The notes beneath the pieces were generated by a model. The model made no database searches. It was given only the letters and a program-made list of their open reading frames with translations, and was not told the DNA's origin. Source: Rubrobacter tropicus (GTDB lineage: Bacteria; Actinomycetota; Rubrobacteria; Rubrobacterales; Rubrobacteraceae). Taken from it: a stretch of 64,000 nt of DNA. Position numbers and translations under genes: made by a program. How positions within the stretch are numbered: the first letter of the stretch is position 1; each line of letters starts with the position of its first letter. This document shows, piece after piece, positions 1 through 64,000 of the stretch. The DNA lies in contig NZ_CP045119.1 in the NCBI RefSeq assembly GCF_011492945.1, positions 1-64,000 of the forward strand, in the 5' to 3' direction.

Positions 1-1338
1 GTGGCGGGACGGGTAGACCAGGTATGGGCCGAGGTATTGGACCGGGCGTCCGAGCAGATCGACGTCTCCTCACTGAGGGTTTGGTTCGAGGGGATAAGGC
101 CCGTGGACGTGCGGGAAGACAGGTTGGAGATCTCCGTCCCCAACACCTTCGCCAAGGAGTACATCGAGAGCCGCTTCCGCTCGCTCCTCGAAGAGGTTCT
201 CGACTCGGTAATGGGCCGGGAGAGCTCGCTGGTGGTCAGCGTCGGCAGCCCTGCCGGAGCAGGGAACGGCGCCTCGGACGGGGCGGAGTCGGTGCTCAAC
301 GCCAGGGCGCCCCGGTCGTTCAAGGCCAAGTACACCTTCGACACGTTCGTGATCGGGGCCGGCAACCGGTTCGCCCACGCCGCGACCCTTGCCGTGGCCG
401 AGACGCCCGGCGTCGTCTACAACCCGCTCTTCATCTACGGGGGCGTGGGCCTTGGCAAGACGCACCTGTTGCGGGCAGTCGGTCATTACGTCGAAGACCA
501 GGACCCCAGCATGAGGATCCGGTACGTCACCTGCGAGCAGTTCACCAACGACTTCATAAACTCCATGAGGGACAACTCCCCTTTGGACTTCCAGAAGCGC
601 TACCGGGAACAGGACGTTCTGCTCGTGGACGACATACAGTTTCTGGAGAACAAGGTGGAGACGCAAGAAGCGTTCTTCCACACCTTCAACGCGCTATACG
701 AAGAGAACAAGCAGATCGTCATAGCCTCCGACCGGCACCCGAAATACATACAGACCCTCGAAAACCGTCTCGTCAGCCGCTTCGAGTGGGGACTCGTCAC
801 GGACATCCAGCCGCCCGACCTCGAAACCAGGATCGCGATCCTGCGCAAAAAGGCGATCATGGACCGCCTGGAGGTCGACGACGAAGTCCTGACGTTCATA
901 GCGTCCAAGGTCTCGACGAACATCCGGGAGCTCGAAGGGGCCCTGGTCCGCATACTCGCCTACGCTTCGCTCTACGAGAGACGGGTAAGCGTTGCCCTGG
1001 CGGAGGAAGTCCTCAAAGACATCTTGCCTGACCAGGCGTACCGCGAGATCCCGATAGAGCTGATCCAGCACGAAGTCTGCCGGTACTTCGGTATCGCGAA
1101 GGCGGACCTCGTCGGCCAGAGCCGCTCCAAGGGCTTCGCCTACCCCCGCCAGGTCGCCATGTACCTCTCCCGCGAACTCACCGACGAGTCCCTGCCAAAA
1201 ATAGGCAAGGCCTTCGGGGGCCGCGACCACTCGACCGTCATGCACGCGACCGCCAAGATATCCAGGCTCATAAACAGCGACAGGGACGCCTTCAACCAGA
1301 TCCACGAGCTCACCTCGCACGTGAAGAGTAAGCGCTGA
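1..1338 (+). CDS. dnaA: Chromosomal replication initiator protein DnaA
   Basis: DnaA, the cytoplasmic AAA+ initiator that binds the boxes downstream and melts the origin. Seen: 445 aa from a GTG at the first base. Domain I spans about residues 1-85, followed by a short linker to about 105. The AAA+ domain carries Walker [10 protein letters not shown] near residue 147 and Walker [10 protein letters not shown] near 208. The C-terminal domain IV ends with the helix-turn-helix signature [11 protein letters not shown] near 410. Length and domain order are normal. Any upstream promoter lies outside the window. The gene points towards the box-rich region that follows, as in the usual dnaA-oriC-dnaN layout. 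Confidence 0.98.
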
Positions 1339-1836
1339 ACCCCCTCCCCCCAGGGCAGCAACTTTGTAACAAATACACGGGCTCCCGACGCCGATATATC
1401 CACACCCTATCCACAGGTTCAGGGTTTTCCTGTGGATAACCCCCTCGAAACTGTCCACAGCTTTCGTGACTTATCCACAGGTTCTGTGGATAAGTGCTTG
1501 TTTTTGTGGATAAGTCGCGCGCTTCGAGTGGTTCACAAGAATACCAGTCGTATTTGCCTGTGGATAAACCTGTGGATAAGAGGGGTAAAAGCTGTGGATA
1601 AGTCTGTGGATAAAAATGTGGATAACCTCAGCCTGTGGATAACTCGGCACTTATCCACAATTTATCCACAGCAAAACGGGAGTTATCCACAATTTCTTCC
1701 ACAGGCGTCACCGGTAGCATTGGGCTTAAGTAAAGCGGATTTTGGCGGTTATCCACATATCCACAGGCCTTATTATTATTATTAATCTAATAAATATATG
1801 TTCCAGTAGTAATAATAAGGGGAGAAGGGAGGCAAA
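1339..1836. other. oriC: Replication origin oriC (dnaA-dnaN intergenic region)
   Basis: A 498-bp region without a gene. It holds 14 perfect DnaA boxes. Five read TTATCCACA, starting at 1471, 1651, 1662, 1683 and 1749. Nine are in the opposite orientation (TGTGGATAA), starting at 1431, 1485, 1505, 1559, 1571, 1593, 1605, 1617 and 1634. One-mismatch boxes occur at 1396 (ATATCCACA), 1408 (CTATCCACA) and 1757 (ATATCCACA). The reverse boxes at 1593/1605/1617 and 1559/1571 repeat at exactly 12 bp. An AT-rich stretch follows at about 1770-1820. Orientation switches from mainly reverse to forward near 1650, so the boxes face the AT-rich stretch. The assignment rests on box density, gene context and the unwinding element. 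Confidence 0.97.
1749..1800 (+). promoter_or_regulatory. Basal unwinding element with DnaA-trios
   Basis: Seen: a perfect box at 1749-1757, an overlapping near-box at 1757-1765, a GC-rich GGCC at 1766-1769, then five TTA triplets at 1770-1784. On the bottom strand read 3' to 5' these are five AAT trios, followed by AT-rich sequence to about 1800. Known: DnaA box, GC spacer, then 3'-(G/A)AT-5' trios is the order of the bacterial basal unwinding element, where DnaA filaments load onto single strand. Inferred: melting starts here and proceeds towards dnaN. Confidence 0.75.
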
Positions 1837-2988
1837 ATGAGGGCCGTTTGTAGCACCGATGTCTTTGGTAAAAAGCTTGCTCTGGTCTCGCGGGGGGTCT
1901 CTGCGAGGTCGACGATCCAGTTGCTTGGTGGGATCTTGCTCGAGGTCGAGGACGGGGCGCTGAAGTTGAGCGCTACGGACATGGAGATCTCGATCCAGAC
2001 CACTTCGCCGGCGGAGATCGAAGGCGAGGGGCGGGTGGTCATCCCGGCTCGCATCTTCAACGACATCGTGCGGTCGTTGCCGGCCGGAAACTTCACGCTC
2101 GAGTACGACGGCTCCGAGGGGACCGTCAGGCTCGCCGCCGGCGAGAACGAGTACACCATTAGGGCCTACGCGGCGGACGACTACCCGAAGCTGCCGGAGT
2201 TCGACGCCGAGGGGGCGTTCAGGATGCCCGGCGAGTCGCTCGTGGAGACCGTGGAGAAGGTGTCCCGGTCGTATTCGAGGGACGAGACCAGGCCGGTGCT
2301 CACCGGGATCCTGATCTCCTTCGAGGACGCCAGGGTTCGGATGGTCACCACCGACTCCTACCGTCTCAGCATCAAGGAGACCGAGTTGGCGACGACGCCT
2401 TTCGAGGATTCGAGGGAGGCGATCATCCCGGCCAGGGCCATGACGGAGGTCTCCAGGATCTTCTCCGGCTCCGACGAAAACGACGTCGAGGTCTCGCTCT
2501 CGGAGAACCAGGCGCTCTTCAGGATCGGGGACGTGGTCTTCGGCACCAGGCTCATCGACGGGAACTTCCCGGAGTACCGGCGGCTGTTGCCGAGCGGCTT
2601 CGAGCGCGAGATCTCCGTCTCCAGGGAAGACTTGATGGGGACCCTGCGCCGGGTCAACCTGTTCGCCCAGAGGCAGACGCCGCCCGTGCCGGTGAGCCTC
2701 TCGTTCACGGAGGGCTCGGTCGAGGTGATCGTCAAGAACGGCGACGTGGGCGAGGCCCACGAGAAGCTGCCGGCAAACAGCGAGGACGATTTCCTGATCT
2801 CCTTCAACCCCGGCTACTTGCTCGACGGCGTCTCGGCGATAGACACGGAGAAGGTCAAATTCAAGCTCAACGAGGCGCTCAAGCCGGGCTTGATCGTGCC
2901 GGGCGAGAACGGCGAGGAGAACGGGGACGGCGGCGAGCCGGACTTCTTGTACCTGATCATGCCGATGCGCGACCCTTCCCGAAGCTAG
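1837..2988 (+). CDS. dnaN: DNA polymerase III beta sliding clamp
   Basis: Beta clamp, which forms the dimeric ring that tethers polymerase III to DNA. It is 383 aa, normal for the family, with the three repeated clamp folds recognisable from family-like stretches such as YKLPEF-type YPKLPEFDAE in domain 1 and the C-terminal hydrophobic ending LIMPMR near residue 379 (the usual ending is LxMPMR). The ATG at 1837 is preceded by the strong Shine-Dalgarno sequence GGGAGG about 5 nt upstream. An acidic, glycine-rich insertion (near residues 350-370, GENGEENGDGGE) lies just before the last strand and is longer than usual. The next gene starts on the base after the stop codon, so dnaN, the S4 gene and recF are probably co-transcribed. 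Confidence 0.98.
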   Translation: MRAVCSTDVFGKKLALVSRGVSARSTIQLLGGILLEVEDGALKLSATDMEISIQTTSPAEIEGEGRVVIPARIFNDIVRSLPAGNFTLEYDGSEGTVRLAAGENEYTIRAYAADDYPKLPEFDAEGAFRMPGESLVETVEKVSRSYSRDETRPVLTGILISFEDARVRMVTTDSYRLSIKETELATTPFEDSREAIIPARAMTEVSRIFSGSDENDVEVSLSENQALFRIGDVVFGTRLIDGNFPEYRRLLPSGFEREISVSREDLMGTLRRVNLFAQRQTPPVPVSLSFTEGSVEVIVKNGDVGEAHEKLPANSEDDFLISFNPGYLLDGVSAIDTEKVKFKLNEALKPGLIVPGENGEENGDGGEPDFLYLIMPMRDPSRS

Positions 2989-3183
2989 TTGGACCCCGAA
3001 CCCGGCATAACGCTCGGGCAGGCGTTGAAGGCCTCTGACCTCGTCGGGAGCGGGGGGGAGGCGAAGGTCCTGATCCAGGCGGGGGAGGTCCTCGTGAACG
3101 GCGAGGTCGAGACCCGCCGCGGCCGGAAGCTCGTCCCGGGCGACGTTGTCGAGGTGGGTGACGAACGCCTGGAGGTCGGTTGA
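2989..3183 (+). CDS. S4-domain RNA-binding protein (YaaA/RlbA-like)
   Basis: A 64-aa protein consisting almost entirely of an S4 RNA-binding fold. It has the typical core IQAGEVLVNGEVETRRGRKL (residues about 24-43) and the closing GDVVEVGDERLEV. Small S4 proteins of this kind (YaaA/RlbA in Bacillus) sit between dnaN and recF and are associated with ribosome biogenesis; the exact role here is inference. It starts with TTG directly after the dnaN stop and its TGA overlaps the TTG start of recF by 4 nt, so translational coupling is likely. The position is more typical of Firmicutes than of well-studied Actinobacteria. Confidence 0.85.
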   Translation: MDPEPGITLGQALKASDLVGSGGEAKVLIQAGEVLVNGEVETRRGRKLVPGDVVEVGDERLEVG

Positions 3184-4331
3184 CCTCGTACCTGCGCGCC
3201 CTGCGCCTCGTCAACTTCCGCAATTACCCCGACGACACGGTCCTCCTCGGCCCGGGCCTGAACGTCGTGGTCGGGGACAACGCCCAGGGGAAGACCAACC
3301 TGCTCGAAGCGATCTCCTTTGCCGTCACCGGCTCCTCCACCCGCACCGCCAACGACGCCGAGGTGGTCCGCTGGAAACAGGACTTCGCCCGCGTCGAGGC
3401 CCGCGTCTCCTTCGACGACTCTTCGGACGAACGCAAGGTCGCCGTCGGCTACGCCCCCGGCCAGAAGAAGCGCCTCACCGTGGACGGGGCGTCCGCGGCT
3501 TCGCTCGCAAACTACTCCGCCGGCGGTGCGGGGGTACGGGCCGTCACGTTCTTCCCCGACGACATCAGGATCGTGAAAGGTTCCCCATCGGACCGTAGGG
3601 AGTTTCTCGATGGGCTCCTCTCGACCCTGAAGCCCTCTTACGCGAGGGCCGTGTCGGAGTACGCCAAAGCCGTCCAGCAACGCAACCAGCTGCTGCGAAG
3701 AATCAGGGACGGTTTCTCGTCAGAGCGGACGTTGTGGACGTGGGACCGGAAGGTGATCGAGCTCGGGGAAGAGGTGCTCCGGGGCCGCCAGGCGGCCATA
3801 GGGCCCCTCGAGCACTACTTCGAAAGCTCTCTAAGGGCCCTGTACGGCTCGGAGAAGGCCGCGATCCGTTACTCCTATAGCGCCACCCTCGACGGCTACG
3901 CGGAGACGCTCAGAGGGGCGCACAGCTCGGACATCGACAGGGGCACGACCTCCGTGGGGCCGCACCGGGACGACTTCGAGGTGCTGCTCGGCGGGGTGAA
4001 CCTCACGACGTTCGGTTCGCAGGGCCAGCAGCGGCTGGCCACGCTCGCGCTCAAGTTCGCGGCCAGGGACCACATCAGGGGGGAGACGGGGGAGGACCCG
4101 ATCCTGCTCTTCGACGACGTCATGAGCGAGCTGGACGAGCGCCGGCGAGACTTTCTCTCGGGATACTTTCTGGAGAGCACGCAGGCCGTCATAACCACCA
4201 CGAACCTCGAATACTTCGACGCCGAAGTCCTCGGCCGGGCCCGCGTGATACGCATATCTGGTGGCGCCGTCGTGGATACTACAAGCGGTAGTGTAAGCGC
4301 GCGGGAGTTGTCGTCTCAGAAAAAGGCTTAG
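3180..4331 (+). CDS. recF: DNA replication and repair protein RecF
   Basis: RecF, an SMC-like ATPase that works with RecO/RecR to load RecA at single-strand gaps. It is 383 aa. Walker A GDNAQGKT is at residues 32-39, the ABC-type signature FGSQGQQR is near 280, and Walker B ILLFDDVMSELD is near 307-318; all are intact. The TTG start at 3180 overlaps the end of the S4 gene. Only 129 bp separate recF from gyrB. In many Actinobacteria this gap holds a DUF721 gene (dciA); there is no room for one here. Confidence 0.97.
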   Translation: MTSYLRALRLVNFRNYPDDTVLLGPGLNVVVGDNAQGKTNLLEAISFAVTGSSTRTANDAEVVRWKQDFARVEARVSFDDSSDERKVAVGYAPGQKKRLTVDGASAASLANYSAGGAGVRAVTFFPDDIRIVKGSPSDRREFLDGLLSTLKPSYARAVSEYAKAVQQRNQLLRRIRDGFSSERTLWTWDRKVIELGEEVLRGRQAAIGPLEHYFESSLRALYGSEKAAIRYSYSATLDGYAETLRGAHSSDIDRGTTSVGPHRDDFEVLLGGVNLTTFGSQGQQRLATLALKFAARDHIRGETGEDPILLFDDVMSELDERRRDFLSGYFLESTQAVITTTNLEYFDAEVLGRARVIRISGGAVVDTTSGSVSARELSSQKKA

Positions 4332-4359
4332 GTAAGCCACAAAACCGCAAAAACGCGCG

Positions 4360-4387
4360 TTGAGAAACGCGGGAGTTGTGTTACAAT
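4360..4387 (+). promoter_or_regulatory. Probable gyrB promoter
   Basis: TTGAGA at 4360-4365 and TACAAT at 4382-4387, spaced 16 bp, predict a transcript start near 4394 and a leader of about 67 nt before gyrB. The -35/-10 pair and spacing match the proposed ssb promoter near 55959. Confidence 0.55.
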
Positions 4388-4448
4388 CTCCGGGTGCAAA
4401 CCTCTATCGAAAAGAACGGTCTTGTTACTTTCGCGGAACATGAGATGA

Positions 4449-6398
<1,950 letters not shown>

Positions 6399-6510
6399 CA
6401 GGGACGGCGCCGGGACACCCGGGCGGGAGAACCCGGGCCGGCGCCACGCGGACGGGAATACGAGGGGGAGGGATACCTGAACACCAGAGGCGACATAACG
6501 AGGAATCCAG

Positions 6511-9069
6511 ATGCTTGATACTTTCTCGGGGAACATCCGTCCCCACTCCATAGAAGACGAGATAAAGGACTCGTTCCTTAGTTACGCGATGAGCGTGATC
6601 GTCTCCCGCGCCCTCCCGGACGTGCGGGACGGCCTGAAGCCCGTACACAGGCGGGTCCTCTACGCCATGCACGACCTCGGGTTGCAGCCGAACCGGCCCT
6701 ACCGCAAGAGCGCCACGGTCGTCGGCGAGGTCATCGGTAAGTACCACCCGCACGGCGACTCCGCCGTCTACGACACGCTGACCAGGCTCGCCCAGAACTT
6801 CTCGATGCGCTACCCGCTCGTCGACGGCCAGGGCAACTTCGGCAGCGTCGACGGGGACCCGCCGGCCGCCATGAGGTACACCGAGGCGCGCCTCACGCGG
6901 ATGGCGACCGAGATGCTCAGGGACATCAGTTCGGACACCGTGAACTTCGTCCCGAACTTCGACGAGAGCCAGCGCCAGCCCGAGGTGTTGCCGGCGCGGT
7001 ACCCGAACCTGCTCGTCAACGGCTCGGACGGCATCGCGGTCGGGATGGCCACCAAGATACCGCCCCACAACCTCGGCGAGGTCATCGACGCGACCGTGGC
7101 GCTCATAGACGACCCCGAGCTCGACGACGAGGACGTCGCCAGGCACATCAAGGGGCCGGACTTCCCGACGGGCGGCGTCATCGTCGGCTTGAGGGGCATC
7201 AAGGACGCGGTGACGACCGGGCGCGGGTCGGTGCGGGTGCAGGCGCGGGCGCATACCGAGCAGATCAAGGGCAACAGGACCCAGATCGTGGTCACCGAGA
7301 TCCCCTACCAGGTCAACAAGAGCTACCTGCTGCAGAAGATCGCCGAGCTCGTCAAGGAGCGCAAGCTCGACGGCATCTCCGACCTGCGCGACGAGTCCGA
7401 CCGGAACGGGATGCGGATCGTCGTGGAGCTCAAGCGCGAGGCCATACCGAAGGTGGTCCTGAACAACCTCTACAAGCACACCCAGATGCAGCAGAGCTTC
7501 GGCGTGAACCTCGTGGCTCTCGTGGGCGGCGTCCCGAAGACCCTCTCGTACAGGGAGGTCCTCAAGCACTACGTCGCCCACCAGTTCGAGGTCGTAACCC
7601 GCAGGACCCGGTACGAGCTCGAGCGGGCGCAGGCGCGGGCGCACATCCTCGAAGGGTTGCTCATCGCGCTCCTGAACCTGGATGAGGTCGTGGCGACGAT
7701 CCGCCGGAGCCGGTCCGTCGAGACGGCGCGCAACAACCTGATGAAGAACTTCAAGCTCTCCGAGCGCCAGGCGCAGGCGATCCTGGACCTCAGGTTGCAG
7801 CGGCTCACAGCGATGGAGCGGCAGAAGGTCGAGCAGGAGCACAAGGACCTGCGGGAGAAGATCGAGTACCTCGAGAGCGTGCTCGCCGACGAGGGCCTGG
7901 TGTACGGGATCATCAAGGATGAGCTCGCCGAGGTGCGCGCGGCCTACGCCGACGAGCGCCGCACGGCCATCACCGCAGAAGAAGGCGTCGACTTCGAGAT
8001 AGAGGACCTCATAGCCGAAGAGGAGATGGTCATCTCCATCTCCAACGGCGGCTACCTCAAGAGCGTGCCCGTCAATACCTTCCGCAAGCAGGGCCGCGGT
8101 GGGATCGGTGTCGCCGGGATGGAGCTCAAGGAGGGCGATTACATCGACCACCTCTTCATCACGACGACCCACCACTACATGCTTTTCTTCACCAACAGGG
8201 GCAAGGTGTACAGGCTCAAGGTCCACCAACTGCCGAGGATGGGCAGAACTGCCAAGGGCCGGCACATCGCCAACCTGCTCCCGTTCGCTCAGGGGGAGAG
8301 GATCCAGACCGTCATCGCCACCAAGGAGTTCGACGAGGCGGCGTACCTGCTCTTCGCCACGAAAAACGGGATCGTCAAGAAGACGAACTTCCTGGAGTAC
8401 AACACGCCGCTCAAGGCCGACGGGATCATCGCGATAAACCTCGCCGACGACGACGAGTTGATCTCCGTGCGTGAGGTCTCCGAGGGCGCCGACGTCATCA
8501 TGGTCAGCCGCAACGGCAAGGGCATCCGCTTCAAGCAGAGCGACGCGAGGCCCATGGGCCGGGCGACCGCCGGCGTCAAGGGGCTCACGCTCGGCAAGGA
8601 CGACGTCGTGCTCAGCATGGACGTCGTCAACGACGACGCGGCGGACCTGTTCATGATCACGGAGAAGGGCTTCGGTAAGCGCACGGCCCTCTCCCAGTTC
8701 CGTCCCCAGGGCCGCGGCGGTCAGGGCGTCATTGCCCTCAAGACCGACGGCGAGCGCGGCAAGCTCAAGGGCGTTCGGGTCGTGCGTCCGGGCCTGCACG
8801 AGCTGGTCATAGTCTCGAACTTCGGGACCACGATCCGGATCGACGCGGACTCGGTCTCGCAGCAGGGGCGCGCGGCGCAGGGAGTCAGGGTGATGAACCT
8901 GCGCAGCGGCGACTCGGTGAGCGCGCTGGCGAAGGTGGCGGCGTCGAGGTCCGCCGACGCCGACGGGGCCACCGACGAGCTCTCGCTGGAGGAGATCACG
9001 GGCGAGGAGGAGATCAACGATTCCGCCGCCGGCCTGCCGGAGGCGAACGGCTCAGGGGGAGGGGAATAG
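6511..9069 (+). CDS. gyrA: DNA gyrase subunit A
   Basis: Breakage-reunion subunit of gyrase, 852 aa. The catalytic tyrosine is Tyr123 in [10 protein letters not shown]. The quinolone-resistance region [11 protein letters not shown] keeps Ser84 and Asp88 (equivalent to E. coli 83 and 87), so it looks drug-sensitive. The C-terminal beta-pinwheel carries the GyrA-box-like QGRGGIG near residue 530 and a second similar PQGRGGQG near 730. The tail is acidic ([12 protein letters not shown]). The ATG at 6511 follows AGGAA. The next gene begins 1 nt after the stop codon. Confidence 0.98.
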
Positions 9070-9070
9070 G

Positions 9071-9484
9071 GTGCACAAAGATTGCGACGGCGTGGTCGAG
9101 TGTACGGCGCTCGTCCTGGCCGAGGGTTGCTCGGAGCTCGAAGGCCGGCTCACGCTCTTCGGGATACTCGATGAGATCCGGCCCGCCGAGAGCGGCGAGA
9201 CCTCTTTCGTCGTCTACACCAAGTTCGAGGGCTGCGAACACGCCACGGACGACGAGAGACGCGCGCGCCTGATTATCACCGACGAAGACGGGGAGATGCT
9301 CGTGGAGTCCGACGAGTACCCCATTTGGTTCGCCGACGCCGAAGACCCCGCCACCATCGTCGCCGCCTTCGACCTGCCGCCGGACTTCGCGGACGGGGAG
9401 ACGGTCCTCTGGGTAGAGGCCGTGCTGGACGACGAGACACTGTCCCAGACCGCGGTCAGGGTCCACGACCGCTACAGCGTGTAA
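9071..9484 (+). CDS. Conserved hypothetical protein, possibly DUF6941-like
   Basis: A 137-aa acidic soluble protein (GTG start) placed 1 nt after gyrA and before a strong terminator, so it is probably the last gene of the gyrase transcript. The stretch ALVLAEGCSELEGRLTLFGI resembles the opening of the DUF6941 type (a protein that 'sees' a cost or service layer such as GKLSLIGVFD), but this is recalled similarity and not a verified match. No membrane segment, signal peptide or catalytic motif is visible. It is predicted to be all-beta from alternating hydrophobic residues. Function unknown. Confidence 0.75.
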   Translation: MHKDCDGVVECTALVLAEGCSELEGRLTLFGILDEIRPAESGETSFVVYTKFEGCEHATDDERRARLIITDEDGEMLVESDEYPIWFADAEDPATIVAAFDLPPDFADGETVLWVEAVLDDETLSQTAVRVHDRYSV

Positions 9485-9494
9485 ATACCGACAA

Positions 9495-9519
9495 GAGGCC
9501 CGGGAGAACCCCGGGCCTC
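9495..9519 (+). terminator. Intrinsic terminator after the gyrase operon
   Basis: A perfect 10-bp stem: GAGGCCCGGG at 9495-9504 pairs with CCCGGGCCTC at 9510-9519 around the loop AGAAC. It is followed by CTCTCATTTG, a weak T tract. It lies between 9484 and the start at 9544. Confidence 0.8.
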
Positions 9520-9543
9520 TCTCATTTGCGAGGAAATAAACCT

Positions 9544-10743
9544 ATGCCAGAAGATCTTGCGATATTCATCGACTGGGAGAACATCTACATCTCCACGGTC
9601 ACGGAGTACAAATCAAAGCCGAACGTCTCGGCGATCCTCGAAAAGTCCCGCGAGTACGGCCGGATAGTCTCGGCCACGGCCTACGCGGACTGGACGGAGG
9701 GCGACTTCCGCCAGGCGCCGCCCACGCTCTACTCGAACGGCATCTCGCCCCGCTACATCTCGGCCCGCTACTTCCCGGGTGGCAAGGCCTCCAAGCGGCG
9801 CACCAACTCGATAGACGTGATGCTCGCGGTGGAGTGCTCGGACTTTCTGCACAAGCACCCGCAGGTGGATACCTACGTGCTCGTTACGGGGGACGGGGAC
9901 TTTATCCCGCTCGTGAGCCTCTTGCGGAGCCAGGGGAAGACGGTCGTCGTGATCGGGGTTTCGGAGGCCACCTCTTACCACCTGATCGAATCGGCCGACC
10001 ACTTCATCTCCTACGCCTCCTTGCTCGAGGAGGACCGCGCGGCGCGCACGCCGGACAAGGAGCCGAAGAAGAAGGCGGCAGACCCTTACCAGGAGCTCGT
10101 CAGGGCCGTGGAGACGCTGAAGAACGGCGGCAGGCCAAGGGTCCTCGGGCAGGTGAAGCAGCAGATGATCGTGCAGCTGGGCTCCTTCGACGAGCGAAAC
10201 GTCGGCTTCAAGAAGTTCAAGGACTTCGTGGTCGAGGCCGAACGCCGCAACCTCGTCAACACCGTGGATCAGGACCTGGAGCTCCAGGTCTACCTCCCGG
10301 ACGAGAAGATCCCCGACCTTCAAGGTTCCGACCTCGCCTCCGAGGACCCGAAGGAAGACACCACCACAAAGCAGCCCGTCCCGACCTCCCGCAACGACGG
10401 CAAGAACAACCGCGGGGACCAGAACGGGCGTCAGGCCGAGAAGCCGGAATTCGACCTTCTCGAAGACCTGACCTCCTACGAGCTCAAGACGGTCTGCAAC
10501 ACCGTCGCGGGGTTAAAGCAGCCCGCTTCGTTCGTGGAGATCTTCTCGAGCATCAGGGAGCTCGACGAGCGCGGCGAGCTGGAGCTGTCGAGGGATGAGA
10601 TCGGCGAGGTCATCAACGCGATGCTCGAAGCCGACTACCTCGACAAGGTCCGCCAGAAGCCATACGAGGCTGCCAAGGCCGACATGAACCTCTACGCCCT
10701 CAACGCCGACAAACCGGAGGTCAAGACCGCCCTCAACGCCTGA
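9544..10743 (+). CDS. NYN-domain (LabA/DUF88-type) protein with C-terminal OST-HTH/LOTUS-like region
   Basis: 399 aa. The N-terminal domain (about residues 1-165) is a PIN-like NYN fold: LAIFIDWENIY with the first Asp, NSIDVMLAVECSDF with the second, and VLVTGDGDFIPLV with the third acidic cluster. Such residues bind a metal in RNA-cleaving NYN nucleases. The middle (about 180-265) is helical and basic, then a low-complexity acidic/Asn linker follows (about 270-310). The end (about 310-390) resembles a LOTUS/OST-HTH RNA-binding domain; this is tentative. ATG 9544 is chosen because GAGG precedes it by about 8 nt and the NYN motif begins at once. RNA turnover or processing is inferred. It sits 4 nt before the next gene. 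Confidence 0.85.
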   Translation: MPEDLAIFIDWENIYISTVTEYKSKPNVSAILEKSREYGRIVSATAYADWTEGDFRQAPPTLYSNGISPRYISARYFPGGKASKRRTNSIDVMLAVECSDFLHKHPQVDTYVLVTGDGDFIPLVSLLRSQGKTVVVIGVSEATSYHLIESADHFISYASLLEEDRAARTPDKEPKKKAADPYQELVRAVETLKNGGRPRVLGQVKQQMIVQLGSFDERNVGFKKFKDFVVEAERRNLVNTVDQDLELQVYLPDEKIPDLQGSDLASEDPKEDTTTKQPVPTSRNDGKNNRGDQNGRQAEKPEFDLLEDLTSYELKTVCNTVAGLKQPASFVEIFSSIRELDERGELELSRDEIGEVINAMLEADYLDKVRQKPYEAAKADMNLYALNADKPEVKTALNA

Positions 10744-10747
10744 AGCC

Positions 10748-11590
10748 GTGCCATCCGACCTAACGCTCTCCATCGCCAGGGAGGCGGCGGAAGGGTTGGC
10801 GGGGGATGGGGCCGAAGCCGTGGTCCTCGTCGGTAGCCACGCCCGCGGCGACGCCGGGCCCGAGTCCGACGTTGACCTCCTCGCCGTTGGCCCGCAGGCG
10901 TTCTCGTTCAGGCTCGAACGTCGCGGCGGGTCGCTCGTCTCCGTGAGCTCCCGTCAGCTCGGCTCGTATCGTCGGGAGTTGGCTGACCCCGGCTCCGTCT
11001 GTGCGGCCGTCCCCGGATGGCGCGAGGCCGTGCCGGTCCACGATCCGCTGGGGATAGCGGCTTCGTTGATCGGAGAGGCGAAAGCCTGGACCTGGAAGCC
11101 GCTGGCCGAACGCTGCGACGGATGGGTGGCCGAGGAGATCACATCCTTCGCCGAGGAGGTCCACAAGCTCGTCTCCGCGCTCCGTCGCGGCAATCGCACG
11201 GCCGCCGCCGTCCAACGCTCGCTGCTCGCGACGCGCCTGGCACCCATCCTCGCCGTACACCGGCGCATCCTCTACGGCTCCGAGAACGCCCTCTGGGACA
11301 CCGTCGGGTCGGAGATGGGGGAGGAATGGCGGCGGGCGCAGTCTTCGTCCCTGGGGCTCGACGGCGAACCGTTCGAACAGACCTGCCGGGCCGCGCTAGA
11401 GTTGTACGGGCTCGCGGTTGACGACGCAGGATACCTCTTCGATGAGCGCCAGAAGCGAGTAGTGAGTCACGCCTTGGAACTCGCCGGTTTGGCTGACGAC
11501 TGGAAGCAGATCGCTGAAAACTCTAGTCGTAGAGCGGCTTGCATAAGAGATGAACCCGGAAGTTCAAAAGGTTTTGAGGTTTTCAGTTAA
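10748..11590 (+). CDS. MNT-type nucleotidyltransferase-domain protein
   Basis: 280 aa with GTG start. The nucleotidyltransferase signature GSHARGDAGPESDVDLLAV is at residues about 27-45, with the paired Asp residues needed for metal binding. A third catalytic Asp is not obvious, as in minimal MNT proteins. The C-terminal half (about 110-260) is helical, as in the HEPN-like or KNTase-C-like partners of aminoglycoside nucleotidyltransferases. The substrate cannot be told. The last ~19 residues are encoded inside an imperfect inverted repeat (11533-11634), so the native C-terminus may have been replaced. It is adjacent to the NYN gene and probably co-transcribed with it. Confidence 0.75.
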   Translation: MPSDLTLSIAREAAEGLAGDGAEAVVLVGSHARGDAGPESDVDLLAVGPQAFSFRLERRGGSLVSVSSRQLGSYRRELADPGSVCAAVPGWREAVPVHDPLGIAASLIGEAKAWTWKPLAERCDGWVAEEITSFAEEVHKLVSALRRGNRTAAAVQRSLLATRLAPILAVHRRILYGSENALWDTVGSEMGEEWRRAQSSSLGLDGEPFEQTCRAALELYGLAVDDAGYLFDERQKRVVSHALELAGLADDWKQIAENSSRRAACIRDEPGSSKGFEVFS

Positions 11591-11634
11591 TCGCTGAAGC
11601 CTTCACAACGGGCTCCATCCTTATGCAAACCGCT
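11533..11634. repeat. 102-bp element with 26-bp imperfect terminal inverted repeats
   Basis: The left arm 11533-11558 begins AGCGGCTTGCATAAG. The right arm 11609-11634 read in reverse begins AGCGGTTTGCATAAG. The 26-nt arms share about 20 positions. The left half overlaps the 3' end of the nucleotidyltransferase gene; the right half ends at the stop of the convergent membrane-protein gene. It could be a small non-autonomous element or a bidirectional terminator; the arms lack a U tract. Confidence 0.5.
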
Positions 11635-11925
11635 TTAATCCGCCAGCTTGTCGACGGTCAATCGGGCGAGGACCAGGGCGGCGGCGATCTGGACCACCGA
11701 TAGGCCTAGCGTCGCGGCCACCTGCGGCGCGGAGGAGCTGGTAAAGATCACGTAGAGAAAGATCAAGAGTCCGAACCCGACGGCGAACCAGAGGCCGGAC
11801 TGGACCTTGTAGCCCGGGCCTCGCTCGCGCCAGATCACCGTCCCGATCAGGGCGGGGATGTAGAACGCGAGTATCATCGGCACCAGCCGCAGCAACACTA
11901 CCCCGATGTCCAGAAGGTTTTCCAC
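11635..11925 (-). CDS. Small three-helix membrane protein, function unknown
   Basis: 96 aa with GTG start. Three hydrophobic segments are visible: about residues 8-28 (LRLVPMILAFYIPALIG), 45-63 (FAVGFGLLIFLYVIF) and 70-90 (AATLGLSVVQIAAALVLA). A short charged loop with RERGPG lies between the first two. It belongs to no family I recognise. It is divergent from the gene at 12021 and convergent with the nucleotidyltransferase gene. Confidence 0.6.
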   Translation of the reverse strand: MENLLDIGVVLLRLVPMILAFYIPALIGTVIWRERGPGYKVQSGLWFAVGFGLLIFLYVIFTSSSAPQVAATLGLSVVQIAAALVLARLTVDKLAD

Positions 11926-12020
11926 GGCAAAAGTCTACACCAAAGGCGGTGAAATACTGGAAAATATGCGCCAAAGTATGTAGGCTGATAGCCATATTGT
12001 TAGACAGAAGGCGGTAGGTC

Positions 12021-12401
12021 ATGGGCATAAACCAGCGGATCTCACTCAGGAAGTTCGTGGACGACATCCGGCGCTGGGTCGACGAGGGGAGGAGCGACGA
12101 TTGGATCGCGAGCGCCCTCGGCACGAGCCCGTCCTCCGTCCAGTCTTTCCGGTCGCGCAACGCGATCTACCGCCGCGGAAACGTCTCGACCCTGAATGAC
12201 CCCCAGGACTACGCGGCCTACGAGGGAGTGCTCGAGTCGAGCGGCCCCGGCGTCTGGTTCGACCCCGGCATAGAGGACGACCCGCGCTGGAAGAAGCGCT
12301 GGAACGACGCCCAAAGAGTGGAGTTGCGCCTCACCCCGACCAGGATAGTCCTGGTCCGCCGCAACGGCGGCGCCAAATTCCGCACCAACCCCCAGCCTTA
12401 G
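12021..12401 (+). CDS. Hypothetical protein with putative helix-turn-helix
   Basis: 126 aa, ATG start preceded by AGGCGGTAGG. Residues about 8-45 (KFVDDIRRWVDEGRSDDWIA then ALGTSPSSVQSFRSRN) have the look of a small helix-turn-helix: helix, tight turn and a Ser-rich recognition helix. The rest is rich in Trp and charged residues (DPRWKKRWNDAQ) and ends with basic beta strands. DNA binding is inferred only. It stands alone directly upstream of the RNase P RNA gene. Confidence 0.65.
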   Translation: MGINQRISLRKFVDDIRRWVDEGRSDDWIASALGTSPSSVQSFRSRNAIYRRGNVSTLNDPQDYAAYEGVLESSGPGVWFDPGIEDDPRWKKRWNDAQRVELRLTPTRIVLVRRNGGAKFRTNPQP

Positions 12402-12410
12402 GGCCTGCGT

Positions 12411-12416
12411 TATAAT
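12411..12416 (+). promoter_or_regulatory. -10 element of the RNase P RNA gene
   Basis: A perfect TATAAT at 12411-12416, ending 8 nt before the 5' strand of the RNA's P1 helix (12425), which predicts a transcript start near 12423. No clear -35 is visible. Confidence 0.7.
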
Positions 12417-12422
12417 CGACGA

Positions 12423-12806
12423 GGGTTCGGGCCGTCCGACCCGTCGCTGCGCGCGGGGTTCGCCCCGTTCGTAGAGCAAAGTCCGGACTCGCAGCAGAGG
12501 CCGCTCGGGCCAACAACCCGAGGGGCGGGGGTCGCAAGCCCCCCGTCACGTCAAGTGCAACAGAGAGTAGACCAGCCGATGGATCGTAGCTTCGCTACAG
12601 ATCACAGGTGATGGGTGAAAGGGTGGGGTAAGAGCCCACCGGCGGAACCCCGAGAGGGGCCGGCCAGGTAAACCACCGGTGCGAGCAAGCCAAAATCGTC
12701 TGGTCTCCAGACAGGTAGGTGCAGCTCCGCAAGGAGCCCGAAGTGAAAGCTTCGGAGATGGATGGCGGGATAGAGCAGAATCCGGCTTACGGGACGGCCC
12801 GAACTC
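12423..12806 (+). ncRNA. rnpB: RNase P RNA (bacterial type A)
   Basis: The catalytic RNA that removes 5' leaders from tRNA precursors. The ends pair perfectly as helix P1: GTTCGGGCCGTCC (12425-12437) with GGACGGCCCGAAC (12792-12804). Conserved core blocks are in order: AGCAAAGTCCGGACTC near 12475, GGGTGAAAGGGTGGGGTAAG with AGCCCACC near 12611-12640, CCAGGTAAACC near 12664, and CAGAATCCGGCTTAC near 12777-12790. Length is about 380 nt. A perfect -10 lies just upstream. Apparent reading frames inside it (12679-12939) are not genes. A heptamer array begins right at the 3' end. Confidence 0.95.
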
Positions 12807-12955
12807 AGGTTTCAGGCTACGGGTTACAGGCTTCAGGAGTTGGGTATCCACCGCGTCCGAACGCCGATCTTACGGCTGTGGCGGGGATCGGCTTCTACGG
12901 GAAGGGGACCGAATCGCACCCCTGAAGCCTGTAACCTGATACCCGTAGCCTCAGA
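12804..12955. repeat. Inverted pair of TTCAGG heptamer arrays around a ~75-bp core
   Basis: The forward array at 12804-12839 has units such as TTTCAGGC and CTTCAGG. A reverse-complement array lies at 12921-12955 (CCTGAAGCCTGTAACCTG). The core between them contains a stretch (about 12872-12921, GTGGCGGGGATCGG to ATCGCACCCC) that recurs at about 34236-34280. The left array abuts RNase P RNA. The remaining ~100 bp before sdhC show no gene. Confidence 0.7.
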
Positions 12956-13056
12956 ATCGATTCACAGAACGCCGCTTGCCAATCCTCTATACTGCCCGGA
13001 CTGAGAAAACGCCCTAAGTTACAAGTAGGCACAAGCATTTAGACAGGAGAACAAGC

Positions 13057-13818
13057 TTGTCAGCGATAGCATCCGCTTGGAAGAGGTTGCCGTGGTGGGT
13101 CGAGCCGATGACCGTGGTGTTGGTGTTGGGCTTTTTCGGCCTCTACTCTTTTGTCATAATCGCGCTGTTTCCCGGCACGTTCCAGCAGTTCGTGTCTCCG
13201 TTCTACTCGCCTGAGGTCCCGCTGCCGAACTGGATGCCTGGTTTCGTGACGGCGCCGATGCTGGTTTTGTGGATACCGCTCGGGTTCAGGGCGACGTGTT
13301 ACTACTACCGCAAGGCGTATTACCGGGCTTTCTTTTTCGATCCTCCGGCGTGCCGGGTCGACGTGCAGCAGAAGGACCGCTTCTGGGCCGGCAAGAACGC
13401 GGCCGAGGGGTACAGGGGGGAGCGGGCGCTCTTCGTGTGGAACAACGTTCACAGGTACTTTTTGTACGCGTCGATCATCGTCGTGTTGTTCCTCTGGTAC
13501 GAGGCTTTCGTGACGCTGTTCGGGCCTCAGGGGTTCCAGATCAGCATCGGCTCGCTGCTGTGGTTCCTGAACATCGTGTTGCTCTCGGCTTACACGTTCT
13601 CGTGCCACTCCTTCAGGCACCTGATCGGCGGAAACAAGGACTGTTACTCCTGCATCCGGGGTGGGAACGCGCGGCGCAAGACCTACAACTTCGTGAGCAG
13701 GCTCAACCTGAAGCATCCCCAGTGGGCCTGGCTCAGCCTGTTCTCGCTGCTTGCGACGGACATATACCTGAGGTTGCTGCAGACCGGCGTGATAACCGAC
13801 CTCAAGATAATAGGGTAG
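13057..13818 (+). CDS. sdhC: Succinate dehydrogenase membrane anchor subunit (Sdh1-type)
   Basis: 253 aa. Five hydrophobic segments at about residues 18-42, 66-84, 130-150, 163-184 and 225-243 anchor the flavoprotein/iron-sulfur pair to the membrane and pass electrons to quinone. Family-like features are the cytoplasmic YYYRKAYYRAFFFDPPAC, the NNVHRYFLYASI histidine region and TFSCHSFRHLIGG. These resemble the single anchor subunit of actinobacterial Sdh1, not separate SdhC and SdhD. The TTG start follows AGGAGA. The next gene (sdhA) starts at the base after the stop codon. The heme-ligand count cannot be settled by eye. Confidence 0.85.
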   Translation: MSAIASAWKRLPWWVEPMTVVLVLGFFGLYSFVIIALFPGTFQQFVSPFYSPEVPLPNWMPGFVTAPMLVLWIPLGFRATCYYYRKAYYRAFFFDPPACRVDVQQKDRFWAGKNAAEGYRGERALFVWNNVHRYFLYASIIVVLFLWYEAFVTLFGPQGFQISIGSLLWFLNIVLLSAYTFSCHSFRHLIGGNKDCYSCIRGGNARRKTYNFVSRLNLKHPQWAWLSLFSLLATDIYLRLLQTGVITDLKIIG

Positions 13819-15591
13819 GTGGTGGAGTTGCAGAGGGACGGATACCAGAACGGCTCTCGCGAGCGGTACGAGGTTCGGGAGCACGACGTCCTGATCATCG
13901 GCGCCGGCGGGGCGGGCCTCAGGGCGGCGGTCTCGGCGACGCAGCGCGGCCTCTCGGTCGGCATCGTTACGAAGTCATTGCTCGGCAAGGCGCACACCGT
14001 CATGGCCGAGGGCGGCATGGCCGCGGCTCTGGGGAACGTGGACCCGGACGACTCGTGGCGCCAGCATTTCATGGACACCATGAAAAGTGGGAAGTTCATA
14101 AACAACTGGCGGATGGCCGAGATCCACGCCAAGGAGTCCCCGGATCGGGTCTACGAGCTGGAGCAGTGGGGCGCCCTGTTCAACCGGACGCCCGAGGGCA
14201 AGATAAGCCAGCGGCCGTTCGGCGGGCACACCTACCGGCGTCTCGCGCACGTCGGGGACAGGACCGGGCTGGAGCTGATCCGGACGATGCAAGAGAAGGC
14301 CCTCGCCACGGACGCGAAGGTCTACATGGAGACCACGGTCACGAAGCTCCTGAAAAACAACGGCCGCGTCGTCGGAGCACTCGCCTACACCCGCGAGTCC
14401 GGCAAGTTCGTCCACTTCAAGGCGAAGGCCGTCGTGATGGCGACGGGCGGCTGGGGCCGCATCTTCAAGGTAACCTCGAACTCCTGGGAGGGCACGGGCG
14501 ACGGCGTCGTCCTCTCCTACGACGCTGGTGCGGACCTGGTCGACATGGAGATGATGCAGTTTCACCCGACGGGGATGGTCTGGCCCCCAGGCGTGCGCGG
14601 CCTGCTCGTGACTGAGGGCGTGCGCGGCGAGGGCGGTCTGCTCCGCAACTCCGAGGGCAAGCGGTACATGGAGAACTACGACCCGCAGAAGATGGAGCTC
14701 TCGACGCGCGACGTGGTGGCGCGGGCCAACTACACCGAGGTCCAGGAGGGGCGCGGCTCCGAGCACGGCGGGGTCTACCTGGACATCACGCACCTCGGCT
14801 ACGAGGGCATCATGAAGAAGCTGCCGACGATGTACGAGCAGTTCAAGAACCTGGCCGACATAGACATCTCCCGCGAGCCCATGGAGGTCTTCCCGACCGT
14901 CCACTACACGATGGGCGGGGTGAAGGTCGACCCCGAAACTTGCGAGAGCAGCGTTCCCGGCCTCTTCGCCGCCGGCGAGGTCGCGGGCGGCCTGCACGGG
15001 GCAAACCGCCTCGGCGGGAACTCCCTGTCCGACCTGCTCGTCTTCGGGCGCAGGGCCGGGGAGGGGGCCGCTGAGTACGTCCAGCAGAGCACGCACTCTA
15101 CCGAGATCGAGGAGCAGGAGCTGCTGACGGAGATCGGACGCGTGCTCGAGCCCCTCGAGAAGAGGGGAGACGGCGAGAGCCCCTACCTCATCCAGCAAGA
15201 GTTGCAGGTCGCCATGATGGAGCACGCCAACCTGATGCGAGATGGTGACTCCCTGCAGGAGGGTCTCGGCAAGATCCTCGCGCTCAAGGACAGGTTGCCG
15301 CGGGTGAGCGTGCCGGGGAGCCGGCTCTTCAACCCCGGCTGGCACACGGCGCAGGACGTGAGGTATCTCGTTCAGATAAGCGAGATCATCCTCAGGACAG
15401 CGCTCGAGCGCAAGGAGCGGCGGGGCGCGCAGTGGCGTCTCGACTACGACGGTCCCGACGAGGAGCTCGGGGGGATCAACTTCATAGTTTCCAAGGACGA
15501 GCAGGGCGAGGTCGGCATCGAGCGGCGCGAGATCCCGCCGATGCCCGAGCACCTGGCGAAGCTCGTGGAGGAGGAGAAGGCCAAAGCATGA
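13819..15591 (+). CDS. sdhA: Succinate dehydrogenase / fumarate reductase flavoprotein subunit
   Basis: 590 aa; oxidises succinate to fumarate with covalently bound FAD. The dinucleotide-binding GAGGAGLRAA is near residue 30. The flavinylation-region HTVMAEGGMAAALGN is near 55-70. The substrate-site HPTG is near 250. The FAD motif near the end of the domain reads GGLHGANRLGGNSLSDLLVFGR (near 390). It is normal in length and complete. It starts at GTG 13819 (another GTG at 13822), directly after sdhC. It overlaps sdhB by 4 nt (ATGA), so the three genes form one operon. Confidence 0.95.
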   Translation: MVELQRDGYQNGSRERYEVREHDVLIIGAGGAGLRAAVSATQRGLSVGIVTKSLLGKAHTVMAEGGMAAALGNVDPDDSWRQHFMDTMKSGKFINNWRMAEIHAKESPDRVYELEQWGALFNRTPEGKISQRPFGGHTYRRLAHVGDRTGLELIRTMQEKALATDAKVYMETTVTKLLKNNGRVVGALAYTRESGKFVHFKAKAVVMATGGWGRIFKVTSNSWEGTGDGVVLSYDAGADLVDMEMMQFHPTGMVWPPGVRGLLVTEGVRGEGGLLRNSEGKRYMENYDPQKMELSTRDVVARANYTEVQEGRGSEHGGVYLDITHLGYEGIMKKLPTMYEQFKNLADIDISREPMEVFPTVHYTMGGVKVDPETCESSVPGLFAAGEVAGGLHGANRLGGNSLSDLLVFGRRAGEGAAEYVQQSTHSTEIEEQELLTEIGRVLEPLEKRGDGESPYLIQQELQVAMMEHANLMRDGDSLQEGLGKILALKDRLPRVSVPGSRLFNPGWHTAQDVRYLVQISEIILRTALERKERRGAQWRLDYDGPDEELGGINFIVSKDEQGEVGIERREIPPMPEHLAKLVEEEKAKA

Positions 15592-16403
15592 CGACAGGCA
15601 ACGGAAACGGCAAGAACCCGGGCGACGTGACCTCCATGGCCCACTCCCCGGTCCCGAACGAGGATTTGGGCAAGAGCGGCGGGACGGCGCGGCTCAAGAT
15701 CTTCCGCGGCGACGCGGAAGGCGGCGAGGAGGTCGACTACGAGATCCCGCTCGTCGAGGGCATGGTGATCCTCGACGCGGTTCTCGGTATTCAGGCCGAG
15801 CAGGCCCCCGACCTCGCGGTCCGCTGGAACTGCAAGGCGGCCCACTGCGGCTCGTGCAGCGCCGAGATCAACGGCAAGCCGGCCCTTCTGTGCAAGTCCC
15901 GCGTGGACGAGTACGACGGCGATATTCACGTCGGCCCCATGCGGGCCTTCCCCGTTATAAAGGACCTCGTCTCCGACGTCTCATGGAACTACGAAGTCTC
16001 GAAGGGCATAACGCCCTTCCAGAGCGACGAGCAGGCGCCCTTCACGATGTACGAGGAGGACGTCGAGCGCCTCTACGAGCCGAAGAAGTGCATCGAGTGT
16101 TTTATGTGCCAGGACGTCTGCCACGTCTTGCGCACCCACCACAAGCACGCCGAGTTCGCGGGCCCGCGCTTCTTCGTCCGCAACCAGTGGCTCGAGATGC
16201 ACCCGATGGACAACCAGGACCGTTTGCACGATCTCAAAGAAGACAACGGCCTCGGCTACTGCAACATCACCAAATGTTGCACCGAAGTCTGTCCCGTCGG
16301 CATCAAGATCACGGACAACTCCATCATCCCCCTCAAGGAGCGCGTCGCCGACGAGTACTACGACCCGGCGAAGTGGCTTATGCGCAAGATCAGAGGGCGC
16401 TAG
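15588..16403 (+). CDS. sdhB: Succinate dehydrogenase iron-sulfur subunit
   Basis: 271 aa; relays electrons from SdhA to quinone through Fe-S clusters. A 2Fe-2S ferredoxin domain has NCKAAHCGSCSAEING with a later ALLCKS (near residues 83-108). The cluster-binding C-terminal domain has KKCIECFMCQDVCHV (near 166) and CNITKCCTEVCPVGI (near 227). All expected cysteines are present. The N-terminal ~35 residues are low-complexity (Gly/Asn-rich) and precede the family start. The ATG overlaps the sdhA stop. A hairpin terminator follows 28 bp after the stop. Confidence 0.95.
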   Translation: MTTGNGNGKNPGDVTSMAHSPVPNEDLGKSGGTARLKIFRGDAEGGEEVDYEIPLVEGMVILDAVLGIQAEQAPDLAVRWNCKAAHCGSCSAEINGKPALLCKSRVDEYDGDIHVGPMRAFPVIKDLVSDVSWNYEVSKGITPFQSDEQAPFTMYEEDVERLYEPKKCIECFMCQDVCHVLRTHHKHAEFAGPRFFVRNQWLEMHPMDNQDRLHDLKEDNGLGYCNITKCCTEVCPVGIKITDNSIIPLKERVADEYYDPAKWLMRKIRGR

Positions 16404-16532
16404 GCTTCAGGTTTCAGGCATCAGGCTTTGTGGAGGGAGGCCGCCCCGACTTCGGGGCGGCCTCCCTCCCTTTGTGACGGAGACACGAAAAAGCTGAAAA
16501 GCACCGCGTCGTAGACCTGAAGCCTGAAACCT
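16403..16532. repeat. TTCAGG heptamer arrays in inverted orientation flanking a terminator
   Basis: The forward array at 16403-16427 (GGCTTCAGGTTTCAGGCATC) and the reverse array at 16514-16532 (CCTGAAGCCTGAAACCTC) enclose the sdh terminator and about 40 bp of other sequence. The reverse array ends 4 bp from the 3' end of tRNA-Gly. Confidence 0.65.
16432..16473 (+). terminator. Terminator of the sdh operon
   Basis: GGAGGGAGGCCGCCCCG (16432-16448) pairs with CGGGGCGGCCTCCCTCC (16453-16469) in a 17-bp perfect stem with loop ACTT, then TTT. It may work in both directions, since the tRNA-Gly gene is transcribed towards it. Confidence 0.8.
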
Positions 16533-16536
16533 CTAA

Positions 16537-16612
16537 TGGAGCGGACGACGGGCTTCGAACCCGCGACCTCCAGCTTGGGAAGCTGGCGCTCTACCAACTG
16601 AGCTACGTCCGC
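16537..16612 (-). tRNA. tRNA-Gly (anticodon CCC)
   Basis: A cloverleaf is clear on the minus strand. The acceptor GCGGACG pairs with CGTCCGC. The D-arm is AGCTCAGTTGGTAGAGC. The anticodon stem CCAGC/GCTGG has loop TTCCCAA, giving anticodon CCC, which reads GGG (Gly). The T-arm holds GGTTCGAAGCC. The CCA end is encoded (16537-16539). A -10-like TAAAAT lies 11 nt upstream (16624-16629). Confidence 0.96.
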
Positions 16613-16665
16613 GTGAGGTCAGGATTTTAGCACGCCGGACGAGGCTCTAGTAACCTGGGAGGGCT

Positions 16666-17181
16666 TTGGAAAAAGAGTACCGGACTTCTGAATACGACTT
16701 CTGCCCCCGTTGCGGCGGCCGGTTGGAGACCCGCGCTCTCAAAGAAGGAGATCCTGAGCGGCTGGTGTGCGGGAACTGCGGGTTCGTCTTCTACCTGGGG
16801 CCGAAGCTTGTGGCCGGCGCCGTCTTCGAGCTGGACGGAGAGATAGTGCTGGTGCAGCGGGACATCGAGCCCGGGTACGGGAAGTGGACGTTTCCGGGCG
16901 GGTTCGTGGAAAGGGGGGAGAGGGCCGAGGCCGCCGCGGAGCGCGAGGTGTTGGAGGAGTGCGGGGTGGAGGTCCGGGCGAGGGGGATCATTGGTCTCTA
17001 CTCTTATGAAGGCCAGATCCCGGCCATCGCCGTCTTCCGCGCCGACGTGGTCGGTGGCGAGCCCGTTCCCCTCGACGAGACGATGGACGTGAAGGGCTTT
17101 CCGCGCGACGGGCTACCGTGGAGCAAGATGGCCTTCCCGAGCACGGAGCAGGCGCTGAAGGACTACTTACGCCTGGCCTAA
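16666..17181 (+). CDS. NUDIX hydrolase with N-terminal zinc ribbon
   Basis: 171 aa. Residues about 10-42 form a zinc ribbon, CPRCGG with a second pair CGNCG. This is followed by a NUDIX fold whose box GGFVERGERAEAAAEREVLE (then ECGV) at about 84-107 contains the GX5EX7REUXEE metal-binding pattern intact. Zinc-ribbon NUDIX proteins of this layout include NAD(H) or ADP-ribose pyrophosphatases; the substrate here is not determined. The TTG start is preceded by GGGAGG about 5 nt upstream. It is followed after 13 bp by a lipoprotein gene. Confidence 0.9.
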   Translation: MEKEYRTSEYDFCPRCGGRLETRALKEGDPERLVCGNCGFVFYLGPKLVAGAVFELDGEIVLVQRDIEPGYGKWTFPGGFVERGERAEAAAEREVLEECGVEVRARGIIGLYSYEGQIPAIAVFRADVVGGEPVPLDETMDVKGFPRDGLPWSKMAFPSTEQALKDYLRLA

Positions 17182-17194
17182 CCCGAGACGGGGA

Positions 17195-17917
17195 GTGCTG
17201 AACGACGTGGGTCGGAAGGCGGGTGCAGAGTTGGTAGCCGCGCTATTCTTCGCCTCCGCCACCGTTTTGATCCTGTCCGGATGCGCGTCCCGCACCGGAG
17301 AGCCGGAACCGGCTTCGAACGGGGAGAGGGTCCCGGATACCGCCGTGGTCGTGTGCGGCCGGGACGAAACGCGCGTCCTCACGCCGCGGGTCGAGGCGCG
17401 ATCCGACGGGGTGCATTTCGAGGTCCGAAATCGGCTGGGGGCTGATACCGGATTCGCTGCGCTGGGTCGGGAAGGAGGCGCGGGGGGCGAAGCCTCGAAA
17501 GGCGGCAGCAGCGAACTCGTGGGCGACGTCTCGCCCGGAGGGGCGCGGGCCGGTTGTGAGGAGCCGCCTTACGACGGTATCGGGAAGATCAACTACGCGG
17601 CCTTTGAAGTCGTGGACCGGAGGGGCCTCTACAAATCCGTCGGGCTCGAATGCCGGGGTGGCATGGCCGTCAGCGGCGGCGCCCAGTACGCCCCGGGAGC
17701 AAGAGGGGTGAAGGGGGATCTCGTAAAGCGCGCTCGGAACCAGTTTTCTGATGAGATCCGGGTCGACGACGTAGTGGAACTCGCCGGCTACCCGAAGCTC
17801 CCGGACTACAGGATAGTTCGCGTCGTGCGAGACGGCCGGGTGGTTGCCACGGTCCACTTCCTCGGTGAGGGGGACGGCTGGCTTCAGGACAGCTACGAAG
17901 CCTGCGAGGGTTTCTAG
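17195..17917 (+). CDS. Predicted lipoprotein, function unknown
   Basis: 240 aa with GTG start. The N-terminus has a hydrophobic signal (about residues 10-28) ending in the lipobox LSGC, so the mature protein should be lipid-anchored on Cys30 outside the membrane. The rest is a soluble domain with several cysteines (CGRDETR, GCEEPP, LECRGG, EACEGF) that could form two disulfides. No family is recognised. It follows the NUDIX gene by 13 bp and may share its transcript. Confidence 0.7.
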   Translation: MLNDVGRKAGAELVAALFFASATVLILSGCASRTGEPEPASNGERVPDTAVVVCGRDETRVLTPRVEARSDGVHFEVRNRLGADTGFAALGREGGAGGEASKGGSSELVGDVSPGGARAGCEEPPYDGIGKINYAAFEVVDRRGLYKSVGLECRGGMAVSGGAQYAPGARGVKGDLVKRARNQFSDEIRVDDVVELAGYPKLPDYRIVRVVRDGRVVATVHFLGEGDGWLQDSYEACEGF

Positions 17918-17937
17918 CCGAAAGGCCGCCCGGCCTA

Positions 17938-18477
17938 GCCGCCCCCGCCCGCGAGCAGCACGTTCGAGTCCTCCCAACCGTATGCCACCTCGGAGAGCCA
18001 CGCGCCGCCGAGCTCGAAGCCGTCCTCGGCGATGGGTATGCCCCGAGCGATTCGTAGAAGCGGCGGGCGGGGAGGTTATCCGTGAACTACCCACAGGAGC
18101 ATGGAGTTTACGCCGTTGTCCGCAAAGTGTAAGGACCACGGCGCCAACGAGAGCCGTCTTCCCGTGCCGGTGCCCTGGTGGGACGGGAGGACGTAGACGG
18201 TCTGGAGTTCGCCCTCGTATTCCCTCAGGTCCCGCCAGCGTTTCTCGCGGGTAGTACCGGAGGCGAACCCGAAGACGCCGCCTTCGTCCTCGGCGACGAA
18301 GACGCAGCCGTCTCCGGCCGTGACGACGTCTTGCCAGAGCCGCTCGGACTCGTCGTGGGAGAACCATCGAGATAGTCCTTCGGCACGATGCCCTCGTAGG
18401 CCGACCGCCAGGTGCCAACGTTAACGGCGGCGATGTCCCGCGCGTCGGAGATCTTCGCCGGCCGTATCAGGGGGACG
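17938..18477 (-). pseudogene. Decayed GNAT N-acetyltransferase gene
   Basis: Read on the minus strand, GNAT protein segments appear in shifting frames. IRPAKISDARDIAAVNVGTW then AYEGIVPKDYLD is followed by DESERLWQDVVTAGDGCVFV and YEGELQTVYVLPSHQGTGTG. Next come ALVGAVVLTLCG, GVNSMLLWVV, then DNLPARRFYESLGAYP and finally EDGFELGGAWLSEVAYGW. At least five frame changes are needed to join them, so no functional acetyltransferase can be made. The acetyl-CoA-binding motif region (HQGTGTG) is split by two of the shifts. The reading frame begins at the end of the CoaC-like gene. No canonical start is obvious. Confidence 0.75.
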
Positions 18478-19036
18478 CGTCCGTCGTGCGCGAACCCAGA
18501 GCCTCTCCGACGGCGGCCACTATCTCCGCCTCTTCCGCGAGACGGCCGACGCCGGGCAGCTCCTCGGTGGAAGCCATCAACCCCTCGGACGGCCCGACGA
18601 AGCGGTGGCCCCAGCCTCTCAGCGTCTCGACGTTGCGGGCCGTGGACGGGTTAGACCACATCTCCGGGTTCATGGCGGGCGCCCACAGCACCGTTCTCGC
18701 GCCGGCGAGGATGGTCGCCGAAAGCAGGTCGTCGCCGAGGCCGACGGATGCCCGGGCCATCGCGTCTGCGGTCGCGGGGGCCACGAGGACGAGGTCGGCC
18801 CAGCGGGCGAGGGAGACGTGCTCGACGCGGCCTGAACGCTCCCACCACGTCTCGTCCGTGTGGACGTGCTCCCCGGCTGCGACCGCCAGGGTCTCCTCCG
18901 GGACGAAGCGGAAGGCGGCCTCGGTGGCGGCGACCTTCACTTCGTGGCCGGCCTCTCTGAGGCGCCGGATCACGCCGGGCGCCTTGTACGCCGCGATGCC
19001 GCCCGTCACCCCGACGAGTATTTTTCCGGCGTCCAT
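18467..19036 (-). CDS. CoaC-like flavoprotein (phosphopantothenoylcysteine decarboxylase family)
   Basis: 189 aa, a homolog of the CoaC half of CoaBC only. Seen: FMN-binding VGVTGGIAAYKAP (residues about 6-19), the active-site His in RVEHVSLARWADLVLVAPAT, and the PAMN motif in APAMNPEMW. The later loop, which in true decarboxylases carries ACG with the catalytic Cys, reads GLMASTEELPGVGR here, with Ser and no Cys. The CoaB domain is absent. The enzyme may therefore act on another substrate. ATG 19036 has a -10-like TATACT (19044-19049) only 7 nt upstream, so the mRNA is probably leaderless. Confidence 0.8.
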   Translation of the reverse strand: MDAGKILVGVTGGIAAYKAPGVIRRLREAGHEVKVAATEAAFRFVPEETLAVAAGEHVHTDETWWERSGRVEHVSLARWADLVLVAPATADAMARASVGLGDDLLSATILAGARTVLWAPAMNPEMWSNPSTARNVETLRGWGHRFVGPSEGLMASTEELPGVGRLAEEAEIVAAVGEALGSRTTDASP

Positions 19037-19160
19037 ACGCGGCAGTATACCCGGCTCGAACCGCCGGAAATTGCCAGTTAGAAGCGGGCGCCGAGGTGGT
19101 ACTATACGTGCCCCGGTCTCGAAGGTCGGGTGTGCGTTACGGACGGAAGGACGGAGGACA

Positions 19161-19337
19161 GTGGTCAGCAAGGTGCGCAGTCTGCGCTGGCTGGAGGATC
19201 TGAAGGAGTCACAGAGGCTGACCGCCCGCGAGGAGCGGCGCAAGGAGGAGATCCTGGCCGTCTTCCGCGAGCTTTACGATATCTCCGTCAACAACCCCGA
19301 ACCACCCGTCTTCCCGCCCTGGCGCCCGTCCTGGTAG
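19161..19337 (+). CDS. Small basic/charged protein, function unknown
   Basis: 58 aa from GTG 19161, with GGAGG a few nt upstream. The sequence is highly charged and helical (RWLEDLKESQRLTAREERRK) and ends with a proline/tryptophan-rich tail, PPVFPPWRPSW. No signal peptide or membrane segment. Coding appearance: a clean reading frame with a good ribosome-binding site and an amphipathic helix; no family recognised. Confidence 0.55.
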   Translation: MVSKVRSLRWLEDLKESQRLTAREERRKEEILAVFRELYDISVNNPEPPVFPPWRPSW

Positions 19338-19395
19338 GGGGCATCCGCGGGGCTCGTCGAAACTTTCCTCGTCTTTCCCGCTAATATGGCTTCCC

Positions 19396-20172
19396 ATGGA
19401 ACACCCGCTAGAAGGTAAAGTGGCCGTCGTCACCGGCGCCTCGAGCGGCATCGGCGAGGCGGCGGTCCTGGAGTTGGCCTCCCGCGGCGCCTCGGTCGTG
19501 GCGGCCGCCCGGTCGGCCGAGAAGCTGAAGGACCTGGCACGCAGGGCCGCCGCTTCCGGCGTGCTTGCCGTCGAGACCGACGTGTCGGACCGCGACTCCG
19601 TGGAGGCGATGATCGAGAGGGTCCTGGGCGAGTTCGGCCGGCTGGACGTGCTGGTGAACAACGCGGGGCTCGGGCTCTCGGGCCGCGTCGCGGAGTTGCG
19701 GGCGGAGGATCTGCGCTACGTCTTCGAGGTCAACGCCGTCGGTCCCCTGAACTGCATGCAAGCAGCCCTGCCGCACATGGGGAGGGGGGGCCGCATCATC
19801 AACGTCTCCTCCGTCGTCGGCAAGCGGGCCATCCCGAAGGTCGGGGGATACTGCTCCACCAAGTTCGCCCTCAACGCTCTCTCGGACTCCCTTCGGGTCG
19901 AGGTGGCGGACCGCGGCATCTCGGTGACGAGCGTCTACCCCGGCACCACCAGGACGTCCTTCAGGGACAACTCCCGCCGGACGAAGGACGAGAAGCGCGG
20001 CTGGCGGCCGAAGGGCGTAACGCCCGACAAGGTCGCAAAGAAGATAGCCGCCGCCGCCGAGAAGGGGCCGCGCGACGTGTACGTCACGCTCTCGGACCGG
20101 CTCTTCGTCGCCGGCGTTACGCTGTTTCCCGGCCTTACGGACCGGGCCCTGCGGTCCTGGGCGAAGGACTAG
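19396..20172 (+). CDS. SDR-family oxidoreductase
   Basis: 258 aa classical short-chain dehydrogenase. The nucleotide motif TGASSGIG is at residues about 13-20, NNAG near 90, the catalytic Ser in INVSSVVG near 140, and YCSTK (Tyr and Lys) near 154-158. The C-terminal ~60 residues are basic and end with a hydrophobic helix (RLFVAGVTLFPGLTDRAL), which could touch the membrane. The substrate is unknown. A TAATAT -10 element at 19382-19387 ends 8 nt before the ATG and no ribosome-binding site is present, so it is probably leaderless. Confidence 0.9.
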   Translation: MEHPLEGKVAVVTGASSGIGEAAVLELASRGASVVAAARSAEKLKDLARRAAASGVLAVETDVSDRDSVEAMIERVLGEFGRLDVLVNNAGLGLSGRVAELRAEDLRYVFEVNAVGPLNCMQAALPHMGRGGRIINVSSVVGKRAIPKVGGYCSTKFALNALSDSLRVEVADRGISVTSVYPGTTRTSFRDNSRRTKDEKRGWRPKGVTPDKVAKKIAAAAEKGPRDVYVTLSDRLFVAGVTLFPGLTDRALRSWAKD

Positions 20173-20177
20173 ACTCG

Positions 20178-20804
20178 TTGGGTTTCGAGGAGAGCGCTCT
20201 GTCCCGCCTGCGCCGCTACCGCGGGGAGGCCGACCGCTCGCGCGAGCTTGCTCGTGAGATCGAGGGCGTTGCCCGACGTCTCTCCGAACGGCTTTTCGGC
20301 GGGCTGGAGCACGCGGCGGTGCTCGCCCGGGAGGCCGGCTTCGAGGTCGAGGCCTCGAACGTCGGTGGTTTCTTCGCCCTCGGCGTCACCGTAGCGCCCG
20401 GCATGGAATCCAGGGTCGAGTTCGGGGTGCTCGGGGGAGTTGCTGCCGAGACGGACGAGGACCTCATGCACGAGGAGTTGAGCCGCTACAGCCTCGACCC
20501 TTCGGGCTACTCCGGCCGCGTCCTCGGCTGGTCTCGGGCCGTGGACGAGGGGCCCTGCCAGACGTTCGCCGTCTACAGGGACGGCGTGTGGAAGACCAAG
20601 GGACTCTTCGTGGCGAAGGCCCGAGGCAGGGTGGACGACCCCGACGACGTCCTCAACGGTTTCTGCCTGAGAATACTGGGCAGGCTCATAGACCTGGCCG
20701 CGACGACCGGGGGCGTGGGACGCCGGTGGGGAGACATTAGTGGGTACGGTCTCGCCAGGTACGCGGACGGCGAAGCCGCGCCGACGGAGCTGCGCCTTCC
20801 ATAG
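20178..20804 (+). CDS. Hypothetical protein
   Basis: 208 aa with TTG start, 5 nt after the SDR gene and probably co-transcribed with it. The N-terminal ~45 residues are helical and Arg/Glu-rich (RRYRGEADRSRELAREIEGV). The middle looks alpha/beta (FEVEASNVGGFFALGVTVAP). No catalytic motif, signal peptide or membrane segment is evident and no family is recognised. Confidence 0.6.
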   Translation: MGFEESALSRLRRYRGEADRSRELAREIEGVARRLSERLFGGLEHAAVLAREAGFEVEASNVGGFFALGVTVAPGMESRVEFGVLGGVAAETDEDLMHEELSRYSLDPSGYSGRVLGWSRAVDEGPCQTFAVYRDGVWKTKGLFVAKARGRVDDPDDVLNGFCLRILGRLIDLAATTGGVGRRWGDISGYGLARYADGEAAPTELRLP

Positions 20805-20810
20805 AGCGGT

Positions 20811-20912
20811 CAGCTTATCTTCTGTCCCGGTTGGGCCCGCCTGGAGGAAACGAAAAGGCGCGGACCAGCGCCGTGTGACGACTGGCTGATGGCTGACCGC
20901 TGAAAGCTGACC
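20811..20912. repeat. GCTGANN heptamer arrays with terminal 12-bp inverted repeat
   Basis: AGCGGTCAGCTT at 20811-20822 is the exact reverse complement of AAGCTGACCGCT at about 20902-20913. The right side is a run of 7-nt units (GCTGATG, GCTGACC, GCTGAAA, GCTGACC; about 20884-20912). It lies between two convergent genes. Confidence 0.6.
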
Positions 20913-20918
20913 GCTATC

Positions 20919-21866
20919 TCACAGCTTGCGCAGTTCGACTTCGACCACGCGGTGGTCCTCGCCCTTGTTCAGGATGAGGTTGGCGCGTTCGCGGGTCGGG
21001 AGGATGTTCTCCCTCAGGTTGACGCCGTTTATGTCGCGCCATATCCCACGCGCCACGGCCTCGGCCTCCTCCGCGGAGAGGCGGGCGTAGCGGTGGAAGT
21101 ACGAGGCCTCGTCCTGAAATACCGTGTCCCGCAGCTTCAGGAACCGCTTCAAGAACCACCGCTCGATGTGGGCCTCGTCCGCGTCGACGTAGATCGAGAA
21201 GTCGAAAAAGTCGGAGACGAAGAGTGGCATCCGGTCCCCGCGGCGGCCGTTCCCCGTCTGAAGGACGTTGAGGCCCTCCACGATCAGGATGTCGGGCCGC
21301 GTGACGGTCTGGAATTGCCCCGGCACGACGTCGTAGGCGAGGTGCGAGTAGACGGGGGCCCAGACCTCAGGATGTCCCGCCTTCACGTCGGCCACCAAAC
21401 GGATAAGGCGGCGCAGGTCGTAGCTCTGGGGGAAGCCTTTTCGGTTCATAAGGCCGCGGGCTTCGAGCTCGTGGTTGGGGAGGAGGAAGCCGTCCGTGGT
21501 TACCAGGCCGACCTCCCTGTGGTCGGGCCAGCGGGAGAGCAAGGCCCTCAGGATACGGGCCGTGGTGCTCTTGCCGACCGCCACGCTGCCCGCCACGCCT
21601 ATGACGTATGGCGCCCCCGACGTCTCCTTGCCCAGGAAGGCGTCCGTCGTCCCGCGCAAAGCCTGCGTGGCCGCGACGCGGAGGTTCAGCAGCCGCGAGA
21701 GCGGGAGGTAGACGTCCGTCACCTCCTCCGGGGAGAGGCTCTCGTTGAGGCCCTGCAAGGAGGCCAGGTCTTCCTCCTTCAAGGTCAGCGGCGCGCTGTC
21801 CCGCAACTCTTTCCACTCCGGTCGCGAGAAGCGGGTGTAGCGGGAGAGGTCCGACCCGGAGTCCAC
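20919..21866 (-). CDS. coaA: Type I pantothenate kinase
   Basis: Phosphorylates pantothenate, the first step of CoA synthesis. Walker [16 protein letters not shown] is near residue 90 (numbered from the chosen start). [11 protein letters not shown] follows, and EGLNVLQTG and [17 protein letters not shown] are conserved substrate-site regions. The GTG at 21866 (reading [18 protein letters not shown]) is chosen because it gives 315 aa, the usual length, and lies 1 nt after the stop of the upstream gene. A longer frame to 21950 would overlap that gene by 83 nt. Third gene of a probable operon with the nuclease and winged-helix genes. Confidence 0.93.
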
Positions 21867-21867
21867 G

Positions 21868-22203
21868 CTACCGCTCAGTCTCTCTCGCAGAGCGAACCTC
21901 GTAGGATGCTCCGGCGGCGTCGGGGACGGGACGCAGAAGTCCTTTGCCAACGAGCTCTCCCAGGGCGTCGGCTATGGCCGCGTCCGGGTGGTCCTTCAGC
22001 GTGCCGCGGAGGTCCTTGCGGTTGACCTCGCCCTGCGCCAGAAACGAGCAGAGGCCCGCGTACAGGACCCTGGCGGCGGGGGAGATGGGCAACGTCCAGA
22101 CCTCCGGCTCGTACCAGAAAGCCCCGATGCCCGCCGCGTTCTCCGGGCGCTCCCCGCGGGCGTCCTTCAGCCGGACGACTTCCGGAAGCCCCCGGTCTTC
22201 CAC
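21868..22203 (-). CDS. Small protein with probable winged-helix fold
   Basis: 111 aa. GTG overlaps the stop of the nuclease gene by 1 nt (TAGTG), and its TAG is 1 nt before coaA. It is therefore translationally coupled on both sides. Residues about 28-90 ([20 protein letters not shown] through [20 protein letters not shown] to GLLRP) look like the winged helix-turn-helix at the start of DnaD-like or phage replication proteins: three helices and a short wing. DNA binding is inferred. No membrane segment. The link to its neighbours is unclear. Confidence 0.65.
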
Positions 22204-24698
22204 TACAGGACGGTGCGGACCGTCTCGCCGACGGTTGGGGTGTGGATCTTGTGATCGGGGGCCAGGCGGAAGGCGAGGTCGCTGATGCGGCGGCGGGAGC
22301 CGTGGATCAGGATGATCTGGCGCGGAGAGAGCTTCCTCGTGATACCCAGCAACTCCTCCTGGGTACAGTGCGCGGCGAAGGAGACGCGCTCGACCCGCCA
22401 CTGCTCCTCCTCGCCCTCCGCGCGGTGGGTGCCGTACGAAGAGGCGGCGTTTGAGGGCAGGATCACGGCGTTCTTCGGGTCTCCCTCCAGCCTGCGGCGG
22501 TAGAAGGCGCTGGCCCCGCCCTGCATGGTTACGGGTGAAGCTATTACGGCGCAGGGGTTGGTTAGTATGCGCTCGCGGGCCTTGTCGTCGTTTGCGACGG
22601 CCCTGATGTTGTCCGAGAAGAAGATCTCGCGCGGGTCGCTGTGCTGCAGGTACGGCTTCATGTACCCGAGCTGCTCGGCGTAGAGCCGCTCGGAGGTCGT
22701 TACCACGGAGCCGTCCACGTAGATAAAGACGTCCTTGTCGAGACCGTACTCCCGGCCGTAGTGTTTGAGGCCGAGGATTATCTCCTGCGCCTGCCCGAGC
22801 GCGTAGGTAGGGATGAGCACGCTCCCGCCCCGCTCCATGGTGGTCTCGTTGATGGTCTCGACCATCGTCCTTATGGAGTCGGAGAAGGGCTGGGGCTTCT
22901 GATCCGCGAGCGTGGCCTCCATGATCAGGAGGTCTATGTCCTTCACGTCCGGCAGTTGGGCCGAGGGGATGGAGAAGTGGTCCTCCATGCAGATGTCCCC
23001 GGTGTGGAAGACCGTCGCCGGCCCGGACTGGAGCAGCACGCTCGCGGCACCCAGGATATGGCCGCTCTCCGTGAGCGTTATCTTTGTCTCCCCGATCTTC
23101 AACGGCTTGCCGAAAGGCACGGGCACGAGCCGCTTGCGAACCTCGTGTATGGGCGCCCCGCCTGGCAGGCCGCCGCCCATCGCGGCGTGGTCGTTGAGCG
23201 CGCTCACGATGAGCTTGGCCGACGGGGGGGTGCAGTAGATCGGCATCCCCGGCCTATCCCTGACGAGCAGCGGCAAAGCCCCGCAGTGGTCCAGGTGGGC
23301 GTGGGTTATGACGGCCGCGTCCAGCCGGTCTATGGCGCCGAAGTTGGGGGCGGCCGGTCCCCTCCCGTCCGGCTTGATCCCCGCGTCCACGAGCACCCGC
23401 GACGCCCCGAAGTCGAGCAGGTGGCTGCTCCCGCCAACCTCCCCGGCCCCCCCGAGCGCCCGGAACGAGAGCGTGGGCCTCGGCCTGGCGTAGCCCCCGT
23501 TGCCGTTCTTCTCCGGCCCCTGCGGCTCTACGGGATCTTCCGGCTGCGGGGCAGGGGAGGGGTCCGGGTCTTCGGCCTCTTCCTCGGCCGGCCCGGCGGC
23601 CTGGGTTCGCGGGGCGCGCAGGTCGGCCTGGGCCTGGAGCACCTTGCCCATGAACTCGAGGAGGTGTGCGGTCCTGGCCGCGGAGTCGAGCGAGGCGGGC
23701 ATGGCGCCTACCTCGTTCTTTACCGCGCGCACCAGCAGCTCGCCGAAGCCGTCGTCGGTGAACCGGGCGTTCTGCAGGGCGTTCTTTATGCGGTCGCGCT
23801 CGGCGACCACGCGACCGAGCTCCTCGTGCAGCTCGTCGACTCGCTCGGCGGCCCGGGAGTAGGCCGACCGCTCGCTCTGGAGGGCGCGCTCCAGTTGTTT
23901 GCCGCGCTGGTCGAGCTCGGCGATGCGTTCGTCGAGGCGGGCCCTGGCGTCCAGGGCGGAGGCTGCCTGTTCTTCGGCCTTGCGGATCAACTCGGACGCG
24001 CCGCTGCGCTCGCCGGTCAGGACGTCAACCTCTTCGGCGAGGGCCGCCGCCCGCTCGTTCGCGGCCCTGGACGCGAACGAGAGGCGCTCGTTCTCGCCCT
24101 TCAACCGTTCTAGCTCGGCCTCTAGCTCCCGCACGTGGGCGTCTTCCGAGGCCTTCTTCTGGGCGGCCCCCTTCTCGGACCGCCAGGCCGCCGTCAGGCC
24201 CGCTATGACGGCCGGGTCGAGCGTCTGCTCGGCGCTCAACGCGGCCAGGAGCAGGCCCTCCGTCGTGTGGGCGGCGGCCAGCTCTTCGAGGTTCTCGGTG
24301 TTGAGGTCATCGAGCGCGTCGAACGTCTCGGGGGGGATCTGCTCCTGGACGGCCGTACTGAACGCGCCCCAGGCTGCGGGGTCCTGGATGATCCTGCGCG
24401 CCACCCCCCGCAACAGCGCGGCCCCGCCCCCCGATTTGCGCGTCAGCGCGTCGGCCTGGATTCCCCTCGGGAGCAGGACTTCGTCGAGGCCCGGGACGCT
24501 CTTGCAGAGCTCCGCAAGGGCCCTGCGGGTGTCGAGCCTGCCGAGGCGGCCCATAAGCAACTCTTCTGGCAGGTCGTCGGGGGGACGCCTGTCTAGCCTG
24601 GACCGGCCGGCCTCCTCGTCCGCGTTTGTTGCCTCAATTTCTTCGTCTTTGGGTATGGGATCTGACACGAGAACTCCCTCCGCGAATGTGAATGTCAT
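22203..24698 (-). CDS. Coiled-coil protein fused to a metallo-beta-lactamase/beta-CASP nuclease
   Basis: 831 aa. Residues about 1-190 are helical. About 190-320 is a coiled coil (ELEAELERLKGENERL through SERSAYSRAAERVDELHEEL). A linker rich in Pro/Glu/Asp follows (about 370-410). The C-terminal ~410 residues are an MBL/beta-CASP domain: THAHLDHCGALP (HxHxDH metal site), SGHILGAAS, FHTGDICMED, and a late ILIHGSRRRI. These are features of RNA-processing CPSF/RNase J relatives. RNA cleavage is inferred. The long N-terminal coiled-coil fusion is unusual for such nucleases. First gene of the operon with the winged-helix gene and coaA. Confidence 0.85.
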   Translation of the reverse strand: MTFTFAEGVLVSDPIPKDEEIEATNADEEAGRSRLDRRPPDDLPEELLMGRLGRLDTRRALAELCKSVPGLDEVLLPRGIQADALTRKSGGGAALLRGVARRIIQDPAAWGAFSTAVQEQIPPETFDALDDLNTENLEELAAAHTTEGLLLAALSAEQTLDPAVIAGLTAAWRSEKGAAQKKASEDAHVRELEAELERLKGENERLSFASRAANERAAALAEEVDVLTGERSGASELIRKAEEQAASALDARARLDERIAELDQRGKQLERALQSERSAYSRAAERVDELHEELGRVVAERDRIKNALQNARFTDDGFGELLVRAVKNEVGAMPASLDSAARTAHLLEFMGKVLQAQADLRAPRTQAAGPAEEEAEDPDPSPAPQPEDPVEPQGPEKNGNGGYARPRPTLSFRALGGAGEVGGSSHLLDFGASRVLVDAGIKPDGRGPAAPNFGAIDRLDAAVITHAHLDHCGALPLLVRDRPGMPIYCTPPSAKLIVSALNDHAAMGGGLPGGAPIHEVRKRLVPVPFGKPLKIGETKITLTESGHILGAASVLLQSGPATVFHTGDICMEDHFSIPSAQLPDVKDIDLLIMEATLADQKPQPFSDSIRTMVETINETTMERGGSVLIPTYALGQAQEIILGLKHYGREYGLDKDVFIYVDGSVVTTSERLYAEQLGYMKPYLQHSDPREIFFSDNIRAVANDDKARERILTNPCAVIASPVTMQGGASAFYRRRLEGDPKNAVILPSNAASSYGTHRAEGEEEQWRVERVSFAAHCTQEELLGITRKLSPRQIILIHGSRRRISDLAFRLAPDHKIHTPTVGETVRTVL

Positions 24699-24790
24699 AA
24701 GGAGTCTTCATACTGCCGTGATTCTATCATGGGGTTAACAGGGCCCCGCCGGGCTTCTCCTGCGCCCCTTTCTCGTATAGACTCCGCGGC

Positions 24791-25054
24791 ATGAACGATG
24801 CTTCTGAAACGGCGGTGAAGGTAAGGGCCAACTCGCCCGGAAGGTATCCCATCCTGGTCGTGGAGCTCTCTTCCGGGGAGCTACGCGCAACCTACTTCGA
24901 GACGGATTACGATCTTGAACGAGGAAAGACGGTGGAGGAGGACTGGCTCCGGGACAACGCTATCGGACGTCACAGCTTCGTCGGGGTGGAGCCGCCGGCC
25001 GAGGTCCCGGTCTCTTCCCTGGGCGACTACGCGCGGCGGGAGATCATCGGGTAG
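24791..25054 (+). CDS. Small hypothetical protein
   Basis: 87-aa acidic soluble protein from ATG 24791. Beta-rich pattern (RYPILVVELSSGELRATYFE) and two conserved-looking Trp/Asp clusters; no family recognised. The -10-like TATAGA at 24776-24781 ends 9 nt before the ATG without any ribosome-binding site, which suggests a leaderless transcript. It is divergent from the nuclease operon and is followed by a palindromic terminator. Confidence 0.6.
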   Translation: MNDASETAVKVRANSPGRYPILVVELSSGELRATYFETDYDLERGKTVEEDWLRDNAIGRHSFVGVEPPAEVPVSSLGDYARREIIG

Positions 25055-25068
25055 GCCTGGAGACCCGC

Positions 25069-25100
25069 GCGTAAGGGCGGTTCGCGAACCGCCCTTACGC
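25069..25100. terminator. Bidirectional terminator
   Basis: A perfect 32-nt palindrome built on GCGTAAGGGCGGTTCG, between the convergent gene ends at 25054 (+) and 25108 (-). No strong T tract on the + strand. Confidence 0.75.
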
Positions 25101-25107
25101 CGACTTT

Positions 25108-27180
25108 CTAGTCGTTACCACCCCTGTTGCCGCGGTTCGGCCTGCCGTTCCCATTACCCTGTCCGCCGCCTGGCACGTTGTCGTTATTGTTTACGTTCTC
25201 CTGCACGTTGGGTGGGACGTTGCTGCCGCCGTTCGGCCTGCCGTTCCCATTGCCCCCGTTCCCGTTACCGCTGTTGCCGGGTCGGTTCTGGTTGTCCGGC
25301 TCCGTCGTGGTCGGTTCCGGAGAGGCCACCGTTGGTTCTGGCGGGCCCGCGCTGTAGTAGAGGGTAAGCGTGGAGCCGGGATCGACGAGCGCACCGACCC
25401 CGGGGTCCGTCTCCAGCGCCGTGCCGGCCGCCTCGTCGCCAGGCACCTCGACAGGACTGGAGAAGAGGCCTGCGTTCTCGAGCAACGCCTGGGCTTCGGA
25501 GAGGGTGGCACCGTACACTGCGGGGACCTCGACCTGCTGCACGCCGAGGCTCACCGTTACGTCGACTTCATCGCCCGGCTCCAGGCTCTCCCCGTCGACC
25601 GGGTCCTGGGAGATGATCGAGCCTTCCGGCACGGTGTCGCTGTAATCTTCGACCACCTCCCCGAGCGTCAGGCCGGCTCTTTCGAGGATCGGCTGCGCCT
25701 GGTCCAGGTTGTTCCCGGTCACGTCCGGCACCTCCACGGTGTCGGGCCCGGTCCCGACGGTTATGGTGACCTCGGAGCCCCTCTCGACGGTCCTCCCGCC
25801 GCCGGGCTCCTGGCCGATGACCAGGTCCTCGTCCTCGAAAGAGCTCTCTTTTTCGTCGGTGGAGACCTCGAAGCCCGCGTCTCTCAGGGCTTCTTCGGCC
25901 ACGTTTCTGTCATCGCCGACGACGTTGGGAATGTCCGCGACCTGCGTGCCCACGACCTCCACCGAGATCGTCGAGCCCTCCCTGGCCTCCCCGCCGCTCT
26001 CCGGGTCCTGGCTCAGGATCGTGCCCACGGACTGCTCATCTTCCCTCTCGGCCGTGGTCTCTATGTCGAAGTCGTCCCCGAACTCGTCCTCGGCCCGGTC
26101 CACGTCCATGTTTACGAGGTCCGGGACGGAGATCATCGCGGGCGGGGGGGCTTCTTCCTGCTGGTTGCCGAGCAACGAGTACCCGGCCCAGGCGAGGGGG
26201 GCCAGGATGAGGAGGGCCAGGAGCGCCAGTATCAGGGGCATCGCCCTCCTGCGGCGTTTCCCCTTGCGGCGGACGCTCTGCGGGGGCTGCTGGGGGCCGA
26301 CGCGCGTCGCCGCGGCGGGCATGGCGGCCGTCATCATCTCTGTGGTCGCGCCCGCCGGGTCGAGGCCGGCCACGACGCGCTCCAGGTCCTCTATTAGCTC
26401 CGCGTCGCTCCCGTAGCGGTCGGCCGGGTCTTTTGCCAGGAGCCGCACGGTCACGGCGTTTATGCCGTCGGGGACGGCCTCGTTCAGTATCTGGGGCGGC
26501 ACGAGGTGGCCGTTGACGTGCTTCATCGCTATCCCGAGGGGCGTATCCGCATCAAAAGGCATCTCGCCCGTGAGCATCTCGTAGAGGACGACGCCCAGGG
26601 AGTAGAGGTCGCTCGCCGGGCCGACGGGCTCGCCCATCGCCTGTTCGGGGGAGATGTAGTGGGCCGTGCCGAGGATGTGGCCCGTGCGGGTCATCGTCGA
26701 TGAGGAGGCGGCGCGGGCTATGCCGAAGTCCGTCACCTTCACGTCGCCCGAGCCGGTGATGAGGATGTTGTGGGGTTTTATGTCGCGGTGGATCACGTCC
26801 CGCTCGTGCGCCGCCTTGAGCGCCTCCGCGATCTGCAAGGCAACGGCTGCCGCCGTCCGCGGCGGAAGCGCCCCGCGCTTCAGGATGCGGTCCTTCAAGG
26901 TCCCGCCCGAGAGGTACTCCATCGCGATGTAGTACGTCCCGTCGTCGGCCTCGCCCCGATCGAAGATGGAGACGATGTTCGGGTGGGAGAGGGCCGCGGC
27001 ACTCTGGGCCTCGCGCTTGAAGCGCTCGACGAACTCCTCGTCGCCCGCGTACCTGACGCTCATCACCTTGAGGGCCACGTCCCTGTCCAGGACGTCGTCG
27101 TGGGCCAGAAAGACCTCGGCCATGCCCCCGGACCCGAGCGGCTGCTGCAGGCGGTAGCGGTTGTCTACGAGCTGTTGCAT
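25108..27180 (-). CDS. pknB: Ser/Thr protein kinase with PASTA domains
   Basis: 690 aa. The kinase domain (residues about 1-275) has GSGGMAEVF, VALKVM (Lys), HRDIKPHNIL and DFGIA intact. A basic juxtamembrane stretch RRKGKRRRR leads to one membrane helix (about 315-340). Outside are four PASTA repeats (openings ISVPDLV, ADIPNVV, VEVPDVT, VEVPAVY), which in this family bind cell-wall fragments. The C-terminus is a low-complexity Asn/Gly tail (about 630-690), not usual in PknB. It coordinates wall synthesis and division with the operon partners. Its own -10 (TATAAT, 27190-27195) ends 9 nt before the ATG, so it may also be transcribed separately and leaderless. Confidence 0.95.
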   Translation of the reverse strand: MQQLVDNRYRLQQPLGSGGMAEVFLAHDDVLDRDVALKVMSVRYAGDEEFVERFKREAQSAAALSHPNIVSIFDRGEADDGTYYIAMEYLSGGTLKDRILKRGALPPRTAAAVALQIAEALKAAHERDVIHRDIKPHNILITGSGDVKVTDFGIARAASSSTMTRTGHILGTAHYISPEQAMGEPVGPASDLYSLGVVLYEMLTGEMPFDADTPLGIAMKHVNGHLVPPQILNEAVPDGINAVTVRLLAKDPADRYGSDAELIEDLERVVAGLDPAGATTEMMTAAMPAAATRVGPQQPPQSVRRKGKRRRRAMPLILALLALLILAPLAWAGYSLLGNQQEEAPPPAMISVPDLVNMDVDRAEDEFGDDFDIETTAEREDEQSVGTILSQDPESGGEAREGSTISVEVVGTQVADIPNVVGDDRNVAEEALRDAGFEVSTDEKESSFEDEDLVIGQEPGGGRTVERGSEVTITVGTGPDTVEVPDVTGNNLDQAQPILERAGLTLGEVVEDYSDTVPEGSIISQDPVDGESLEPGDEVDVTVSLGVQQVEVPAVYGATLSEAQALLENAGLFSSPVEVPGDEAAGTALETDPGVGALVDPGSTLTLYYSAGPPEPTVASPEPTTTEPDNQNRPGNSGNGNGGNGNGRPNGGSNVPPNVQENVNNNDNVPGGGQGNGNGRPNRGNRGGND

Positions 27181-27198
27181 CGACCCCGCATTATATCG

Positions 27199-28653
27199 TT
27201 ACGCGCCCCCGTCTCTCAGGTGGGCCTCCATCAGGTCTTGCGCTATGGGGATCGCGGGTGTGGCCGCGTCGCCCTCCGCGTCGATCACGCCCCCGTTCTC
27301 GACCATGACCGCCACCGCTATCTCGGGGTCGTCGGCCGGGGCGAAGGAGACGAACCAGGAGTGGGGCTCGCGCGGCGGGTCCTCGGCCGTCCCGGTCTTG
27401 CCCGCCACCTCAACGCCCGGTATCTCCGCTTCGGTGAGTTGTCCCGTGGTGATGACGCCCTGCATCATCTGGTTGAGGGTGGCGGCGGTGGTCCCGTCGA
27501 GCACTTCGTTGCGGACGCTCGGGCTCGGCTGGTCGAGGATGATGCCGTCGGGGGAGCGGACCTGTTTCACGATGCGGGGCTCCATCATGGTGCCGCCGTT
27601 GGCGACCGTCGCGGCCACGAGGCCCATCTCGAAGACGTTGGAGGAGACGCGGTCCTGGCCGAAGCTTATCTGGGCCGTGTTCCCCTCTACCCACTGGTCA
27701 ACCGGGTACCCGAGGTCGCTGCCCGAGACCGGCAGCGGAAAGTCGTCGTAGGGGTCGCCGTAGCCGAAGTCCTGGGCCGTGTCGTAGAGGAGCTGCGGGC
27801 CGATCTCGTTTATGGCGAGCTTCGCGAAGATGACGTTCACGGAGAAGGCGAGCGCCTCGGCGAACGTCAGCCGCCCGAAGTCCTTGCCCTGGTAGTTGAA
27901 GACCGTGTAACCGGGCGTCTCGAGCTCGCCCGGGTCGAAGAACTCGTCCGTGGGCTGCACCCCGGCCTTCAGCGCGGCCGCCGAGGTTATGACCTTGAAG
28001 GTCGAGCCTGGCGGGTAGAGGCTCTGCGTGGCCCGGTTGATGAGGGGGGCGTCGGGGCGCTGGGAGAGCTCGGGCAGGGTCTCGTCTATGTTGTTATTGT
28101 CGAAGGAGGGGTAGGTGGCGAGCGCCAGTATCTCCCCCGTCTTCGGGTTTATCGCCATCGCGGAGCCGCGTCCGGTGGGGCTCGCGGCGAGCGACTCGTG
28201 GGCCAGGCGCTGCAGATCCGGATCGAGGGTCAGCGTCACGTCGTTGCCGCGCTGGGGGCCGCCCGTGGTGCGGTTTATGAGCTCGTCGAGGGTGTCCGGG
28301 TCGCCGGCGACGCTGGAGAGGTCCGTGTTGTTGCCGATCTCTATCCCCGTCGCCCCGTACCTGGTGCTCCAGTACCCGACGACGTTGGTGAAGGGCTCGC
28401 CCCCCGGGTATACGCGCTCGTAGATGGGGCCCGAGATGCCCTGGCGCTTCTCGCTGCGGGCCAGCACCGTCTCGCCGTCTCCGGCCAGGATCAGGCCTCG
28501 GGGAGACTCTATGGCCCTCTGGGTCTGGAACCCGTTCTGCGGGTTGTTGGCGAGGGACTCCCTGGCGTAGACCTGCCAGTAGGCCATCATCACGACGAGC
28601 CCGACGAAGCCGAGCGCGAAGAGGTAGAAGCTGCGCCTGAGGTGCGCGTTCAA
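27199..28653 (-). CDS. pbpA: Peptidoglycan transpeptidase, class B penicillin-binding protein
   Basis: 484 aa; cross-links peptidoglycan outside the membrane. One N-terminal membrane anchor (residues about 9-28, FYLFALGFVGLVVMMAYW) precedes a dimerisation region and the transpeptidase domain. Active-site motifs are intact: STFK at 217-220, SVN at 271-273, and KTGTA near 415. It resembles actinobacterial PbpA. It overlaps the ftsW/rodA stop by 4 nt and is followed 18 bp later by pknB. The partner SEDS glycosyltransferase is the upstream gene. Confidence 0.93.
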   Translation of the reverse strand: MNAHLRRSFYLFALGFVGLVVMMAYWQVYARESLANNPQNGFQTQRAIESPRGLILAGDGETVLARSEKRQGISGPIYERVYPGGEPFTNVVGYWSTRYGATGIEIGNNTDLSSVAGDPDTLDELINRTTGGPQRGNDVTLTLDPDLQRLAHESLAASPTGRGSAMAINPKTGEILALATYPSFDNNNIDETLPELSQRPDAPLINRATQSLYPPGSTFKVITSAAALKAGVQPTDEFFDPGELETPGYTVFNYQGKDFGRLTFAEALAFSVNVIFAKLAINEIGPQLLYDTAQDFGYGDPYDDFPLPVSGSDLGYPVDQWVEGNTAQISFGQDRVSSNVFEMGLVAATVANGGTMMEPRIVKQVRSPDGIILDQPSPSVRNEVLDGTTAATLNQMMQGVITTGQLTEAEIPGVEVAGKTGTAEDPPREPHSWFVSFAPADDPEIAVAVMVENGGVIDAEGDAATPAIPIAQDLMEAHLRDGGA

Positions 28654-29945
28654 GAGCCGTCACCCAGCCCCGCCTGCTCGCGGCGTCCGGCCCTCTCCGA
28701 GATAAGCAGCAGGAGGCCCGTGAGTATGAAGTTGCCGACGACCGAGGAGCCCCCGTAGGAGACGAAGGGCAGCGTGATGCCCGTCAGAGGTATGGCCTTC
28801 GTGACCCCGCCGACGATGACGAGCGTCTGGATGGCGAACATCGCCGTCAGGCCGAAGGCGAGGAGCTTCGAGGCGTCGTCCTCGGCCATCAGGGCTATCT
28901 TGATGCCGCGGTAGACGAAGACCAGGAAGGCGAGCAGCACGGCCGTTGCGCCGAGCAGGCCGAGTTCGCTTGCGACGGCAGAGAAGACGAAGTCGGTCTC
29001 GACCTCCGGGATCGTCTGGGCGAAGCCCGCGCCGAGCCCGGTGCCGAGCAGGCCGCCGTCGGCGATGTTGAAGATGCTCTGCAGGATCTGGAACCCGTCC
29101 GTGTCCGGGTAGGACCACGGGTCGAGCCAGGCCCGCACCCTGACCTTTACGTGGTCGAAGAGCAGGAACGCCAAGAAGGACCCGACGGAGAAGAGGACCG
29201 TGCCGAGCAGGACGTAGGCGATGCGGCCGGTCGCGGCGTAGAGCATCAGGAGCGGGACCGCGAAGAAGAGGAGGCTGCTCCCTAGGTCCTTCTCGAAGAC
29301 GAGCAGGCCGAGGGACGCGGCCCAGACCAGGGCGACGGGGCCGAAGTACTTGAGCGCCGGGATCTGGACGCCCAGGATCGTTCGGCTCGTCGCGGCCAAC
29401 AGGTCCCTCGTCTCGGCGAGGTAGCCGGCGAAGAAGATTATCAGGGCTATGCGGGCGAACTCGGAGGGCTGGAAGCCGACGGGACCGAGGCTCACCCACA
29501 GGCGGGCTCCGTTCACCTCGTACCCGAGGGGGGTGAACGTCGAGGCGATCAGGAGGACGGCGACGACGGCGAGCAGGTACTTGTAGTCGAAGAGGCGGTA
29601 GTAGTTGCGGAAAAACAGGACGAGCAGGAACATGGCGCCGGAGCCGATCAGGATCCAGACCGCCTGCGTGATCGCGAGCCCCGTCTTGTCCTCGACGTTG
29701 TACGTCAGGCGGAAGATCATGACGAGCCCGAGCCCCGTGAGCAGCGTAACGAGCGGCAAGAGCAGCACGTCCGAGTGCGGCAGCAGGAGCCTGACGCCGA
29801 GGTAGAGCGCGAAGAGGGTCCCGGCGTAGTAGGCGCCGTAGATCAGGGGCGGGCTGGCGGCGCCCTGGGCGAAGATGAGGGTCGCGAAGCCCAAAGTGGT
29901 GACGAGCAGGGCCAGGATCATGGGCGTGGTGGCGCGCTGGGTCAA
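28650..29945 (-). CDS. rodA: SEDS-family peptidoglycan glycosyltransferase (RodA/FtsW)
   Basis: 431 aa polytopic membrane protein with about 10 helices. It polymerises lipid II, working with the class B PBP encoded next. Seen: GARLWVSLGPVGFQPSEFAR (near residue 145) and the C-terminal TGITLPFVSYGGSSVVGNF signature (near 385-403), both characteristic of SEDS proteins. In Actinobacteria the cluster member is called RodA, by analogy; FtsW cannot be excluded by eye. The start lies 12 bp after the phosphatase stop. Confidence 0.9.
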   Translation of the reverse strand: MTQRATTPMILALLVTTLGFATLIFAQGAASPPLIYGAYYAGTLFALYLGVRLLLPHSDVLLLPLVTLLTGLGLVMIFRLTYNVEDKTGLAITQAVWILIGSGAMFLLVLFFRNYYRLFDYKYLLAVVAVLLIASTFTPLGYEVNGARLWVSLGPVGFQPSEFARIALIIFFAGYLAETRDLLAATSRTILGVQIPALKYFGPVALVWAASLGLLVFEKDLGSSLLFFAVPLLMLYAATGRIAYVLLGTVLFSVGSFLAFLLFDHVKVRVRAWLDPWSYPDTDGFQILQSIFNIADGGLLGTGLGAGFAQTIPEVETDFVFSAVASELGLLGATAVLLAFLVFVYRGIKIALMAEDDASKLLAFGLTAMFAIQTLVIVGGVTKAIPLTGITLPFVSYGGSSVVGNFILTGLLLLISERAGRREQAGLGDGS

Positions 29946-29957
29946 GGGAGGATCAAC

Positions 29958-31190
29958 CTACTCGCCCATGTCCGCGAGAACCTTCTCGGCCTCGTCTCTG
30001 GTGTAGAGCTTGTGGGTCTCTATGGGCTCTTCGTAGGGCTCCTTGATCTCGGCCTCCGAGAGCCCCGGCCTCTGCCACTCCCGGTTGAGCTCGACCCCGA
30101 AGGGCGCGTACGGTATTCCCTGGTGGGCGACGACGTCCCCCTCCTCGAACGAGAAGTAGTACCGGCTCGAACCCCACAGGTACGCCGGCACGAGCGCGAC
30201 GATTACCACGAGGATGACTGCCAGCCCCCTCGTCAGGGCAGCCAGGAACCTCGCGAACCCGCCGGAGCGCCGCTTGCGCCTCTTCGGGGACCCGGAGCTC
30301 TTCTGCGCGCTTCTCGCGGGTGCTCCCGTGGACGAACGCCTTGCGCCCCTCTTCCCGCGGGCCCCCCTCGCGGCGCCCGTTTCGAGGACCGGCATCTCGC
30401 TTGTGCCACCCGCCGGGTCTCCCGCGGCCGCGGTGGCGCGCGGGACCCTCTCAGGCTCCTCGCGCTCCTTGACGTCGATAACGACGACGGTGATGTTGTC
30501 GTTGCCGCCTGCCTCGAGGGCCGCGGCGAGGAGGTTCTTCGCCGCCTTCTCTGGGTCTTCGGACGCTTCCGTAAGGATCTCCGCGACCCTGTTCTCCCGC
30601 ACCATGTCCGTGAGGCCGTCCGAGCAGAGCACGAACCGGTCCCCGGCCTCCACGGGGAGCGTGGCCGTGTCCACCTCCACCGCGTCCTCGGCCCCGAGGG
30701 CGCGGGTGATCAGGTTCTTCTGGGGATGCTCGGCCGCCTGGTCCCGCGTGAGGTCGCCGCTGCGGACGAGCTCGGCGACTAGGGAGTGGTCCTCTGTTAC
30801 GGGCCTGAGCTCCCCGCCGCGCACGAGGTAGGCCCTGGAGTCGCCGACGTGGGCCAGCTCGGCGACGGGCTCCCGGCGCGTCCCCCCGAAGCGGACGGCC
30901 ACGACCGTGGTCCCCATCCCCGACAGCCGCTCGTCGCCCCTGCCGGCCGCCAGGATGCGGCGATTCGCCTCCTCTATGGCCTGCCCGAACGGGTCGTTGG
31001 GGCCGAGGCCGCGGAGCACGTCTACGGCGATGGAGCTCGCCACCTCCCCGGCCTCGAAGCCGCCGACGCCGTCGGCCACGACGAAGAGCGTCTCGTCCTC
31101 GCCCTCGCCGACGAGGAGGGCGTCCTCGTTGTTCTGGCGCACCTTGCCCGGGTCGGTGACGCCGAAAGGCTGGAGTTCGAGGAGGGGCAA
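29958..31190 (-). CDS. pstP: PP2C-family Ser/Thr phosphatase
   Basis: 410 aa. The PP2C domain (about 1-240) has VADGVGGFEAGEVAS, GMGTTVVAV, HVGDSRAY and FVLCSDGLTD, giving the Asp metal ligands. A linker rich in Ala, Arg and Gly (about 245-315) leads to one transmembrane helix (about 320-340, LTRGLAVILVVIVALVPAYLW) and a short outer domain. It dephosphorylates the kinases and FHA proteins of this operon. It sits 3-4 nt downstream of fhaB. Confidence 0.93.
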   Translation of the reverse strand: MPLLELQPFGVTDPGKVRQNNEDALLVGEGEDETLFVVADGVGGFEAGEVASSIAVDVLRGLGPNDPFGQAIEEANRRILAAGRGDERLSGMGTTVVAVRFGGTRREPVAELAHVGDSRAYLVRGGELRPVTEDHSLVAELVRSGDLTRDQAAEHPQKNLITRALGAEDAVEVDTATLPVEAGDRFVLCSDGLTDMVRENRVAEILTEASEDPEKAAKNLLAAALEAGGNDNITVVVIDVKEREEPERVPRATAAAGDPAGGTSEMPVLETGAARGARGKRGARRSSTGAPARSAQKSSGSPKRRKRRSGGFARFLAALTRGLAVILVVIVALVPAYLWGSSRYYFSFEEGDVVAHQGIPYAPFGVELNREWQRPGLSEAEIKEPYEEPIETHKLYTRDEAEKVLADMGE

Positions 31191-31193
31191 GGC

Positions 31194-31697
31194 CTACTCC
31201 TCGTACCGGAAGGTGGTCGAGCCGATGCGGACGTTGTCCCCGTTCCTGACCGGCGTGGCGCCGACGGTCTTGCTGCCGTTGACGAAGGTCCCGTTCGTGG
31301 AGCCGAGGTCCTCCACGTACAAGAGGCCGCCGTGGCGGGTGAGCTTGGCGTGCCTCCCGGAGGCGTAGTCGTCGCTCTTGAGGACCACGTCGCTCGCCGA
31401 GGAGCGGCCCACGCTCGTCTCGCCGTCGCGCAGCTCGAAGCGCGTCTGGGGGGCCAGGATGTCCGACTCTTCCACGACGAACTCGGGCGTCCCCGTGGGA
31501 CGCGGGGCGTATGCCCTCTGCCCGTTGCCCTGGGGACCCGGGCGCCTCCCCGACCCACGACCGGGCACGTATGGTTCGTCGTCCGGCACCTTGCGGAGGT
31601 CTCCTATCCCGCGGCGCATCACGGCGTAGATAAAGGCGAAGAGCAAGAGCAAGAGCAGCGCCTTGGCCGCCAGGAGCGGCACCTGCAGCTCGAGCAT
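31194..31697 (-). CDS. fhaB: FHA-domain protein with N-terminal membrane anchor (FhaB-like)
   Basis: 167 aa from ATG 31697. A signal-anchor helix at residues about 6-28 (VPLLAAKALLLLLLFAFIYA) is followed by a basic/proline linker and a C-terminal FHA domain. This carries GETSVGRSSASDVVLKSDDY, HAKL, DLGSTNGTFVNG and GDNVRIG, the phosphothreonine-binding signatures. FhaB recruits cell-wall machinery through a phosphothreonine. The longer upstream frame (to 31757) would overlap fhaA, so the internal ATG is preferred. Confidence 0.9.
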   Translation of the reverse strand: MLELQVPLLAAKALLLLLLFAFIYAVMRRGIGDLRKVPDDEPYVPGRGSGRRPGPQGNGQRAYAPRPTGTPEFVVEESDILAPQTRFELRDGETSVGRSSASDVVLKSDDYASGRHAKLTRHGGLLYVEDLGSTNGTFVNGSKTVGATPVRNGDNVRIGSTTFRYEE

Positions 31698-31701
31698 AAG
31701 A

Positions 31702-32544
31702 CTAGCGTCCCCTGCTCGGCGAGGGCCTCCCGCCCCGCGGGGTCCCGCCCGGGACATCTATGCGGCGCACGAATCGGGCCGCCGACTGTCCGAAAGTCAG
31801 CTCGTCCCCGCCCTCTATGCGCTCCCGGTCTATCGGGGCGCCGTCGAGCAGGGTGCCGTTCGTGGAGCCGAGATCTTCTACGACGAAGCCGTTGTCGGCG
31901 CGCGAGATCCTGGCGTGCCGCCTCGACACGTTCGGGTCGTTTACGGTGATGTCGTTCTCCTGCGAGCGACCGACCGTCCAGGGGCCGGAGCCTTCCAGCG
32001 GGTAGGCGCCGTCCTCGAGCACGATCTCGACGGTCTCCCGCGCCAGCCCGTGCCGCTCGGCCTCTTCGGCCGAGATCGCGGCCGTGCCCTGGTCCCCGCC
32101 CGTCGTCTCCTCGGTCTTGAAGATGCGGGTCTGGCCCGAGGTGTCCTGCGGGGCGCCCTTCTCCCGCGGCCCGTCCCCGCCCGTCAGCTTGGCCGTGACG
32201 CCGAACTCCCCGAATCGGAGCGTCTCCTCGGTCTCGAAGCGGATACGGGGCGGGGTCATCAGGTGGTAGTTCTTGTTCTCGGCGTGGGTGGAGGCGTACT
32301 GGATCAGCTCGTCCTTCAACGAGTCCTGGTAGGCCTGGATGGACTCCGAGTCCTCCTTGGAGAGGTGGACGGTGAAGTTGTTCGGGGCGTAGGTGCGGGA
32401 GATGGAGACCATGCGGCCCTCGTCCATCTGCTTGGTCAGGCCCTTGGCGATCTCGACCGGGTGTATCTGGCGCCTGAAGGCCCGCCCGAAGACGCCTTCT
32501 ACCAGGGACTCCATCCTCTTCTCGATGCCCTTGAGGAAACCCAC
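31702..32544 (-). CDS. fhaA: FHA-domain protein with DUF3662 (FhaA-like)
   Basis: 280 aa. The N-terminal DUF3662 domain (about 1-120) starts MGFLKGIEKRMESLVEGVFG and contains QIHPVEIAKGLTKQMDEG. A short acidic linker follows, then an FHA domain (about 185-265) with WTVGRSQENDITVNDPNVSR, HARI and DLGSTNGTLLDG. In mycobacteria FhaA regulates MviN/Wag31 and peptidoglycan export; the same role is inferred. No membrane segment. It sits between the upstream kinase (6-bp gap) and fhaB (4-bp gap). Confidence 0.93.
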   Translation of the reverse strand: MGFLKGIEKRMESLVEGVFGRAFRRQIHPVEIAKGLTKQMDEGRMVSISRTYAPNNFTVHLSKEDSESIQAYQDSLKDELIQYASTHAENKNYHLMTPPRIRFETEETLRFGEFGVTAKLTGGDGPREKGAPQDTSGQTRIFKTEETTGGDQGTAAISAEEAERHGLARETVEIVLEDGAYPLEGSGPWTVGRSQENDITVNDPNVSRRHARISRADNGFVVEDLGSTNGTLLDGAPIDRERIEGGDELTFGQSAARFVRRIDVPGGTPRGGRPSPSRGR

Positions 32545-32550
32545 CGAAAC

Positions 32551-34143
32551 CTACCCTCTCGTCCTCGCCACGAGATACCTTAACACCCCGTATATTATAG
32601 CCGCGAGCGCAAGGGAAGTCAGAGCCTCGGGCAACGCGTCCTGGGACCTCTCGGAGACCAGCAGCGCGTACCCTACCACGCCCCCGCCAACGGCGGCGAC
32701 GAGCCCCGCCACCCACCCCCCCCACCACTCCGCCAGCGAGACAACGAGCGCCATCCCAACCCACAGGAGTACGAAGAAAGGCAGCCTCGGGAAGTCGGCC
32801 AGGATCAGACCGGCCCGCACCCACAAGTCCTCCAGCCCGAGCCGCAGCGGCACCGTAAAGAACTTCGCCCCGATGTAGGGCAACTCCGCGAAAGGACCCA
32901 TGTCCCTGACCGTCAACTCGTAGCAGATCATGCTAAAAGCCCCCGCCGCCGCCGAGAGACCCGCGCCGACGGGACGCATGAGCGCCCCGAAGAGGAGCGG
33001 TAGCCCCGCCCCGAGGCCCGCGGAAAGGGTGACGAGCACGGCGAGCGCCGGGCCGAGCGGAAGCTTTCTGACGTCCGCGCTCGCGGAGCCCGCGCCCCCG
33101 ACCCAGAGGCCGCCTAGCACCGGGGCGAGGATCGTGAGCCCCAGGCTCGCGCTGCTCTGCAGGAGGGCCACGAACAGCGCGACTATGACGGCCAGGGCGC
33201 CGAGGCGCGGGAGCAGGTAGGCGAGCACGCCGAGGCCCGCGGCGACGCCTATAGCCTGCGCCCCCTCCACCAGCGGCGCCCCGAGCATGTACCCGAGCCA
33301 GCCGGCCGTGATCCCGTTGATCACCCGCAAGGCCCCGTCTTTGGCGCCAGCGGAGATCCTGTCAACGGTCTTCTCCCTCCCCGCCGAGGAGAGACCACCG
33401 GCGACGGGCGCCCGCCTGCCGGTAAGTAGCTTCAGGGCGGCCCAGGCGCTCTGCGGGCGGTGGGCCGGGTTCGGGGAGGTCGCCCGGTCCACGAACTCCT
33501 TGAGCCGCCGCGGCGGCTCGTGCGGCTGGCGGGCGAGCAGGGTCCTTGCGGTCGCGCCGACGGCGTAGATGTCGGTGAGCGCCGTCGGGTCCGCGCCGTC
33601 GAGGATCTCGGGCGCTATGTAGCCCGGCGTGCCGACGGCGAAGCCTACCCTCGTGAGCCGCGTGTCCCCGGCCCTGAAGGCCACCCCGAAGTCGGTGAGC
33701 TTCACGCGGCCCCGGTCGTCCACGAGGGCGTTCTGGGGCTTTATGTCGCGGTGGATGATGCCCTCGCCGTGGGCGTAGACCAGGGCTTCGAGTATCTGGG
33801 TGAGGGCGTCCGTGAGCTCCCGTGAGTCGTAGGCGCGCGCCGCCTCGTCGAGCGGGAGGCCCGCGACGTACTCCGTCACGAGGAAGACCTCGTGGTCCCC
33901 TGGGATGACTTCCAGGGTACGGACGATGTTCTTGTGTTTGAGGCCCTCGGCGATCTGGCCCTCCCGGAGGGCTCGGGAGCGTTCGCCGGCGTTGTAGACG
34001 GGGATCACCTTTACGGCCACGTCCCGGTTTCTTCCCATGCCGGAGAGTGTCCTGGCCCTCCAGACGGTCGCGAAACCGCCGCGCCCGATCATCTCCGACA
34101 GCGCGTAACGTCCCTGTCCCTCGATGTAACGGGTCTCGGTCAC
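32551..34143 (-). CDS. Ser/Thr protein kinase with a polytopic membrane domain (PknA position)
   Basis: 530 aa. The kinase domain (about 10-255) keeps GRGGFATVWRAR, VAVKVIP, HRDIKPQNAL and DFGVAF. The rest (about 285-525) is not a PASTA-type tail but a membrane region of about nine hydrophobic helices with short loops. It ends near LALAAIIYGVLRYLVARTRG. First gene of the phospho-signalling/wall operon, preceding fhaA by 6 bp. The -10-like TACAAT (34152-34157) ends 8 nt before the GTG with no ribosome-binding site, giving a probable leaderless operon transcript. A kinase with a large polytopic tail is unusual here; the tail may be a sensor or carry a separate function. Confidence 0.88.
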   Translation of the reverse strand: MTETRYIEGQGRYALSEMIGRGGFATVWRARTLSGMGRNRDVAVKVIPVYNAGERSRALREGQIAEGLKHKNIVRTLEVIPGDHEVFLVTEYVAGLPLDEAARAYDSRELTDALTQILEALVYAHGEGIIHRDIKPQNALVDDRGRVKLTDFGVAFRAGDTRLTRVGFAVGTPGYIAPEILDGADPTALTDIYAVGATARTLLARQPHEPPRRLKEFVDRATSPNPAHRPQSAWAALKLLTGRRAPVAGGLSSAGREKTVDRISAGAKDGALRVINGITAGWLGYMLGAPLVEGAQAIGVAAGLGVLAYLLPRLGALAVIVALFVALLQSSASLGLTILAPVLGGLWVGGAGSASADVRKLPLGPALAVLVTLSAGLGAGLPLLFGALMRPVGAGLSAAAGAFSMICYELTVRDMGPFAELPYIGAKFFTVPLRLGLEDLWVRAGLILADFPRLPFFVLLWVGMALVVSLAEWWGGWVAGLVAAVGGGVVGYALLVSERSQDALPEALTSLALAAIIYGVLRYLVARTRG

Positions 34144-34151
34144 GCAAGCGC

Positions 34152-34157
34152 ATTGTA
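34152..34157 (-). promoter_or_regulatory. -10 element of the kinase/wall operon
   Basis: TACAAT on the minus strand, 8 nt before the GTG at 34143. It is the only -10-like hexamer close to the start, and predicts a transcript beginning within 3 nt of the start codon. Confidence 0.5.
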
Positions 34158-34159
34158 TA

Positions 34160-34330
34160 TCAGGCTGCAGGCTTCAGGTATCAGGCTTCAGAAAGCGTGG
34201 ACCCGCGCTACCGGAAAAACTCTAATCCTACGCGTGGCGGGGTTCGGTCGCTGCGGGACGAGAGACGAACCGCACCCCCAAAGCCTCCGAAGGAGGCGAC
34301 CCGATGCCTGTAGCCTGAAACCTGTCGCCT
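34160..34330. repeat. TTCAGG heptamer arrays around a core related to 12.87 kb
   Basis: The forward array is at 34160-34191 (CAGGCTTCAGGTATCAGGCT); a reverse array is at 34304-34330 (GCCTGTAGCCTGAAACCTG). Between them, about 34232-34280 (CTACGCGTGGCGGGGTTCGG through CGAACCGCACCCC) recurs, with changes, at 12868-12921. The element lies between the kinase start and the tRNA-Leu promoter. Confidence 0.7.
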
Positions 34331-34379
34331 ATCCCTGGTACAATTCGCCGGGTTCAGGACGTGTCCCGAAAGGGTCTGC

Positions 34380-34466
34380 GGGCGAGTGGCGGAATTGGTA
34401 GACGCGCTAGGTTCAGGGTCTAGTGGCCGAAAGGCCGTGGGGGTTCGAGTCCCCCCTCGCCCACCA
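34380..34466 (+). tRNA. tRNA-Leu (anticodon CAG)
   Basis: An 87-nt class II tRNA. The acceptor GGGCGAG pairs with CTCGCCC. The D-arm includes GGCGGAATTGGTAGACGC. The anticodon stem CTAGG/TCTAG has loop TTCAGGG with anticodon CAG, reading CUG. The variable arm TGGCCGAAAGGCCGT forms a hairpin. The T-arm GGGGGTTCGAGTCCCCC is followed by discriminator A and encoded CCA. A -10-like TACAAT lies at 34339-34344. Confidence 0.97.
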
Positions 34467-34486
34467 AGTCTCTCCGAGGTGGTCAC

Positions 34487-35578
34487 ATAGAGCGTAGATC
34501 CCACAAGGCCGCCCCGAAGTCCCGCCGCAGGAGGCCTTCCGGAAGACCCGCGGCACGCTCCAGACGACCCCAGAACCGAACCAAAAAGCGCACGGGCAGG
34601 ACGCTTCCGGCCTGGATCACGCTTATCGGCTCCCTCTTTCTCCTGGCAATGGCGTTCGGCTTTATCTTTTTCGTGGCCCGCGGCTGCGTGGCGACCCAGG
34701 AATCGACCCAGGTCCGCAAGTACGTAACCAGCGCCGACAGCGTCCTCACCGATTCCTCGAACGCCGGCAGGGGAGAGTTGCAGGGCACCCTCACCAGCTC
34801 CGGGGGCGACCCCGGGATGGTAGACGAGGAGGCGCTGGCCGGGGTCGCGCACCAGTCCGACAGGTACTACACGCAGGCCCTGCAGAACGACGAGGTTCCG
34901 CCCGAGTTCGAGGACGCGCAGCCGTACCTGGTCTCGGCTTTAGGCGTCCGCAAGGAGGCGACGGAGAACCTGGCGAGCGCCGCCACCGGCAGCGGGTCTG
35001 GCTTCGGGGACGCCCTGGCCACGGCCGTCGAGGACTTCAGGACCAGCGACTCGATCATCGCCAACCACTACATCCCGGCCGTCCGGGAGTCGCTGGAGCA
35101 GGCCGGGCAGACCGGAGATGGCGGCTACCTCGAAGAGCCCCGCCCCTTCATGGACTACCGCGAGATCGGCTTCGACGCGGCCTCCTCCGCCTCCACCGGC
35201 CGCAGCGACCCGAGCGCCGTTCACGGCGTCCAGATAGACGCCGTCACCGTCGCCGGACGCCCGCTCGCCCCAGGCGCAAACGTCGTGCTCACGGGCGGCG
35301 ACGAGCCGACCTTCGCCGTAACCGTCGCCAACGGTGGCGAGGTCCCCGAGTCCGCGGTGGACGTCGAGGTCATCCTCAACACCGACGCCGAGCGCCAGTC
35401 CAAGAACGCGACCGTCGGGCGCATAGAGCCCAACGGGACGGCCACGGTAGAGATAGGCGGCTTCATCCCCGGCGCCCTGGACGAGACCGTCGAGACGACC
35501 GTCGAGGCCGGTCCGGTCAAGTACGAAAAGACAACGGACAACAATACCCTGCAAGGGTCGGTCACGTTTGGCTTGTAG
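34487..35578 (+). CDS. Membrane-anchored hypothetical protein, probable ATA start
   Basis: The frame is open from about 34442. The conventional start (ATG 34649) would cut into a hydrophobic helix. From ATA 34487, with GAGGTGG at 34476-34482, the protein has 363 aa: a very basic N-terminus (KSRRRRPSGRPAARSRRP), a membrane helix (LPAWITLIGSLFLLAMAFGF) and a mainly extracytoplasmic rest. About residues 240-360 (GANVVLTGGDEPTFAVTVAN) look like a CARDB/Ig-like beta domain. No other start codon with a ribosome-binding site occurs in frame. The AUA assignment is inference; a sequencing error is possible. It lies 20 bp after tRNA-Leu. Confidence 0.65.
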   Translation: MERRSHKAAPKSRRRRPSGRPAARSRRPQNRTKKRTGRTLPAWITLIGSLFLLAMAFGFIFFVARGCVATQESTQVRKYVTSADSVLTDSSNAGRGELQGTLTSSGGDPGMVDEEALAGVAHQSDRYYTQALQNDEVPPEFEDAQPYLVSALGVRKEATENLASAATGSGSGFGDALATAVEDFRTSDSIIANHYIPAVRESLEQAGQTGDGGYLEEPRPFMDYREIGFDAASSASTGRSDPSAVHGVQIDAVTVAGRPLAPGANVVLTGGDEPTFAVTVANGGEVPESAVDVEVILNTDAERQSKNATVGRIEPNGTATVEIGGFIPGALDETVETTVEAGPVKYEKTTDNNTLQGSVTFGL

Positions 35579-35590
35579 AGGGGAGACCGG

Positions 35591-35872
35591 TTGGTAACGG
35601 CGATAGTCCTCGTCACGACCGAGGGAGAGCGCGTCCAGGAGGCGGCCCAGGCGATGCTCGCCGTCGAGGGCGTAACGGAAGCATACTCCGTAACCGGCCC
35701 CTACGACCTCGTGGTCATGGTCCGCATCCCGGACTTCGAGAGCCTCGCCGACATAGTCCCCGAGAAGCTCGCCCAGGTCCCCGGCGTCGCCCGCACGGAG
35801 ACGATGGTCGCGTTCAGGGCGTACTCGAATTACGATCTGGACCGGGCGTGGAGCCTGGGGTTCGAGGAGTAA
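35591..35872 (+). CDS. Stand-alone Lrp/AsnC ligand-binding (RAM) domain protein
   Basis: 93 aa, TTG start with GAGGGG upstream. The whole protein is the effector-binding RAM fold of Lrp/AsnC regulators (EGVTEAYSVTGPYDLVVMVR in the middle). There is no helix-turn-helix. Stand-alone RAM proteins bind amino acids or serve as sensors for partner proteins; the ligand is unknown. It begins 12 nt after the preceding gene and is probably co-transcribed. Confidence 0.88.
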   Translation: MVTAIVLVTTEGERVQEAAQAMLAVEGVTEAYSVTGPYDLVVMVRIPDFESLADIVPEKLAQVPGVARTETMVAFRAYSNYDLDRAWSLGFEE

Positions 35873-35895
35873 GGTAACAGGCTTCAGGTTTCAGG

Positions 35896-36429
35896 ATGGT
35901 CGAGATCGAAACGGATAGGCTCCTGCTGCGCGGTTGGCGGGAGGAAGATATCGAGCCTTACGCGCGAATATGCGCGGACCCTGAGGTGATGCGCTTTATC
36001 GGTAGTGGCAAAACGCTCACCCGGGAGCAGAGCGGGGCGCAGATCTCGCGTTTCGTCCGGCACTGGGAGGAGCACGGCTTCGGGCTGTGGGCGGCGGAGG
36101 AGAAATCGAGCGGTTCTCTCTTGGGCTTCGTCGGCCTCGCCCATCTGGAGGATTGGACCGCTAGCGGGCACGATACCGAGGTGGGGTGGAGGCTGGATCG
36201 CGCCTACTGGGGACGGGGCTTCGCGACTGAAGGAGCGAAGGCCAGCGTGGACTACGGCTTTGAGAGATTCGGGTTAGCGACGATCATCAGCATCATCCAG
36301 CCCGGGAATACGACCTCCCGGCGTGTCGCGGAGAAAACCGGGCTTACCTTACGCGGCGAGACCCGTTGGCGGGGCATAGACGTAGTCTGGTACGCGATAG
36401 ACCGCAACGATCCGAGGCCAGAAAGCTGA
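35896..36429 (+). CDS. GNAT N-acetyltransferase (RimJ/RimL type)
   Basis: 177 aa. ETDRLLLRGWREEDIEPYA at the start is the typical opening of the RimJ/RimL-like type. WGRGFATEGAKASVDYGFE (about 112-130) is the acetyl-CoA-binding region with the R/Q-x-x-G-x-G/A core. TRRVAEKTGL-type NTTSRRVAEKTGL and the later WRGIDVVWYAI follow the family. It probably acetylates an amino group of a protein or small molecule; the target is unknown. A heptamer array lies immediately before its ATG and no clear ribosome-binding site is present, so expression may depend on that sequence. Confidence 0.88.
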   Translation: MVEIETDRLLLRGWREEDIEPYARICADPEVMRFIGSGKTLTREQSGAQISRFVRHWEEHGFGLWAAEEKSSGSLLGFVGLAHLEDWTASGHDTEVGWRLDRAYWGRGFATEGAKASVDYGFERFGLATIISIIQPGNTTSRRVAEKTGLTLRGETRWRGIDVVWYAIDRNDPRPES

Positions 36430-36489
36430 GAGCGAAGCCCGAAGGGCGCAGCGTGCTGACAGGCTGACTAGCTGAAACGCTGACTAGCT
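36424..36489. repeat. GCTGANN heptamer array
   Basis: Units GCTGAGA (36425), GCTGACA, GCTGACT, GCTGAAA, GCTGACT occur between about 36424 and 36489. They overlap the stop codon of the acetyltransferase gene at one end and the stop of the ligase at the other. Confidence 0.5.
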
Positions 36490-37611
36490 CTGCTCCTCTG
36501 CGAGCGCGGGTCTCGTCCCCTCTATAAGAAACGCGACCACGTCGAGGAAGTCGCCGCTGCTCTCGTAGACTTCCCGCTGGCGCTGGCTGCCCGTGCCGCC
36601 CTCGACTATCTCGATGATGCCTTCGAGCTCGGTCTCGCAGCCCAGATCCTGGGCGTGGGGTTTGAGCTCTTCGACCAGGTCGCGGGCGATGTCTGTGGCG
36701 GGGACGTTGGCGTCCTTATCGGCGTCGTAGAAGGCGGCGTCCATGCCGTGGCGGGAGGCCCGCCACTTGTTCTCCTCGGCGAGGTCCTTGTTGTATGGGC
36801 CGCGGGGTTCCCGCTCCTCGACGGCCTGGGCGACTACGCACTGGGTGAGGGCCGTGAGGGCCGTGGTGTATTTGAGGTTCGTCTGGGAGTCGAGGATGCG
36901 GAGCTCGATCGTGCCGATCTTGGCGTGCGGGCGGACGTCCCACCAGCAGTAGGTGTAGTCGTCCATGGCGCCCGAGCGGACCATGAGGTCGACGTAGGCC
37001 TCGAAGGATTTCCAGTCGGGGAAGGCGGGGGGGAGGCCCGCGCGGGGGAAGGTCTCGAAGATCTTGACCCGGCTCGACTCGAAGCCCGTATCCATGTCCT
37101 GCCAGAACGGGGAGTTTGCTGAGAGGGCGAGGAGCAGCGGGGCCTTCTCCGAGAGGCGGTTGTGGGCCTCGATGACCTTCTCCTCGTCGGGGACGGCCAC
37201 GTGGACGTGCTGGCCGAAGATCACCTCCCGCTCGGCCACCCAGCGCAGGGTCTCTATCACCTGCCTGTAGCGGTCCTGGTCCGTGACCTTCTGGTCCTTA
37301 TAGCGGCTGAAGGGGTGGGTGCCCGCCGAGGCGAGTGAGGCGCCGCAGGCGGCGGCCCACGAGCCCACGCGACCCCGAAGCTCGCGCAGGTGCTTCTCCG
37401 TCTCGGCGGCGGTGGCGCAGGGCGGGGTCTTTATCTCAAGCACGGACTGGAAGAGCTCGTAGGAGACGAACTCGCACAGCTCCTTCGGGAGGCGGGCCAT
37501 TATCTCCTCGATCCTGGAGACGAGCTCTCCCGTGGTTGCGTCCACTATGTGGAGCTCCTCCTCGACCCCCAGAGAGTAGCCCGAACCGCCACCCTCGAAC
37601 GCTATCGGCAC
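36484..37611 (-). CDS. YbdK-type carboxylate-amine ligase (glutamate-cysteine ligase 2 family)
   Basis: 375 aa. GVEEELHIVDATTGELV (near residue 15) and VIFGQHVHVAVPDEE (near 128) are the start of the ATP/substrate region. The core FWQDMDTGFESSRVKIFETF and the later RPHAKIGTIELRILDSQTN (near 240) are GCS2-family landmarks. The family makes gamma-glutamylcysteine weakly or ligates other amines; the true substrate is unclear. In Actinobacteria, related enzymes can serve thiol or redox buffering. No operon partner in this orientation. Confidence 0.85.
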   Translation of the reverse strand: MPIAFEGGGSGYSLGVEEELHIVDATTGELVSRIEEIMARLPKELCEFVSYELFQSVLEIKTPPCATAAETEKHLRELRGRVGSWAAACGASLASAGTHPFSRYKDQKVTDQDRYRQVIETLRWVAEREVIFGQHVHVAVPDEEKVIEAHNRLSEKAPLLLALSANSPFWQDMDTGFESSRVKIFETFPRAGLPPAFPDWKSFEAYVDLMVRSGAMDDYTYCWWDVRPHAKIGTIELRILDSQTNLKYTTALTALTQCVVAQAVEEREPRGPYNKDLAEENKWRASRHGMDAAFYDADKDANVPATDIARDLVEELKPHAQDLGCETELEGIIEIVEGGTGSQRQREVYESSGDFLDVVAFLIEGTRPALAEEQS

Positions 37612-37788
37612 GGCTCTCCTCCTCTATCCGTCGGGGCCTGGGAAGTTCCCGGCCCTGGGTCCCACCGGGGGACGCTTCTCTCATACCCCTCCCGCGGCCT
37701 TCGTCGGACGGGGGTCTGCGGATCATTCACGGTAAACGTCGTTTGCGTGGGGCACCATAGTACCCGCTTTGGCCGGGCGGGGCCAAGA

Positions 37789-38748
37789 TCACACCGTCTT
37801 CCCCGTCCGGCCTGTTTTCCCTAACCTGAGTTGGGCAAGCACCGCGCCCGCGATCACGAGCCCGGCCCCAACGACTTTCGGGGCCGTCAATTCCTCACCC
37901 AGCAGGACCGCGCCCAGAACACCGGCCACCACGGGCTCGACGGTCGCCACGATGGCCGCGCGCCCGGCGCCGAGCCTTCCGAGCCCGAAGGTGTAGAGCG
38001 CGAAAGCGAGCGTGGTGTGGACCACGGCCAACATGAAAAGCAGGCCGTACGAAGCAAGAGAGAGTCCCGCGAGGGTGTGGAGCGTCGGTACCGCGGCGGG
38101 TACGAGCAGCGCGGACCCGAAGAAGAGCGCGTAGGAGAGGATCACGGCCGGTCCCAACCGGCCGGCGACGGGGCGGCCGAAGATCGAGTACAGCCCATAG
38201 GTGAGCCCCGCGAGCAACCCGGTTACGAGCACCGTCGGGGTGACCTCCAGGTTCGACGGGTCGTAGGCGCCCGCGACGAGAAAGACGCCGCAGACGGTCA
38301 TCCCGAGCGAGACTAGCTTCGCCGGCCCGAGCCCCTCCCGGAGAAAGAGCCAGGCAAGCACCACCACGAAAGCCGGGGAACTGTACAGCAGCACCGCGGC
38401 CGTGCCCACCGCGCTCTCCCGCACCGTAAAGAAGTAGAAGAGGTAGAAGAGCCCGATACCTATAAATCCCAGGGGGATAAGAAACGCCAGGTCCCGGCGC
38501 GCGACCTTCAGACTCCTCAAGCCTCCGGTGGCCAGCAGGAAGGCCATCACGGCCAGCCACCCGACCGCCGCGCGGAACGCCACGAGCGACTCGAAAGAGA
38601 CACCTTCGGCGTAGAGGATCTTCGAGAAGATCCCGAGCGTCCCCCACGTCGAGGCCGCGGCCACGACGGCGAGCGCGCCGAGCAGCGTGTTTCTGGTCTC
38701 CTGCAGAGTCTCCCCCAGTCTCGAACGTGCGCGGTAGTTATACGGCAA
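37789..38748 (-). CDS. EamA/DMT-family transporter
   Basis: 319 aa with about ten hydrophobic helices and the internal two-fold repeat typical of EamA: ASTWGTLGIFSKILYAEGVS near the start, and the second half beginning near LEVTPTVLVTGLLAGLTYGL. The proposed start is TTG at 38748, with GGAGG 3 nt upstream on the minus strand (CCGGAGGCGC). It exports small metabolites; the substrate is unknown. The 177 bp between it and the ligase hold no gene. Confidence 0.88.
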   Translation of the reverse strand: MPYNYRARSRLGETLQETRNTLLGALAVVAAASTWGTLGIFSKILYAEGVSFESLVAFRAAVGWLAVMAFLLATGGLRSLKVARRDLAFLIPLGFIGIGLFYLFYFFTVRESAVGTAAVLLYSSPAFVVVLAWLFLREGLGPAKLVSLGMTVCGVFLVAGAYDPSNLEVTPTVLVTGLLAGLTYGLYSIFGRPVAGRLGPAVILSYALFFGSALLVPAAVPTLHTLAGLSLASYGLLFMLAVVHTTLAFALYTFGLGRLGAGRAAIVATVEPVVAGVLGAVLLGEELTAPKVVGAGLVIAGAVLAQLRLGKTGRTGKTV

Positions 38749-38818
38749 GCGCCTCCGGTACGCAGGCTTTGGTTAGACTGTCGGGGCGACTGAGTTCGAC
38801 GATGCGGGAGACGTTTAG

Positions 38819-39037
38819 ATAGACAGTCCCCGGTACGAGAGCGGAGATCGGGTCTGGGTCAAGAGCGGCTCGGGCGGACGCCTGCCCGGCGTGGTGATCG
38901 GGCACCACAGAACCTGGGACCTCTACCGGGTCGCCTACATGGTCGACGTCGCGGGCCGCGGCCCCAGGGCGATAGAGGAGTGGAGGTTGTCCGCCCGCGA
39001 AAAGGACGAACCGTCGCCCTCGGAGACGCACGATTAA
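38819..39037 (+). CDS. Small hypothetical protein, probable ATA start
   Basis: The frame reads MDSPRYESGDRVWVKSGSGG then RLPGVVIGHHRTWDLYRVAY and continues to a basic/acidic tail, 72 aa (first residue from ATA). An in-frame TAG precedes ATA directly, so the start must be there or later. A Shine-Dalgarno GGGAGA (38806-38811) is placed 7 nt upstream. The aromatic/basic small beta pattern (DRVWVKS, VVIGHHRTWDLYRVAYMVDV) recalls a small SH3-like or KOW-like barrel; tentative. It lies between the EamA gene and a heptamer array. If no AUA start is used, a GTG at about 38891 would give a truncated product. Confidence 0.5.
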   Translation: MDSPRYESGDRVWVKSGSGGRLPGVVIGHHRTWDLYRVAYMVDVAGRGPRAIEEWRLSAREKDEPSPSETHD

Positions 39038-39038
39038 A

Positions 39039-39212
39039 GGTTTCAGCATTTCAGATGGTCAGCACGCTCCGGCCTCCGCTGTCAGCATTTCAGCCGTGGT
39101 TGTCGGACATCCGTGGCGCAGGCGGGTTCGTCGGTGGCGGCGTAGCCGGCGCTTCGGACAACGTTCTCCTGGAACGTTGCTGACAAGCTGAAATGCTGAC
39201 CGGCTGACCAGC
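39039..39212. repeat. Mixed TTCAG/GCTGANN arrays in inverted orientation
   Basis: Left arrays at about 39039-39060 (GGTTTCAGCATTTCAG) and 39079-39096 (GCTGTCAGCATTTCAGCC). A right array at 39178-39212 (GCTGACAAGCTGAAATGCTG) is partly their reverse complement. The ~80 bp between contain CGGACA/CGGACAACG repeats. They separate the small + strand gene from mutL. Confidence 0.6.
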
Positions 39213-39216
39213 TCTC

Positions 39217-41007
39217 TCAATGCCGGTCGAGCTTGCGGGCTACCTCGTTGAGACCTATGCGGTAGCAGATGGAGCGGCCGTGGGGGCAGGTGGCGGGGAG
39301 GCGGCAGGTGAGCCAATCCCTAATTAGCTTCTCCATCTCCGGCTGGGACATCTTGTCGCCCATCTTCACGGCGGAGTGGCAGGCTATGGTGGCGAGGATG
39401 CGGTCCTCGCGGCTGTGGCCCGGGTCCGAGCCCTTTATGGCCGAGAGGGCGTCCTTGAAGGCGCCCGCGACGTCCCTGTCGGCGAGGGTGGAGATCACGG
39501 CGGTCACCCGCACCGAGCGGGGGCCGAATGGCTCGGCCTCGAAGCCGTAGACGGCGAGCTCTTCAAGGCTCGCGGCGGCCAGTTCCGCGTCGCCGGGCGA
39601 GAGCTCGACGACCTCGGGGATGAGCAGGCTCTGCACGGTGGCCGGGCTGTCCGAGTCGTTTAGCCCGTCCAGGATGGCCCGCTCGTGGGCGACGTGCTGG
39701 TCGACAACCCACAACGACTCGGGCTCCTCGACGAGGATGTAGCCAGCGGCGAGCTGGCCTATTACCCTCAGATCCTCAAGCGGCGGAAGCGCGCCCCTCT
39801 CGGGTAACTCGCCGTAGGGAGGACGGTCCTCGGCCACCTGCTCCGTGAACGGCAGCGAGGCCTCCGAGAGGCGTTCGCGGACCTCGCGCAGGTCCCGCGG
39901 TGGGGTGGCGGGGTAGATAGGACGGTTTTCTGCAACAAAGGGGCCCCCTCTTGCCGGGGGGACGGAGAAGCGGTCCTGGGCGTAGGCCCGTTCGGTGGCG
40001 CGCGGGGTCGAGGTTGGGGCTGGGGGGCGCCACTCTATGGCGGCGCGGACGGCGGCCGTGAGTGCCTCGCGGGCGGCGCGTTCCTCCGAGAAGCGGACCA
40101 CCTGTTTCGTGGGGTGGACGTTCACGTCTACGCGGCGGGGGTCGGCCGTGATCTCCACGGCCACAGGCGGATACCGGCCCGACGGAACCGTCGCCCTGTA
40201 GGCGTTATCGATGCCGCGGTGGAGGTTGTCCGCCCGGACGAAGCGTCCGTTCACCGAGATCGTCTGGCAGGACCGGCCGCCCTCCGTGAGGCTCGGCAGG
40301 GCGGCGTAGCCCGAGATCTCGAAAGCGCCCGACTCGTACTTGACCTCGCGCAGCGCCCGCGCCTTGGCGACGCCGTGGATCTGGGCGAGCCGCTCCAGCA
40401 AATCGCCTGCCTCGGGCAGGGACAGGTAATCCCTCCCGCCCTCAGTCAGGCGGAAGGCGACTTTCGGGTGGGCGACTGCGACGTGGGTGACGGTCTCGAC
40501 GATGGCGGCGCGTTCGGCCCGCGGTCCCTTCAGAAAAGCCCTGCGGGCCGGGACGTTGTAGAAGAGGCGGTCCACGAGGACGGTGGTGCCTTTGGGGTGG
40601 GAGGCGGGGGAGACCTCCGCGTTCGCGCCGCCCTCCACGGCGACCTTCGTCGCGGCGCCCTCGCCCGTCGAGGTGGTGAGGCAGAAGGAGGAGACGCTCG
40701 CTATCGAAGGGAGGGCCTCGCCGCGGAAGCCCAGGGTGGTTACGGCTTCAATGTCTTCGACCTTTTGGATCTTGCTCGTGGCGTGGCGCAGGACGGAGAG
40801 GCGGGCGTCCTCGGGGGGCATGCCCGAGCCGTCGTCCCGGATCAGGATGCGGGAGGTGCCGCCGCTCTCCAGCTCGATTTCGATGCGTGTCGCCCCGGCG
40901 TCCAGGGCGTTCTCGACCAGCTCCTTCACGACGGAGGCCGGGCGGTCGACCACCTCCCCGGCGGCGACCTGCTGGGCCACCCGGGGGTCGAGGACGTTGA
41001 TGCTCAC
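39217..41007 (-). CDS. mutL: DNA mismatch repair protein MutL
   Basis: 596 aa. The GHKL ATPase domain has VVKELVENALDAGAT (about 26-40), RDDGSGM and TLGFRGEALPSIASVS (near 92-107). A variable linker (about 330-400) follows. The C-terminal domain has DQHVAHERAILD near 430, ACHSAVKMGD-like CHSAVKMGDKMS near 550, and CPHGRSICYRI near 573. These match the metal-site motifs of endonuclease-type MutL, with Val for Ala and Asp for the last Glu in the first motif. No mutS is adjacent. Most well-known Actinobacteria lack MutL; its presence fits a deep branch. Confidence 0.93.
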   Translation of the reverse strand: MSINVLDPRVAQQVAAGEVVDRPASVVKELVENALDAGATRIEIELESGGTSRILIRDDGSGMPPEDARLSVLRHATSKIQKVEDIEAVTTLGFRGEALPSIASVSSFCLTTSTGEGAATKVAVEGGANAEVSPASHPKGTTVLVDRLFYNVPARRAFLKGPRAERAAIVETVTHVAVAHPKVAFRLTEGGRDYLSLPEAGDLLERLAQIHGVAKARALREVKYESGAFEISGYAALPSLTEGGRSCQTISVNGRFVRADNLHRGIDNAYRATVPSGRYPPVAVEITADPRRVDVNVHPTKQVVRFSEERAAREALTAAVRAAIEWRPPAPTSTPRATERAYAQDRFSVPPARGGPFVAENRPIYPATPPRDLREVRERLSEASLPFTEQVAEDRPPYGELPERGALPPLEDLRVIGQLAAGYILVEEPESLWVVDQHVAHERAILDGLNDSDSPATVQSLLIPEVVELSPGDAELAAASLEELAVYGFEAEPFGPRSVRVTAVISTLADRDVAGAFKDALSAIKGSDPGHSREDRILATIACHSAVKMGDKMSQPEMEKLIRDWLTCRLPATCPHGRSICYRIGLNEVARKLDRH

Positions 41008-41073
41008 GAAGACCCGATCATGGAACTTGGGGAATTGTACAACCGGGGGCGGGTTTTCCCACGGCGTGCCGTG

Positions 41074-41079
41074 TAGAAT
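41074..41079 (+). promoter_or_regulatory. -10 element of accB-accC
   Basis: TAGAAT at 41074-41079, 8 nt before the ATG at 41088, with CCCGGGCT between and no ribosome-binding site: probable leaderless transcript. Confidence 0.45.
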
Positions 41080-41087
41080 CCCGGGCT

Positions 41088-41564
41088 ATGCGAAGCGAGG
41101 AAGAAAAACGGCAGGATCAGCTCCCGCTGGATCAGGTCGAGAAGGTGGTGGCCCTCCTGCGCGAGAGCGGGGTGGGGGAGATCCGGGTCCGCCAGGGCGA
41201 GACCGAGATCTCCGTAAAGGCGATGCCCGAGACCGCGCCAGCCCCGGTCACCGTGCAACGGTCCCCCGGGACCGAGGCCCCCGTCGAGGCGCCGGACGTC
41301 TCGCCCGAGGTGAACGGGTTGCACGCGATCCGCTCGCCGCTGGTCGGCACTTTCTACCGGGCGCCGGCGCCCGGAGAGAGCTCCTACGTGGAAGTGGGGG
41401 ACACCGTCAAGGCTGGGCAGGTCTTGTGCATCGTCGAGGCCATGAAGATGATGAACGAGATCGTCGCTGACGTCTCGGGCGAAGTCGTCGAGGTCGTAGC
41501 CGAGAACTCAGCGGGCGTCGAGTACGATCAGACCCTCTTCCGCCTCCGACCCGACGAGGGGTAG
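41088..41564 (+). CDS. accB: Biotin carboxyl carrier protein of acetyl-CoA carboxylase
   Basis: 158 aa; carries biotin between carboxylase and transferase in the first step of fatty-acid synthesis. The biotinyl domain (about 78-156) contains VEAMKMMNEI, with Lys120 as the biotin attachment site and the usual flanking Met. The N-terminal ~45 residues are a charged helical extension, followed by a Pro/Ala-rich linker. accC begins at the base after the stop codon. Confidence 0.95.
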   Translation: MRSEEEKRQDQLPLDQVEKVVALLRESGVGEIRVRQGETEISVKAMPETAPAPVTVQRSPGTEAPVEAPDVSPEVNGLHAIRSPLVGTFYRAPAPGESSYVEVGDTVKAGQVLCIVEAMKMMNEIVADVSGEVVEVVAENSAGVEYDQTLFRLRPDEG

Positions 41565-42956
41565 ATGATCGGCAAGGTCCTCGTCGCGAACCGGGGCGAG
41601 ATCGCCCTCAGGATCATCCGGGCCTGCCGCGAGCTCGGCATCCGCAGCGTCGCCGTCTACTCCACCGCAGACCGCGACTCCCTGCACCACGAGCTTGCGG
41701 ACGAGTCCGTCTGCATAGGCCCGCCGCCGGCTGGCCAGAGCTACCTGAACGTGCCGGCCATCATCTCGGCCGCGGAGCTCACCGGGGCAGACGCCGTCCA
41801 TCCGGGCTACGGTTTTCTGGCCGAGAACGCCCGCTTCGCGGAGATACTCGAGAGGGTAGGGCTGAAGCTCGTCGGTCCTTCGTCCGGGGTGATCGCGATG
41901 ATGGGGGACAAGGCGGCGGCCAGGGAGGCTGCCAGGAAGGCCGGCGTCCCGATCACGCCCGGCTCCGACGGCGTCTGCGGGAGCGCCTCCGAGGTGAAGC
42001 GGGTGGGCGCCGAGGTCGGTTACCCGCTGGTCATCAAGGCCAGCGCCGGCGGCGGGGGCAAGGGTATGCGCGTCGTGGAGAACGAGGGCGAGGTCGAGAA
42101 CGCCTTTCTCGGCGCGAGCCGCGAGGCGGGGGCCAGCTTCGGCGACGGGGCCGTCTACGTCGAGCGGTACCTTACGAGCCTGCGGCACGTCGAGGTGCAG
42201 GTCCTCTCCGACTCCTCGGGGGCAACGGTCGCCTTCCCGGAGAGAGACTGCTCGATCCAACGCCGCTACCAGAAGCTTATAGAGGAGTCCCCGGCGCCCG
42301 ACCTCACGGAAAAGATGCGCGATGGCCTCCTGTCCGCCGCCTCGGATTTGGTCGGCACTTTAGGCTACGAGGGGGCCGGGACCGTCGAGTTCGTCGTCTC
42401 CGGGGACGAGTACTTCTTTATAGAGATGAACACGCGGCTGCAGGTGGAGCACCCGGTAACGGAGATGGTAAGCGGGGTCGACCTCGTGGGCGAGCAGCTC
42501 ATGATCGCCTCTGGCGAGCCCCTGGCTATCCCGGATTCTGCGCTCGTGGCCGACGGGCACGCGATGGAGTTCAGGATCAACGCCGAGGATGCCCGGCGGA
42601 ACTTCCTACCGCAGGCCGGACCCGTGGAGTTCTACAACCCGCCCGGCGGCCCCGGCGTCAGGGTCGACTCGCACCTCTACGCCGGCTACAGGGTGCCTCC
42701 GAATTACGACTCGCTCTTGGCGAAACTGATAGTCCACGCCCGCACCCGCGACGCCGCCCTCAGGCGCGGCCTGCGCGCCCTGGACGAGTTCGCCGTCTCG
42801 GGTCCGGAGACGACGATCCCGCTCCACCTCGCCATCCTCGAAGACGAGGAGTTCCGCCGCGGCGGCGTCGGCACCCGCTTCCTCGCCGACAGGGAGCTCG
42901 TGACGGAGGCGGGTCTGCTGCGCCTCGTCCGTCGGGATGGTTCCTCGGCCGCGTAG
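41565..42956 (+). CDS. accC: Biotin carboxylase subunit of acetyl-CoA carboxylase
   Basis: 463 aa ATP-grasp enzyme that carboxylates biotin on AccB. Seen: the VLVANRGEIALRIIRACREL opening, ATP-binding GGGGKGMRVV (near residue 164), the KAAAREAARKAG region, FIEMNTRLQVEHPVTE (near 284-299) with catalytic Glu/Arg, and the C-terminal RINAEDA. Length is normal. Carboxyltransferase subunits are not in the window. The last 20 nt overlap an open frame upstream of the DUF1385 gene, whose true start is later. Confidence 0.97.
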   Translation: MIGKVLVANRGEIALRIIRACRELGIRSVAVYSTADRDSLHHELADESVCIGPPPAGQSYLNVPAIISAAELTGADAVHPGYGFLAENARFAEILERVGLKLVGPSSGVIAMMGDKAAAREAARKAGVPITPGSDGVCGSASEVKRVGAEVGYPLVIKASAGGGGKGMRVVENEGEVENAFLGASREAGASFGDGAVYVERYLTSLRHVEVQVLSDSSGATVAFPERDCSIQRRYQKLIEESPAPDLTEKMRDGLLSAASDLVGTLGYEGAGTVEFVVSGDEYFFIEMNTRLQVEHPVTEMVSGVDLVGEQLMIASGEPLAIPDSALVADGHAMEFRINAEDARRNFLPQAGPVEFYNPPGGPGVRVDSHLYAGYRVPPNYDSLLAKLIVHARTRDAALRRGLRALDEFAVSGPETTIPLHLAILEDEEFRRGGVGTRFLADRELVTEAGLLRLVRRDGSSAA

Positions 42957-43014
42957 GTATCGCATCGCGCGTGTTAATCTCTGTGCCTTGGTTTTTGCCC
43001 GAAGAAGGGATCGC

Positions 43015-43830
43015 GTGGCCGGAGACGCCGTGAAAGAAGAGCGGATGCAGTTTGGGGGGATGGCCCGCTGGGACGGGCTCGATCTCTTCGGCCCCAACTA
43101 CATGAGCGTCGCCTACCGGAAGGGCGGGGAGATCCACGTCCAGGTAGAGCCGTCGAACATCCCCAAGATAGAGAACCCGTTGGCGTTGAAGATCTCGCGC
43201 CTCCCGATAGTCCGCTCGGTCTTTCTCTGGGGCAGGCTCCTGATCCAGGTCGTCGGATCCATCTGGACCCTCGTCTTCTTCGCCGCCACGATGGCCGTCC
43301 TCTGGCTCTTCGTCCGTCTGATGGAGTTCGGCAGCGGTGGAGGCGGCGCCCTTGGCGGCCTCTTCTCCTTCTTCGCCGCGTTCCCCATCTTGCCCATCCT
43401 GCTTCTCTTCTTCGCGGGGATGAAGCTCTCCCCGATAGGCCGCTACCACGGCGCCGAACACAAGGCCGTCGCCGCCTACGAAAAATACGGCGAGGTGACG
43501 ATGCAGGGGGCGAGATCCAGCAGCCGCATCCACCCCCGCTGCGGCACCAACATCCTGGTCTACATAGTCCTCGCGGCCCTCTTAGACCCCCTCATCGCCT
43601 GGTGGGGCTACGCCTTCCTCCAGTTCATCCTCATCTCGGAAGCCTGGTTCGTCCTCGGCCAGACCCGCCCCTCAATAGCCATCGGCAACCTCTTCCAGAG
43701 GTACCTGACCACAACAGAACCCCGCCGCGCCGAGCTAGAAGTAGCCGTCGAGTCCATGAACCGCCTGCTCGAAGCTGAGCAGGGCCGCGCGGGCGACGAG
43801 AAGAAGGTCCAGGTGCCGGCGCGGTACTGA
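43015..43830 (+). CDS. DUF1385-family membrane protein
   Basis: 271 aa from GTG 43015 (AAGGGA upstream; GTG 43030 with GGAG is a close alternative). The DUF1385 core starts MQFGGMARWDGLDLFGPNYM. Two to three hydrophobic segments occur (about 75-100, 115-140 and 195-215). MKLSPIGRYHGAEHKAVAAY carries the conserved metal-type His/Glu pattern (HGAEHK), and SRIHPRCGTN follows. The role is unknown; family members are sometimes called metal-dependent enzymes of the membrane. The longer open frame to 42937 overlaps accC and lacks a ribosome-binding site. Confidence 0.88.
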   Translation: MAGDAVKEERMQFGGMARWDGLDLFGPNYMSVAYRKGGEIHVQVEPSNIPKIENPLALKISRLPIVRSVFLWGRLLIQVVGSIWTLVFFAATMAVLWLFVRLMEFGSGGGGALGGLFSFFAAFPILPILLLFFAGMKLSPIGRYHGAEHKAVAAYEKYGEVTMQGARSSSRIHPRCGTNILVYIVLAALLDPLIAWWGYAFLQFILISEAWFVLGQTRPSIAIGNLFQRYLTTTEPRRAELEVAVESMNRLLEAEQGRAGDEKKVQVPARY

Positions 43831-43898
43831 CCGGGATCTTCTTCGTACGGAGACCGGATGCTAGAGGCACACCACCGTACGGAAAAGAAAGGCGCTTC

Positions 43899-44132
43899 TC
43901 AGTCCACGGGGCGCTCGTCGAAGAGATCATCTGTTTGCAGGCCACGTTCCACGAACCATTCGTCCGGGTAATCCGCAGATATAAGTTCAGCGTTGGCCTC
44001 GTCCAGCTTCCTTTGAGCCTTACCGAGCATCGCCCCCGCAATCCTGGTTGCCTCGGCCAGATTGCCGGGACCGAAGACGAAAAGCGCGATGAGTCCTATG
44101 AACAGGGCCTCCGGGGCGCCCACGCCGAACAC
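43899..44132 (-). CDS. TatA/TatB-like twin-arginine translocase protein
   Basis: 77 aa from GTG 44132. It has the TatA/B pattern: a short N-terminal stretch, a transmembrane helix VGAPEALFIGLIALFVFGPG (the FGPGNL hinge is characteristic), then an amphipathic helix (LAEATRIAGAMLGKAQRKLD) and an acidic tail, DEWFVERGLQTDDLFDERPVD. The tail is longer and more acidic than in TatA. It is the last gene of a three-gene minus-strand unit after the Cys-rich polyprotein and a small membrane protein, 17 bp downstream of the latter. A dedicated role in exporting that protein is inferred. Confidence 0.8.
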   Translation of the reverse strand: MFGVGAPEALFIGLIALFVFGPGNLAEATRIAGAMLGKAQRKLDEANAELISADYPDEWFVERGLQTDDLFDERPVD

Positions 44133-44149
44133 GGTTGGTCGAACCGCCG

Positions 44150-44431
44150 TTATCCGGCAAAAGCGGTCAGCTGTACGGCCCGCACGACCATTGTCAGAAC
44201 CATCAGTGCCACGCCGCCTATCCTGAGCGCGCCGGCTAGCCTTGTACGGTCCCGGGGTAGGATCTCTGCCAGCCCGAACCCCAAGACCGCGGTTCCGAAG
44301 GTCAGGTACGCGAGCCTGTCGAAGAGCCCCTCCCTGAAGAAGATCGTTTCGACGAAAAAGTAGCACGCTATCAGTAGGAAAACCCAAGCGCGTCTTCCGC
44401 CTGCGGGTTCCTTGAAGATCTTGCCCGTCAC
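44150..44431 (-). CDS. Small membrane protein in the Cys-rich polyprotein unit
   Basis: 93 aa from GTG 44431, chosen for the strong GGGAGG 5 nt upstream; a longer frame to 44491 lacks one. Three hydrophobic segments: about residues 14-30 (AWVFLLIACYFFVETIF), 38-57 (LAYLTFGTAVLGFGLAEIL) and 67-88 (LRIGGVALMVLTMVVRAVQL). No family recognised. Placed between the polyprotein (72 bp upstream) and the TatA-like gene (17 bp downstream). A role as immunity, assembly or export partner is possible; this is inference from position only. Confidence 0.7.
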   Translation of the reverse strand: MTGKIFKEPAGGRRAWVFLLIACYFFVETIFFREGLFDRLAYLTFGTAVLGFGLAEILPRDRTRLAGALRIGGVALMVLTMVVRAVQLTAFAG

Positions 44432-44503
44432 GAGCCTCCCTTCTCGCCCTCTGGTGTATCTAAATTCTGTCCTGTAAGAGAGCTGGCCCAACAGATTTAT
44501 CGT

Positions 44504-45724
44504 TTAGTGGCACCAACCGCACCTCTTGCAACCGTAGCCTCCTCTGCAGCACTGACGCACGACGGCCCACGTGCAGATAACAAGCGCGCACGCGGCGCAG
44601 AGCAGGTAGCCTCCCCAGCAGGTGATCGCGCACGCCCGGCACTGGTACGCGACGCAACCTATCGACTTGAGGTATTTGCAGGAGCTGTACCCGTATGCGA
44701 TATCGCACGGGTTGCTGCACTTCCTGTCTGGGAGACAGAAGCCGCTACCCCGTGTCGGAGGCAAAGAGTCGGCTTTATCCAGCAGGATCTGACGGTGTCC
44801 GTTCGAACTGGCCTCCTCCAACACCAGCCCTTCGCCTTCCTGCCTGTAGAGCATAGCCTCCGACTTGGTCTTTACCTGATCCTTAGGCAGGAACCTCGGC
44901 TTCTCGTACTCGTAGTAGACCAGCAGACGATCGCTGTGCGGCATTACGAAAGAGAGGGCCACCATGCCGTCTCCTCCCGACAGGACGTGCCTAGCGCCCT
45001 TCACGACGGCCAGATCGCCTGAGAAGGTAGGTTTGCCGTCGGCCGACGAGATCTCTCCGTTGTCGAGGTTGATCGCCTCCAGAATCATGCGGCGGTCCTT
45101 CCCGGCGTCTGCGATCTCCGCTTCGACGCGGCGGCCGTTCAAGACTTTGTCCCGCCAGCCTTTTCCCATCAGGTTCACAACGTCCGGGCGCCTGGCCACC
45201 CTACGGGCGGTGTTCGCTAGCTCGGCCCCGGTCAGTTCTTGGTAATCGACCGAGGAAGCTGCATCGGCCGGCGAAGGTAACTTGCCGGTGCCGGACAAAA
45301 CAGACAACGCTACCGCAGCCCCACCCACACCCTTGAGAAACTGTCCGCGGGAGAGGCCCGATACCGCCCTGATGGCGGCCGAATCTGCCAACTCGAGATC
45401 TGCGTTGGCCGCTCCCAGCACCTGCATGACCCGCCACGTCGGGACGAGACCGAGGGCCCGGCTCAGACGGGCGCCCATTCGCACGCCGGTCCAGGCCTTC
45501 ACCGGACCACCGTTGAGCTCGATAAGCGTAGGAGCCCAGGGCGCGTCATCCCCGAAGGCTTCCCTTCGCCAGTGCTCCATCATGGGGTCATTGAGGCTGA
45601 GAACCTCTACTTTATCTACGACGCGCTCCTCGATCCGCCGGGCCAGCTCGCTACAGGTCATGCATCCGGCGTCGAAGCCGAGCACCAGTCTACGCCCGCC
45701 GGGTTGGGCCTTCGTCTCCTCCAC
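44504..45724 (-). CDS. Thioredoxin-like / Tat-signal / 16-cysteine polyprotein (halocin-C8-like layout)
   Basis: 406 aa with four parts. (1) Residues 1-110: thioredoxin-fold domain with CMTC at 21-24 and a cis-Pro-like APWAPTLIEL at 61-70. (2) Residues 123-145: Tat-like signal, SRGQFLKG followed by a hydrophobic run. (3) Residues about 158-325: soluble middle domain containing LNGRRVEAEIADAGKDRRM and MPHSDRLLVYYEYEKPRFLP. (4) Residues 330-405: a 76-residue Cys-rich tail with 16 Cys (330, 336, 340, 349, 357, 362, 365, 369, 376, 379, 384, 392, 393, 399, 402, 405) and hydrophobic stretches. The order Tat signal, middle domain, Cys-rich tail recalls precursors of halocin C8. Homology is not verified. 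GTG start with GGAGCGGGG upstream. No peptidase or maturation enzyme is seen nearby. Confidence 0.8.
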   Translation of the reverse strand: MEETKAQPGGRRLVLGFDAGCMTCSELARRIEERVVDKVEVLSLNDPMMEHWRREAFGDDAPWAPTLIELNGGPVKAWTGVRMGARLSRALGLVPTWRVMQVLGAANADLELADSAAIRAVSGLSRGQFLKGVGGAAVALSVLSGTGKLPSPADAASSVDYQELTGAELANTARRVARRPDVVNLMGKGWRDKVLNGRRVEAEIADAGKDRRMILEAINLDNGEISSADGKPTFSGDLAVVKGARHVLSGGDGMVALSFVMPHSDRLLVYYEYEKPRFLPKDQVKTKSEAMLYRQEGEGLVLEEASSNGHRQILLDKADSLPPTRGSGFCLPDRKCSNPCDIAYGYSSCKYLKSIGCVAYQCRACAITCWGGYLLCAACALVICTWAVVRQCCRGGYGCKRCGWCH

Positions 45725-45827
45725 GTCCCCCGCTCCTCTCGTCGTTCGCCTGCGACAATACGAACATCGGAAGAAGCGAGCGGGACCTTTAGCGGATGGG
45801 CTCCTCTAAGAGAAAGGGCTCGGCTGC

Positions 45828-46574
45828 CTAGACGGGCTGCTGCGTCGGGCGGATCAGGATCTCGTTGACGCTTACGCGCTCGGGCTGGGTCACGGCGTAG
45901 ACGATGGCGTTGGCTATGTCCTCGGCCTGCAGGATCTCCAGGTTCAGCAAGCCGCCCAGGCTCTCCCTGGCGTCCTCGTCCGTGATGTGGTCGGCTAGCT
46001 CCGTGGCTACCGCGCCCGGCTCGACGATGGTCACGCGGATGTTGTCCTGTAACAGCTCCTGGCGCAGGCCTTCGGAGATGGCGCCGACGGCGAACTTGCT
46101 GCCGGCGTAGACGCCGCTGGAGTCGCGGGTCACCTTGCGGCCGGCGACGCTGGAGATGTTGACGAGGTGGCCGCCGCCCTGGCGCTTCATCGTCTCTATG
46201 GCGGCGTCTGTGGTGTAGAGGAGGCCCAGGACGTTGACGTCGAACATGCGGCGCCACTCGTCGGAGAGGCCCTTGCCGACGCTGGAGAGGAGCATGACGC
46301 CGGCGTTGTTGACGAGGATGTCCACGCGGCCGAACTCCTCTTCGGCTTTTCGGATCAGGCCGTGCGCCTGCCCCTCGTCGGTCACGTCGCAGGACGCCGC
46401 AAGCACCCTGCCGCCGCCCTCTTCTATCCGATTGGACAGGTCGGCGAGCCGGTCCTCGCGCCTGGCCGCGACGACCACGGAGGCGCCCTCGGCGGCGAGG
46501 GCCTCGGCCGTGGCCTCGCCGATGCCGCTCGAAGCGCCCGTTATTACAGCTACCTTGCCATCGAGTTTGGGCAT
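45828..46574 (-). CDS. SDR-family oxidoreductase
   Basis: 248 aa classical SDR. TGASSGIG is at residues about 12-19, NNAGV near 88, ISSVAGRK near 138, and the catalytic YAGSK near 154-158. PGAVATELADH follows. Close in pattern to the clavulanate dehydrogenase/YdfG-like group; the substrate is not determined. It ends 103 bp before the polyprotein start and shares strand, but a joint transcript is uncertain. Confidence 0.92.
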   Translation of the reverse strand: MPKLDGKVAVITGASSGIGEATAEALAAEGASVVVAARREDRLADLSNRIEEGGGRVLAASCDVTDEGQAHGLIRKAEEEFGRVDILVNNAGVMLLSSVGKGLSDEWRRMFDVNVLGLLYTTDAAIETMKRQGGGHLVNISSVAGRKVTRDSSGVYAGSKFAVGAISEGLRQELLQDNIRVTIVEPGAVATELADHITDEDARESLGGLLNLEILQAEDIANAIVYAVTQPERVSVNEILIRPTQQPV

Positions 46575-46601
46575 GCGTGAGCCTTTCCTTGGTCGTGGGT
46601 C

Positions 46602-47555
46602 CTACACGGGGTCTTGGATGTTGGGTGTTGGGAACGCATCCGGCGCGGTCAGGCGGAGGTAGGCGAGGGTCCAGAAGGCGTGGCCGAAGGTGCCGGCGGC
46701 GCCCGAGGCGATGAGGAAGATGGGGAGCAGGATCAGGCCGGCTATCACGCCGGTGATGACGGCCGCCGTGGTGTAGTCCGAGATGCCGAGCACGATCGTG
46801 GGGATGAACAGGATCAGGCCGATCAGCAGCAGGGCGATGATCATCGCTATCCCGATCGCGATCATGAGCCCCAGGTGTATGAGCCACAGGAGCAGGCTCC
46901 TGCCGATGTTGCGGCGGAAGACCCCGTACCCTGCCCTCACGGACCCGAATACGCGCTCGCCGCGGACCACGATCTCCCGCAGGGCGTACTGCCCGATCAC
47001 GGACAGCGGGATGAAGACCGCGATAAGCGCCGCAACGCCAAGCAGCCCCACCAGAACGGCGACGGCGATCCGGACGCCGACCGACTGCGTGACGGCGAAG
47101 GTGCCGCCGATCAGCAAGGCGATCGGGATTCCAATCGCGACGAGCAGGCCGAGCCCTATCAGGAAAAAGACCACGTAGTACCCGAGCACCCGCCAGAAGT
47201 TGCCGAGACCCGACCGGAAGGTGGACCCGAACCCGCGCCCCTGGCCCCCGTCTACGGCGGCGACGCTCTCCGACAGGCCCCCCTGCGAGATCAGCGACAT
47301 CACTATGAACAACAACGCGACAAGGACCGCCACCACCACGAGCCCCACGACGAACGCCGCGCCGCCGAGATCGCCCGGGCCAACCTGGGCGACCATCGAC
47401 GAGGCGCCGCCGCCCGACTGCTCGAAGTTCTCCTGATTGAAGCCACCGCCGCCCCCCGAAGGTATCGACGCGCCGGCGAAGAAGCCGAAGAACCAGAGGT
47501 AGCGGTTACGGAGCGTTATCCGGAAGGTGTCCTTTATGAGGTCGCCGTACCTCAC
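46602..47555 (-). CDS. Polytopic membrane protein, function unknown
   Basis: 317 aa. The GTG at 47555 overlaps the stop of the ATP-grasp gene by 4 nt (GTGA), so the two are translationally coupled. MRYGDLIKDTFRITLRNRYL opens the protein, followed by about six hydrophobic segments with glycine-rich loops (SGGGGGFNQENF). Related to the glycerophosphoryl-diester/DUF7544-like membrane proteins by general look, but no family is confirmed. A frame continuing upstream inside the ATP-grasp gene is a shadow. Confidence 0.75.
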   Translation of the reverse strand: MRYGDLIKDTFRITLRNRYLWFFGFFAGASIPSGGGGGFNQENFEQSGGGASSMVAQVGPGDLGGAAFVVGLVVVAVLVALLFIVMSLISQGGLSESVAAVDGGQGRGFGSTFRSGLGNFWRVLGYYVVFFLIGLGLLVAIGIPIALLIGGTFAVTQSVGVRIAVAVLVGLLGVAALIAVFIPLSVIGQYALREIVVRGERVFGSVRAGYGVFRRNIGRSLLLWLIHLGLMIAIGIAMIIALLLIGLILFIPTIVLGISDYTTAAVITGVIAGLILLPIFLIASGAAGTFGHAFWTLAYLRLTAPDAFPTPNIQDPV

Positions 47556-48970
47556 CTCTCGAGCACCCACGTATCTTTCATCTTGCCCCCGCTGGAGATG
47601 TTCACGACGTGCTTGCCCGGCGCCGCCACCCGGCTCAGAGAACCGGGCACGGCCTCCACGACACCGGGGTCTTCGGGATCCGGCGCGAGCACGAGCACCC
47701 GGTAGTCCGCGTACGAGTCGCGCAGGAGGAAGTCGTCGCCGGCTTCGTTCGTCTCGCAGAGGACGTGGGTCGAGAAGTCTATGGTCTCCTGGGCCACGTA
47801 TTCGACCGGGTTCTCCTTTACCAGCCGGCGGAACTTCTCGACGCCCGCCCGTGTCTCCTCGGGCCCGATCATGACCTCCTTGCCGCCGTAGCCCCCCCGG
47901 CTCTTGACGACGAGATCCGCGAAGTTCTCCATCACGTAGCGCCTGTCCTCCTCGACGGCGAGCGACCAGGTTCGGGCGTTCTCTATCAGGGGCTCCTCCC
48001 CCAGATAACGGCGCACCATCTCCGGGACGAAGACGCCGACGCCCTTGTCGTCTATGACCTCCGAGTTGGGCGCGAAGAGGACGTGGACTTTGCCCGCGAG
48101 GTGGCACTCGAGGAGGCCCGGCACCTCCGCGTAGAGCGTGTCCTCGTCCACGCGTTCATAGACCACGTCTATGCGGCGCCCGGTCGGAACGTGCACGAGG
48201 AAGCCACCGTCTATCTCAAGCTCTTTGGTCTCGGCCAGAATAGCGCCCATCTCGTGGGCGTAGATGTGGTGGTCCAGGTAGAACTGGTCGGCGGGGCCGC
48301 TCGAAACGACGGCGAGCGTGGCTTCGGGGCCTTTGGGAGATGAGGCCCTCAGGGAGTCCCCGAGGCGGGCGAGCCAGCCGTCGAGGGGGTAGACGGGGAG
48401 GTTCTTGTAGGTCTTCGGGAAGAAGATCTCCTCCCCCATCCGTCTTCTTCTGGTCATGGCAGCGAGGCCGACGGGCATCTTGGCGTTCTCTTCTATTACC
48501 AGGTATTCCCAGCCGCCCGTCTGCCCGGCCTTGTGGCTCTCGACGGCGACGACGTCGAAGGCGATCTGGCGCACCGGCACGGGTCCGAAACGGTTGGGCG
48601 TACCCGTGTCGTAGAGGATGCTGCTCTCGAGGACTTCCTGCGGGACCACCTCATCTTTGCCGGCTTCGAGCCTTCTGAGGAACTCGTTTATGGCGCGCAG
48701 GCGCTGTTCGAGGCCGCTCCTGAGGCGGGCCCAGTCCGAGGCGGGGACTATGCGCGGGATCCAATCCGTCGGGTGCGTCTTGTCCCCCCGGAGCACCCCG
48801 AAAGAATGCTGCTCCTCCAGAAGCGCCTCGTGGGCCTTCGCCCTCTTCTCGTCCCAGCGGGCGGGGCCCGCCCCCTCCAGCTCCTCGAAGACGCCCTCGT
48901 AGATCCGGCGCGGCAGGCCGTCGGGCCCGAAAACCTCGTTTGTGCCAGGCAGTGCGCGCTCGAACCTCAC
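47552..48970 (-). CDS. Circularly permuted ATP-grasp (type 2) protein
   Basis: 472 aa. TNEVFGPDGLPRRIYEGVFE near the start and RAINEFLRRLEAG (near 90) are typical of the CP_ATPgrasp_2 (DUF404/407) family. Acidic/basic ATP-site stretches include YLVIEENAKMPVGL, VFVPEMVRRYLGEEPLI and VVKSRGGYGGKEVMIGPEE. The products are peptide-like ligations of unknown type. Usually the gene is followed by an alpha-E (DUF403) gene and a transglutaminase gene; neither is here, only a membrane protein. TATAAT at 48980-48985 ends 9 nt before the GTG without a ribosome-binding site, so it is probably leaderless. Confidence 0.85.
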   Translation of the reverse strand: MRFERALPGTNEVFGPDGLPRRIYEGVFEELEGAGPARWDEKRAKAHEALLEEQHSFGVLRGDKTHPTDWIPRIVPASDWARLRSGLEQRLRAINEFLRRLEAGKDEVVPQEVLESSILYDTGTPNRFGPVPVRQIAFDVVAVESHKAGQTGGWEYLVIEENAKMPVGLAAMTRRRRMGEEIFFPKTYKNLPVYPLDGWLARLGDSLRASSPKGPEATLAVVSSGPADQFYLDHHIYAHEMGAILAETKELEIDGGFLVHVPTGRRIDVVYERVDEDTLYAEVPGLLECHLAGKVHVLFAPNSEVIDDKGVGVFVPEMVRRYLGEEPLIENARTWSLAVEEDRRYVMENFADLVVKSRGGYGGKEVMIGPEETRAGVEKFRRLVKENPVEYVAQETIDFSTHVLCETNEAGDDFLLRDSYADYRVLVLAPDPEDPGVVEAVPGSLSRVAAPGKHVVNISSGGKMKDTWVLER

Positions 48971-49046
48971 AAGACGGGGATTATACTAGTACCCTGGCCG
49001 GGTACGCTTTGCCGGAACCACCCAGACACACGCGACGGGGGCGATT

Positions 49047-49415
49047 TTGACCGACGACAGGGATTCCAGAAGACCGAGCGAAGACCTCGGGGGGCCGGGC
49101 GAGGAGCGGAGCGCCGGCGGCGAGCGGCAGGTGAAGCTCCTGGCCGGCAGGCTCGCCTGCCTCGTCGGCATCCTCTTCGGAATAGGCGGCATCGTGGCCG
49201 CCTTTTTCGGGGGCGGCGCGGCCGTCTCGCCCGGTGCCGTCGGCGCGATGCTGGGCATCCTCGGCTACTTTCTGGGCTCCCGCAGGCTCGGCACGTTCAC
49301 CGTCCTCCTCTGCGTCGGGGCCCTTTTCTTCGGCCTCGCCGCCAGCCAGGGCCTCATCCCCGGCATAGACGCCTCGGACCGCAACCTCCCCGCCAGGGAG
49401 CCCGCCGCAGAATAG
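49047..49415 (+). CDS. Small membrane protein
   Basis: 122 aa from TTG 49047. The N-terminal ~30 residues are polar and charged. Hydrophobic segments follow at about 36-58 (LACLVGILFGIGGIVAAFFG), 60-80 and 86-105. No family is recognised. Divergent from the ATP-grasp gene by 76 bp. The tail is short and polar. Confidence 0.6.
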   Translation: MTDDRDSRRPSEDLGGPGEERSAGGERQVKLLAGRLACLVGILFGIGGIVAAFFGGGAAVSPGAVGAMLGILGYFLGSRRLGTFTVLLCVGALFFGLAASQGLIPGIDASDRNLPAREPAAE

Positions 49416-49603
49416 CTGTCAGCGCGCTGCGGCCTATGGCCTCCGCTCTCGGCACGCTTCGGGCCTTGCGGCCCTCGCTTTCAGCTAAAAGCTTCTTGCC
49501 GTGCATAGCGGCATGAGTTAGCGCTCTGCACGACGGTTCGGATAACGTGCGACGCAACGAACAAAGACAACTGACTGAAAGCTGAACGCTGACGGCTGAC
49601 AGC
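49414..49603. repeat. GCTGANN arrays in inverted orientation
   Basis: The left end AGCTGTCAGC (49415-49424) is the exact reverse complement of GCTGACAGCT near 49593-49602. The right run (about 49570-49603) has units GACTGAA, AGCTGAA, CGCTGAC, GGCTGAC. Two units AGCTAAAAGCTT and GCTTTCAGCT stand in the middle (about 49478-49492). The 236 bp between genes are otherwise without a coding frame. Confidence 0.55.
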
Positions 49604-49651
49604 TTTTCGGCGTAGCCAGCGTGGTGCGAAGCTCTTATACTGGCGTGCAGG

Positions 49652-50452
49652 ATGGAGAGGCTCAGGCTCACACCGCCGGGTGAGACTCGGGCGCGGGGAG
49701 GCCGCGCCCGGCTTTACGTGCGCTGGATGCCGCACCTCGGCGCCGAGGCCGTCGCCCTCTACGAGTTGCTGCGCGTCCTGCCCGACGTCGGGCATGATGC
49801 CGTCGACGCCGAGGAACTGGCGGAGCTTTTGCGTTTGACGCCCGAGGGGGTCGGGGAAGCCTTCGAGACGCTGGTGGAAGCCGGGTTCGTCTTCGAGCGG
49901 GAGGGCTGGCTGGAGGTCGCCGAGCACCCGCCGGCTGGATCGGCGCGGCCGAAGGAGGCCCGGCAAGAACGTCCCCGCGAGGTCGTTCGGAAGAGGGAAG
50001 AGTCCGTACGCGAGGCGCCGGTCCGGGACGTGCAGGTGGTGCGGGCCGAGCCGGAGGGGGTTTCGGCAGACGACTACTTCCGGTTTATGGGGACGTTGCC
50101 GGCGCCGCACATCCTGGAGTTCTTGAACGGGTATTGCGGGCGGGACGGGCTCACGCCCGACGCGGTGCGGGAGGCGCTCAAGATCGCCAGCGAGCGGGAC
50201 GCGAGGCGCGTCGGCTACGTCAGGAGCATCCTGGAGCGGTGGGTCGAGCGGGGCGTCAAGACCGTTGAGGACGTTGAGCGCTTCGAGCAGGACCGCAAGC
50301 TCAGGCTCGTTCAGGAGAGTGGGGCCGTAAAGGGCGGGGCGTTGAAGGTAAGGGAGAGCTTCGCTGGAGGGGGGGTGAGGGGTGGAACGGATAGACAATC
50401 TGCTGCCAGGCGCAGGGAGGGGTACGAGTGGCTCTTCGGGGAAGAGGGGTAA
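49652..50452 (+). CDS. DnaD-domain primosome-like protein
   Basis: 266 aa. The N-terminal winged-helix domain (about 20-90; LGAEAVALYELLRVLPDVGH and EEREGWLEV-type FEREGWLEV) is followed by a charged linker (about 95-130). The DnaD/DnaB_2 helical domain (about 135-205) has YFRFMGTLPAPHILEFLNGY and the closing YVRSILERWVERGVKT, matching YxxxILxxWxxxGIxT. DnaD proteins remodel DNA and recruit the helicase loader in Firmicutes; the same is inferred here. A TATACT at 49636-49641 ends 10 nt before the ATG. The gene overlaps the next by 71 nt. Confidence 0.85.
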   Translation: MERLRLTPPGETRARGGRARLYVRWMPHLGAEAVALYELLRVLPDVGHDAVDAEELAELLRLTPEGVGEAFETLVEAGFVFEREGWLEVAEHPPAGSARPKEARQERPREVVRKREESVREAPVRDVQVVRAEPEGVSADDYFRFMGTLPAPHILEFLNGYCGRDGLTPDAVREALKIASERDARRVGYVRSILERWVERGVKTVEDVERFEQDRKLRLVQESGAVKGGALKVRESFAGGGVRGGTDRQSAARRREGYEWLFGEEG

Positions 50453-51245
50453 GCCCGCGGAGGTCTTGAGGCTCGACGACCAGGTCTGTTCCCACTGCGG
50501 CCGGGAGCTGACCGCCGAGTGGGTCGAGTTCCCCCCCGCCCTCCAGAAGAAGTACGGCAAGGGCGGCGAGTGGTATTACCACCCCTGCACCCCCGAGTGC
50601 GAGAAAAAGAACGACACGCGCGAGTGGGAGCTCATGCGCCGCAACGCCCGCGTCGGCGCCCTCAAAGAAAAGAGCGGCCTCTCCAAGCGCATGAAGGGCT
50701 ACACCCTCACTAGCTTCAAGCCCTACGTGAGTCCCGCCGCGGCGAGGGCCATGGAGAAGGTCCAGGAGTACCTCAAAGACTGGGACGAGAACCGGAAAAC
50801 CGGCCACGGCCTGTACTTCGTCGGCGATGTTGGGACAGGCAAGACTCATCTCGCGGTCGCGGTGATGAACGAGCTAATAGCCCGCAAGCGGGTGCCTGCG
50901 CTCTTCGTCACGGTGCCAGAGCTTCTGGACAACATGCGCGGGACCTACAACGCCCCTGGCAGGAACATCGACGAGTGGATGGACTCCGTGAAGAACGCGG
51001 ATCTTCTCTTGCTCGACGACCTCGGGGCGGAGCGGGCCAACGACTGGGTCAGGGAGCGCATCTTCGTCATCGTCAACCACCGCTACAGGGAGGAGTTGCC
51101 GACCATCTTCACGTCCAACACGGGGCCCAAGGACCTCGCCGCCCAGCTCGGGGAGAGGACGGCCAGCAGGATCATCTCGATGTGCGATTGGATCTCCCTC
51201 GAAGGCGAGGACTACCGCGAGGCCGAAGTGAGGCGAGGCCTGTGA
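50382..51245 (+). CDS. DnaI/DnaC-type helicase-loader ATPase
   Basis: 287 aa AAA+ protein. An N-terminal zinc-type cluster CSHCG (residues about 36-40) pairs with HPC and PECE (about 68-73). Walker [12 protein letters not shown] is near 147 and Walker [11 protein letters not shown] near 208. The RRR-type arginine finger region SRIISMC follows. It loads the replicative helicase in the DnaI/DnaC manner; inferred from DnaD next to it. The GTG at 50382 lies 71 nt inside the dnaD-like gene in another frame; GAGGGGG upstream. The stop overlaps the next gene by 4 nt (GTGA). Confidence 0.9.
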
Positions 51246-52030
51246 GAGACGAGTTCATGATCACGAGGCAGGGAAAACAATACGTCCTGTTCCAGGGGTT
51301 GTTGGACGAGGCCCACGGCCAGGGCCTTCGCGGCATAGACACGGAACTCTTGCAGGTCCCCGATTCGGAGAATGGCAACGTCGCCATAGTCAAAGCGATC
51401 TGCGAGATGGAAGACGGGCGTAAGTTCTCGGGCATAGGCGACGCCTCCCCCGAGAACGTCGGACGGAACATAGCGCCGCACGTCATAAGGATGGCCGAGA
51501 CCCGCGCCAAGGCGAGGGCGCTGCGCGACGCGGTGAACGTCGGCGCCACGGCCCTCGAAGAGCTCTCCGAAGGCGACGACGCGCCCCCCGCCTCGTCGGG
51601 TTACGGCAGGGCGTCCCGCGGCTCCGGGGCTTCCGCCCCGGCCAGGCCCACCCCTATCCGCCCCGGCAACGCCCGCCAGGGCGAACGCCAGGGCGAAAGC
51701 CAGGCCCCACAACAGGGGCCGCAGCAGAGGGCCCGTCGGAACACGCCCGCGGCGGAGCCCGCAACCGAGGCGGACTCGGGCAGCCCCAACGGCGAGGTGG
51801 AAGAGGCGCCTTCGGCGTCCGCTTCGGCCGGCCGCAAGGGCGGCGGGAGCAGGGCCGGGGCGAAGGCGCGCAAGAGTCAGGTGGACCTGCTCAGGACCCT
51901 GGCCGGCGAGTGGGCCGGCGACGGCGGCGTAGAACGCCTGGAGAAGCGCATCGGCAAACCGCTCACGGACCTGAACCGCGCGGAGGCCGACGAGTGGATC
52001 GACCGCCTCACCCCCGAGGGCCGCGAGTAG
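51242..52030 (+). CDS. Hypothetical protein, possible Rad52/ERF-type single-strand annealing protein
   Basis: 262 aa. The GTG overlaps the stop of the dnaI-like gene; ATG at 51257 is an alternative start. The N-terminal ~95 residues ([58 protein letters not shown]) end with [20 protein letters not shown]. That helix resembles the end of Rad52/ERF-superfamily annealing proteins (as in phage recombinases). The middle is low complexity (Gly/Arg/Gln). The C-terminal ~55 residues are a separate small helical domain, [20 protein letters not shown]. The annealing assignment is inference. Co-transcribed with dnaD and dnaI homologs. Confidence 0.6.
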
Positions 52031-52318
52031 CGGGCCGATCCGGATACCGCATCCTCCGAACACGCCCGACGGCCCGGTGCGAAGGGTGCGTAGCCCAAAC
52101 GGACTAGAATTTTATCCACCATACGAGCTATTGCGCCTCGTATAGCCCGTGACTAAGATTCTTGGACGAGGTTTCGGCTGGTAGAGGCCTAGATTTCCGT
52201 TCCTTGTCTGGGCACCGGGGCGGAGGGAGCCAGTGGTGCAACCGTCTACCGTTTTTGCCAACGCGAACCCGTGCCGGCGCTGCAACCACGCCGGCCAGGA
52301 GAGGATTGCTACGGCCGG

Positions 52319-53866
52319 ATGAAGCGGACCGCAGAATGTGTTCGGGGACCGGGCGTCCCCGTAGTATCGACGGACCGCCCGCGGGACCCGGGCGTAGAGA
52401 CCCTGGTGGTCTCCGGCGTGTTGGCCCTCCTCTTCTCCTGCCTCATCCTGTTTACCGCCGGACAGGCCCGGGCTCAGGTGGTCTCCGAAACTCCGGACGG
52501 TCCTCTTGCCGAAAGCTCGGCCGAACCCGTTGCTTCGCCCCAACCCAACGAACCGGCTCCGGAGGCGTCCGCGGGACCGCAGGCGGAGCAAGAGCCCCGG
52601 CCCGCGGCCGATCCACCTCCGGCGGACGTAGTACAACAGGACCCAACCGCGTCCGACCCGACGCAAGCCTCGGAGGACTTCCCTCCCACGGCGTCCCCCG
52701 CCCCCGCGACAGAGCCCACCCCCGAACCGCAACCGGAACCCACGCCAGAACCCACCCCCGAACCGCAGCCGCAGCCCCAACCGGAGCCCATTCCGCAGCC
52801 TACGCCGGAACCGCAACCGGAGCCTGCACCTCAACCGCAACCGGAACCGCAGCCCGAACCTGTGCAGCAACCGCAGCCGGAGCCCGTCCAGGAGCCCGTG
52901 CCGGACCCACCGCCATCAGACCCCGTGCCGGCAGACCCGCCCCCGGTCGACCCGGCACCGGGTGACCCTGTGGCGGAAGAACCGGTAATGCCGGACCCCG
53001 GGGCGGAGCCCCCCGCACAAGACCCCGGTTCCGCGCCGATCGAAGACCCACTCCCCGAGAGTCCCGCGCCCTCAGACCCGGTGCCCGATCCGGCTCCTGA
53101 GGCCACGCCTTTCACCGATCCTCCGGAGGGCGGGACGGCAGTAGATCCCGCTCCCGCGCCTCCGGTACCTTCAGAGAAGGTGGCCTCGCCCGGTGGTTCC
53201 GCGGCGGTGACGGACCCCGGCCCTACCGCCGCGGTCCCGATGGACGAGCCGGCGGCGCACGAACCCGCGCCGATCCCCGACGGCCCCGCCCCGAAGCCGG
53301 ACGTACGGGACACTCCTGCGGCTTCCGCCGAGAAGACGCCCCAGACCGGGCCGGAGGCTTCCCGCCTGGCGTTGAAGAGCATGGCTGCCAGGGACGTCGT
53401 TTCAGAAGGGGATGTCGTGGAAGCCGCGGGCGCCGGTGAGAGAGACGGAATCGTCGGGCGTCTGGCGGGCGGGCTGGTGCGGTCGGCGACCGTACTTCTT
53501 GGGACCGTTCCGGAACGCGTCGGGGCCCTGATCGAAGAAAGTGTCGAGAACCTGGCGGATGGGCTGAAGCAGGCGGCCAAGGGTGTTTGGGGAGGGCCCG
53601 GGTCGCCGGCCGATAGCGCGCCGCCCGCGAGCTTCCCGGCGCCGCCTCCCGCGCCCGTCTCCCCCGGTTGCTCCTCGGGCAACTCCCTTACCTCCGGCCA
53701 GTCCGGGTCTTGCGGCGGCGCCGCCGAGAAGCTCTTCCACCAGTTCGCGGTCCTGGCCCCGTTCTCCGCCGTACTCCCGCGCGTAGACGGCGAGGTCTCG
53801 TGGCACTCGCGCGAACCCCTGGTACCCAGCTCCGCTCCACGCCCACCCAACGAGCGCCCCGGCTGA
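52319..53866 (+). CDS. Secreted proline-rich repeat protein
   Basis: 515 aa from ATG 52319 (GTG 52271 is possible; neither has a clear ribosome-binding site). The N-terminus has a signal peptide whose hydrophobic core [16 protein letters not shown] ends at ARA|QV. Residues about 80-330 are Pro/Glu/Gln repeats ([18 protein letters not shown], then [16 protein letters not shown]). A less repetitive part follows with a helical segment (about 365-430). The C-terminus has a hydrophobic stretch, [15 protein letters not shown], then a basic tail [20 protein letters not shown]. This hydrophobic-plus-basic end looks like a sorting or retention signal. Its function may be wall-spanning. Preceded by 288 bp without a gene. 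Confidence 0.75.
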
Positions 53867-53967
53867 CGCTCCTTACCCGCGGACCGCGCGAGTCGTCCGC
53901 AAGGTCGTTTCCCCCTCCCTTCGGGGAGCCGGGAGAAGAAAGACCGAAAAGGTAAGGAGGAGATGCT

Positions 53968-54387
53968 TTGATCATGCGACCGAACACAGAAGATAGGGGT
54001 GTACCCCCGACAGGCGAGATAAACGGCAAGACCGGGCGGATCATGATCCTCGACGACCACGCCGTCTTCCGGCAGGCCCTGGCGGTGATGCTGGAATACC
54101 GGGCCGGTTTCGAAGTCTACGCGGATATCTCCTCGCCGGAAGAAGCGAGCGCGGCCCTCGAAGGCTTGAACGGCGAACTGGACCTGGCAGTCGTGGACCT
54201 CGACCTCCCCGGCGGTGGAGCGGAAGAGTTTATCCGCGAGTTGGGTGAGAAGGCGTCGGGTGCCACGGTGCTAGGGCTGACCGCGAGCCGCGAAAACGTC
54301 GCCAGGCAATGGGGTACCTCCGAAGTGCTCACCACGGGGGTGTGCGTAGACGACATCCTCGCGGCGGCGAGGCAACTCGTTGGGTAG
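53968..54387 (+). CDS. Stand-alone receiver-domain protein
   Basis: 139 aa from TTG 53968 (AGGAGG upstream; ATG 53974 is 6 nt later). Residues about 24-139 are a receiver fold. MILDDHAVFRQ has the paired acidic residues, DLAVVDLDLPGGGAEE carries the phosphorylatable Asp, and TVLGLTAS follows. The usual Lys near the end is missing: EVLTTGV stands where family members have KP/KD. No output domain. The gene follows the proline-rich protein by about 100 bp. The sequence is acidic. A role as a degenerate or partner-dependent receiver is inferred. Confidence 0.75.
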   Translation: MIMRPNTEDRGVPPTGEINGKTGRIMILDDHAVFRQALAVMLEYRAGFEVYADISSPEEASAALEGLNGELDLAVVDLDLPGGGAEEFIRELGEKASGATVLGLTASRENVARQWGTSEVLTTGVCVDDILAAARQLVG

Positions 54388-54458
54388 CGAGTGCCGTCCT
54401 GCGGGACGCGGGCTCCGCTTACGCGCCGCGGACGACTACAGGCGAAGGGGTTGTGGAT

Positions 54459-54833
54459 TTGAGAGGCGGGCCGACAGAAATGCGGCTGCTAGTAGCGTTC
54501 GAAGAAGAGTACCGCGCCTACCAGGGGGCGATATCGTCGGCGATCCAGGTCCTGCGTCCCGGCGTGGAGGTGGAGGCAACAGGGGCCGACGCCCTGAAGG
54601 AAGGACTCGACCGCTTCGCGCCGCAGGCCGTGATCTGCAGCCGCCCGGAGGGGCCGGACCCGGACGGCAGGGTGGCCTGGATCGAGCTCCCCCCCGAACC
54701 CGACAGAACGGCGGTCGCCCGCCTGGGTGACCACCGCTTCGAGCTGGACAACCCCTCCCTGGAGACGGTGCTGGAAGTGGTCGACAGGGCCGAACTCCTC
54801 TTTCGCAGCGACGCGAAATCCCCCCTCACCTAG
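54459..54833 (+). CDS. Receiver-like hypothetical protein
   Basis: 124 aa from TTG 54459 (AAGGGG 8 nt upstream); ATG 54480 is an alternative. The MRLLVAFEEEYRAYQGAISS start resembles a receiver domain (beta strand, then an acidic loop), and AVICSRPEGPDPDGRVAWIE stands at the position of the phospho-acceptor strand, but no clear Asp-Asp-Lys set is present. Adjacent to the receiver gene with the same orientation (71-nt gap). No family confirmed. Possibly a sensor that lost phosphorylation. Confidence 0.6.
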   Translation: MRGGPTEMRLLVAFEEEYRAYQGAISSAIQVLRPGVEVEATGADALKEGLDRFAPQAVICSRPEGPDPDGRVAWIELPPEPDRTAVARLGDHRFELDNPSLETVLEVVDRAELLFRSDAKSPLT

Positions 54834-54904
54834 ATTCACCCCCGTTTAAGAAGAACGCCCCACGCGCCGTATACCCACCTCGATCCGAGCGACAGGGGTG
54901 GACC

Positions 54905-55843
54905 ACGGCGCGAAACGCCCACAAGCCAGAGCAGACCTCCGGAGCAGGCCGCCCTACCGATGCCCCACTGGCTGGGTCTCGCGGGCGTCTCTTCGCCGCC
55001 GTCCTGCTCTTCCTGATACTGTCCCTGGCCGCCTGCCGGGGCCCGTCCGGCGGCGCCGACCCCCCGCCCTCGGGCTCCCTCTCGGTCGGCTTTATAGACG
55101 TCGGCCAGGGCGACAGCGTGCTCGTGCAGGCGGGTGGCGAGAGTTACTTGATCGACGCCGGCAGGGCCGAGGAGGGCCCGAACATAGTTGATTTCCTCCG
55201 CGACCGGGGCGTCAGAGACCTCGACGGCATCGTCGTGAGCAACCCCGACGCCGACCACATCGGCGGCTTTCTAGACGTCTTCGACGCCTTCCAGGTCGAG
55301 ACCGTCTACCTCTCCGGCGACCCCAAAGGCACCCTCACCTACAACACCTTCCTGCGCGGCGCCCGCGACGAGGGCTCCGATACCGAGGTCGTTCGCGCCG
55401 GGATGCGGATGGAGTGGGGCGGGGTTCAGGCCGATGTCGTCGCGCCCCCGACCGAGGCCGAGGGTGGCCTCTTCTCCGAGACCAACGACAACTCCGTCGG
55501 CATCTTGCTCACCCACGGCGCCGCCCGCATCCTGCTCGCCGGCGACGCCGAGGCCAAGAGCGAGGAGTACATGGCGAACGGTCCGTATACCGGACCACTC
55601 ACGCTCTTGAAAGTCACACACCACGGTTCCAACACCTCATCGACGCCGCTCTTTCTCGGGCGGTTTCGGCCGAAAGTGGCCGTGATCCAGGTAGGCGCCG
55701 ACAACTCCTACGGCCACCCGACGCCGGAGACGTTGGAGAGACTTCGCGGGTCCGGCGCCAGGGTGTTCCGGAACGACGAGGACGGGGACGTTATCGTGAC
55801 TATCAAAGACCAGGAGATCGAGGTCGCCGTCACCAGGCCTTGA
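54905..55843 (+). CDS. ComEC-type metallo-beta-lactamase lipoprotein, probable ACG start
   Basis: The frame opens well upstream without ATG, GTG or TTG in place. ACG at 54905 has AGGGGTGG at 54894-54901 and gives 312 aa: signal RGRLFAAVLLFLILSLAAC (lipobox LAAC), then an MBL fold. VGQGDSVLVQAGGESYLID and SNPDADHIGGF (H/D site), then VTHHGSNTSSTP and VQVGADNSYGHPTPETLERL resemble the C-terminal domain of ComEC. A later start at GTG 55118 would delete the signal. A 1-nt error near 54900 that would allow GTG 54898 is also possible. Nuclease or nucleotide hydrolase function is inferred. Confidence 0.75.
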   Translation, partial: TARNAHKPEQTSGAGRPTDAPLAGSRGRLFAAVLLFLILSLAACRGPSGGADPPPSGSLSVGFIDVGQGDSVLVQAGGESYLIDAGRAEEGPNIVDFLRDRGVRDLDGIVVSNPDADHIGGFLDVFDAFQVETVYLSGDPKGTLTYNTFLRGARDEGSDTEVVRAGMRMEWGGVQADVVAPPTEAEGGLFSETNDNSVGILLTHGAARILLAGDAEAKSEEYMANGPYTGPLTLLKVTHHGSNTSSTPLFLGRFRPKVAVIQVGADNSYGHPTPETLERLRGSGARVFRNDEDGDVIVTIKDQEIEVAVTRP

Positions 55844-55958
55844 TCCAGAGGCCACAGGCTGCAGGCCGCCTCCTTCAGGGGCGCGAAGTCGGGACCCGTC
55901 GACCATCCCTGATGCCTGAAACCTGTTGCCCGATGCCTCCCAGCTAAAGCCCAGGCGC

Positions 55959-55986
55959 TTGAGAACCGAGCATGTTCCTGTAGAGT
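55959..55986 (+). promoter_or_regulatory. Probable ssb promoter
   Basis: TTGAGA at 55959-55964 and TAGAGT at 55981-55986, spacer 16 bp; same layout as the gyrB promoter. It gives a leader of about 28 nt with AGGAGG before the GTG. Confidence 0.55.
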
Positions 55987-56020
55987 TAGCGGGCGAGACA
56001 AAGAACAGGAGGAAGCAACC

Positions 56021-56461
56021 GTGGTCAGTTTCAACAGGGTGATCCTCGCGGGGAACTTGACGCGAGATCCCGAACTAAGGTTCACCAACGACGGTGTGCC
56101 GGTCTGCTCTTTCGGCCTCGCCGTTAACAGGGTCCGATCCCGCTCCGAGGAGGTCGACTTCTTCGACATCTCCGCCTGGCGCGAGCTCGGCGAGACGATC
56201 GCCAACTACAAGAAGAAGGGCGACCCGATCCTCGTCGAGGGACGTCTCCAGTACCGTACCTGGGAGGCCCAGGACGGCTCCAAGAGAAGCAAGGTCGACA
56301 TCACCGCCGATAACGTCCAGTTCCTCGGCGGCCGGGGCGAAGGCGGCGAGGGCGGCGGCAACGGTGCCTCGGGCGGCCGGAGCGGTGGCAGCGGCAGACG
56401 GGGCGGCCAGCGCGAAGACGTGGATATCAACGAAAGCGATTTCGAGGATATCCCCTTCTAG
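56021..56461 (+). CDS. ssb: Single-stranded DNA-binding protein
   Basis: 146 aa; coats single-stranded DNA in replication and repair. The OB-fold (about 1-105) begins VSFNRVILAGNLTRDPELRF and contains FFDISAWRELGETI and VEGRLQYRTWEAQDG. The linker is Gly/Arg-rich. The C-terminal tip DFEDIPF keeps the acidic, Phe-ending contact site for partner proteins. GTG start with AGGAGG about 7 nt upstream. A strong terminator follows. This is a separate ssb copy, not in the usual rpsF-rplI operon. Confidence 0.96.
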   Translation: MVSFNRVILAGNLTRDPELRFTNDGVPVCSFGLAVNRVRSRSEEVDFFDISAWRELGETIANYKKKGDPILVEGRLQYRTWEAQDGSKRSKVDITADNVQFLGGRGEGGEGGGNGASGGRSGGSGRRGGQREDVDINESDFEDIPF

Positions 56462-56483
56462 GGAACCCGGTCCGCACAGTTTT

Positions 56484-56520
56484 GAAGGCCAGCCCTGAAA
56501 TGAGGGTTGGCCTTCTTTTT
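56484..56520 (+). terminator. Intrinsic terminator of ssb
   Basis: GAAGGCCAGCCCT at 56484-56496 pairs (one G-T) with AGGGTTGGCCTTC at 56503-56515 around a GAAATG loop; TTTTT follows. Confidence 0.9.
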
Positions 56521-56566
56521 GCGGGTAGCGTTTGGCGTCCCCTCGAACGTTCGAGGGCGGGCGGCC

Positions 56567-58339
56567 TCAGGCTTTCAGAGATCTGTCCCCGTTGGAGAGG
56601 CCCTCCGCCTCGATCATCTGCGTCCGGACGAGCGTCCCGTAGAGGGGACTGTTCTCCAGCAGTTCGTCGTGGGTGCCTTCGGCTGTGAGCCGGCCGCCGT
56701 CGAGCAACAGAATCTTGCCTGCCTCCACGACGGTCGATAGCCGGTGGGCTATGACGACGACGGCGCAGCGTTTGGTGACTTTGCTGATCGTCTCTTTGAG
56801 CGCCCTCTCGTTTCCGGCGTCGAGCTGGCTCGTCACCTCGTCGAGCAGGAGCAGGCCGGGCTTGCACAGGAGCATCCGGGCCAGGGCTATCCTCTGTCGC
56901 TCTCCGCCGGAGAGCAGTGTTCCGCCGTCGCCGACTTCGGTGTCCAGGCCGTTCGGCAGCTTCTCTATGAAGCGGTGCAGGTTGGCCAGGCCGATAACTT
57001 CGTTGAGGTCCTCTCCCGTCGCGTCCGGGTTCGCGTAGAGGAGGTTCTGGCGGACGGTGCCGGCGAGGACCGGCGCGTCCTGTTCCACGTAGGCAACCCG
57101 TCCGCGGAGCTCGTTTAGGGGCAGCTGCCGCACGTCGGTTCCGTTCAACTCCACGGTCCCGGAATCGGCCTCGTAGAAGCGCACGAGCAGGGAGAAAACC
57201 GTGGATTTGCCGGCCCCTGAAGGGCCGACGAGCGCGGTGAGGCCGGGCCCGGTGACCTCGAAAGAGACCCCGTTCAGCACCGGACGGTCCGGCCCGTAGC
57301 CGAAGCCGACGCGGTCCAGCCGGGCGACCGGGGCTGCCGGGTGTTCCGGTCCGGGCGTGGCGCCGGAAGATCTCTCCACGGGGCTTTCGAGCACCTCGCG
57401 GATGCGGCCCATCGCCGCGAGCCCCTGCTGCAGCTCGGCAAAAGAGGAGAAGACGATAACGAGGGGGCCGACGAGGTAGAGCAGGTAGAGGAGGAAGGCT
57501 ACGAGGTCCTCGAGGGCAAGGTCGCCCGAGGCGAGCCTGGCACCGCCGACGCCGAGCACGAGCACGAAAGAACCCTGGAGGGCGACGTTGGTGGCGGGCC
57601 CGATCAGGGCCTCGTAAGCCGCGGCGCGGACCCCCGCCTCGTAGGCGGCCCCGGCCTCGCCCGAGATGGCTTCCTCCTCGCGGTCCTCGGCGCGGCCGAT
57701 CTTGACGGTCCGGATCGCCCGTATCGCCCGCTCTAGCGCCGCGCCCAGGGTGCCCACCCTCTCCTGCGCCTCTTCCGTCGCCTCCCTGACTCTCGTGGCT
57801 ACCACGAGGACCACCGCCGTCGCGACCGCGACGCAGGCCAGCGCCACGGCCAGCAACAGGGGATCTATCAAGGCCATCAAGAGGATCGCGCCAACGAAGA
57901 CGACCACCCCGACCACGATGTTCGTCAGGCTCTGGGCGAGCGCGGCCTTGAGCAGGGTGGTATCGGTGCCCACGCGCGACAGCAGGTCTCCGGTTCGCCG
58001 CCTGTCGTGCTCGGCAACCGTCATCCTGAGCAGCCGGCCGACGAGCGCCCGCCGAACGCCAAAGACCACGCCCTCCCCGGTCCTGCCCATCAGGTAGCCC
58101 TGAAAACCCGAGAAGGCCGCGTCGAGGACGAAGAGGGCGACGAGCAACGCGGCCGGTTGGAATACCGACCCGCCGGTCCTCACCGACTTCAAGACCTCGC
58201 CCACGAGGAGCGGCTGGGCCAGCGCCGCCAGGGCGCCCACCAGGCCGAGCGCCGTCGCCAGGATTATGGTCCCCCTGTGCGGCCCTGCGAAGGAGAGCAA
58301 GTCCCTGAGCCCGGCGCCCCTCTCGCGTTCTTCAGGCAC
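56567..58339 (-). CDS. ABC exporter, fused membrane and ATPase domains
   Basis: 590 aa half-transporter (dimer forms the pump). Six transmembrane helices lie in about residues 15-320. The ATPase part has Walker A GPSGAGKST near 380, signature LLSGGERQR near 485, Walker B LLLLDEVTSQLD and switch IAHRLS. It resembles MsbA/multidrug exporters. The TGL drug/lipid substrate is unknown. The start overlaps the end of the MerR regulator by 8 nt (58332-58339). A role in efflux under MerR control is inferred. Confidence 0.93.
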   Translation of the reverse strand: MPEERERGAGLRDLLSFAGPHRGTIILATALGLVGALAALAQPLLVGEVLKSVRTGGSVFQPAALLVALFVLDAAFSGFQGYLMGRTGEGVVFGVRRALVGRLLRMTVAEHDRRRTGDLLSRVGTDTTLLKAALAQSLTNIVVGVVVFVGAILLMALIDPLLLAVALACVAVATAVVLVVATRVREATEEAQERVGTLGAALERAIRAIRTVKIGRAEDREEEAISGEAGAAYEAGVRAAAYEALIGPATNVALQGSFVLVLGVGGARLASGDLALEDLVAFLLYLLYLVGPLVIVFSSFAELQQGLAAMGRIREVLESPVERSSGATPGPEHPAAPVARLDRVGFGYGPDRPVLNGVSFEVTGPGLTALVGPSGAGKSTVFSLLVRFYEADSGTVELNGTDVRQLPLNELRGRVAYVEQDAPVLAGTVRQNLLYANPDATGEDLNEVIGLANLHRFIEKLPNGLDTEVGDGGTLLSGGERQRIALARMLLCKPGLLLLDEVTSQLDAGNERALKETISKVTKRCAVVVIAHRLSTVVEAGKILLLDGGRLTAEGTHDELLENSPLYGTLVRTQMIEAEGLSNGDRSLKA

Positions 58340-59144
58340 CGGCGTCCTCCTTTTCTCCGGCTTCGGCCCATTCGCCGATCAGGGCCATGACGCGCTGCTG
58401 GGCCGGGGACATGCTCGAGAGCATGAGCTCGATCATCGTCCGTCCTGTCGGATCGTCCGCCGTCCAAGGCGGATTCCCCAGGTACTCCGGCGGCGGGTAC
58501 TTCTCGAAGTAGGCCACGAGTTCCTCAGCCACCTCCACTACCCTCGGGTCGTCTTCGGGCAGGTCCGCGAGCGAGGAGAGCCGTTCGCCGACGACGAGGA
58601 GGTCCCGGTACTCTCCGGGGTGATCCGCGTAGTATCTGAAGAGCCTTTCGTTGCCCTGGTCGTAGTCCTCGGGCCACTCGAAGGCATCGAGTATGGACCA
58701 GAGCTTCTTCTCCTGTTCGAGCGTCTTCTCGTCCAGGCCGACGAGGTGTTTCCCGAGAAGCTCCATCGCCCTCTCGAAGGTGGGGGAGGGGCCCGCGGTC
58801 TCCAACTCGTCGCGTGAGAGCATCTCGTCCAGGAGCCTCCGGCGTTCCTTCAGACTTCCTATCTCCGAGTCCACCCCTGCCCGCAGCGCTTTCAGAATGT
58901 CTCTGAGAGAGGCTTCGCTACGCCCTTCGCCGAGCACGGAGCCGACCTGGCGTAACGAGAGGCCGAGCGACTGCAGCTTCCTAACGCGTTGCAGGCGGAG
59001 CAGGTCGTCGGCCGAGTAGAGCCTGTAGCCTGACCCGGAGCGGTCGACCTCCTTCAGGAGCCCGATCTTTTCGTAGTAACGCACCGTCTTGGGCGTCACC
59101 CCGACAAGCCGGGCAACCTCCCCTATCCTTAACCGCTCTCTCAA
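58332..59144 (-). CDS. MerR-family transcriptional regulator
   Basis: 270 aa. The N-terminal winged helix RIGEVARLVGVTPKTVRYYE (residues about 5-24), then LYSADDLLRLQRVRKLQSLG and a dimer helix. The C-terminal ~170 residues are an effector domain without recognised motifs; no Cys cluster for a metal is seen, so a drug or small-molecule ligand is likely. TTG start with GGAGG upstream. The promoter at 59163-59193 has the 19-bp spacer typical of MerR targets, so it is autoregulated and controls the exporter gene downstream. Confidence 0.93.
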   Translation of the reverse strand: MRERLRIGEVARLVGVTPKTVRYYEKIGLLKEVDRSGSGYRLYSADDLLRLQRVRKLQSLGLSLRQVGSVLGEGRSEASLRDILKALRAGVDSEIGSLKERRRLLDEMLSRDELETAGPSPTFERAMELLGKHLVGLDEKTLEQEKKLWSILDAFEWPEDYDQGNERLFRYYADHPGEYRDLLVVGERLSSLADLPEDDPRVVEVAEELVAYFEKYPPPEYLGNPPWTADDPTGRTMIELMLSSMSPAQQRVMALIGEWAEAGEKEDAGA

Positions 59145-59162
59145 GCCTCGACCTCCGACCCG

Positions 59163-59193
59163 AGTGTAAACGTTGCCGTAAGGACAGGGTCAA
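59163..59193 (-). promoter_or_regulatory. MerR-type promoter/operator (19-bp spacer)
   Basis: On the minus strand: -35 TTGACC (59188-59193), -10 TACACT (59163-59168), spacer exactly 19 bp. MerR-family activators twist such over-long spacers to activate transcription. Spacer sequence is CTGTCCTTACGGCAACGTT; only a degenerate dyad is visible. Confidence 0.65.
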
Positions 59194-59323
59194 GCGTGTT
59201 TGGTCTCGCGCCAGGCAAGGTAAGGACGGCGAAGAACGGGAACCACCGGCACGGAGCGGTGTAGACTGTCGGAACGGGCCGCGAAGCCGGTCCCACTCAA
59301 AGCTCCACGACGAGGAGGCGGAA

Positions 59324-60418
59324 GTGAACGAGCGTTTGGGGAAGATGAGAGAGTTGGGGCAGGCGCCCTGGGTCGACGAGCTCTCCAGGGACGACACTAG
59401 AAACGGCGGCCTGCAGGCCATGATCGAAGACGGCATCGTCGGCGTCACTTCGAACCCGGCCATCTTCCAGAAGGCCGTTGGAAACTCGGACCTCTACGAC
59501 GACCAGCTCCAGGAGCTCGCCGGTAACACCGACGATCCCAAAGAGATGTTCTGGGGCATCGCCGGAACCGACATCCAGGAGGCCTGCGACGTCCTGGCGC
59601 CCGTCTACGAGAGCTCCGGCGGCGTCGACGGTTTCGTCTCCCTCGAAGTCCAGCCCGACATCGCCTACGACACCCAGGCCACCATAGACGAGGCGGAGAA
59701 GCTGCACGGCATGGTCGACAGGCCAAACCTCTTCATCAAGATACCGGCTACGTTGCCAGGTCTCGTGGCGATAGAGGAGATGATCTCGCGCGGCAAGAGC
59801 ATTAACGTCACCCTGATCTTCTCCCTGGAACGCTACCGCGAGGTGGCCCGCGCCTACGTCCGCGGCATACAGAGGCTGGTAGAGAACGGCGGCGACCCAT
59901 CCGGTGTCCGCTCCGTGGCCAGCTTCTTCGTCTCCCGCATAGACGCCGAGGCCGACGACCGCCTCGAAAAGCTCGGCCGCGAAGACCTCAAGGGCAAGCT
60001 GGCCATCGCAAACGCCAAGCTCGCCTACAGGGTCTACGGCCAGATCTTCTCCGGCTCCCGCTGGCGCTCCCTCGAAGAACGGGGCGCCACCCGCCAACGC
60101 CTCCTCTGGGCCTCCACCTCGACAAAGAACCCCGACTACCCAGATACCGTCTACGTCGACAACCTGGTAGGCCCCGAGACCGTCAACACCATGCCCAAGA
60201 AGACCATAGAAGCCGTAAAAGACCACGGCGACATCCGGCCAACCCTCACAGAAGGCATAGAAGACGCAGTCCGCCTCCTGGACGACCTCCGCGAGGCCGG
60301 CCTCGACTACGAGGACGTAACCGACGTCCTGGAGCGCGAAGGCATCCAGAAATTCGCCGACCCCTTCAACGAGATGCTGGACGAGATAAAGAACAAAGGG
60401 AGACAGCTAGTCAGTTAG
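59324..60418 (+). CDS. tal: Transaldolase
   Basis: 364 aa; exchanges three-carbon units in the pentose phosphate pathway. VDELSRDD near residue 20, GVTSNPAIFQKAVGNSD near 43-60, KIPATLPGLVAIEE with the Schiff-base Lys (near 139), and NVTLIFSLERYREVA (near 160) match the bacterial type. The GTG start follows GAGGAGG. Upstream of gnd, zwf and opcA: an oxidative pentose phosphate operon. Ends with a heptamer array. Confidence 0.96.
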   Translation: MNERLGKMRELGQAPWVDELSRDDTRNGGLQAMIEDGIVGVTSNPAIFQKAVGNSDLYDDQLQELAGNTDDPKEMFWGIAGTDIQEACDVLAPVYESSGGVDGFVSLEVQPDIAYDTQATIDEAEKLHGMVDRPNLFIKIPATLPGLVAIEEMISRGKSINVTLIFSLERYREVARAYVRGIQRLVENGGDPSGVRSVASFFVSRIDAEADDRLEKLGREDLKGKLAIANAKLAYRVYGQIFSGSRWRSLEERGATRQRLLWASTSTKNPDYPDTVYVDNLVGPETVNTMPKKTIEAVKDHGDIRPTLTEGIEDAVRLLDDLREAGLDYEDVTDVLEREGIQKFADPFNEMLDEIKNKGRQLVS

Positions 60419-60470
60419 CTATCAGCGGTCAGCTTTTGGCTGATGGCTGATAGCTGAAAGCTGACAGCGC
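60418..60470. repeat. GCTGANN hairpin between tal and gnd
   Basis: AGCTATCAGC (about 60417-60426) pairs with GCTGATAGCT (60445-60454). Units GCTGATG, GCTGATA, GCTGAAA and GCTGACA continue to about 60470. It could act as a processing or attenuation hairpin within the operon. Confidence 0.55.
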
Positions 60471-60487
60471 CGACCAAAGGGAGGCCA

Positions 60488-61417
60488 ATGGACATCGGTA
60501 TTTACGGCATGGGGCGCATGGGGTTCAACATGGTCCGCCGGTTGGTGGACAAGGGGGACCACCGTGTTGTCGCGGGCAACCGCTCGTCGGGGAAGGTGGA
60601 CGATGCGGTCGCGGCCGGGGCCGAGGGGGCCTACAGCGTCGAGGAGTTCGTCTCGATGCAGGAGTCGCCGCGGGTGTTGTGGAGCATGTTGCCGGCGGGG
60701 GACACGACGGACGACATGATCCAGCAGTTCATGAAGCTCGCCGACGAGGGCGACATCATCGTCGACGGGGCGAACTCTTACTTCAGGGACTCGGTCGCCA
60801 GGGCCAGGGAGGTCAGGAACGCGGGCTTCAGGTGGCTGGACGCCGGGGTGTCGGGCGGCGTGTGGGGGTACGACGTCGGGTACTGCACCATGATCGGGGG
60901 CGATGCCGACGCCTTCGAGCACGTCGAGCCGGCCTTCCGGACGCTCGCGCCGGCCAACGGGTACGCCTACCTCGGGGACGCGGGGGCCGGGCACTTCGCC
61001 AAGATGGTCCACAACGGGGTCGAGTACGGGATGATGCAGGCCTACGCCGAGGGGTTCGAGATCCTCCAGAAGTCCCGCTACGACTACGACCTGCGCGCCC
61101 TGTCGAGCCTCTGGAACCAGGGCAGCGTCGTCAGGAGCTGGCTCCTCGAATTGGCCGAGAACGCCTTCGAGCAGGACGCGAACCTCGACAGCGTCAGGGG
61201 CTACGTCGAGGACTCCGGCGAGGGGCGCTGGACGGTGATGGAAGCCATAGACGAGAGCGTGCCGGCCAACGCCATAGCAGGCTCCCTCTTCGCCCGCTTC
61301 GCCTCCCGCCAGGACGACTCGTTCGCGATGAAGGTGCTCGCCGCGTTGCGGGGGCAGTTCGGCGGGCACGCGATACAGGAGGCGAGCACGAGATACCCGG
61401 AGCAGGAGCAGAAGTGA
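60488..61417 (+). CDS. gnd: 6-phosphogluconate dehydrogenase, short decarboxylating form
   Basis: 309 aa, the short bacterial type (about 300 aa; the long form has about 470). GIYGMGRMGFNMVRRLVDKG is the Rossmann motif (residues about 3-22). LWSMLPAGDTTDDMIQQF, then DGANSYFRDS (substrate site) and GHFAKMVHNGVEYGMMQAYA (with catalytic Lys and Glu) follow. It oxidises 6-phosphogluconate to ribulose 5-phosphate; the cofactor (NAD or NADP) is not decided by eye. GGGAGG 5 nt before ATG. Followed by a heptamer array and a broken four-helix gene. Confidence 0.95.
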   Translation: MDIGIYGMGRMGFNMVRRLVDKGDHRVVAGNRSSGKVDDAVAAGAEGAYSVEEFVSMQESPRVLWSMLPAGDTTDDMIQQFMKLADEGDIIVDGANSYFRDSVARAREVRNAGFRWLDAGVSGGVWGYDVGYCTMIGGDADAFEHVEPAFRTLAPANGYAYLGDAGAGHFAKMVHNGVEYGMMQAYAEGFEILQKSRYDYDLRALSSLWNQGSVVRSWLLELAENAFEQDANLDSVRGYVEDSGEGRWTVMEAIDESVPANAIAGSLFARFASRQDDSFAMKVLAALRGQFGGHAIQEASTRYPEQEQK

Positions 61418-61425
61418 AGGAGGGG

Positions 61426-61453
61426 TTTCAGGCTTCAGGTTTCAGGTTTCAGG
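61426..61453 (+). repeat. TTCAGG heptamer array (left side of a pair)
   Basis: Four 7-nt units at 61426-61453 (TTTCAGGCTTCAGGTTTCAG, then TTTCAGG). The reverse-complement array lies at about 61862-61893. The pair encloses the four-helix-bundle pseudogene. Confidence 0.75.
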
Positions 61454-61501
61454 TAAACGGCCGCGGAGCTGATTACCTGGAGTCGGAGGTCTGGTGCGCG
61501 G

Positions 61502-61876
61502 GATTTCAGGAAGCTGAAAGTGTGGGAGAGGGGGCATCGTCTGACGCTGGACGTCTACGAGGTCACCGCCTCGTTTCCCCGAGAAGAGATGTACGGGCTT
61601 ACTACGAGTCAGGCGCGACGTTCTTGCGCCGCCATCCCGGCCAATATCGCCTAAGGGTGCGGCAGAGGAAGCAACGCCGACCTCGCACGCTTCTTGCAGA
61701 TTGCCCTCGGCTCCGCCAGCGAACTCGAGAACCATCTACTGCTGGCCCGGGAGCTCTCAATCCTTCAGCAAGCCGATTGCGCACGCTTGACGGGAGAAGT
61801 AACGGAACTCAAACGCATGCTCACCTCGTTCGTCAAGAACCTGGAGACCTTCGCCGACAAAACCCGAAACCTGTAA
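61502..61876 (+). pseudogene. Four-helix-bundle protein (23S rRNA intervening-sequence/S23 family), nonsense mutation
   Basis: One continuous frame reads DFRKLKVWERGHRLTLDVYE, then VTASFPREEMYGLT, ARRSCAAIPANIA, a TAA (61652-61654), GCGRGSNADLARFLQIALGS and ASELENHLLLARELSILQ, ending at 61876. This is the whole S23/four-helix-bundle family core; the family has Glu-Gly after IPANIA, so GAA to TAA is the likely mutation. Only the part after the stop (from 61694) could be made. No start codon is clear before residue 1. It lies between inverted heptamer arrays within the pentose phosphate operon. Confidence 0.85.
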
Positions 61877-61935
61877 CCTGTAACCTGAAGCCTCCCCGAA
61901 AGCCGAGCGCTGAATGCTGACGGCTGACAGCTTGA
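61862..61935. repeat. Reverse TTCAGG array followed by GCTGANN array
   Basis: CCCGAAACCTGTAACCTG through CCTGAAGCC at 61862-61893 is the reverse complement type of the array at 61426-61453. Directly after it, GAGCGCTGAATGCTGACGGC (about 61908-61930) is of the second family. It is the only place where the two families adjoin. It overlaps the first codons of zwf. Confidence 0.65.
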
Positions 61936-63437
61936 GGGATGAGCAACGGCTTCCGCGCGTGCCCGATCCGGGCGTCGTGGTCATCTTCGGGGCTTCCGGC
62001 GACCTGACCTCGCGCAAGCTCGTGCCCGCTTTGTACGAGCTCGCCTCGCAGCGGCGGTTGCCGATGGAGATCGCGGTGGTCGGCCTCTCCCGGACGGAGA
62101 TGAGCCACGAGGAGTTCCGCAAGAAGCTGCGCGAGACGCTGGAGGAGCACGTCTCGGGCGGGGTCAGCGACGACGTGTGGGATTCCTTCGCCGGCGGCAT
62201 CTTCTACCTGCCGGGCGACTCGAAGAAGCCGGAGACCTACGAGGAGTTGAAGGGCTTCCTGAAGAAGCTGGACGAGGAGCGGGGGACGCAGGGGAACCGG
62301 GCCTTCTACCTCTCCACCTCTCCTTCGCTCGTCCCAACCATCGTGGAGCGGCTCGGCGAGGCCGGGATGAACGAGGGGGAGAACGGCGGGTGGTCGCGGC
62401 TCGTGATCGAGAAGCCTTTTGGGCGGGACCTCGGGAGCGCAAAAGAGTTGAACGAGGAGATCCGGCGCCACTTCGACGAGGGCCAGATCTACCGCATAGA
62501 CCACTACCTCGGCAAGGAGACGGTCCAGAACATCCTTGCCCTGCGCTTCGCTAACGGGATCTTCGAGCCGATCTGGAACCAGCACTACGTGGACCACGTC
62601 CAGATCACGGTCGCCGAGGACATAGGCGTCGGGACCCGCGGCGCCTTCTACGAGGAGGCCGGCGCCCTGCGCGACATCGTCCAGAACCACGTGATGCAGG
62701 TCCTCTGCCTCACCGCGATGGAGCCGCCGGTGTCCTTCGACGCCGAATCGCTGCGCGAGGAGAAGGTGAAGGTCCTGAAAGCGGTCCGTCCCATCCCCGA
62801 TGAGGAGGCTGACGACTACGCCGTGCGCGGCCAGTACACCCGCGGCTGGGTCTTCGGCGAGGAGGTGATCGGCTACCGCGAGGAAGAGAACGTGGACCCC
62901 GACTCCGTCACCGAGACCTTCGTGGGCTTGAGGCTCTTCGTGGACAACTGGCGGTGGGCCGGGGTCCCGTTCTTTCTGCGGGCAGGGAAGAGGATGCCGA
63001 AGAAGGCGACGGAGGTCGCCATCCAGTTCCACTCCTCGCCCCACACGCCTTTCGCCCACGACGACACCGAGGGCCTGGAGCCGAACGTCCTCGTCGTCCG
63101 CGTCCAGCCGGAGGAGGGGTTGTCGCTGAAGATAGGCGCCAAGGTCCCCGGCTCCGGCTTCGAGGTGAGCTCCGTGAACATGGACCTCTTATACGGGACG
63201 GCGTTCCTAGAGGAGGCGCCCGACGCCTACCAGCGCCTGTTGCTCGACCTGATGCTAGGCGACCCCACGCTCTTTATCCGGGCCGACGAGGCGGAGGGGG
63301 CGTGGCGCATCCTCGACCCCGTGATGCGACACTGGGCGCGGAAGAAGGAGGTCTCTCCCTACCCGGCGGGGACCTGGGGGCCGGAGGACGCCGACGCGCT
63401 GCTCGAGCGGGACGGGCGGGAGTGGAGGAGGCCGTGA
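61914..63437 (+). CDS. zwf: Glucose-6-phosphate 1-dehydrogenase
   Basis: 507 aa; first step of the oxidative pentose phosphate pathway. VVIFGASGDLTSRKLVPALY near residue 20 (NADP-binding), then RLVIEKPFGRDLGSAKELNE and the active-site RIDHYLGKETVQN (near 185-200) with His/Asp. ALRFANGIFEPIWN follows. TTG start-like codon at 61914 (reading M-L-T-A-D-S-L-R-D-E) lies inside the heptamer array; a later ATG at 61939 or GTG is possible since the first ~10 residues are repeat-derived. Immediately upstream of opcA. Confidence 0.95.
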   Translation: MLTADSLRDEQRLPRVPDPGVVVIFGASGDLTSRKLVPALYELASQRRLPMEIAVVGLSRTEMSHEEFRKKLRETLEEHVSGGVSDDVWDSFAGGIFYLPGDSKKPETYEELKGFLKKLDEERGTQGNRAFYLSTSPSLVPTIVERLGEAGMNEGENGGWSRLVIEKPFGRDLGSAKELNEEIRRHFDEGQIYRIDHYLGKETVQNILALRFANGIFEPIWNQHYVDHVQITVAEDIGVGTRGAFYEEAGALRDIVQNHVMQVLCLTAMEPPVSFDAESLREEKVKVLKAVRPIPDEEADDYAVRGQYTRGWVFGEEVIGYREEENVDPDSVTETFVGLRLFVDNWRWAGVPFFLRAGKRMPKKATEVAIQFHSSPHTPFAHDDTEGLEPNVLVVRVQPEEGLSLKIGAKVPGSGFEVSSVNMDLLYGTAFLEEAPDAYQRLLLDLMLGDPTLFIRADEAEGAWRILDPVMRHWARKKEVSPYPAGTWGPEDADALLERDGREWRRP

Positions 63438-63475
63438 AGAAAGCTTTCAGCCTTCAGCTTTCGGCTTTCGGCGAT
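63438..63475. repeat. TTCAGC/GCTTTC repeat array
   Basis: AAAGCTTTCAGCCTTCAGCT and TTCGGCTTTCGGC units at about 63440-63473, between zwf and opcA. Confidence 0.45.
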
Positions 63476-63492
63476 GTAGGGCGGAGCGGCCC

Positions 63493-64000
63493 GTGATCGG
63501 GGAGGCCAGGCAGTCGCCGGGCGGCGGGGCCATGAGCGTCGCGGAGATAGAGCACGAGCTGGGAAAGCTGCGGGCCAACGACGACGGCACGCTCGCGCTC
63601 CGGTCCAGCGTCTTGAACCTGATCGTGGTGACCGACGAGGACTCGGCCCCGGACGTGACCCGCGCCGTCTCGAACCTGGCCGGCCGCCACCCGGCCCGTG
63701 CCATCGTCCTGATCTCCGACCCGGACGGCGAGAGGAACGTGGACGTCCGGATCTCCGCCTTCTGCAACGTTAGGGGCGGGGGCGCCCAGGTCTGCGCCGA
63801 GCAGATAACCGTCCACGCCGAAGGACCGCCAGCCAACCACCTCGAAAGCCTGGCCGGGCCGTTGCTCCTCCCCGACTTGCCCGTCTTTCTCTGGTATCCG
63901 GGCGCCTTCTCGCCCCTCTCCCCCGAGTTCGCCGCGATGGCGGACCTGGCCGACCGCGTGGTCGTGGACTCCGCGGCCCGCGAAGACCGAGAGGAGACCC
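63493..64000 (+). CDS. opcA: Glucose-6-phosphate dehydrogenase assembly protein OpcA (cut by window end)
   Basis: 169 codons from GTG 63493 (GGAG upstream), still open at the window end. MSVAEIEHELGKLRANDDGT, then SSVLNLIVVTDEDSAPDVTR and SNLAGRHPARAIVLISDPDG follow the OpcA/DUF (OxPP cycle protein) pattern. LLLPDLPVFLWYPGAFSPLS includes the conserved PVFLWYPG. OpcA partners with G6PDH in redox-sensitive assembly in actinobacteria and cyanobacteria. It is complete at the N-terminus; the C-terminal half is missing from the window. Confidence 0.9.
   Translation, partial: MIGEARQSPGGGAMSVAEIEHELGKLRANDDGTLALRSSVLNLIVVTDEDSAPDVTRAVSNLAGRHPARAIVLISDPDGERNVDVRISAFCNVRGGGAQVCAEQITVHAEGPPANHLESLAGPLLLPDLPVFLWYPGAFSPLSPEFAAMADLADRVVVDSAAREDREET

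Follow-up and report, generated by a model that had tools for sequence, protein, structure and literature searches.

We identified in Rubrobacter tropicus a cassette that is best explained as one allele of a polymorphic bacteriocin or toxin-immunity system, whose precursor carries a thioredoxin domain in cis and a Tat-derived signal. The probability of this whole explanation was estimated at about 75%, and the polymorphic toxin-immunity nature of the system, taken by itself, is very probable. A conserved carrier, variable cargos with breakpoints, cargo-matched membrane genes, orphan genes and presence or absence of the cassette at its site were all observed. The front half of the precursor is shared by relatives and the Cys-rich end is swapped together with the membrane protein. 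This pattern resembles a so far undescribed family of antibacterial toxins that can be exchanged for one another, each with its own immunity protein. Only the fulvocin-type and M23 cargos found on relatives suggest that the C-terminal domain may be toxic.

Organization of the locus

The window analysed was the first 64,000 nucleotides of contig NZ_CP045119.1. The toxin, membrane and TatA-like ORFs are all encoded on its minus strand. The features of the locus are as follows.

43036..43830, plus strand: DUF1385-type membrane protein, conserved, flanking the insertion site on the left
43899..44132, minus strand: TatA/B-family protein (PF02416), 77 aa, locus-specific neighbour
44150..44431, minus strand: 93-aa membrane protein, predicted to have 3 hydrophobic segments and proposed to confer immunity (homologues at toxin loci)
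44507..45724, minus strand: 406-aa precursor of a putative toxin/bacteriocin, made up of carrier, Tat-type signal, middle domain and Cys-rich tail, stop codon at 44504-44506
44507..44737, minus strand: Cys-rich tail, residues 330-406, 16 Cys, of which 11 are invariant across tails
44738..45259, minus strand: middle (propeptide) domain, residues 156-329, Cys-free, predicted alpha/beta fold (AF2)
45260..45352, minus strand: Tat-type signal SRGQFLKGVGGAAVALSVLSGTGKLPSPADA, residues 125-155, Gly for the second Arg (TIGR01409 match and motif tally)
45410..45703, minus strand: thioredoxin-fold (DCC1-like) domain, residues 8-105, CxxC at 45653-45664
45744..45768, minus strand: conserved element GATGTTCGTATTGTCGCAGGCGAAC upstream of the toxin gene, an imperfect inverted repeat that is probably a promoter/operator
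45828..46574, minus strand: short-chain dehydrogenase (SDR), conserved, flanking the insertion site on the right

The 406-aa ORF (44504-45724) has a GTG start and a good Shine-Dalgarno sequence. In the protein, CMTC occupies residues 21-24, SRGQFLKG residues 125-132 and a signal-peptidase-like ADA residues 153-155. The 16 Cys of the tail lie between residues 330 and 405, and the remaining two Cys form the CxxC pair. The 93-aa ORF starts 72 bp past the toxin stop, also with GTG and with its own clear Shine-Dalgarno sequence. The first-pass annotation of this DNA had described a 406-aa protein with these two motifs and a 16-Cys tail, followed on the same strand by a small membrane gene and a TatA-like gene, and all were present as described. 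The 25-bp upstream element has inverted TTCG/CGAA arms and a single perfect match genome-wide, and it is kept upstream of the toxin at several filled sites (L030, L032 and L034).

A thioredoxin-fold carrier shared by actinobacteria

The 406-aa protein matched no Pfam or NCBIfam model, giving weak sub-threshold hits only. Whole-genome search found about 22-23 copies of the carrier gene family in 15 of 39 Rubrobacterales genomes. The N-terminal ~140 aa are about 50-61% identical in most Rubrobacterales copies, and the remainder of the protein differs. Beyond Rubrobacterales, relatives were found in Arthrobacter, Nocardiopsis, Actinokineospora, Virgisporangium and Microbacterium and in four more actinobacterial genomes. 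None turned up in the phages or viral contigs searched, and a plasmid search with the cargo part as query gave zero relatives. A thioredoxin-fold (DCC1-like) and Tat-type front is common to all family members.

Both Cys of the CxxC and the PTL of a cis-Pro-like APTL motif were invariant in 20/20 carrier domains, and the two Cys and the motif Pro stayed invariant in a wider set of 26. The carrier domain was modelled by AlphaFold2 at pLDDT 84 with the b-a-b-a-b-b-a order of a thioredoxin topology. Among its best 50 Foldseek matches most were thioredoxin-fold proteins, at modest E values of 2e-3 to 3e-2, and profiles of solved structures gave weak thioredoxin hits only. The domain shares the FD-x-x-C-x-x-C start, the cis-Pro-like motif and the fold with DCC1-like thiol-disulfide oxidoreductases (PF04134), but it is fused to a signal and a toxin, and PF04134 scored below the Pfam cut-off in all members (19.4 versus 27.8 bits in one relative). 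The proposal in the first-pass annotation that a thioredoxin-like domain is fused to a Cys-rich pro-protein is supported. The features of the 406-aa gene are beyond chance because the CxxC is invariant in all 20 carriers and 11 Cys are invariant in 11 tails.

Carriers also occur in arrays and as remnants. Within ~21 kb of one genome (L024 and L025, G015:C1:2228864-2250101) lie four complete carriers, a truncated one and a toxin tail that stands alone as an orphan, with a transposase-like ORF downstream of one of them. A decayed toxin gene elsewhere (L112, G016:C49:332496-332726) has a broken carrier and a Cys-rich tail that looks intact.

A Tat-type signal with a replaced second arginine

The signal of the 406-aa protein reads S-R-G-Q-F-L-K, with R-G where the Tat consensus S-R-R-x-F-L-K has R-R, and it scored 16.7 bits against TIGR01409, exactly the cut-off. 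Across 22 Rubrobacterales copies the second Arg position was occupied by Gly (14), Ala (4), Lys (2), Ser (1) and Arg (1), and the first Arg and the Phe of the motif were invariant. A true RR was found in 5/9 relatives outside Rubrobacterales and in 17 of the 19 other Tat-type signals listed for the R. tropicus genome. AxA-type cleavage sites followed the h-region in most copies. Judged by its sequence, the signal is Tat-derived. Because the second Arg is missing in most copies, Tat export is only a candidate route; we consider it reasonably likely for the carrier-borne cargo. Of the Tat-exported pro-peptide claimed by the first-pass annotation, the Tat-type pro-protein with a Cys-rich, bacteriocin-like C-terminus was recovered, but the signal is non-canonical. 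In the same genome, a 381-aa aldose-epimerase-like protein (L127, G000:C1:391442-391516) carries a GRGQFLRG signal without the usual second Arg, which hints that R-G signals are perhaps tolerated in R. tropicus.

Different cargos on one carrier

For the middle domain, AF2 predicted an alpha/beta fold with good confidence, most blocks having a pLDDT of about 75-94. It had no significant PDB match, with avidin-like hits at E>0.5, and it varies along with the cargo. The 11 invariant Cys were counted over the tail of the 406-aa protein and ten others, from Rubrobacter, Arthrobacter, Nocardiopsis and other genera. Structure prediction of the tail, a check suggested with the first-pass annotation, gave an unreliable model (pLDDT about 35), and the search of the cargo against solved-structure profiles returned chance flagellins only. 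The tail itself matched no named bacteriocin family. Among 396 actinobacterial genomes sampled, those with the tail scaffold all had the carrier as well, and the scaffold was found on no other proteins.

Other carriers bear other cargos. Those of Actinokineospora and Virgisporangium are joined to bacteriocin domains related to fulvocin C (NCBIfam NF033852, E=1.7e-25 and 2.6e-31). The R. tropicus tail is a different Cys-rich type, and the 406-aa protein did not match NF033852; its link to fulvocin is via the shared carrier only. A scan for the fulvocin-related domain in a 396-genome actinobacterial sample gave no hits, its control likewise staying silent. An M23 peptidase-like cargo (Pfam, E=1e-10) is carried by L036:1282-3084 and L037:8672-10420, and such an M23-fused carrier is a possible bacteriolysin. 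Additional cargo types were further Cys-rich or hydrophobic domains. Each complete cargo inspected had at least two Cys. Because Cys-poor M23 cargos share the carrier, the thioredoxin domain is not kept solely for Cys-rich tails.

Genes with different cargos showed 90-98% DNA identity from -150 to about +150 (+300 in some pairs), even across species. Identity then dropped to the background of 45-50%, a level reached at most about 150-375 bp from the aligned start. This mosaic of conserved 5' and divergent 3' DNA is the pattern expected from cargo exchange. A conserved N-terminal trafficking region joined to a variable C-terminal domain, which is characteristic of polymorphic toxins, was thus present. 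In five genomes of the R. tropicus genus, the cassette lies between the DUF1385 and SDR genes, with a gap of 1.8-3.0 kb and several cargo types. The site is empty in three siblings, with gaps of 40, 45 and 94 bp, and a gap of 19 bp was seen in another genus; one sibling (G022) with an empty site has a toxin gene at another position. The first-pass annotation had missed the interchangeable C-terminus and the fixed site of the cassette, and also the likely immunity role of the 93-aa gene.

A downstream membrane gene that tracks the cargo

A small multi-TM gene lies directly downstream of most carrier copies; no obvious one was seen directly downstream in the M23 types (L036 and L037), L077, L078, L079 and G096. 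Similarity between these downstream genes followed cargo similarity (Mantel rho 0.30; 6/5000 permutations, uncorrected for kinship) and not carrier similarity (rho -0.10). The best homologue of the 93-aa protein (E 1e-24) lies directly behind the toxin with the closest tail, in another genus (G015). Strong matches to the 93-aa family were confined to toxin loci, two orphan copies in L026 among them, and weak matches occurred elsewhere. Orphans of both kinds, as known from polymorphic toxin systems, were detected: immunity genes in L026 and L070, the latter a relative of the L031 gene, and a toxin tail beside L024. In the Rubrobacterales genomes, a survey of the kind proposed in the first-pass annotation showed that the tail and the membrane gene co-occur. 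The downstream gene is thus cargo-matched in the sense of sequence tracking, and the 93-aa membrane protein is likely the cognate immunity protein.

Alternative explanations

The first-pass annotation had proposed that a Cys-rich pro-peptide is exported via Tat and that a TatA-like protein serves it as a dedicated translocase component. The ORF concerned is a genuine TatA/B/E member (PF02416, 32.1 bits against a cut-off of 21), best read as 77 aa from a GTG at 44132 to 43899. It closely follows the membrane gene and belongs to the segment inserted at the R. tropicus locus, and a non-canonical R-G signal could require a special subunit. However, the gene is absent at the other family loci, no other TatA/B gene was found near a toxin gene in 39 genomes, and other genomes carry the R-G signal without such a neighbour. 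At least two more TatA/B genes lie at other positions of the R. tropicus genome. Because the TatA/B-like gene occurs at one locus only, a dedicated translocase is unsupported and we regard it as quite improbable; the gene is probably a neighbour picked up by the R. tropicus allele, outside the core system. The first-pass annotation had named as refuting a lack of co-occurrence among tail, TatA-like gene and membrane gene; this holds for half of the set, since only the TatA-like gene fails to co-occur with the others. The R-G signal also bears on a membrane-anchored, contact-type effector, in which a non-RR signal would serve as an uncleaved anchor and the cargo would act from the producer surface. 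Such an anchor would suit the missing second Arg in nearly all Rubrobacter copies and a hydrophobic segment behind a folded N-terminal domain. The AxA-type sites in most copies and the true RR in relatives speak against it, and the small soluble Cys-rich cargos suggest release, making this reading rather unlikely.

A single-gene system like that of halocin C8, with the middle domain as HalI-like immunity, the tail as bacteriocin and the membrane gene as an accessory, would explain the shared order of signal, soluble middle and Cys-rich C-terminus. The HalC8 precursor is Tat-exported and yields HalI and a 76-aa peptide (PMC11509114), and the middle domain here is predicted to be folded and varies with the cargo. 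A C-terminal Cys-rich stretch of ~76 residues in a larger Tat-type precursor, from which it is cut or would be cut, is common to both. The R. tropicus system differs in its 16 Cys of other spacing, the extra N-terminal thioredoxin domain, a separate putative immunity gene and polymorphic cargo. Neither the tail of the 406-aa protein nor 19 scanned members matched TIGR04449 (halocin_C8_dom), against which the HalC8 sequence scored 61.5 bits, and hhalign gave a probability of 0.1%. Membership in the halocin C8 family, to which the first-pass annotation had drawn a parallel, was rejected on these profile and hhalign negatives. With separate cargo-matched membrane genes as well, the single-gene system is unlikely. 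A redox or metal-handling protein, in which a thioredoxin-like domain is combined with a Cys-rich metal-binding tail and no toxin is involved, would fit the CxxC domain and the many Cys. However, the cargos include Cys-poor M23 peptidases and fulvocin-type bacteriocins, and cargo-matched membrane genes with presence/absence polymorphism fit conflict rather than housekeeping. We consider that function highly improbable.

Proposed mechanism and relation to known systems

For the polymorphic toxin-immunity system, we propose that the precursor is made in the cytoplasm and that the topology of the Tat signal would leave the thioredoxin domain inside. This domain may form or proof-read the tail disulfides in cis, before folded export; we rate such action in cis as an even bet. 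The shared carrier would bring its C-terminal cargo, one of many that can be exchanged, across the membrane. The folded middle domain and tail would be exported and cut at ADA155 and then before residue 330, giving a peptide of ~77 residues. The freed peptide may damage the membrane or envelope of close relatives, and the small downstream membrane protein would protect the producer at the membrane. The middle domain itself could be an immunity part. More tentatively, and with some doubt, the family may represent a widespread and so far undescribed actinobacterial bacteriocin class in which the carrier has a cytoplasmic thioredoxin-fold domain before its Tat signal and oxidises whichever cargo it bears prior to export. 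Foldase, targeting signal and toxin would then be combined in a single protein, matched by a cognate immunity protein in the membrane, and having G in place of R in Rubrobacter would adjust Tat recognition or redirect it.

Polymorphic toxins such as Neisseria MafB have a conserved lineage-specific N-terminal trafficking domain, an interchangeable C-terminal toxin, downstream immunity genes and orphan cassettes (Zhang et al., 2012, PMC3482391). The R. tropicus cassette shares the conserved trafficking front, the swappable putative toxin, the proposed downstream immunity gene and the orphans. Its carrier, however, is a thioredoxin fold with a Tat-type signal, its cargos are Cys-rich bacteriocin-like peptides and M23 domains and not nucleases, and its proteins are small. 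Neither 'thioredoxin' nor 'TAT' appears as a word in the available part of that text (PMC3482391). The pediocin operon includes PedC, a stand-alone thiol-disulfide oxidoreductase (PMC4919988). In PedC-type operons, as proposed for R. tropicus, an oxidoreductase is dedicated to a disulfide-containing bacteriocin; PedC is separate, whereas the R. tropicus domain is part of the precursor itself and precedes the export signal. No description of a thioredoxin-toxin fusion was found in the literature searched, which lay mostly outside subscription journals. If the proposed system is confirmed, the delivery modes of polymorphic toxins would gain a Tat-type carrier that brings its own thiol oxidoreductase, and small Cys-rich bacteriocins would be linked to the polymorphic toxin world. 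The carrier would also be a ready genome-mining handle for many disulfide-rich antibacterial peptides of Actinomycetota. The folding of disulfide-rich peptides before Tat export, and the dispensability of the second Arg in nature, would become testable.

Elsewhere in the window, a c-di-GMP-II-GAG riboswitch aptamer was detected at 52174-52256 on the plus strand (Rfam, 45.4 bits against a gathering score of 40 bits).

Follow-up and report, generated by a model that had tools for sequence, protein, structure and literature searches.

Exchanges of dciA for a phage-type helicase loader are an already known kind of event (PMC5109545). As given in the text of that study, resident dna[CI] genes replace dciA in Enterobacteriales, Aeromonadales, Alteromonadales, Bacilli, Clostridia, Aquificae, and Chloroflexi, and replacement events are described by group for Gammaproteobacteria, Firmicutes, Aquificae, Chloroflexi, and Tenericutes (PMC5109545). 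Rubrobacter xylanophilus appears there only among the tree strains, and Actinobacteria are absent from the replacement events in the text, while the supplementary table may hold a Rubrobacter entry (PMC5109545). In Bacillus subtilis, loading proceeds through DnaD, DnaI, and DnaB (PMC10201434). Phages carry related modules. For instance, phage 80alpha depends for its replication on an organiser, a DnaC-like loader, SSB, and the Sak annealase (PMC5499656), with the gene order Sak–SSB...organiser–DnaC (locus L316). Phage ul36 has an SSAP–SSB–DnaD set with another annealase, and a survey reports that the RecT/Redbeta annealases of phages are encoded close to replisome organisers carrying a DnaB_2 domain and to IstB-like genes (PMC8093625).

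The genome of Rubrobacter tropicus (Rubrobacteraceae; 4.58 Mb, two contigs) holds a locus that resembles each of these systems in part. In the window, the whole stretch of 64,000 nucleotides that was analysed, the genes dnaA, dnaN, recF, gyrB, and gyrA follow one another from the start, and a trio of overlapping genes (dnaD-like, dnaI-like, and a third gene, p3) lies at 49652–52030; all coordinates given are window positions, and all features are on the forward strand. As in the resident dna[CI] systems described so far, the trio has a PF01695 AAA+ loader at a conserved location and in one clade, with dciA lost; unlike in those systems, the Rubrobacteraceae loader shares its operon with a predicted annealase (PMC5109545). 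As in B. subtilis, a DnaD-domain protein accompanies a DnaI-type ATPase, whereas here there is one DnaB_2-domain protein, a 71-bp overlap of dnaD and dnaI, and an added third gene (PMC10201434). The 80alpha module likewise combines a Rad52-like annealase (Sak), a replisome organiser, and a DnaC-like loader (PMC5499656; locus L316), but it belongs to a phage, includes SSB, and differs in annealase family and gene order. In Bacillus phage Palmer (L279), DnaD directly precedes a DnaC-like loader as it does here, but the annealase is RecT-like and lies upstream (RecT...DnaD–DnaC). The p3 protein resembles the Rad52/Redbeta SSAP superfamily in its predicted hairpin–alpha–beta3–alpha core and, in one homologue, in a Redbeta-CTD-like C-domain, and differs from it in having no sequence match to the families described (PMC9870868; PMC11783212). 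The gene kinds of the trio thus match the core of the phage modules (annealase, replisome organiser, and DnaC-like loader), and what is special to Rubrobacteraceae is that an annealase-like gene, an organiser, and a loader are found in one operon.

In a literature search, PMC5109545 was the only source, as far as its text goes, that deals substantively with Rubrobacter together with DciA or DnaI. The search found neither an actinobacterial exchange whose operon also holds an annealase-like gene nor a description of the p3 family itself. To our knowledge, no earlier DciA exchange has had an annealase-like gene in, and kept with, the same operon. The most likely explanation of the locus is that a domesticated phage replication–recombination module, with a new annealase family attached, replaced DciA. 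Specifically, we consider it probable that the Rubrobacteraceae trio is a resident helicase-loading system that stands in place of DciA, includes a two-domain annealing protein, and was adopted from a phage-type module. Rubrobacteraceae appear to have swapped the usual loader protein for a phage-style loader pair, and the locus points to the adoption of a phage replication kit for running the host chromosome. The trio would extend the known replacements of DciA by loaders of phage origin to a deep case within the Actinobacteria.

Genes of the trio

The dnaD-like gene (49652–50452) encodes a protein of 266 aa that scores above the curated cut-offs of PF07261 (46.0 bits, cut-off 22) and TIGR01446 (44.3 bits, cut-off 24.95) and matches phrog_186 (DnaD-like helicase loader) at 2e-13; its best solved relative in a PDB search is DnaD-like 2zc2 (2.1e-5). 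A profile match places the DnaD (DnaB_2) domain at 50081–50281. The peptide YVRSILERW (50216–50242) fits YxxxIxxxW, and we take it to be that motif of DnaD proteins; its residues Y189, I193, and W197 are invariant in 21 of 21 aligned rows. There is no match to the DnaD_N winged helix (PF21984) at E ≤ 1, and residues 39–82 match MarR_2 weakly (E 0.049).

The second gene (50382–51245; GTG start; 287 aa) encodes a DnaI/DnaC-like AAA+ helicase loader, which matches PF01695 (47.9 bits, cut-off 24.1), NF005992 (232 bits, cut-off 189), and phrog_50 (DnaC-like helicase loader; 1.2e-67). Among solved structures, its best relatives are DnaI 4m4w (5.5e-28) and other loaders, including E. coli DnaC (7.6e-22). 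The Walker A sequence is GDVGTGKT (50823–50846), and the Walker motifs are kept in 20 of 20 rows, as are four cysteines near the N-terminus (C36, C39, C69, and C73; 50487–50600). By analogy with DnaI, these cysteines presumably have a zinc role and may form an N-terminal zinc site.

The third gene, p3 (51242–52030; GTG start; 262 aa), encodes a protein predicted from its modelled fold to be of the Rad52 annealing type. It overlaps dnaI by 4 bp, and dnaI overlaps dnaD by 71 bp (50382–50452). A gene for SSB (56021–56461) lies 4 kb downstream of the trio, and the acidic tail of its product, which ends in DFEDIPF, is a possible target of the p3 C-terminal domain.

A sequence-only reading of this DNA had placed the trio at these coordinates, named its first two genes, and noted their coupling by overlaps, in all of which it proved correct. 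It had also likened the locus to a Firmicutes-type DnaD/DnaI set. This comparison holds for the two genes, which occur family-wide, but a profile search of the genome found a single DnaB_2-domain protein, so that there is no second one like the B. subtilis loader DnaB. The nearest resident parallel sampled is in Chloroflexota rather than Firmicutes, with DnaI often after an overlapping DnaD-like gene.

Relatives of the loader and of p3

In the annotated collection, the phage loaders most similar to Rubrobacter DnaI come from Bacillus phages Pavlov and Palmer (33% identity; 32.6% for Palmer). Loaders from viral contigs share 37–38% identity with Rubrobacter DnaI over most of the protein. Trees of DnaI (7 of the 20 Rubrobacter rows; viral rows above L250 left out) and of p3 were built as quick trees with SH-aLRT support only. 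In the DnaI phylogeny, a check that the sequence-only reading had proposed, Rubrobacter rows form one clade (SH-aLRT 99), and the trio copies of p3 do so in theirs (SH-aLRT 89).

The quick DnaI tree keeps Rubrobacter and Chloroflexota rows separate, each near its own viral rows. This separation speaks against a history in which the DnaD–DnaI pair passed between Chloroflexota and Rubrobacteraceae with no separate phage adoption, and in which p3 joined later from a resident copy. Conversely, a tree that joins Rubrobacter with 15 Chloroflexota DnaI rows is not rejected (p-AU 0.584) and has a logL 4.58 above that of the free quick search, and 10 of 16 Chloroflexota-type DnaI loci have an upstream overlapping or adjacent ORF with Y...[ILV]...W, both of which favour the transfer, as do the presence of p3 in both phyla and of a second p3 gene elsewhere in Rubrobacter. 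The DnaD domains of Rubrobacter and Chloroflexota nevertheless look different by eye, and the Chloroflexota p3 loci fetched have no DnaI match. Because the quick tree separates the two groups and the joint tree reaches a p-AU of 0.584, phage adoption and inter-phylum transfer are both kept here, the transfer as a credible alternative that we do not favour. In 3 of the 16 Chloroflexota-type DnaI loci, we read the upstream sequence as the end of dnaB.

Relatives of p3 occur in two phage and four plasmid records, in 28 viral contigs, in Chloroflexota and Armatimonadota, and, within Actinobacteria, in seven genomes from a single further family (f18). Several lie among replication genes. In Paenibacillus phage API480, the order is host-nuclease inhibitor, p3, SSB, and primase-polymerase; in viral contig L053, p3 follows a Mu Gam-like gene and precedes a gene for a DnaD-like loader; and dnaB comes two or three genes after p3 in a Rossellomorea phage and in two plasmid-like elements. 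A scan of 76 of the 103 called neighbours of viral p3 (the 27 omitted are mostly short or doubtful ORFs) repeatedly met families of replication and recombination, each with one to three members. No virus sampled has all three genes, which counts against the most likely explanation: the best 80 viral DnaI loci include none with p3 and seven with DnaD, and the 28 viral p3 loci include one with DnaD and none with a DnaI match.

Outside Rubrobacteraceae, 29 p3-bearing genomes, a chosen subset of the p3-positive list, were searched for loaders; DciA is present in 9, a DnaI-profile match of at least 64 bits in 16, both in none, and neither in 4. In Armatimonadota, the five genomes searched all carry DciA and score no higher than 31 bits with the DnaI profile, and DciA is found in 7/7 of the f18 genomes with p3. 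Since p3 genomes carry DciA, DnaI, or neither, p3 is independent of loader type, a further point against the most likely explanation. A bolder reading, which strikes us as possible but doubtful, is that a whole phage module, annealase included, has become the sole means of loading the helicase on the chromosome in one class of Actinobacteria, that a Rad52-type annealase works in fork loading and restart, and that p3 is a new annealase family of phages, Chloroflexota, Armatimonadota, and Rubrobacteria. The annealase-like p3 family, so far undescribed and widespread in phages and bacteria, may furnish a recombineering tool for high-GC or thermophilic hosts.

DciA absence and proposed helicase loading

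Across a phylum sample of 197 genomes, DciA (PF05258) was detected in 165, that is, in 165 of 178 genomes outside Rubrobacteraceae and in 0 of 19 inside the family; the 32 negative genomes comprise these 19 and 13 others. The search was also empty over the whole genome of R. tropicus (0/1) and over 39 Rubrobacteraceae genomes (0/39), 22 of which have a completeness of 90% or more and a contamination of 5% or less; of 14 control genomes, 7 gave matches. The place where dciA usually lies, between recF (3180–4331) and gyrB (4461–6398), both identified with NCBIfam, is an empty gap of 129 bp (4332–4460). The gap size given in the earlier reading is correct, and the dciA elsewhere in the genome that would have spoken against that reading was not found by PF05258.

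Could the trio serve fork restart or repair only, with initiation left to an unrecognised loader or to a DciA too diverged for PF05258? The 13 of 178 outside genomes without PF05258 give this some weight, since the model must therefore be imperfect or other loaders must exist, and an annealase partner points to restart. However, the recF–gyrB gap is just 129 bp, and DciA is missing in all 39 family genomes. Moreover, DnaB_2 (DnaD) scores above its cut-off in 18/19 Rubrobacteraceae, compared with 0/178 other genomes of the phylum sample, and the same 18/19 have a DnaI orthologue that scores more than 500 bits, with 158 bits as the next highest value of the sample; the single member without either match (G019) is a 640-contig assembly. 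Loss of dciA alongside a resident dna[CI] gene is, in addition, a published pattern (PMC5109545). A role confined to restart is therefore unlikely.

For the preferred reading, a resident loading system in place of DciA, family knowledge and gene context allow a mechanism to be proposed. The DnaI-like AAA+ protein would load the replicative helicase instead of DciA. The DnaD-like protein would act as a primosome organiser and recruit loader and helicase, as a complex, to the single-stranded DNA of oriC and of stalled forks. In p3, a Rad52-fold annealing domain would be joined by a flexible linker to a Redbeta-type C-domain that is predicted to bind the SSB tail; p3 would then anneal strands on SSB-coated DNA, or hold them there, and so provide templates for restart by DnaD and DnaI. 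The trio was probably acquired once, in the ancestor of the family, and dciA was lost afterwards. The condition that precedes dciA loss may be seen in other actinobacterial families, found to combine dciA with a dnaI-like gene linked to dnaB, and the trio offers a simple test of the coupling between annealing and helicase loading in restart.

Predicted fold of p3 and residency of the operon

The p3 protein consists of a conserved N-terminal core of ~110 residues (aa 1–110; 51242–51571), a variable linker, and a C-terminal helical domain (aa 204–262; 51851–52027), the limits of both domains being taken from an AlphaFold2 model. Within the core lies the motif TRAKARA (51500–51520), of which T87, R88, A89, K90, A91, and R92 are invariant in 28 diverse rows. 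The sequence-only reading had suggested a Rad52/ERF-type protein, and predicted folds and phage contexts are in its favour, whereas sequence profiles are not. A profile search of the 262-aa protein gave no Pfam family at E ≤ 1 and a sole family above noise, PHROG 22961, which is of unknown function. Searched with hmmsearch against the PDB, p3 gave one chance match (E 3.6). With hhalign, a 114-row p3 core was compared with sets of Sak (48 rows), ERF (84 rows), and the RNase III dsRBD (30 rows), with DnaD and DnaI as controls. In default local mode, E values were 0.088–0.79, with the DnaD control above ERF; matches to the Sak and ERF profiles were no better than the controls, and the match to the dsRBD set was non-significant, in a test that is powerless, the known ERF–Sak pair itself reaching a probability of 1.7. 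The attempt to prove from sequence profiles that p3 belongs to the Rad52/ERF proteins was accordingly set aside, as hmmsearch, hhalign, and Pfam all gave no link; among the comparisons with described SSAP families, it is the Pfam result that counts. The ERF domain was also rejected as the annealase of the family, with four matches in 217 genomes and none in Rubrobacteraceae.

The predicted structure points to the Rad52 type. In the AlphaFold2 model, the core has 10-residue pLDDT means of 89–98 and folds as a hairpin, a helix, three strands, and a long helix. The Rad52 annealase fold is described as a sheet of three strands, against which two helices pack, together with a beta-hairpin (PMC9870868), and in the predicted models of both the window p3 and its closest viral relative, the homologue L053, the elements follow in the same order. 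Foldseek ranks human RAD52 chains 1–14 for the window model (best E 1.1e-4), and among the structure matches in the viral library are proteins named Erf, RecT, and Rad52. For the Rad52 SSAP superfamily, a TM-score above 0.5 to a representative has been used (PMC11783212). The window model has a TM-score by target length of 0.34–0.45 for the RAD52 chains ranked 1–14 and of up to 0.52 for a lower-ranked chain of 92 residues, in a comparison without the archaeal representatives of that study.

It is rather improbable that p3 is instead another nucleic-acid-binding protein of alpha-beta3-alpha fold, dsRBD-like and perhaps an operon regulator. In VIA, the window model matches RAD52 at Z 8.0–8.5 (86–101 residues, 3.2–3.4 Å), and dsRNA-binding domain chains reach Z 7.9, a tie with RAD52 that counts for such a protein, as does the lack of a profile link to known annealases. 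The Foldseek ranking of the window model argues against it, and the beta-hairpin, the Gam and SSB neighbours, and the Redbeta-like C-domain of the viral homologue all fit an annealase, as do the SSB-like acidic PF tips that end 3 of 114 p3 homologues. For the N-domain of the L053 model, VIA places Rv1738 (Z 8.5) ahead of RAD52 (Z 7.6), which, like the dsRBD tie, weighs against the Rad52 assignment, and Foldseek of the L053 model gives no match at E ≤ 0.001 (Rv1738 3.1e-3, 80alpha Sak 3.1e-3, and RAD52 6.6e-3).

The L053 C-domain matches the Redbeta CTD in entries 8tg7, 8tfu, and 6m9k (Z 9.6–10.2; 57–60 residues; 1.3–1.4 Å), whose PDB titles describe complexes of this domain with the SSB tail or with lambda exonuclease. 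Helical bundles can score high Z in VIA by chance, but the low rmsd and the three concordant entries make a chance match less likely here. The Redbeta CTD is absent among the VIA matches listed for the window model, where N-domain matches fill the list, and a sequence search of the L053 C-domain against the PDB gave no matches. From the match of its viral homologue, p3 may have a Redbeta-type C-domain.

The trio is a resident operon and a conserved trait of Rubrobacteraceae. In 31 genomes of the family, the order dnaD, dnaI, p3 is kept in 31/31 trio loci, with a dnaD/dnaI overlap of 62–74 bp and a dnaI/p3 junction of −41 to +4 bp. The gene overlaps are taken to be real because they recur in all 31 loci and because the dnaI N-terminus encoded within the overlap is conserved in the alignment. 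GC3 is 0.85–0.88 in the trio and 0.84–0.94 in eight other window genes. A profile scan of the window genes shows the neighbours of the trio to be ordinary genes, with none of the phage structural genes, or other phage-type neighbours, that would have counted against the earlier reading. Given the order kept in 31/31 loci, the host-like GC3, and the lack of phage structural neighbours, the operon is resident; that it is a prophage remnant, which the phage relatives of all three proteins might suggest, is ruled out for practical purposes by these observations together with the single clades of DnaI and p3.

A p3 match, paralogues counted, is present in 38 of the 39 Rubrobacteraceae genomes. The 31-locus count leaves out eight of the 39, namely, four fragmentary assemblies (G004, G009, G017, and G019), G033, which was examined for a second p3 copy only, G006, whose sequence starts inside dnaI, G003, where the trio is visible only via a run-on ORF, and G037. 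The last has the trio, and its p3 carries an intein-like insert immediately before T87.

DnaI-like ATPases linked to dnaB

Outside the Rubrobacteraceae, a gene for a DnaI-like ATPase overlaps the end of dnaB at three actinobacterial loci, two in family f29 (L303 and L306) and one in family f39 (L305; gene names by reading). Read in the same way, the gene order in the two f29 loci is dnaB–dnaI-like–purA, and the dnaI-like gene of L305 also adjoins purA. Five DnaI-like proteins (L302–L306) form one clade in the DnaI tree. All five genomes of this set (G087, G181, G127, G145 and G172) also contain a match to the helicase loader DciA, contrary to the rule of mutual exclusion between dciA and a resident dna[CI]. 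Prophage-type modules were observed in two actinobacteria outside the Rubrobacteraceae that lack DciA: one contains ERF, SSB-like and DnaC-like genes (L312, genome G106), and the other contains RecT-like, organiser-like and DnaC-like genes (L314, genome G188; names partly by reading).

Additional copies of p3 in Rubrobacter

The R. tropicus genome holds a second gene for p3, the predicted Rad52-type annealing protein encoded third in the trio, around position 689300 of G000:C1 (L031:5233-5895). Such second copies were examined at 24 loci: in 22 of them p3 is immediately preceded by the same STAS/HTH-like gene and followed by a sigma factor gene and often also by thyX (names by reading). Another copy is found on the 264-kb Rubrobacter marinus plasmid NZ_CP045122.1 (L052:10001-10672), two genes downstream of ruvC; in the p3 tree it is the sister lineage of the trio copies. 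Two contigs labelled as Rubrobacter MAG (L139 and L174) are possibly mis-binned: their p3 clusters with Chloroflexota copies in this tree, and its neighbours differ.

Intein-like inserts and a Cys-rich ORF

The trio p3 of genome G037 (L594:3965-5620) is interrupted in frame by about 325 aa inserted exactly before T87, the first residue of the TRAKARA motif. The insert begins with Cys, ends with Gly-Asn and looks like an intein at the most conserved site of p3; a Pfam search of it returned no match. In a Rubrobacter MAG, a thyX gene (L182:4646-6640) also carries a long insert, which reads like an intein. Within the window, a 406-aa ORF on the minus strand (44504-45724) has a Cys pair close to its start and is very Cys-rich over its final 70 residues, an arrangement reminiscent of halocin C8-like precursors.
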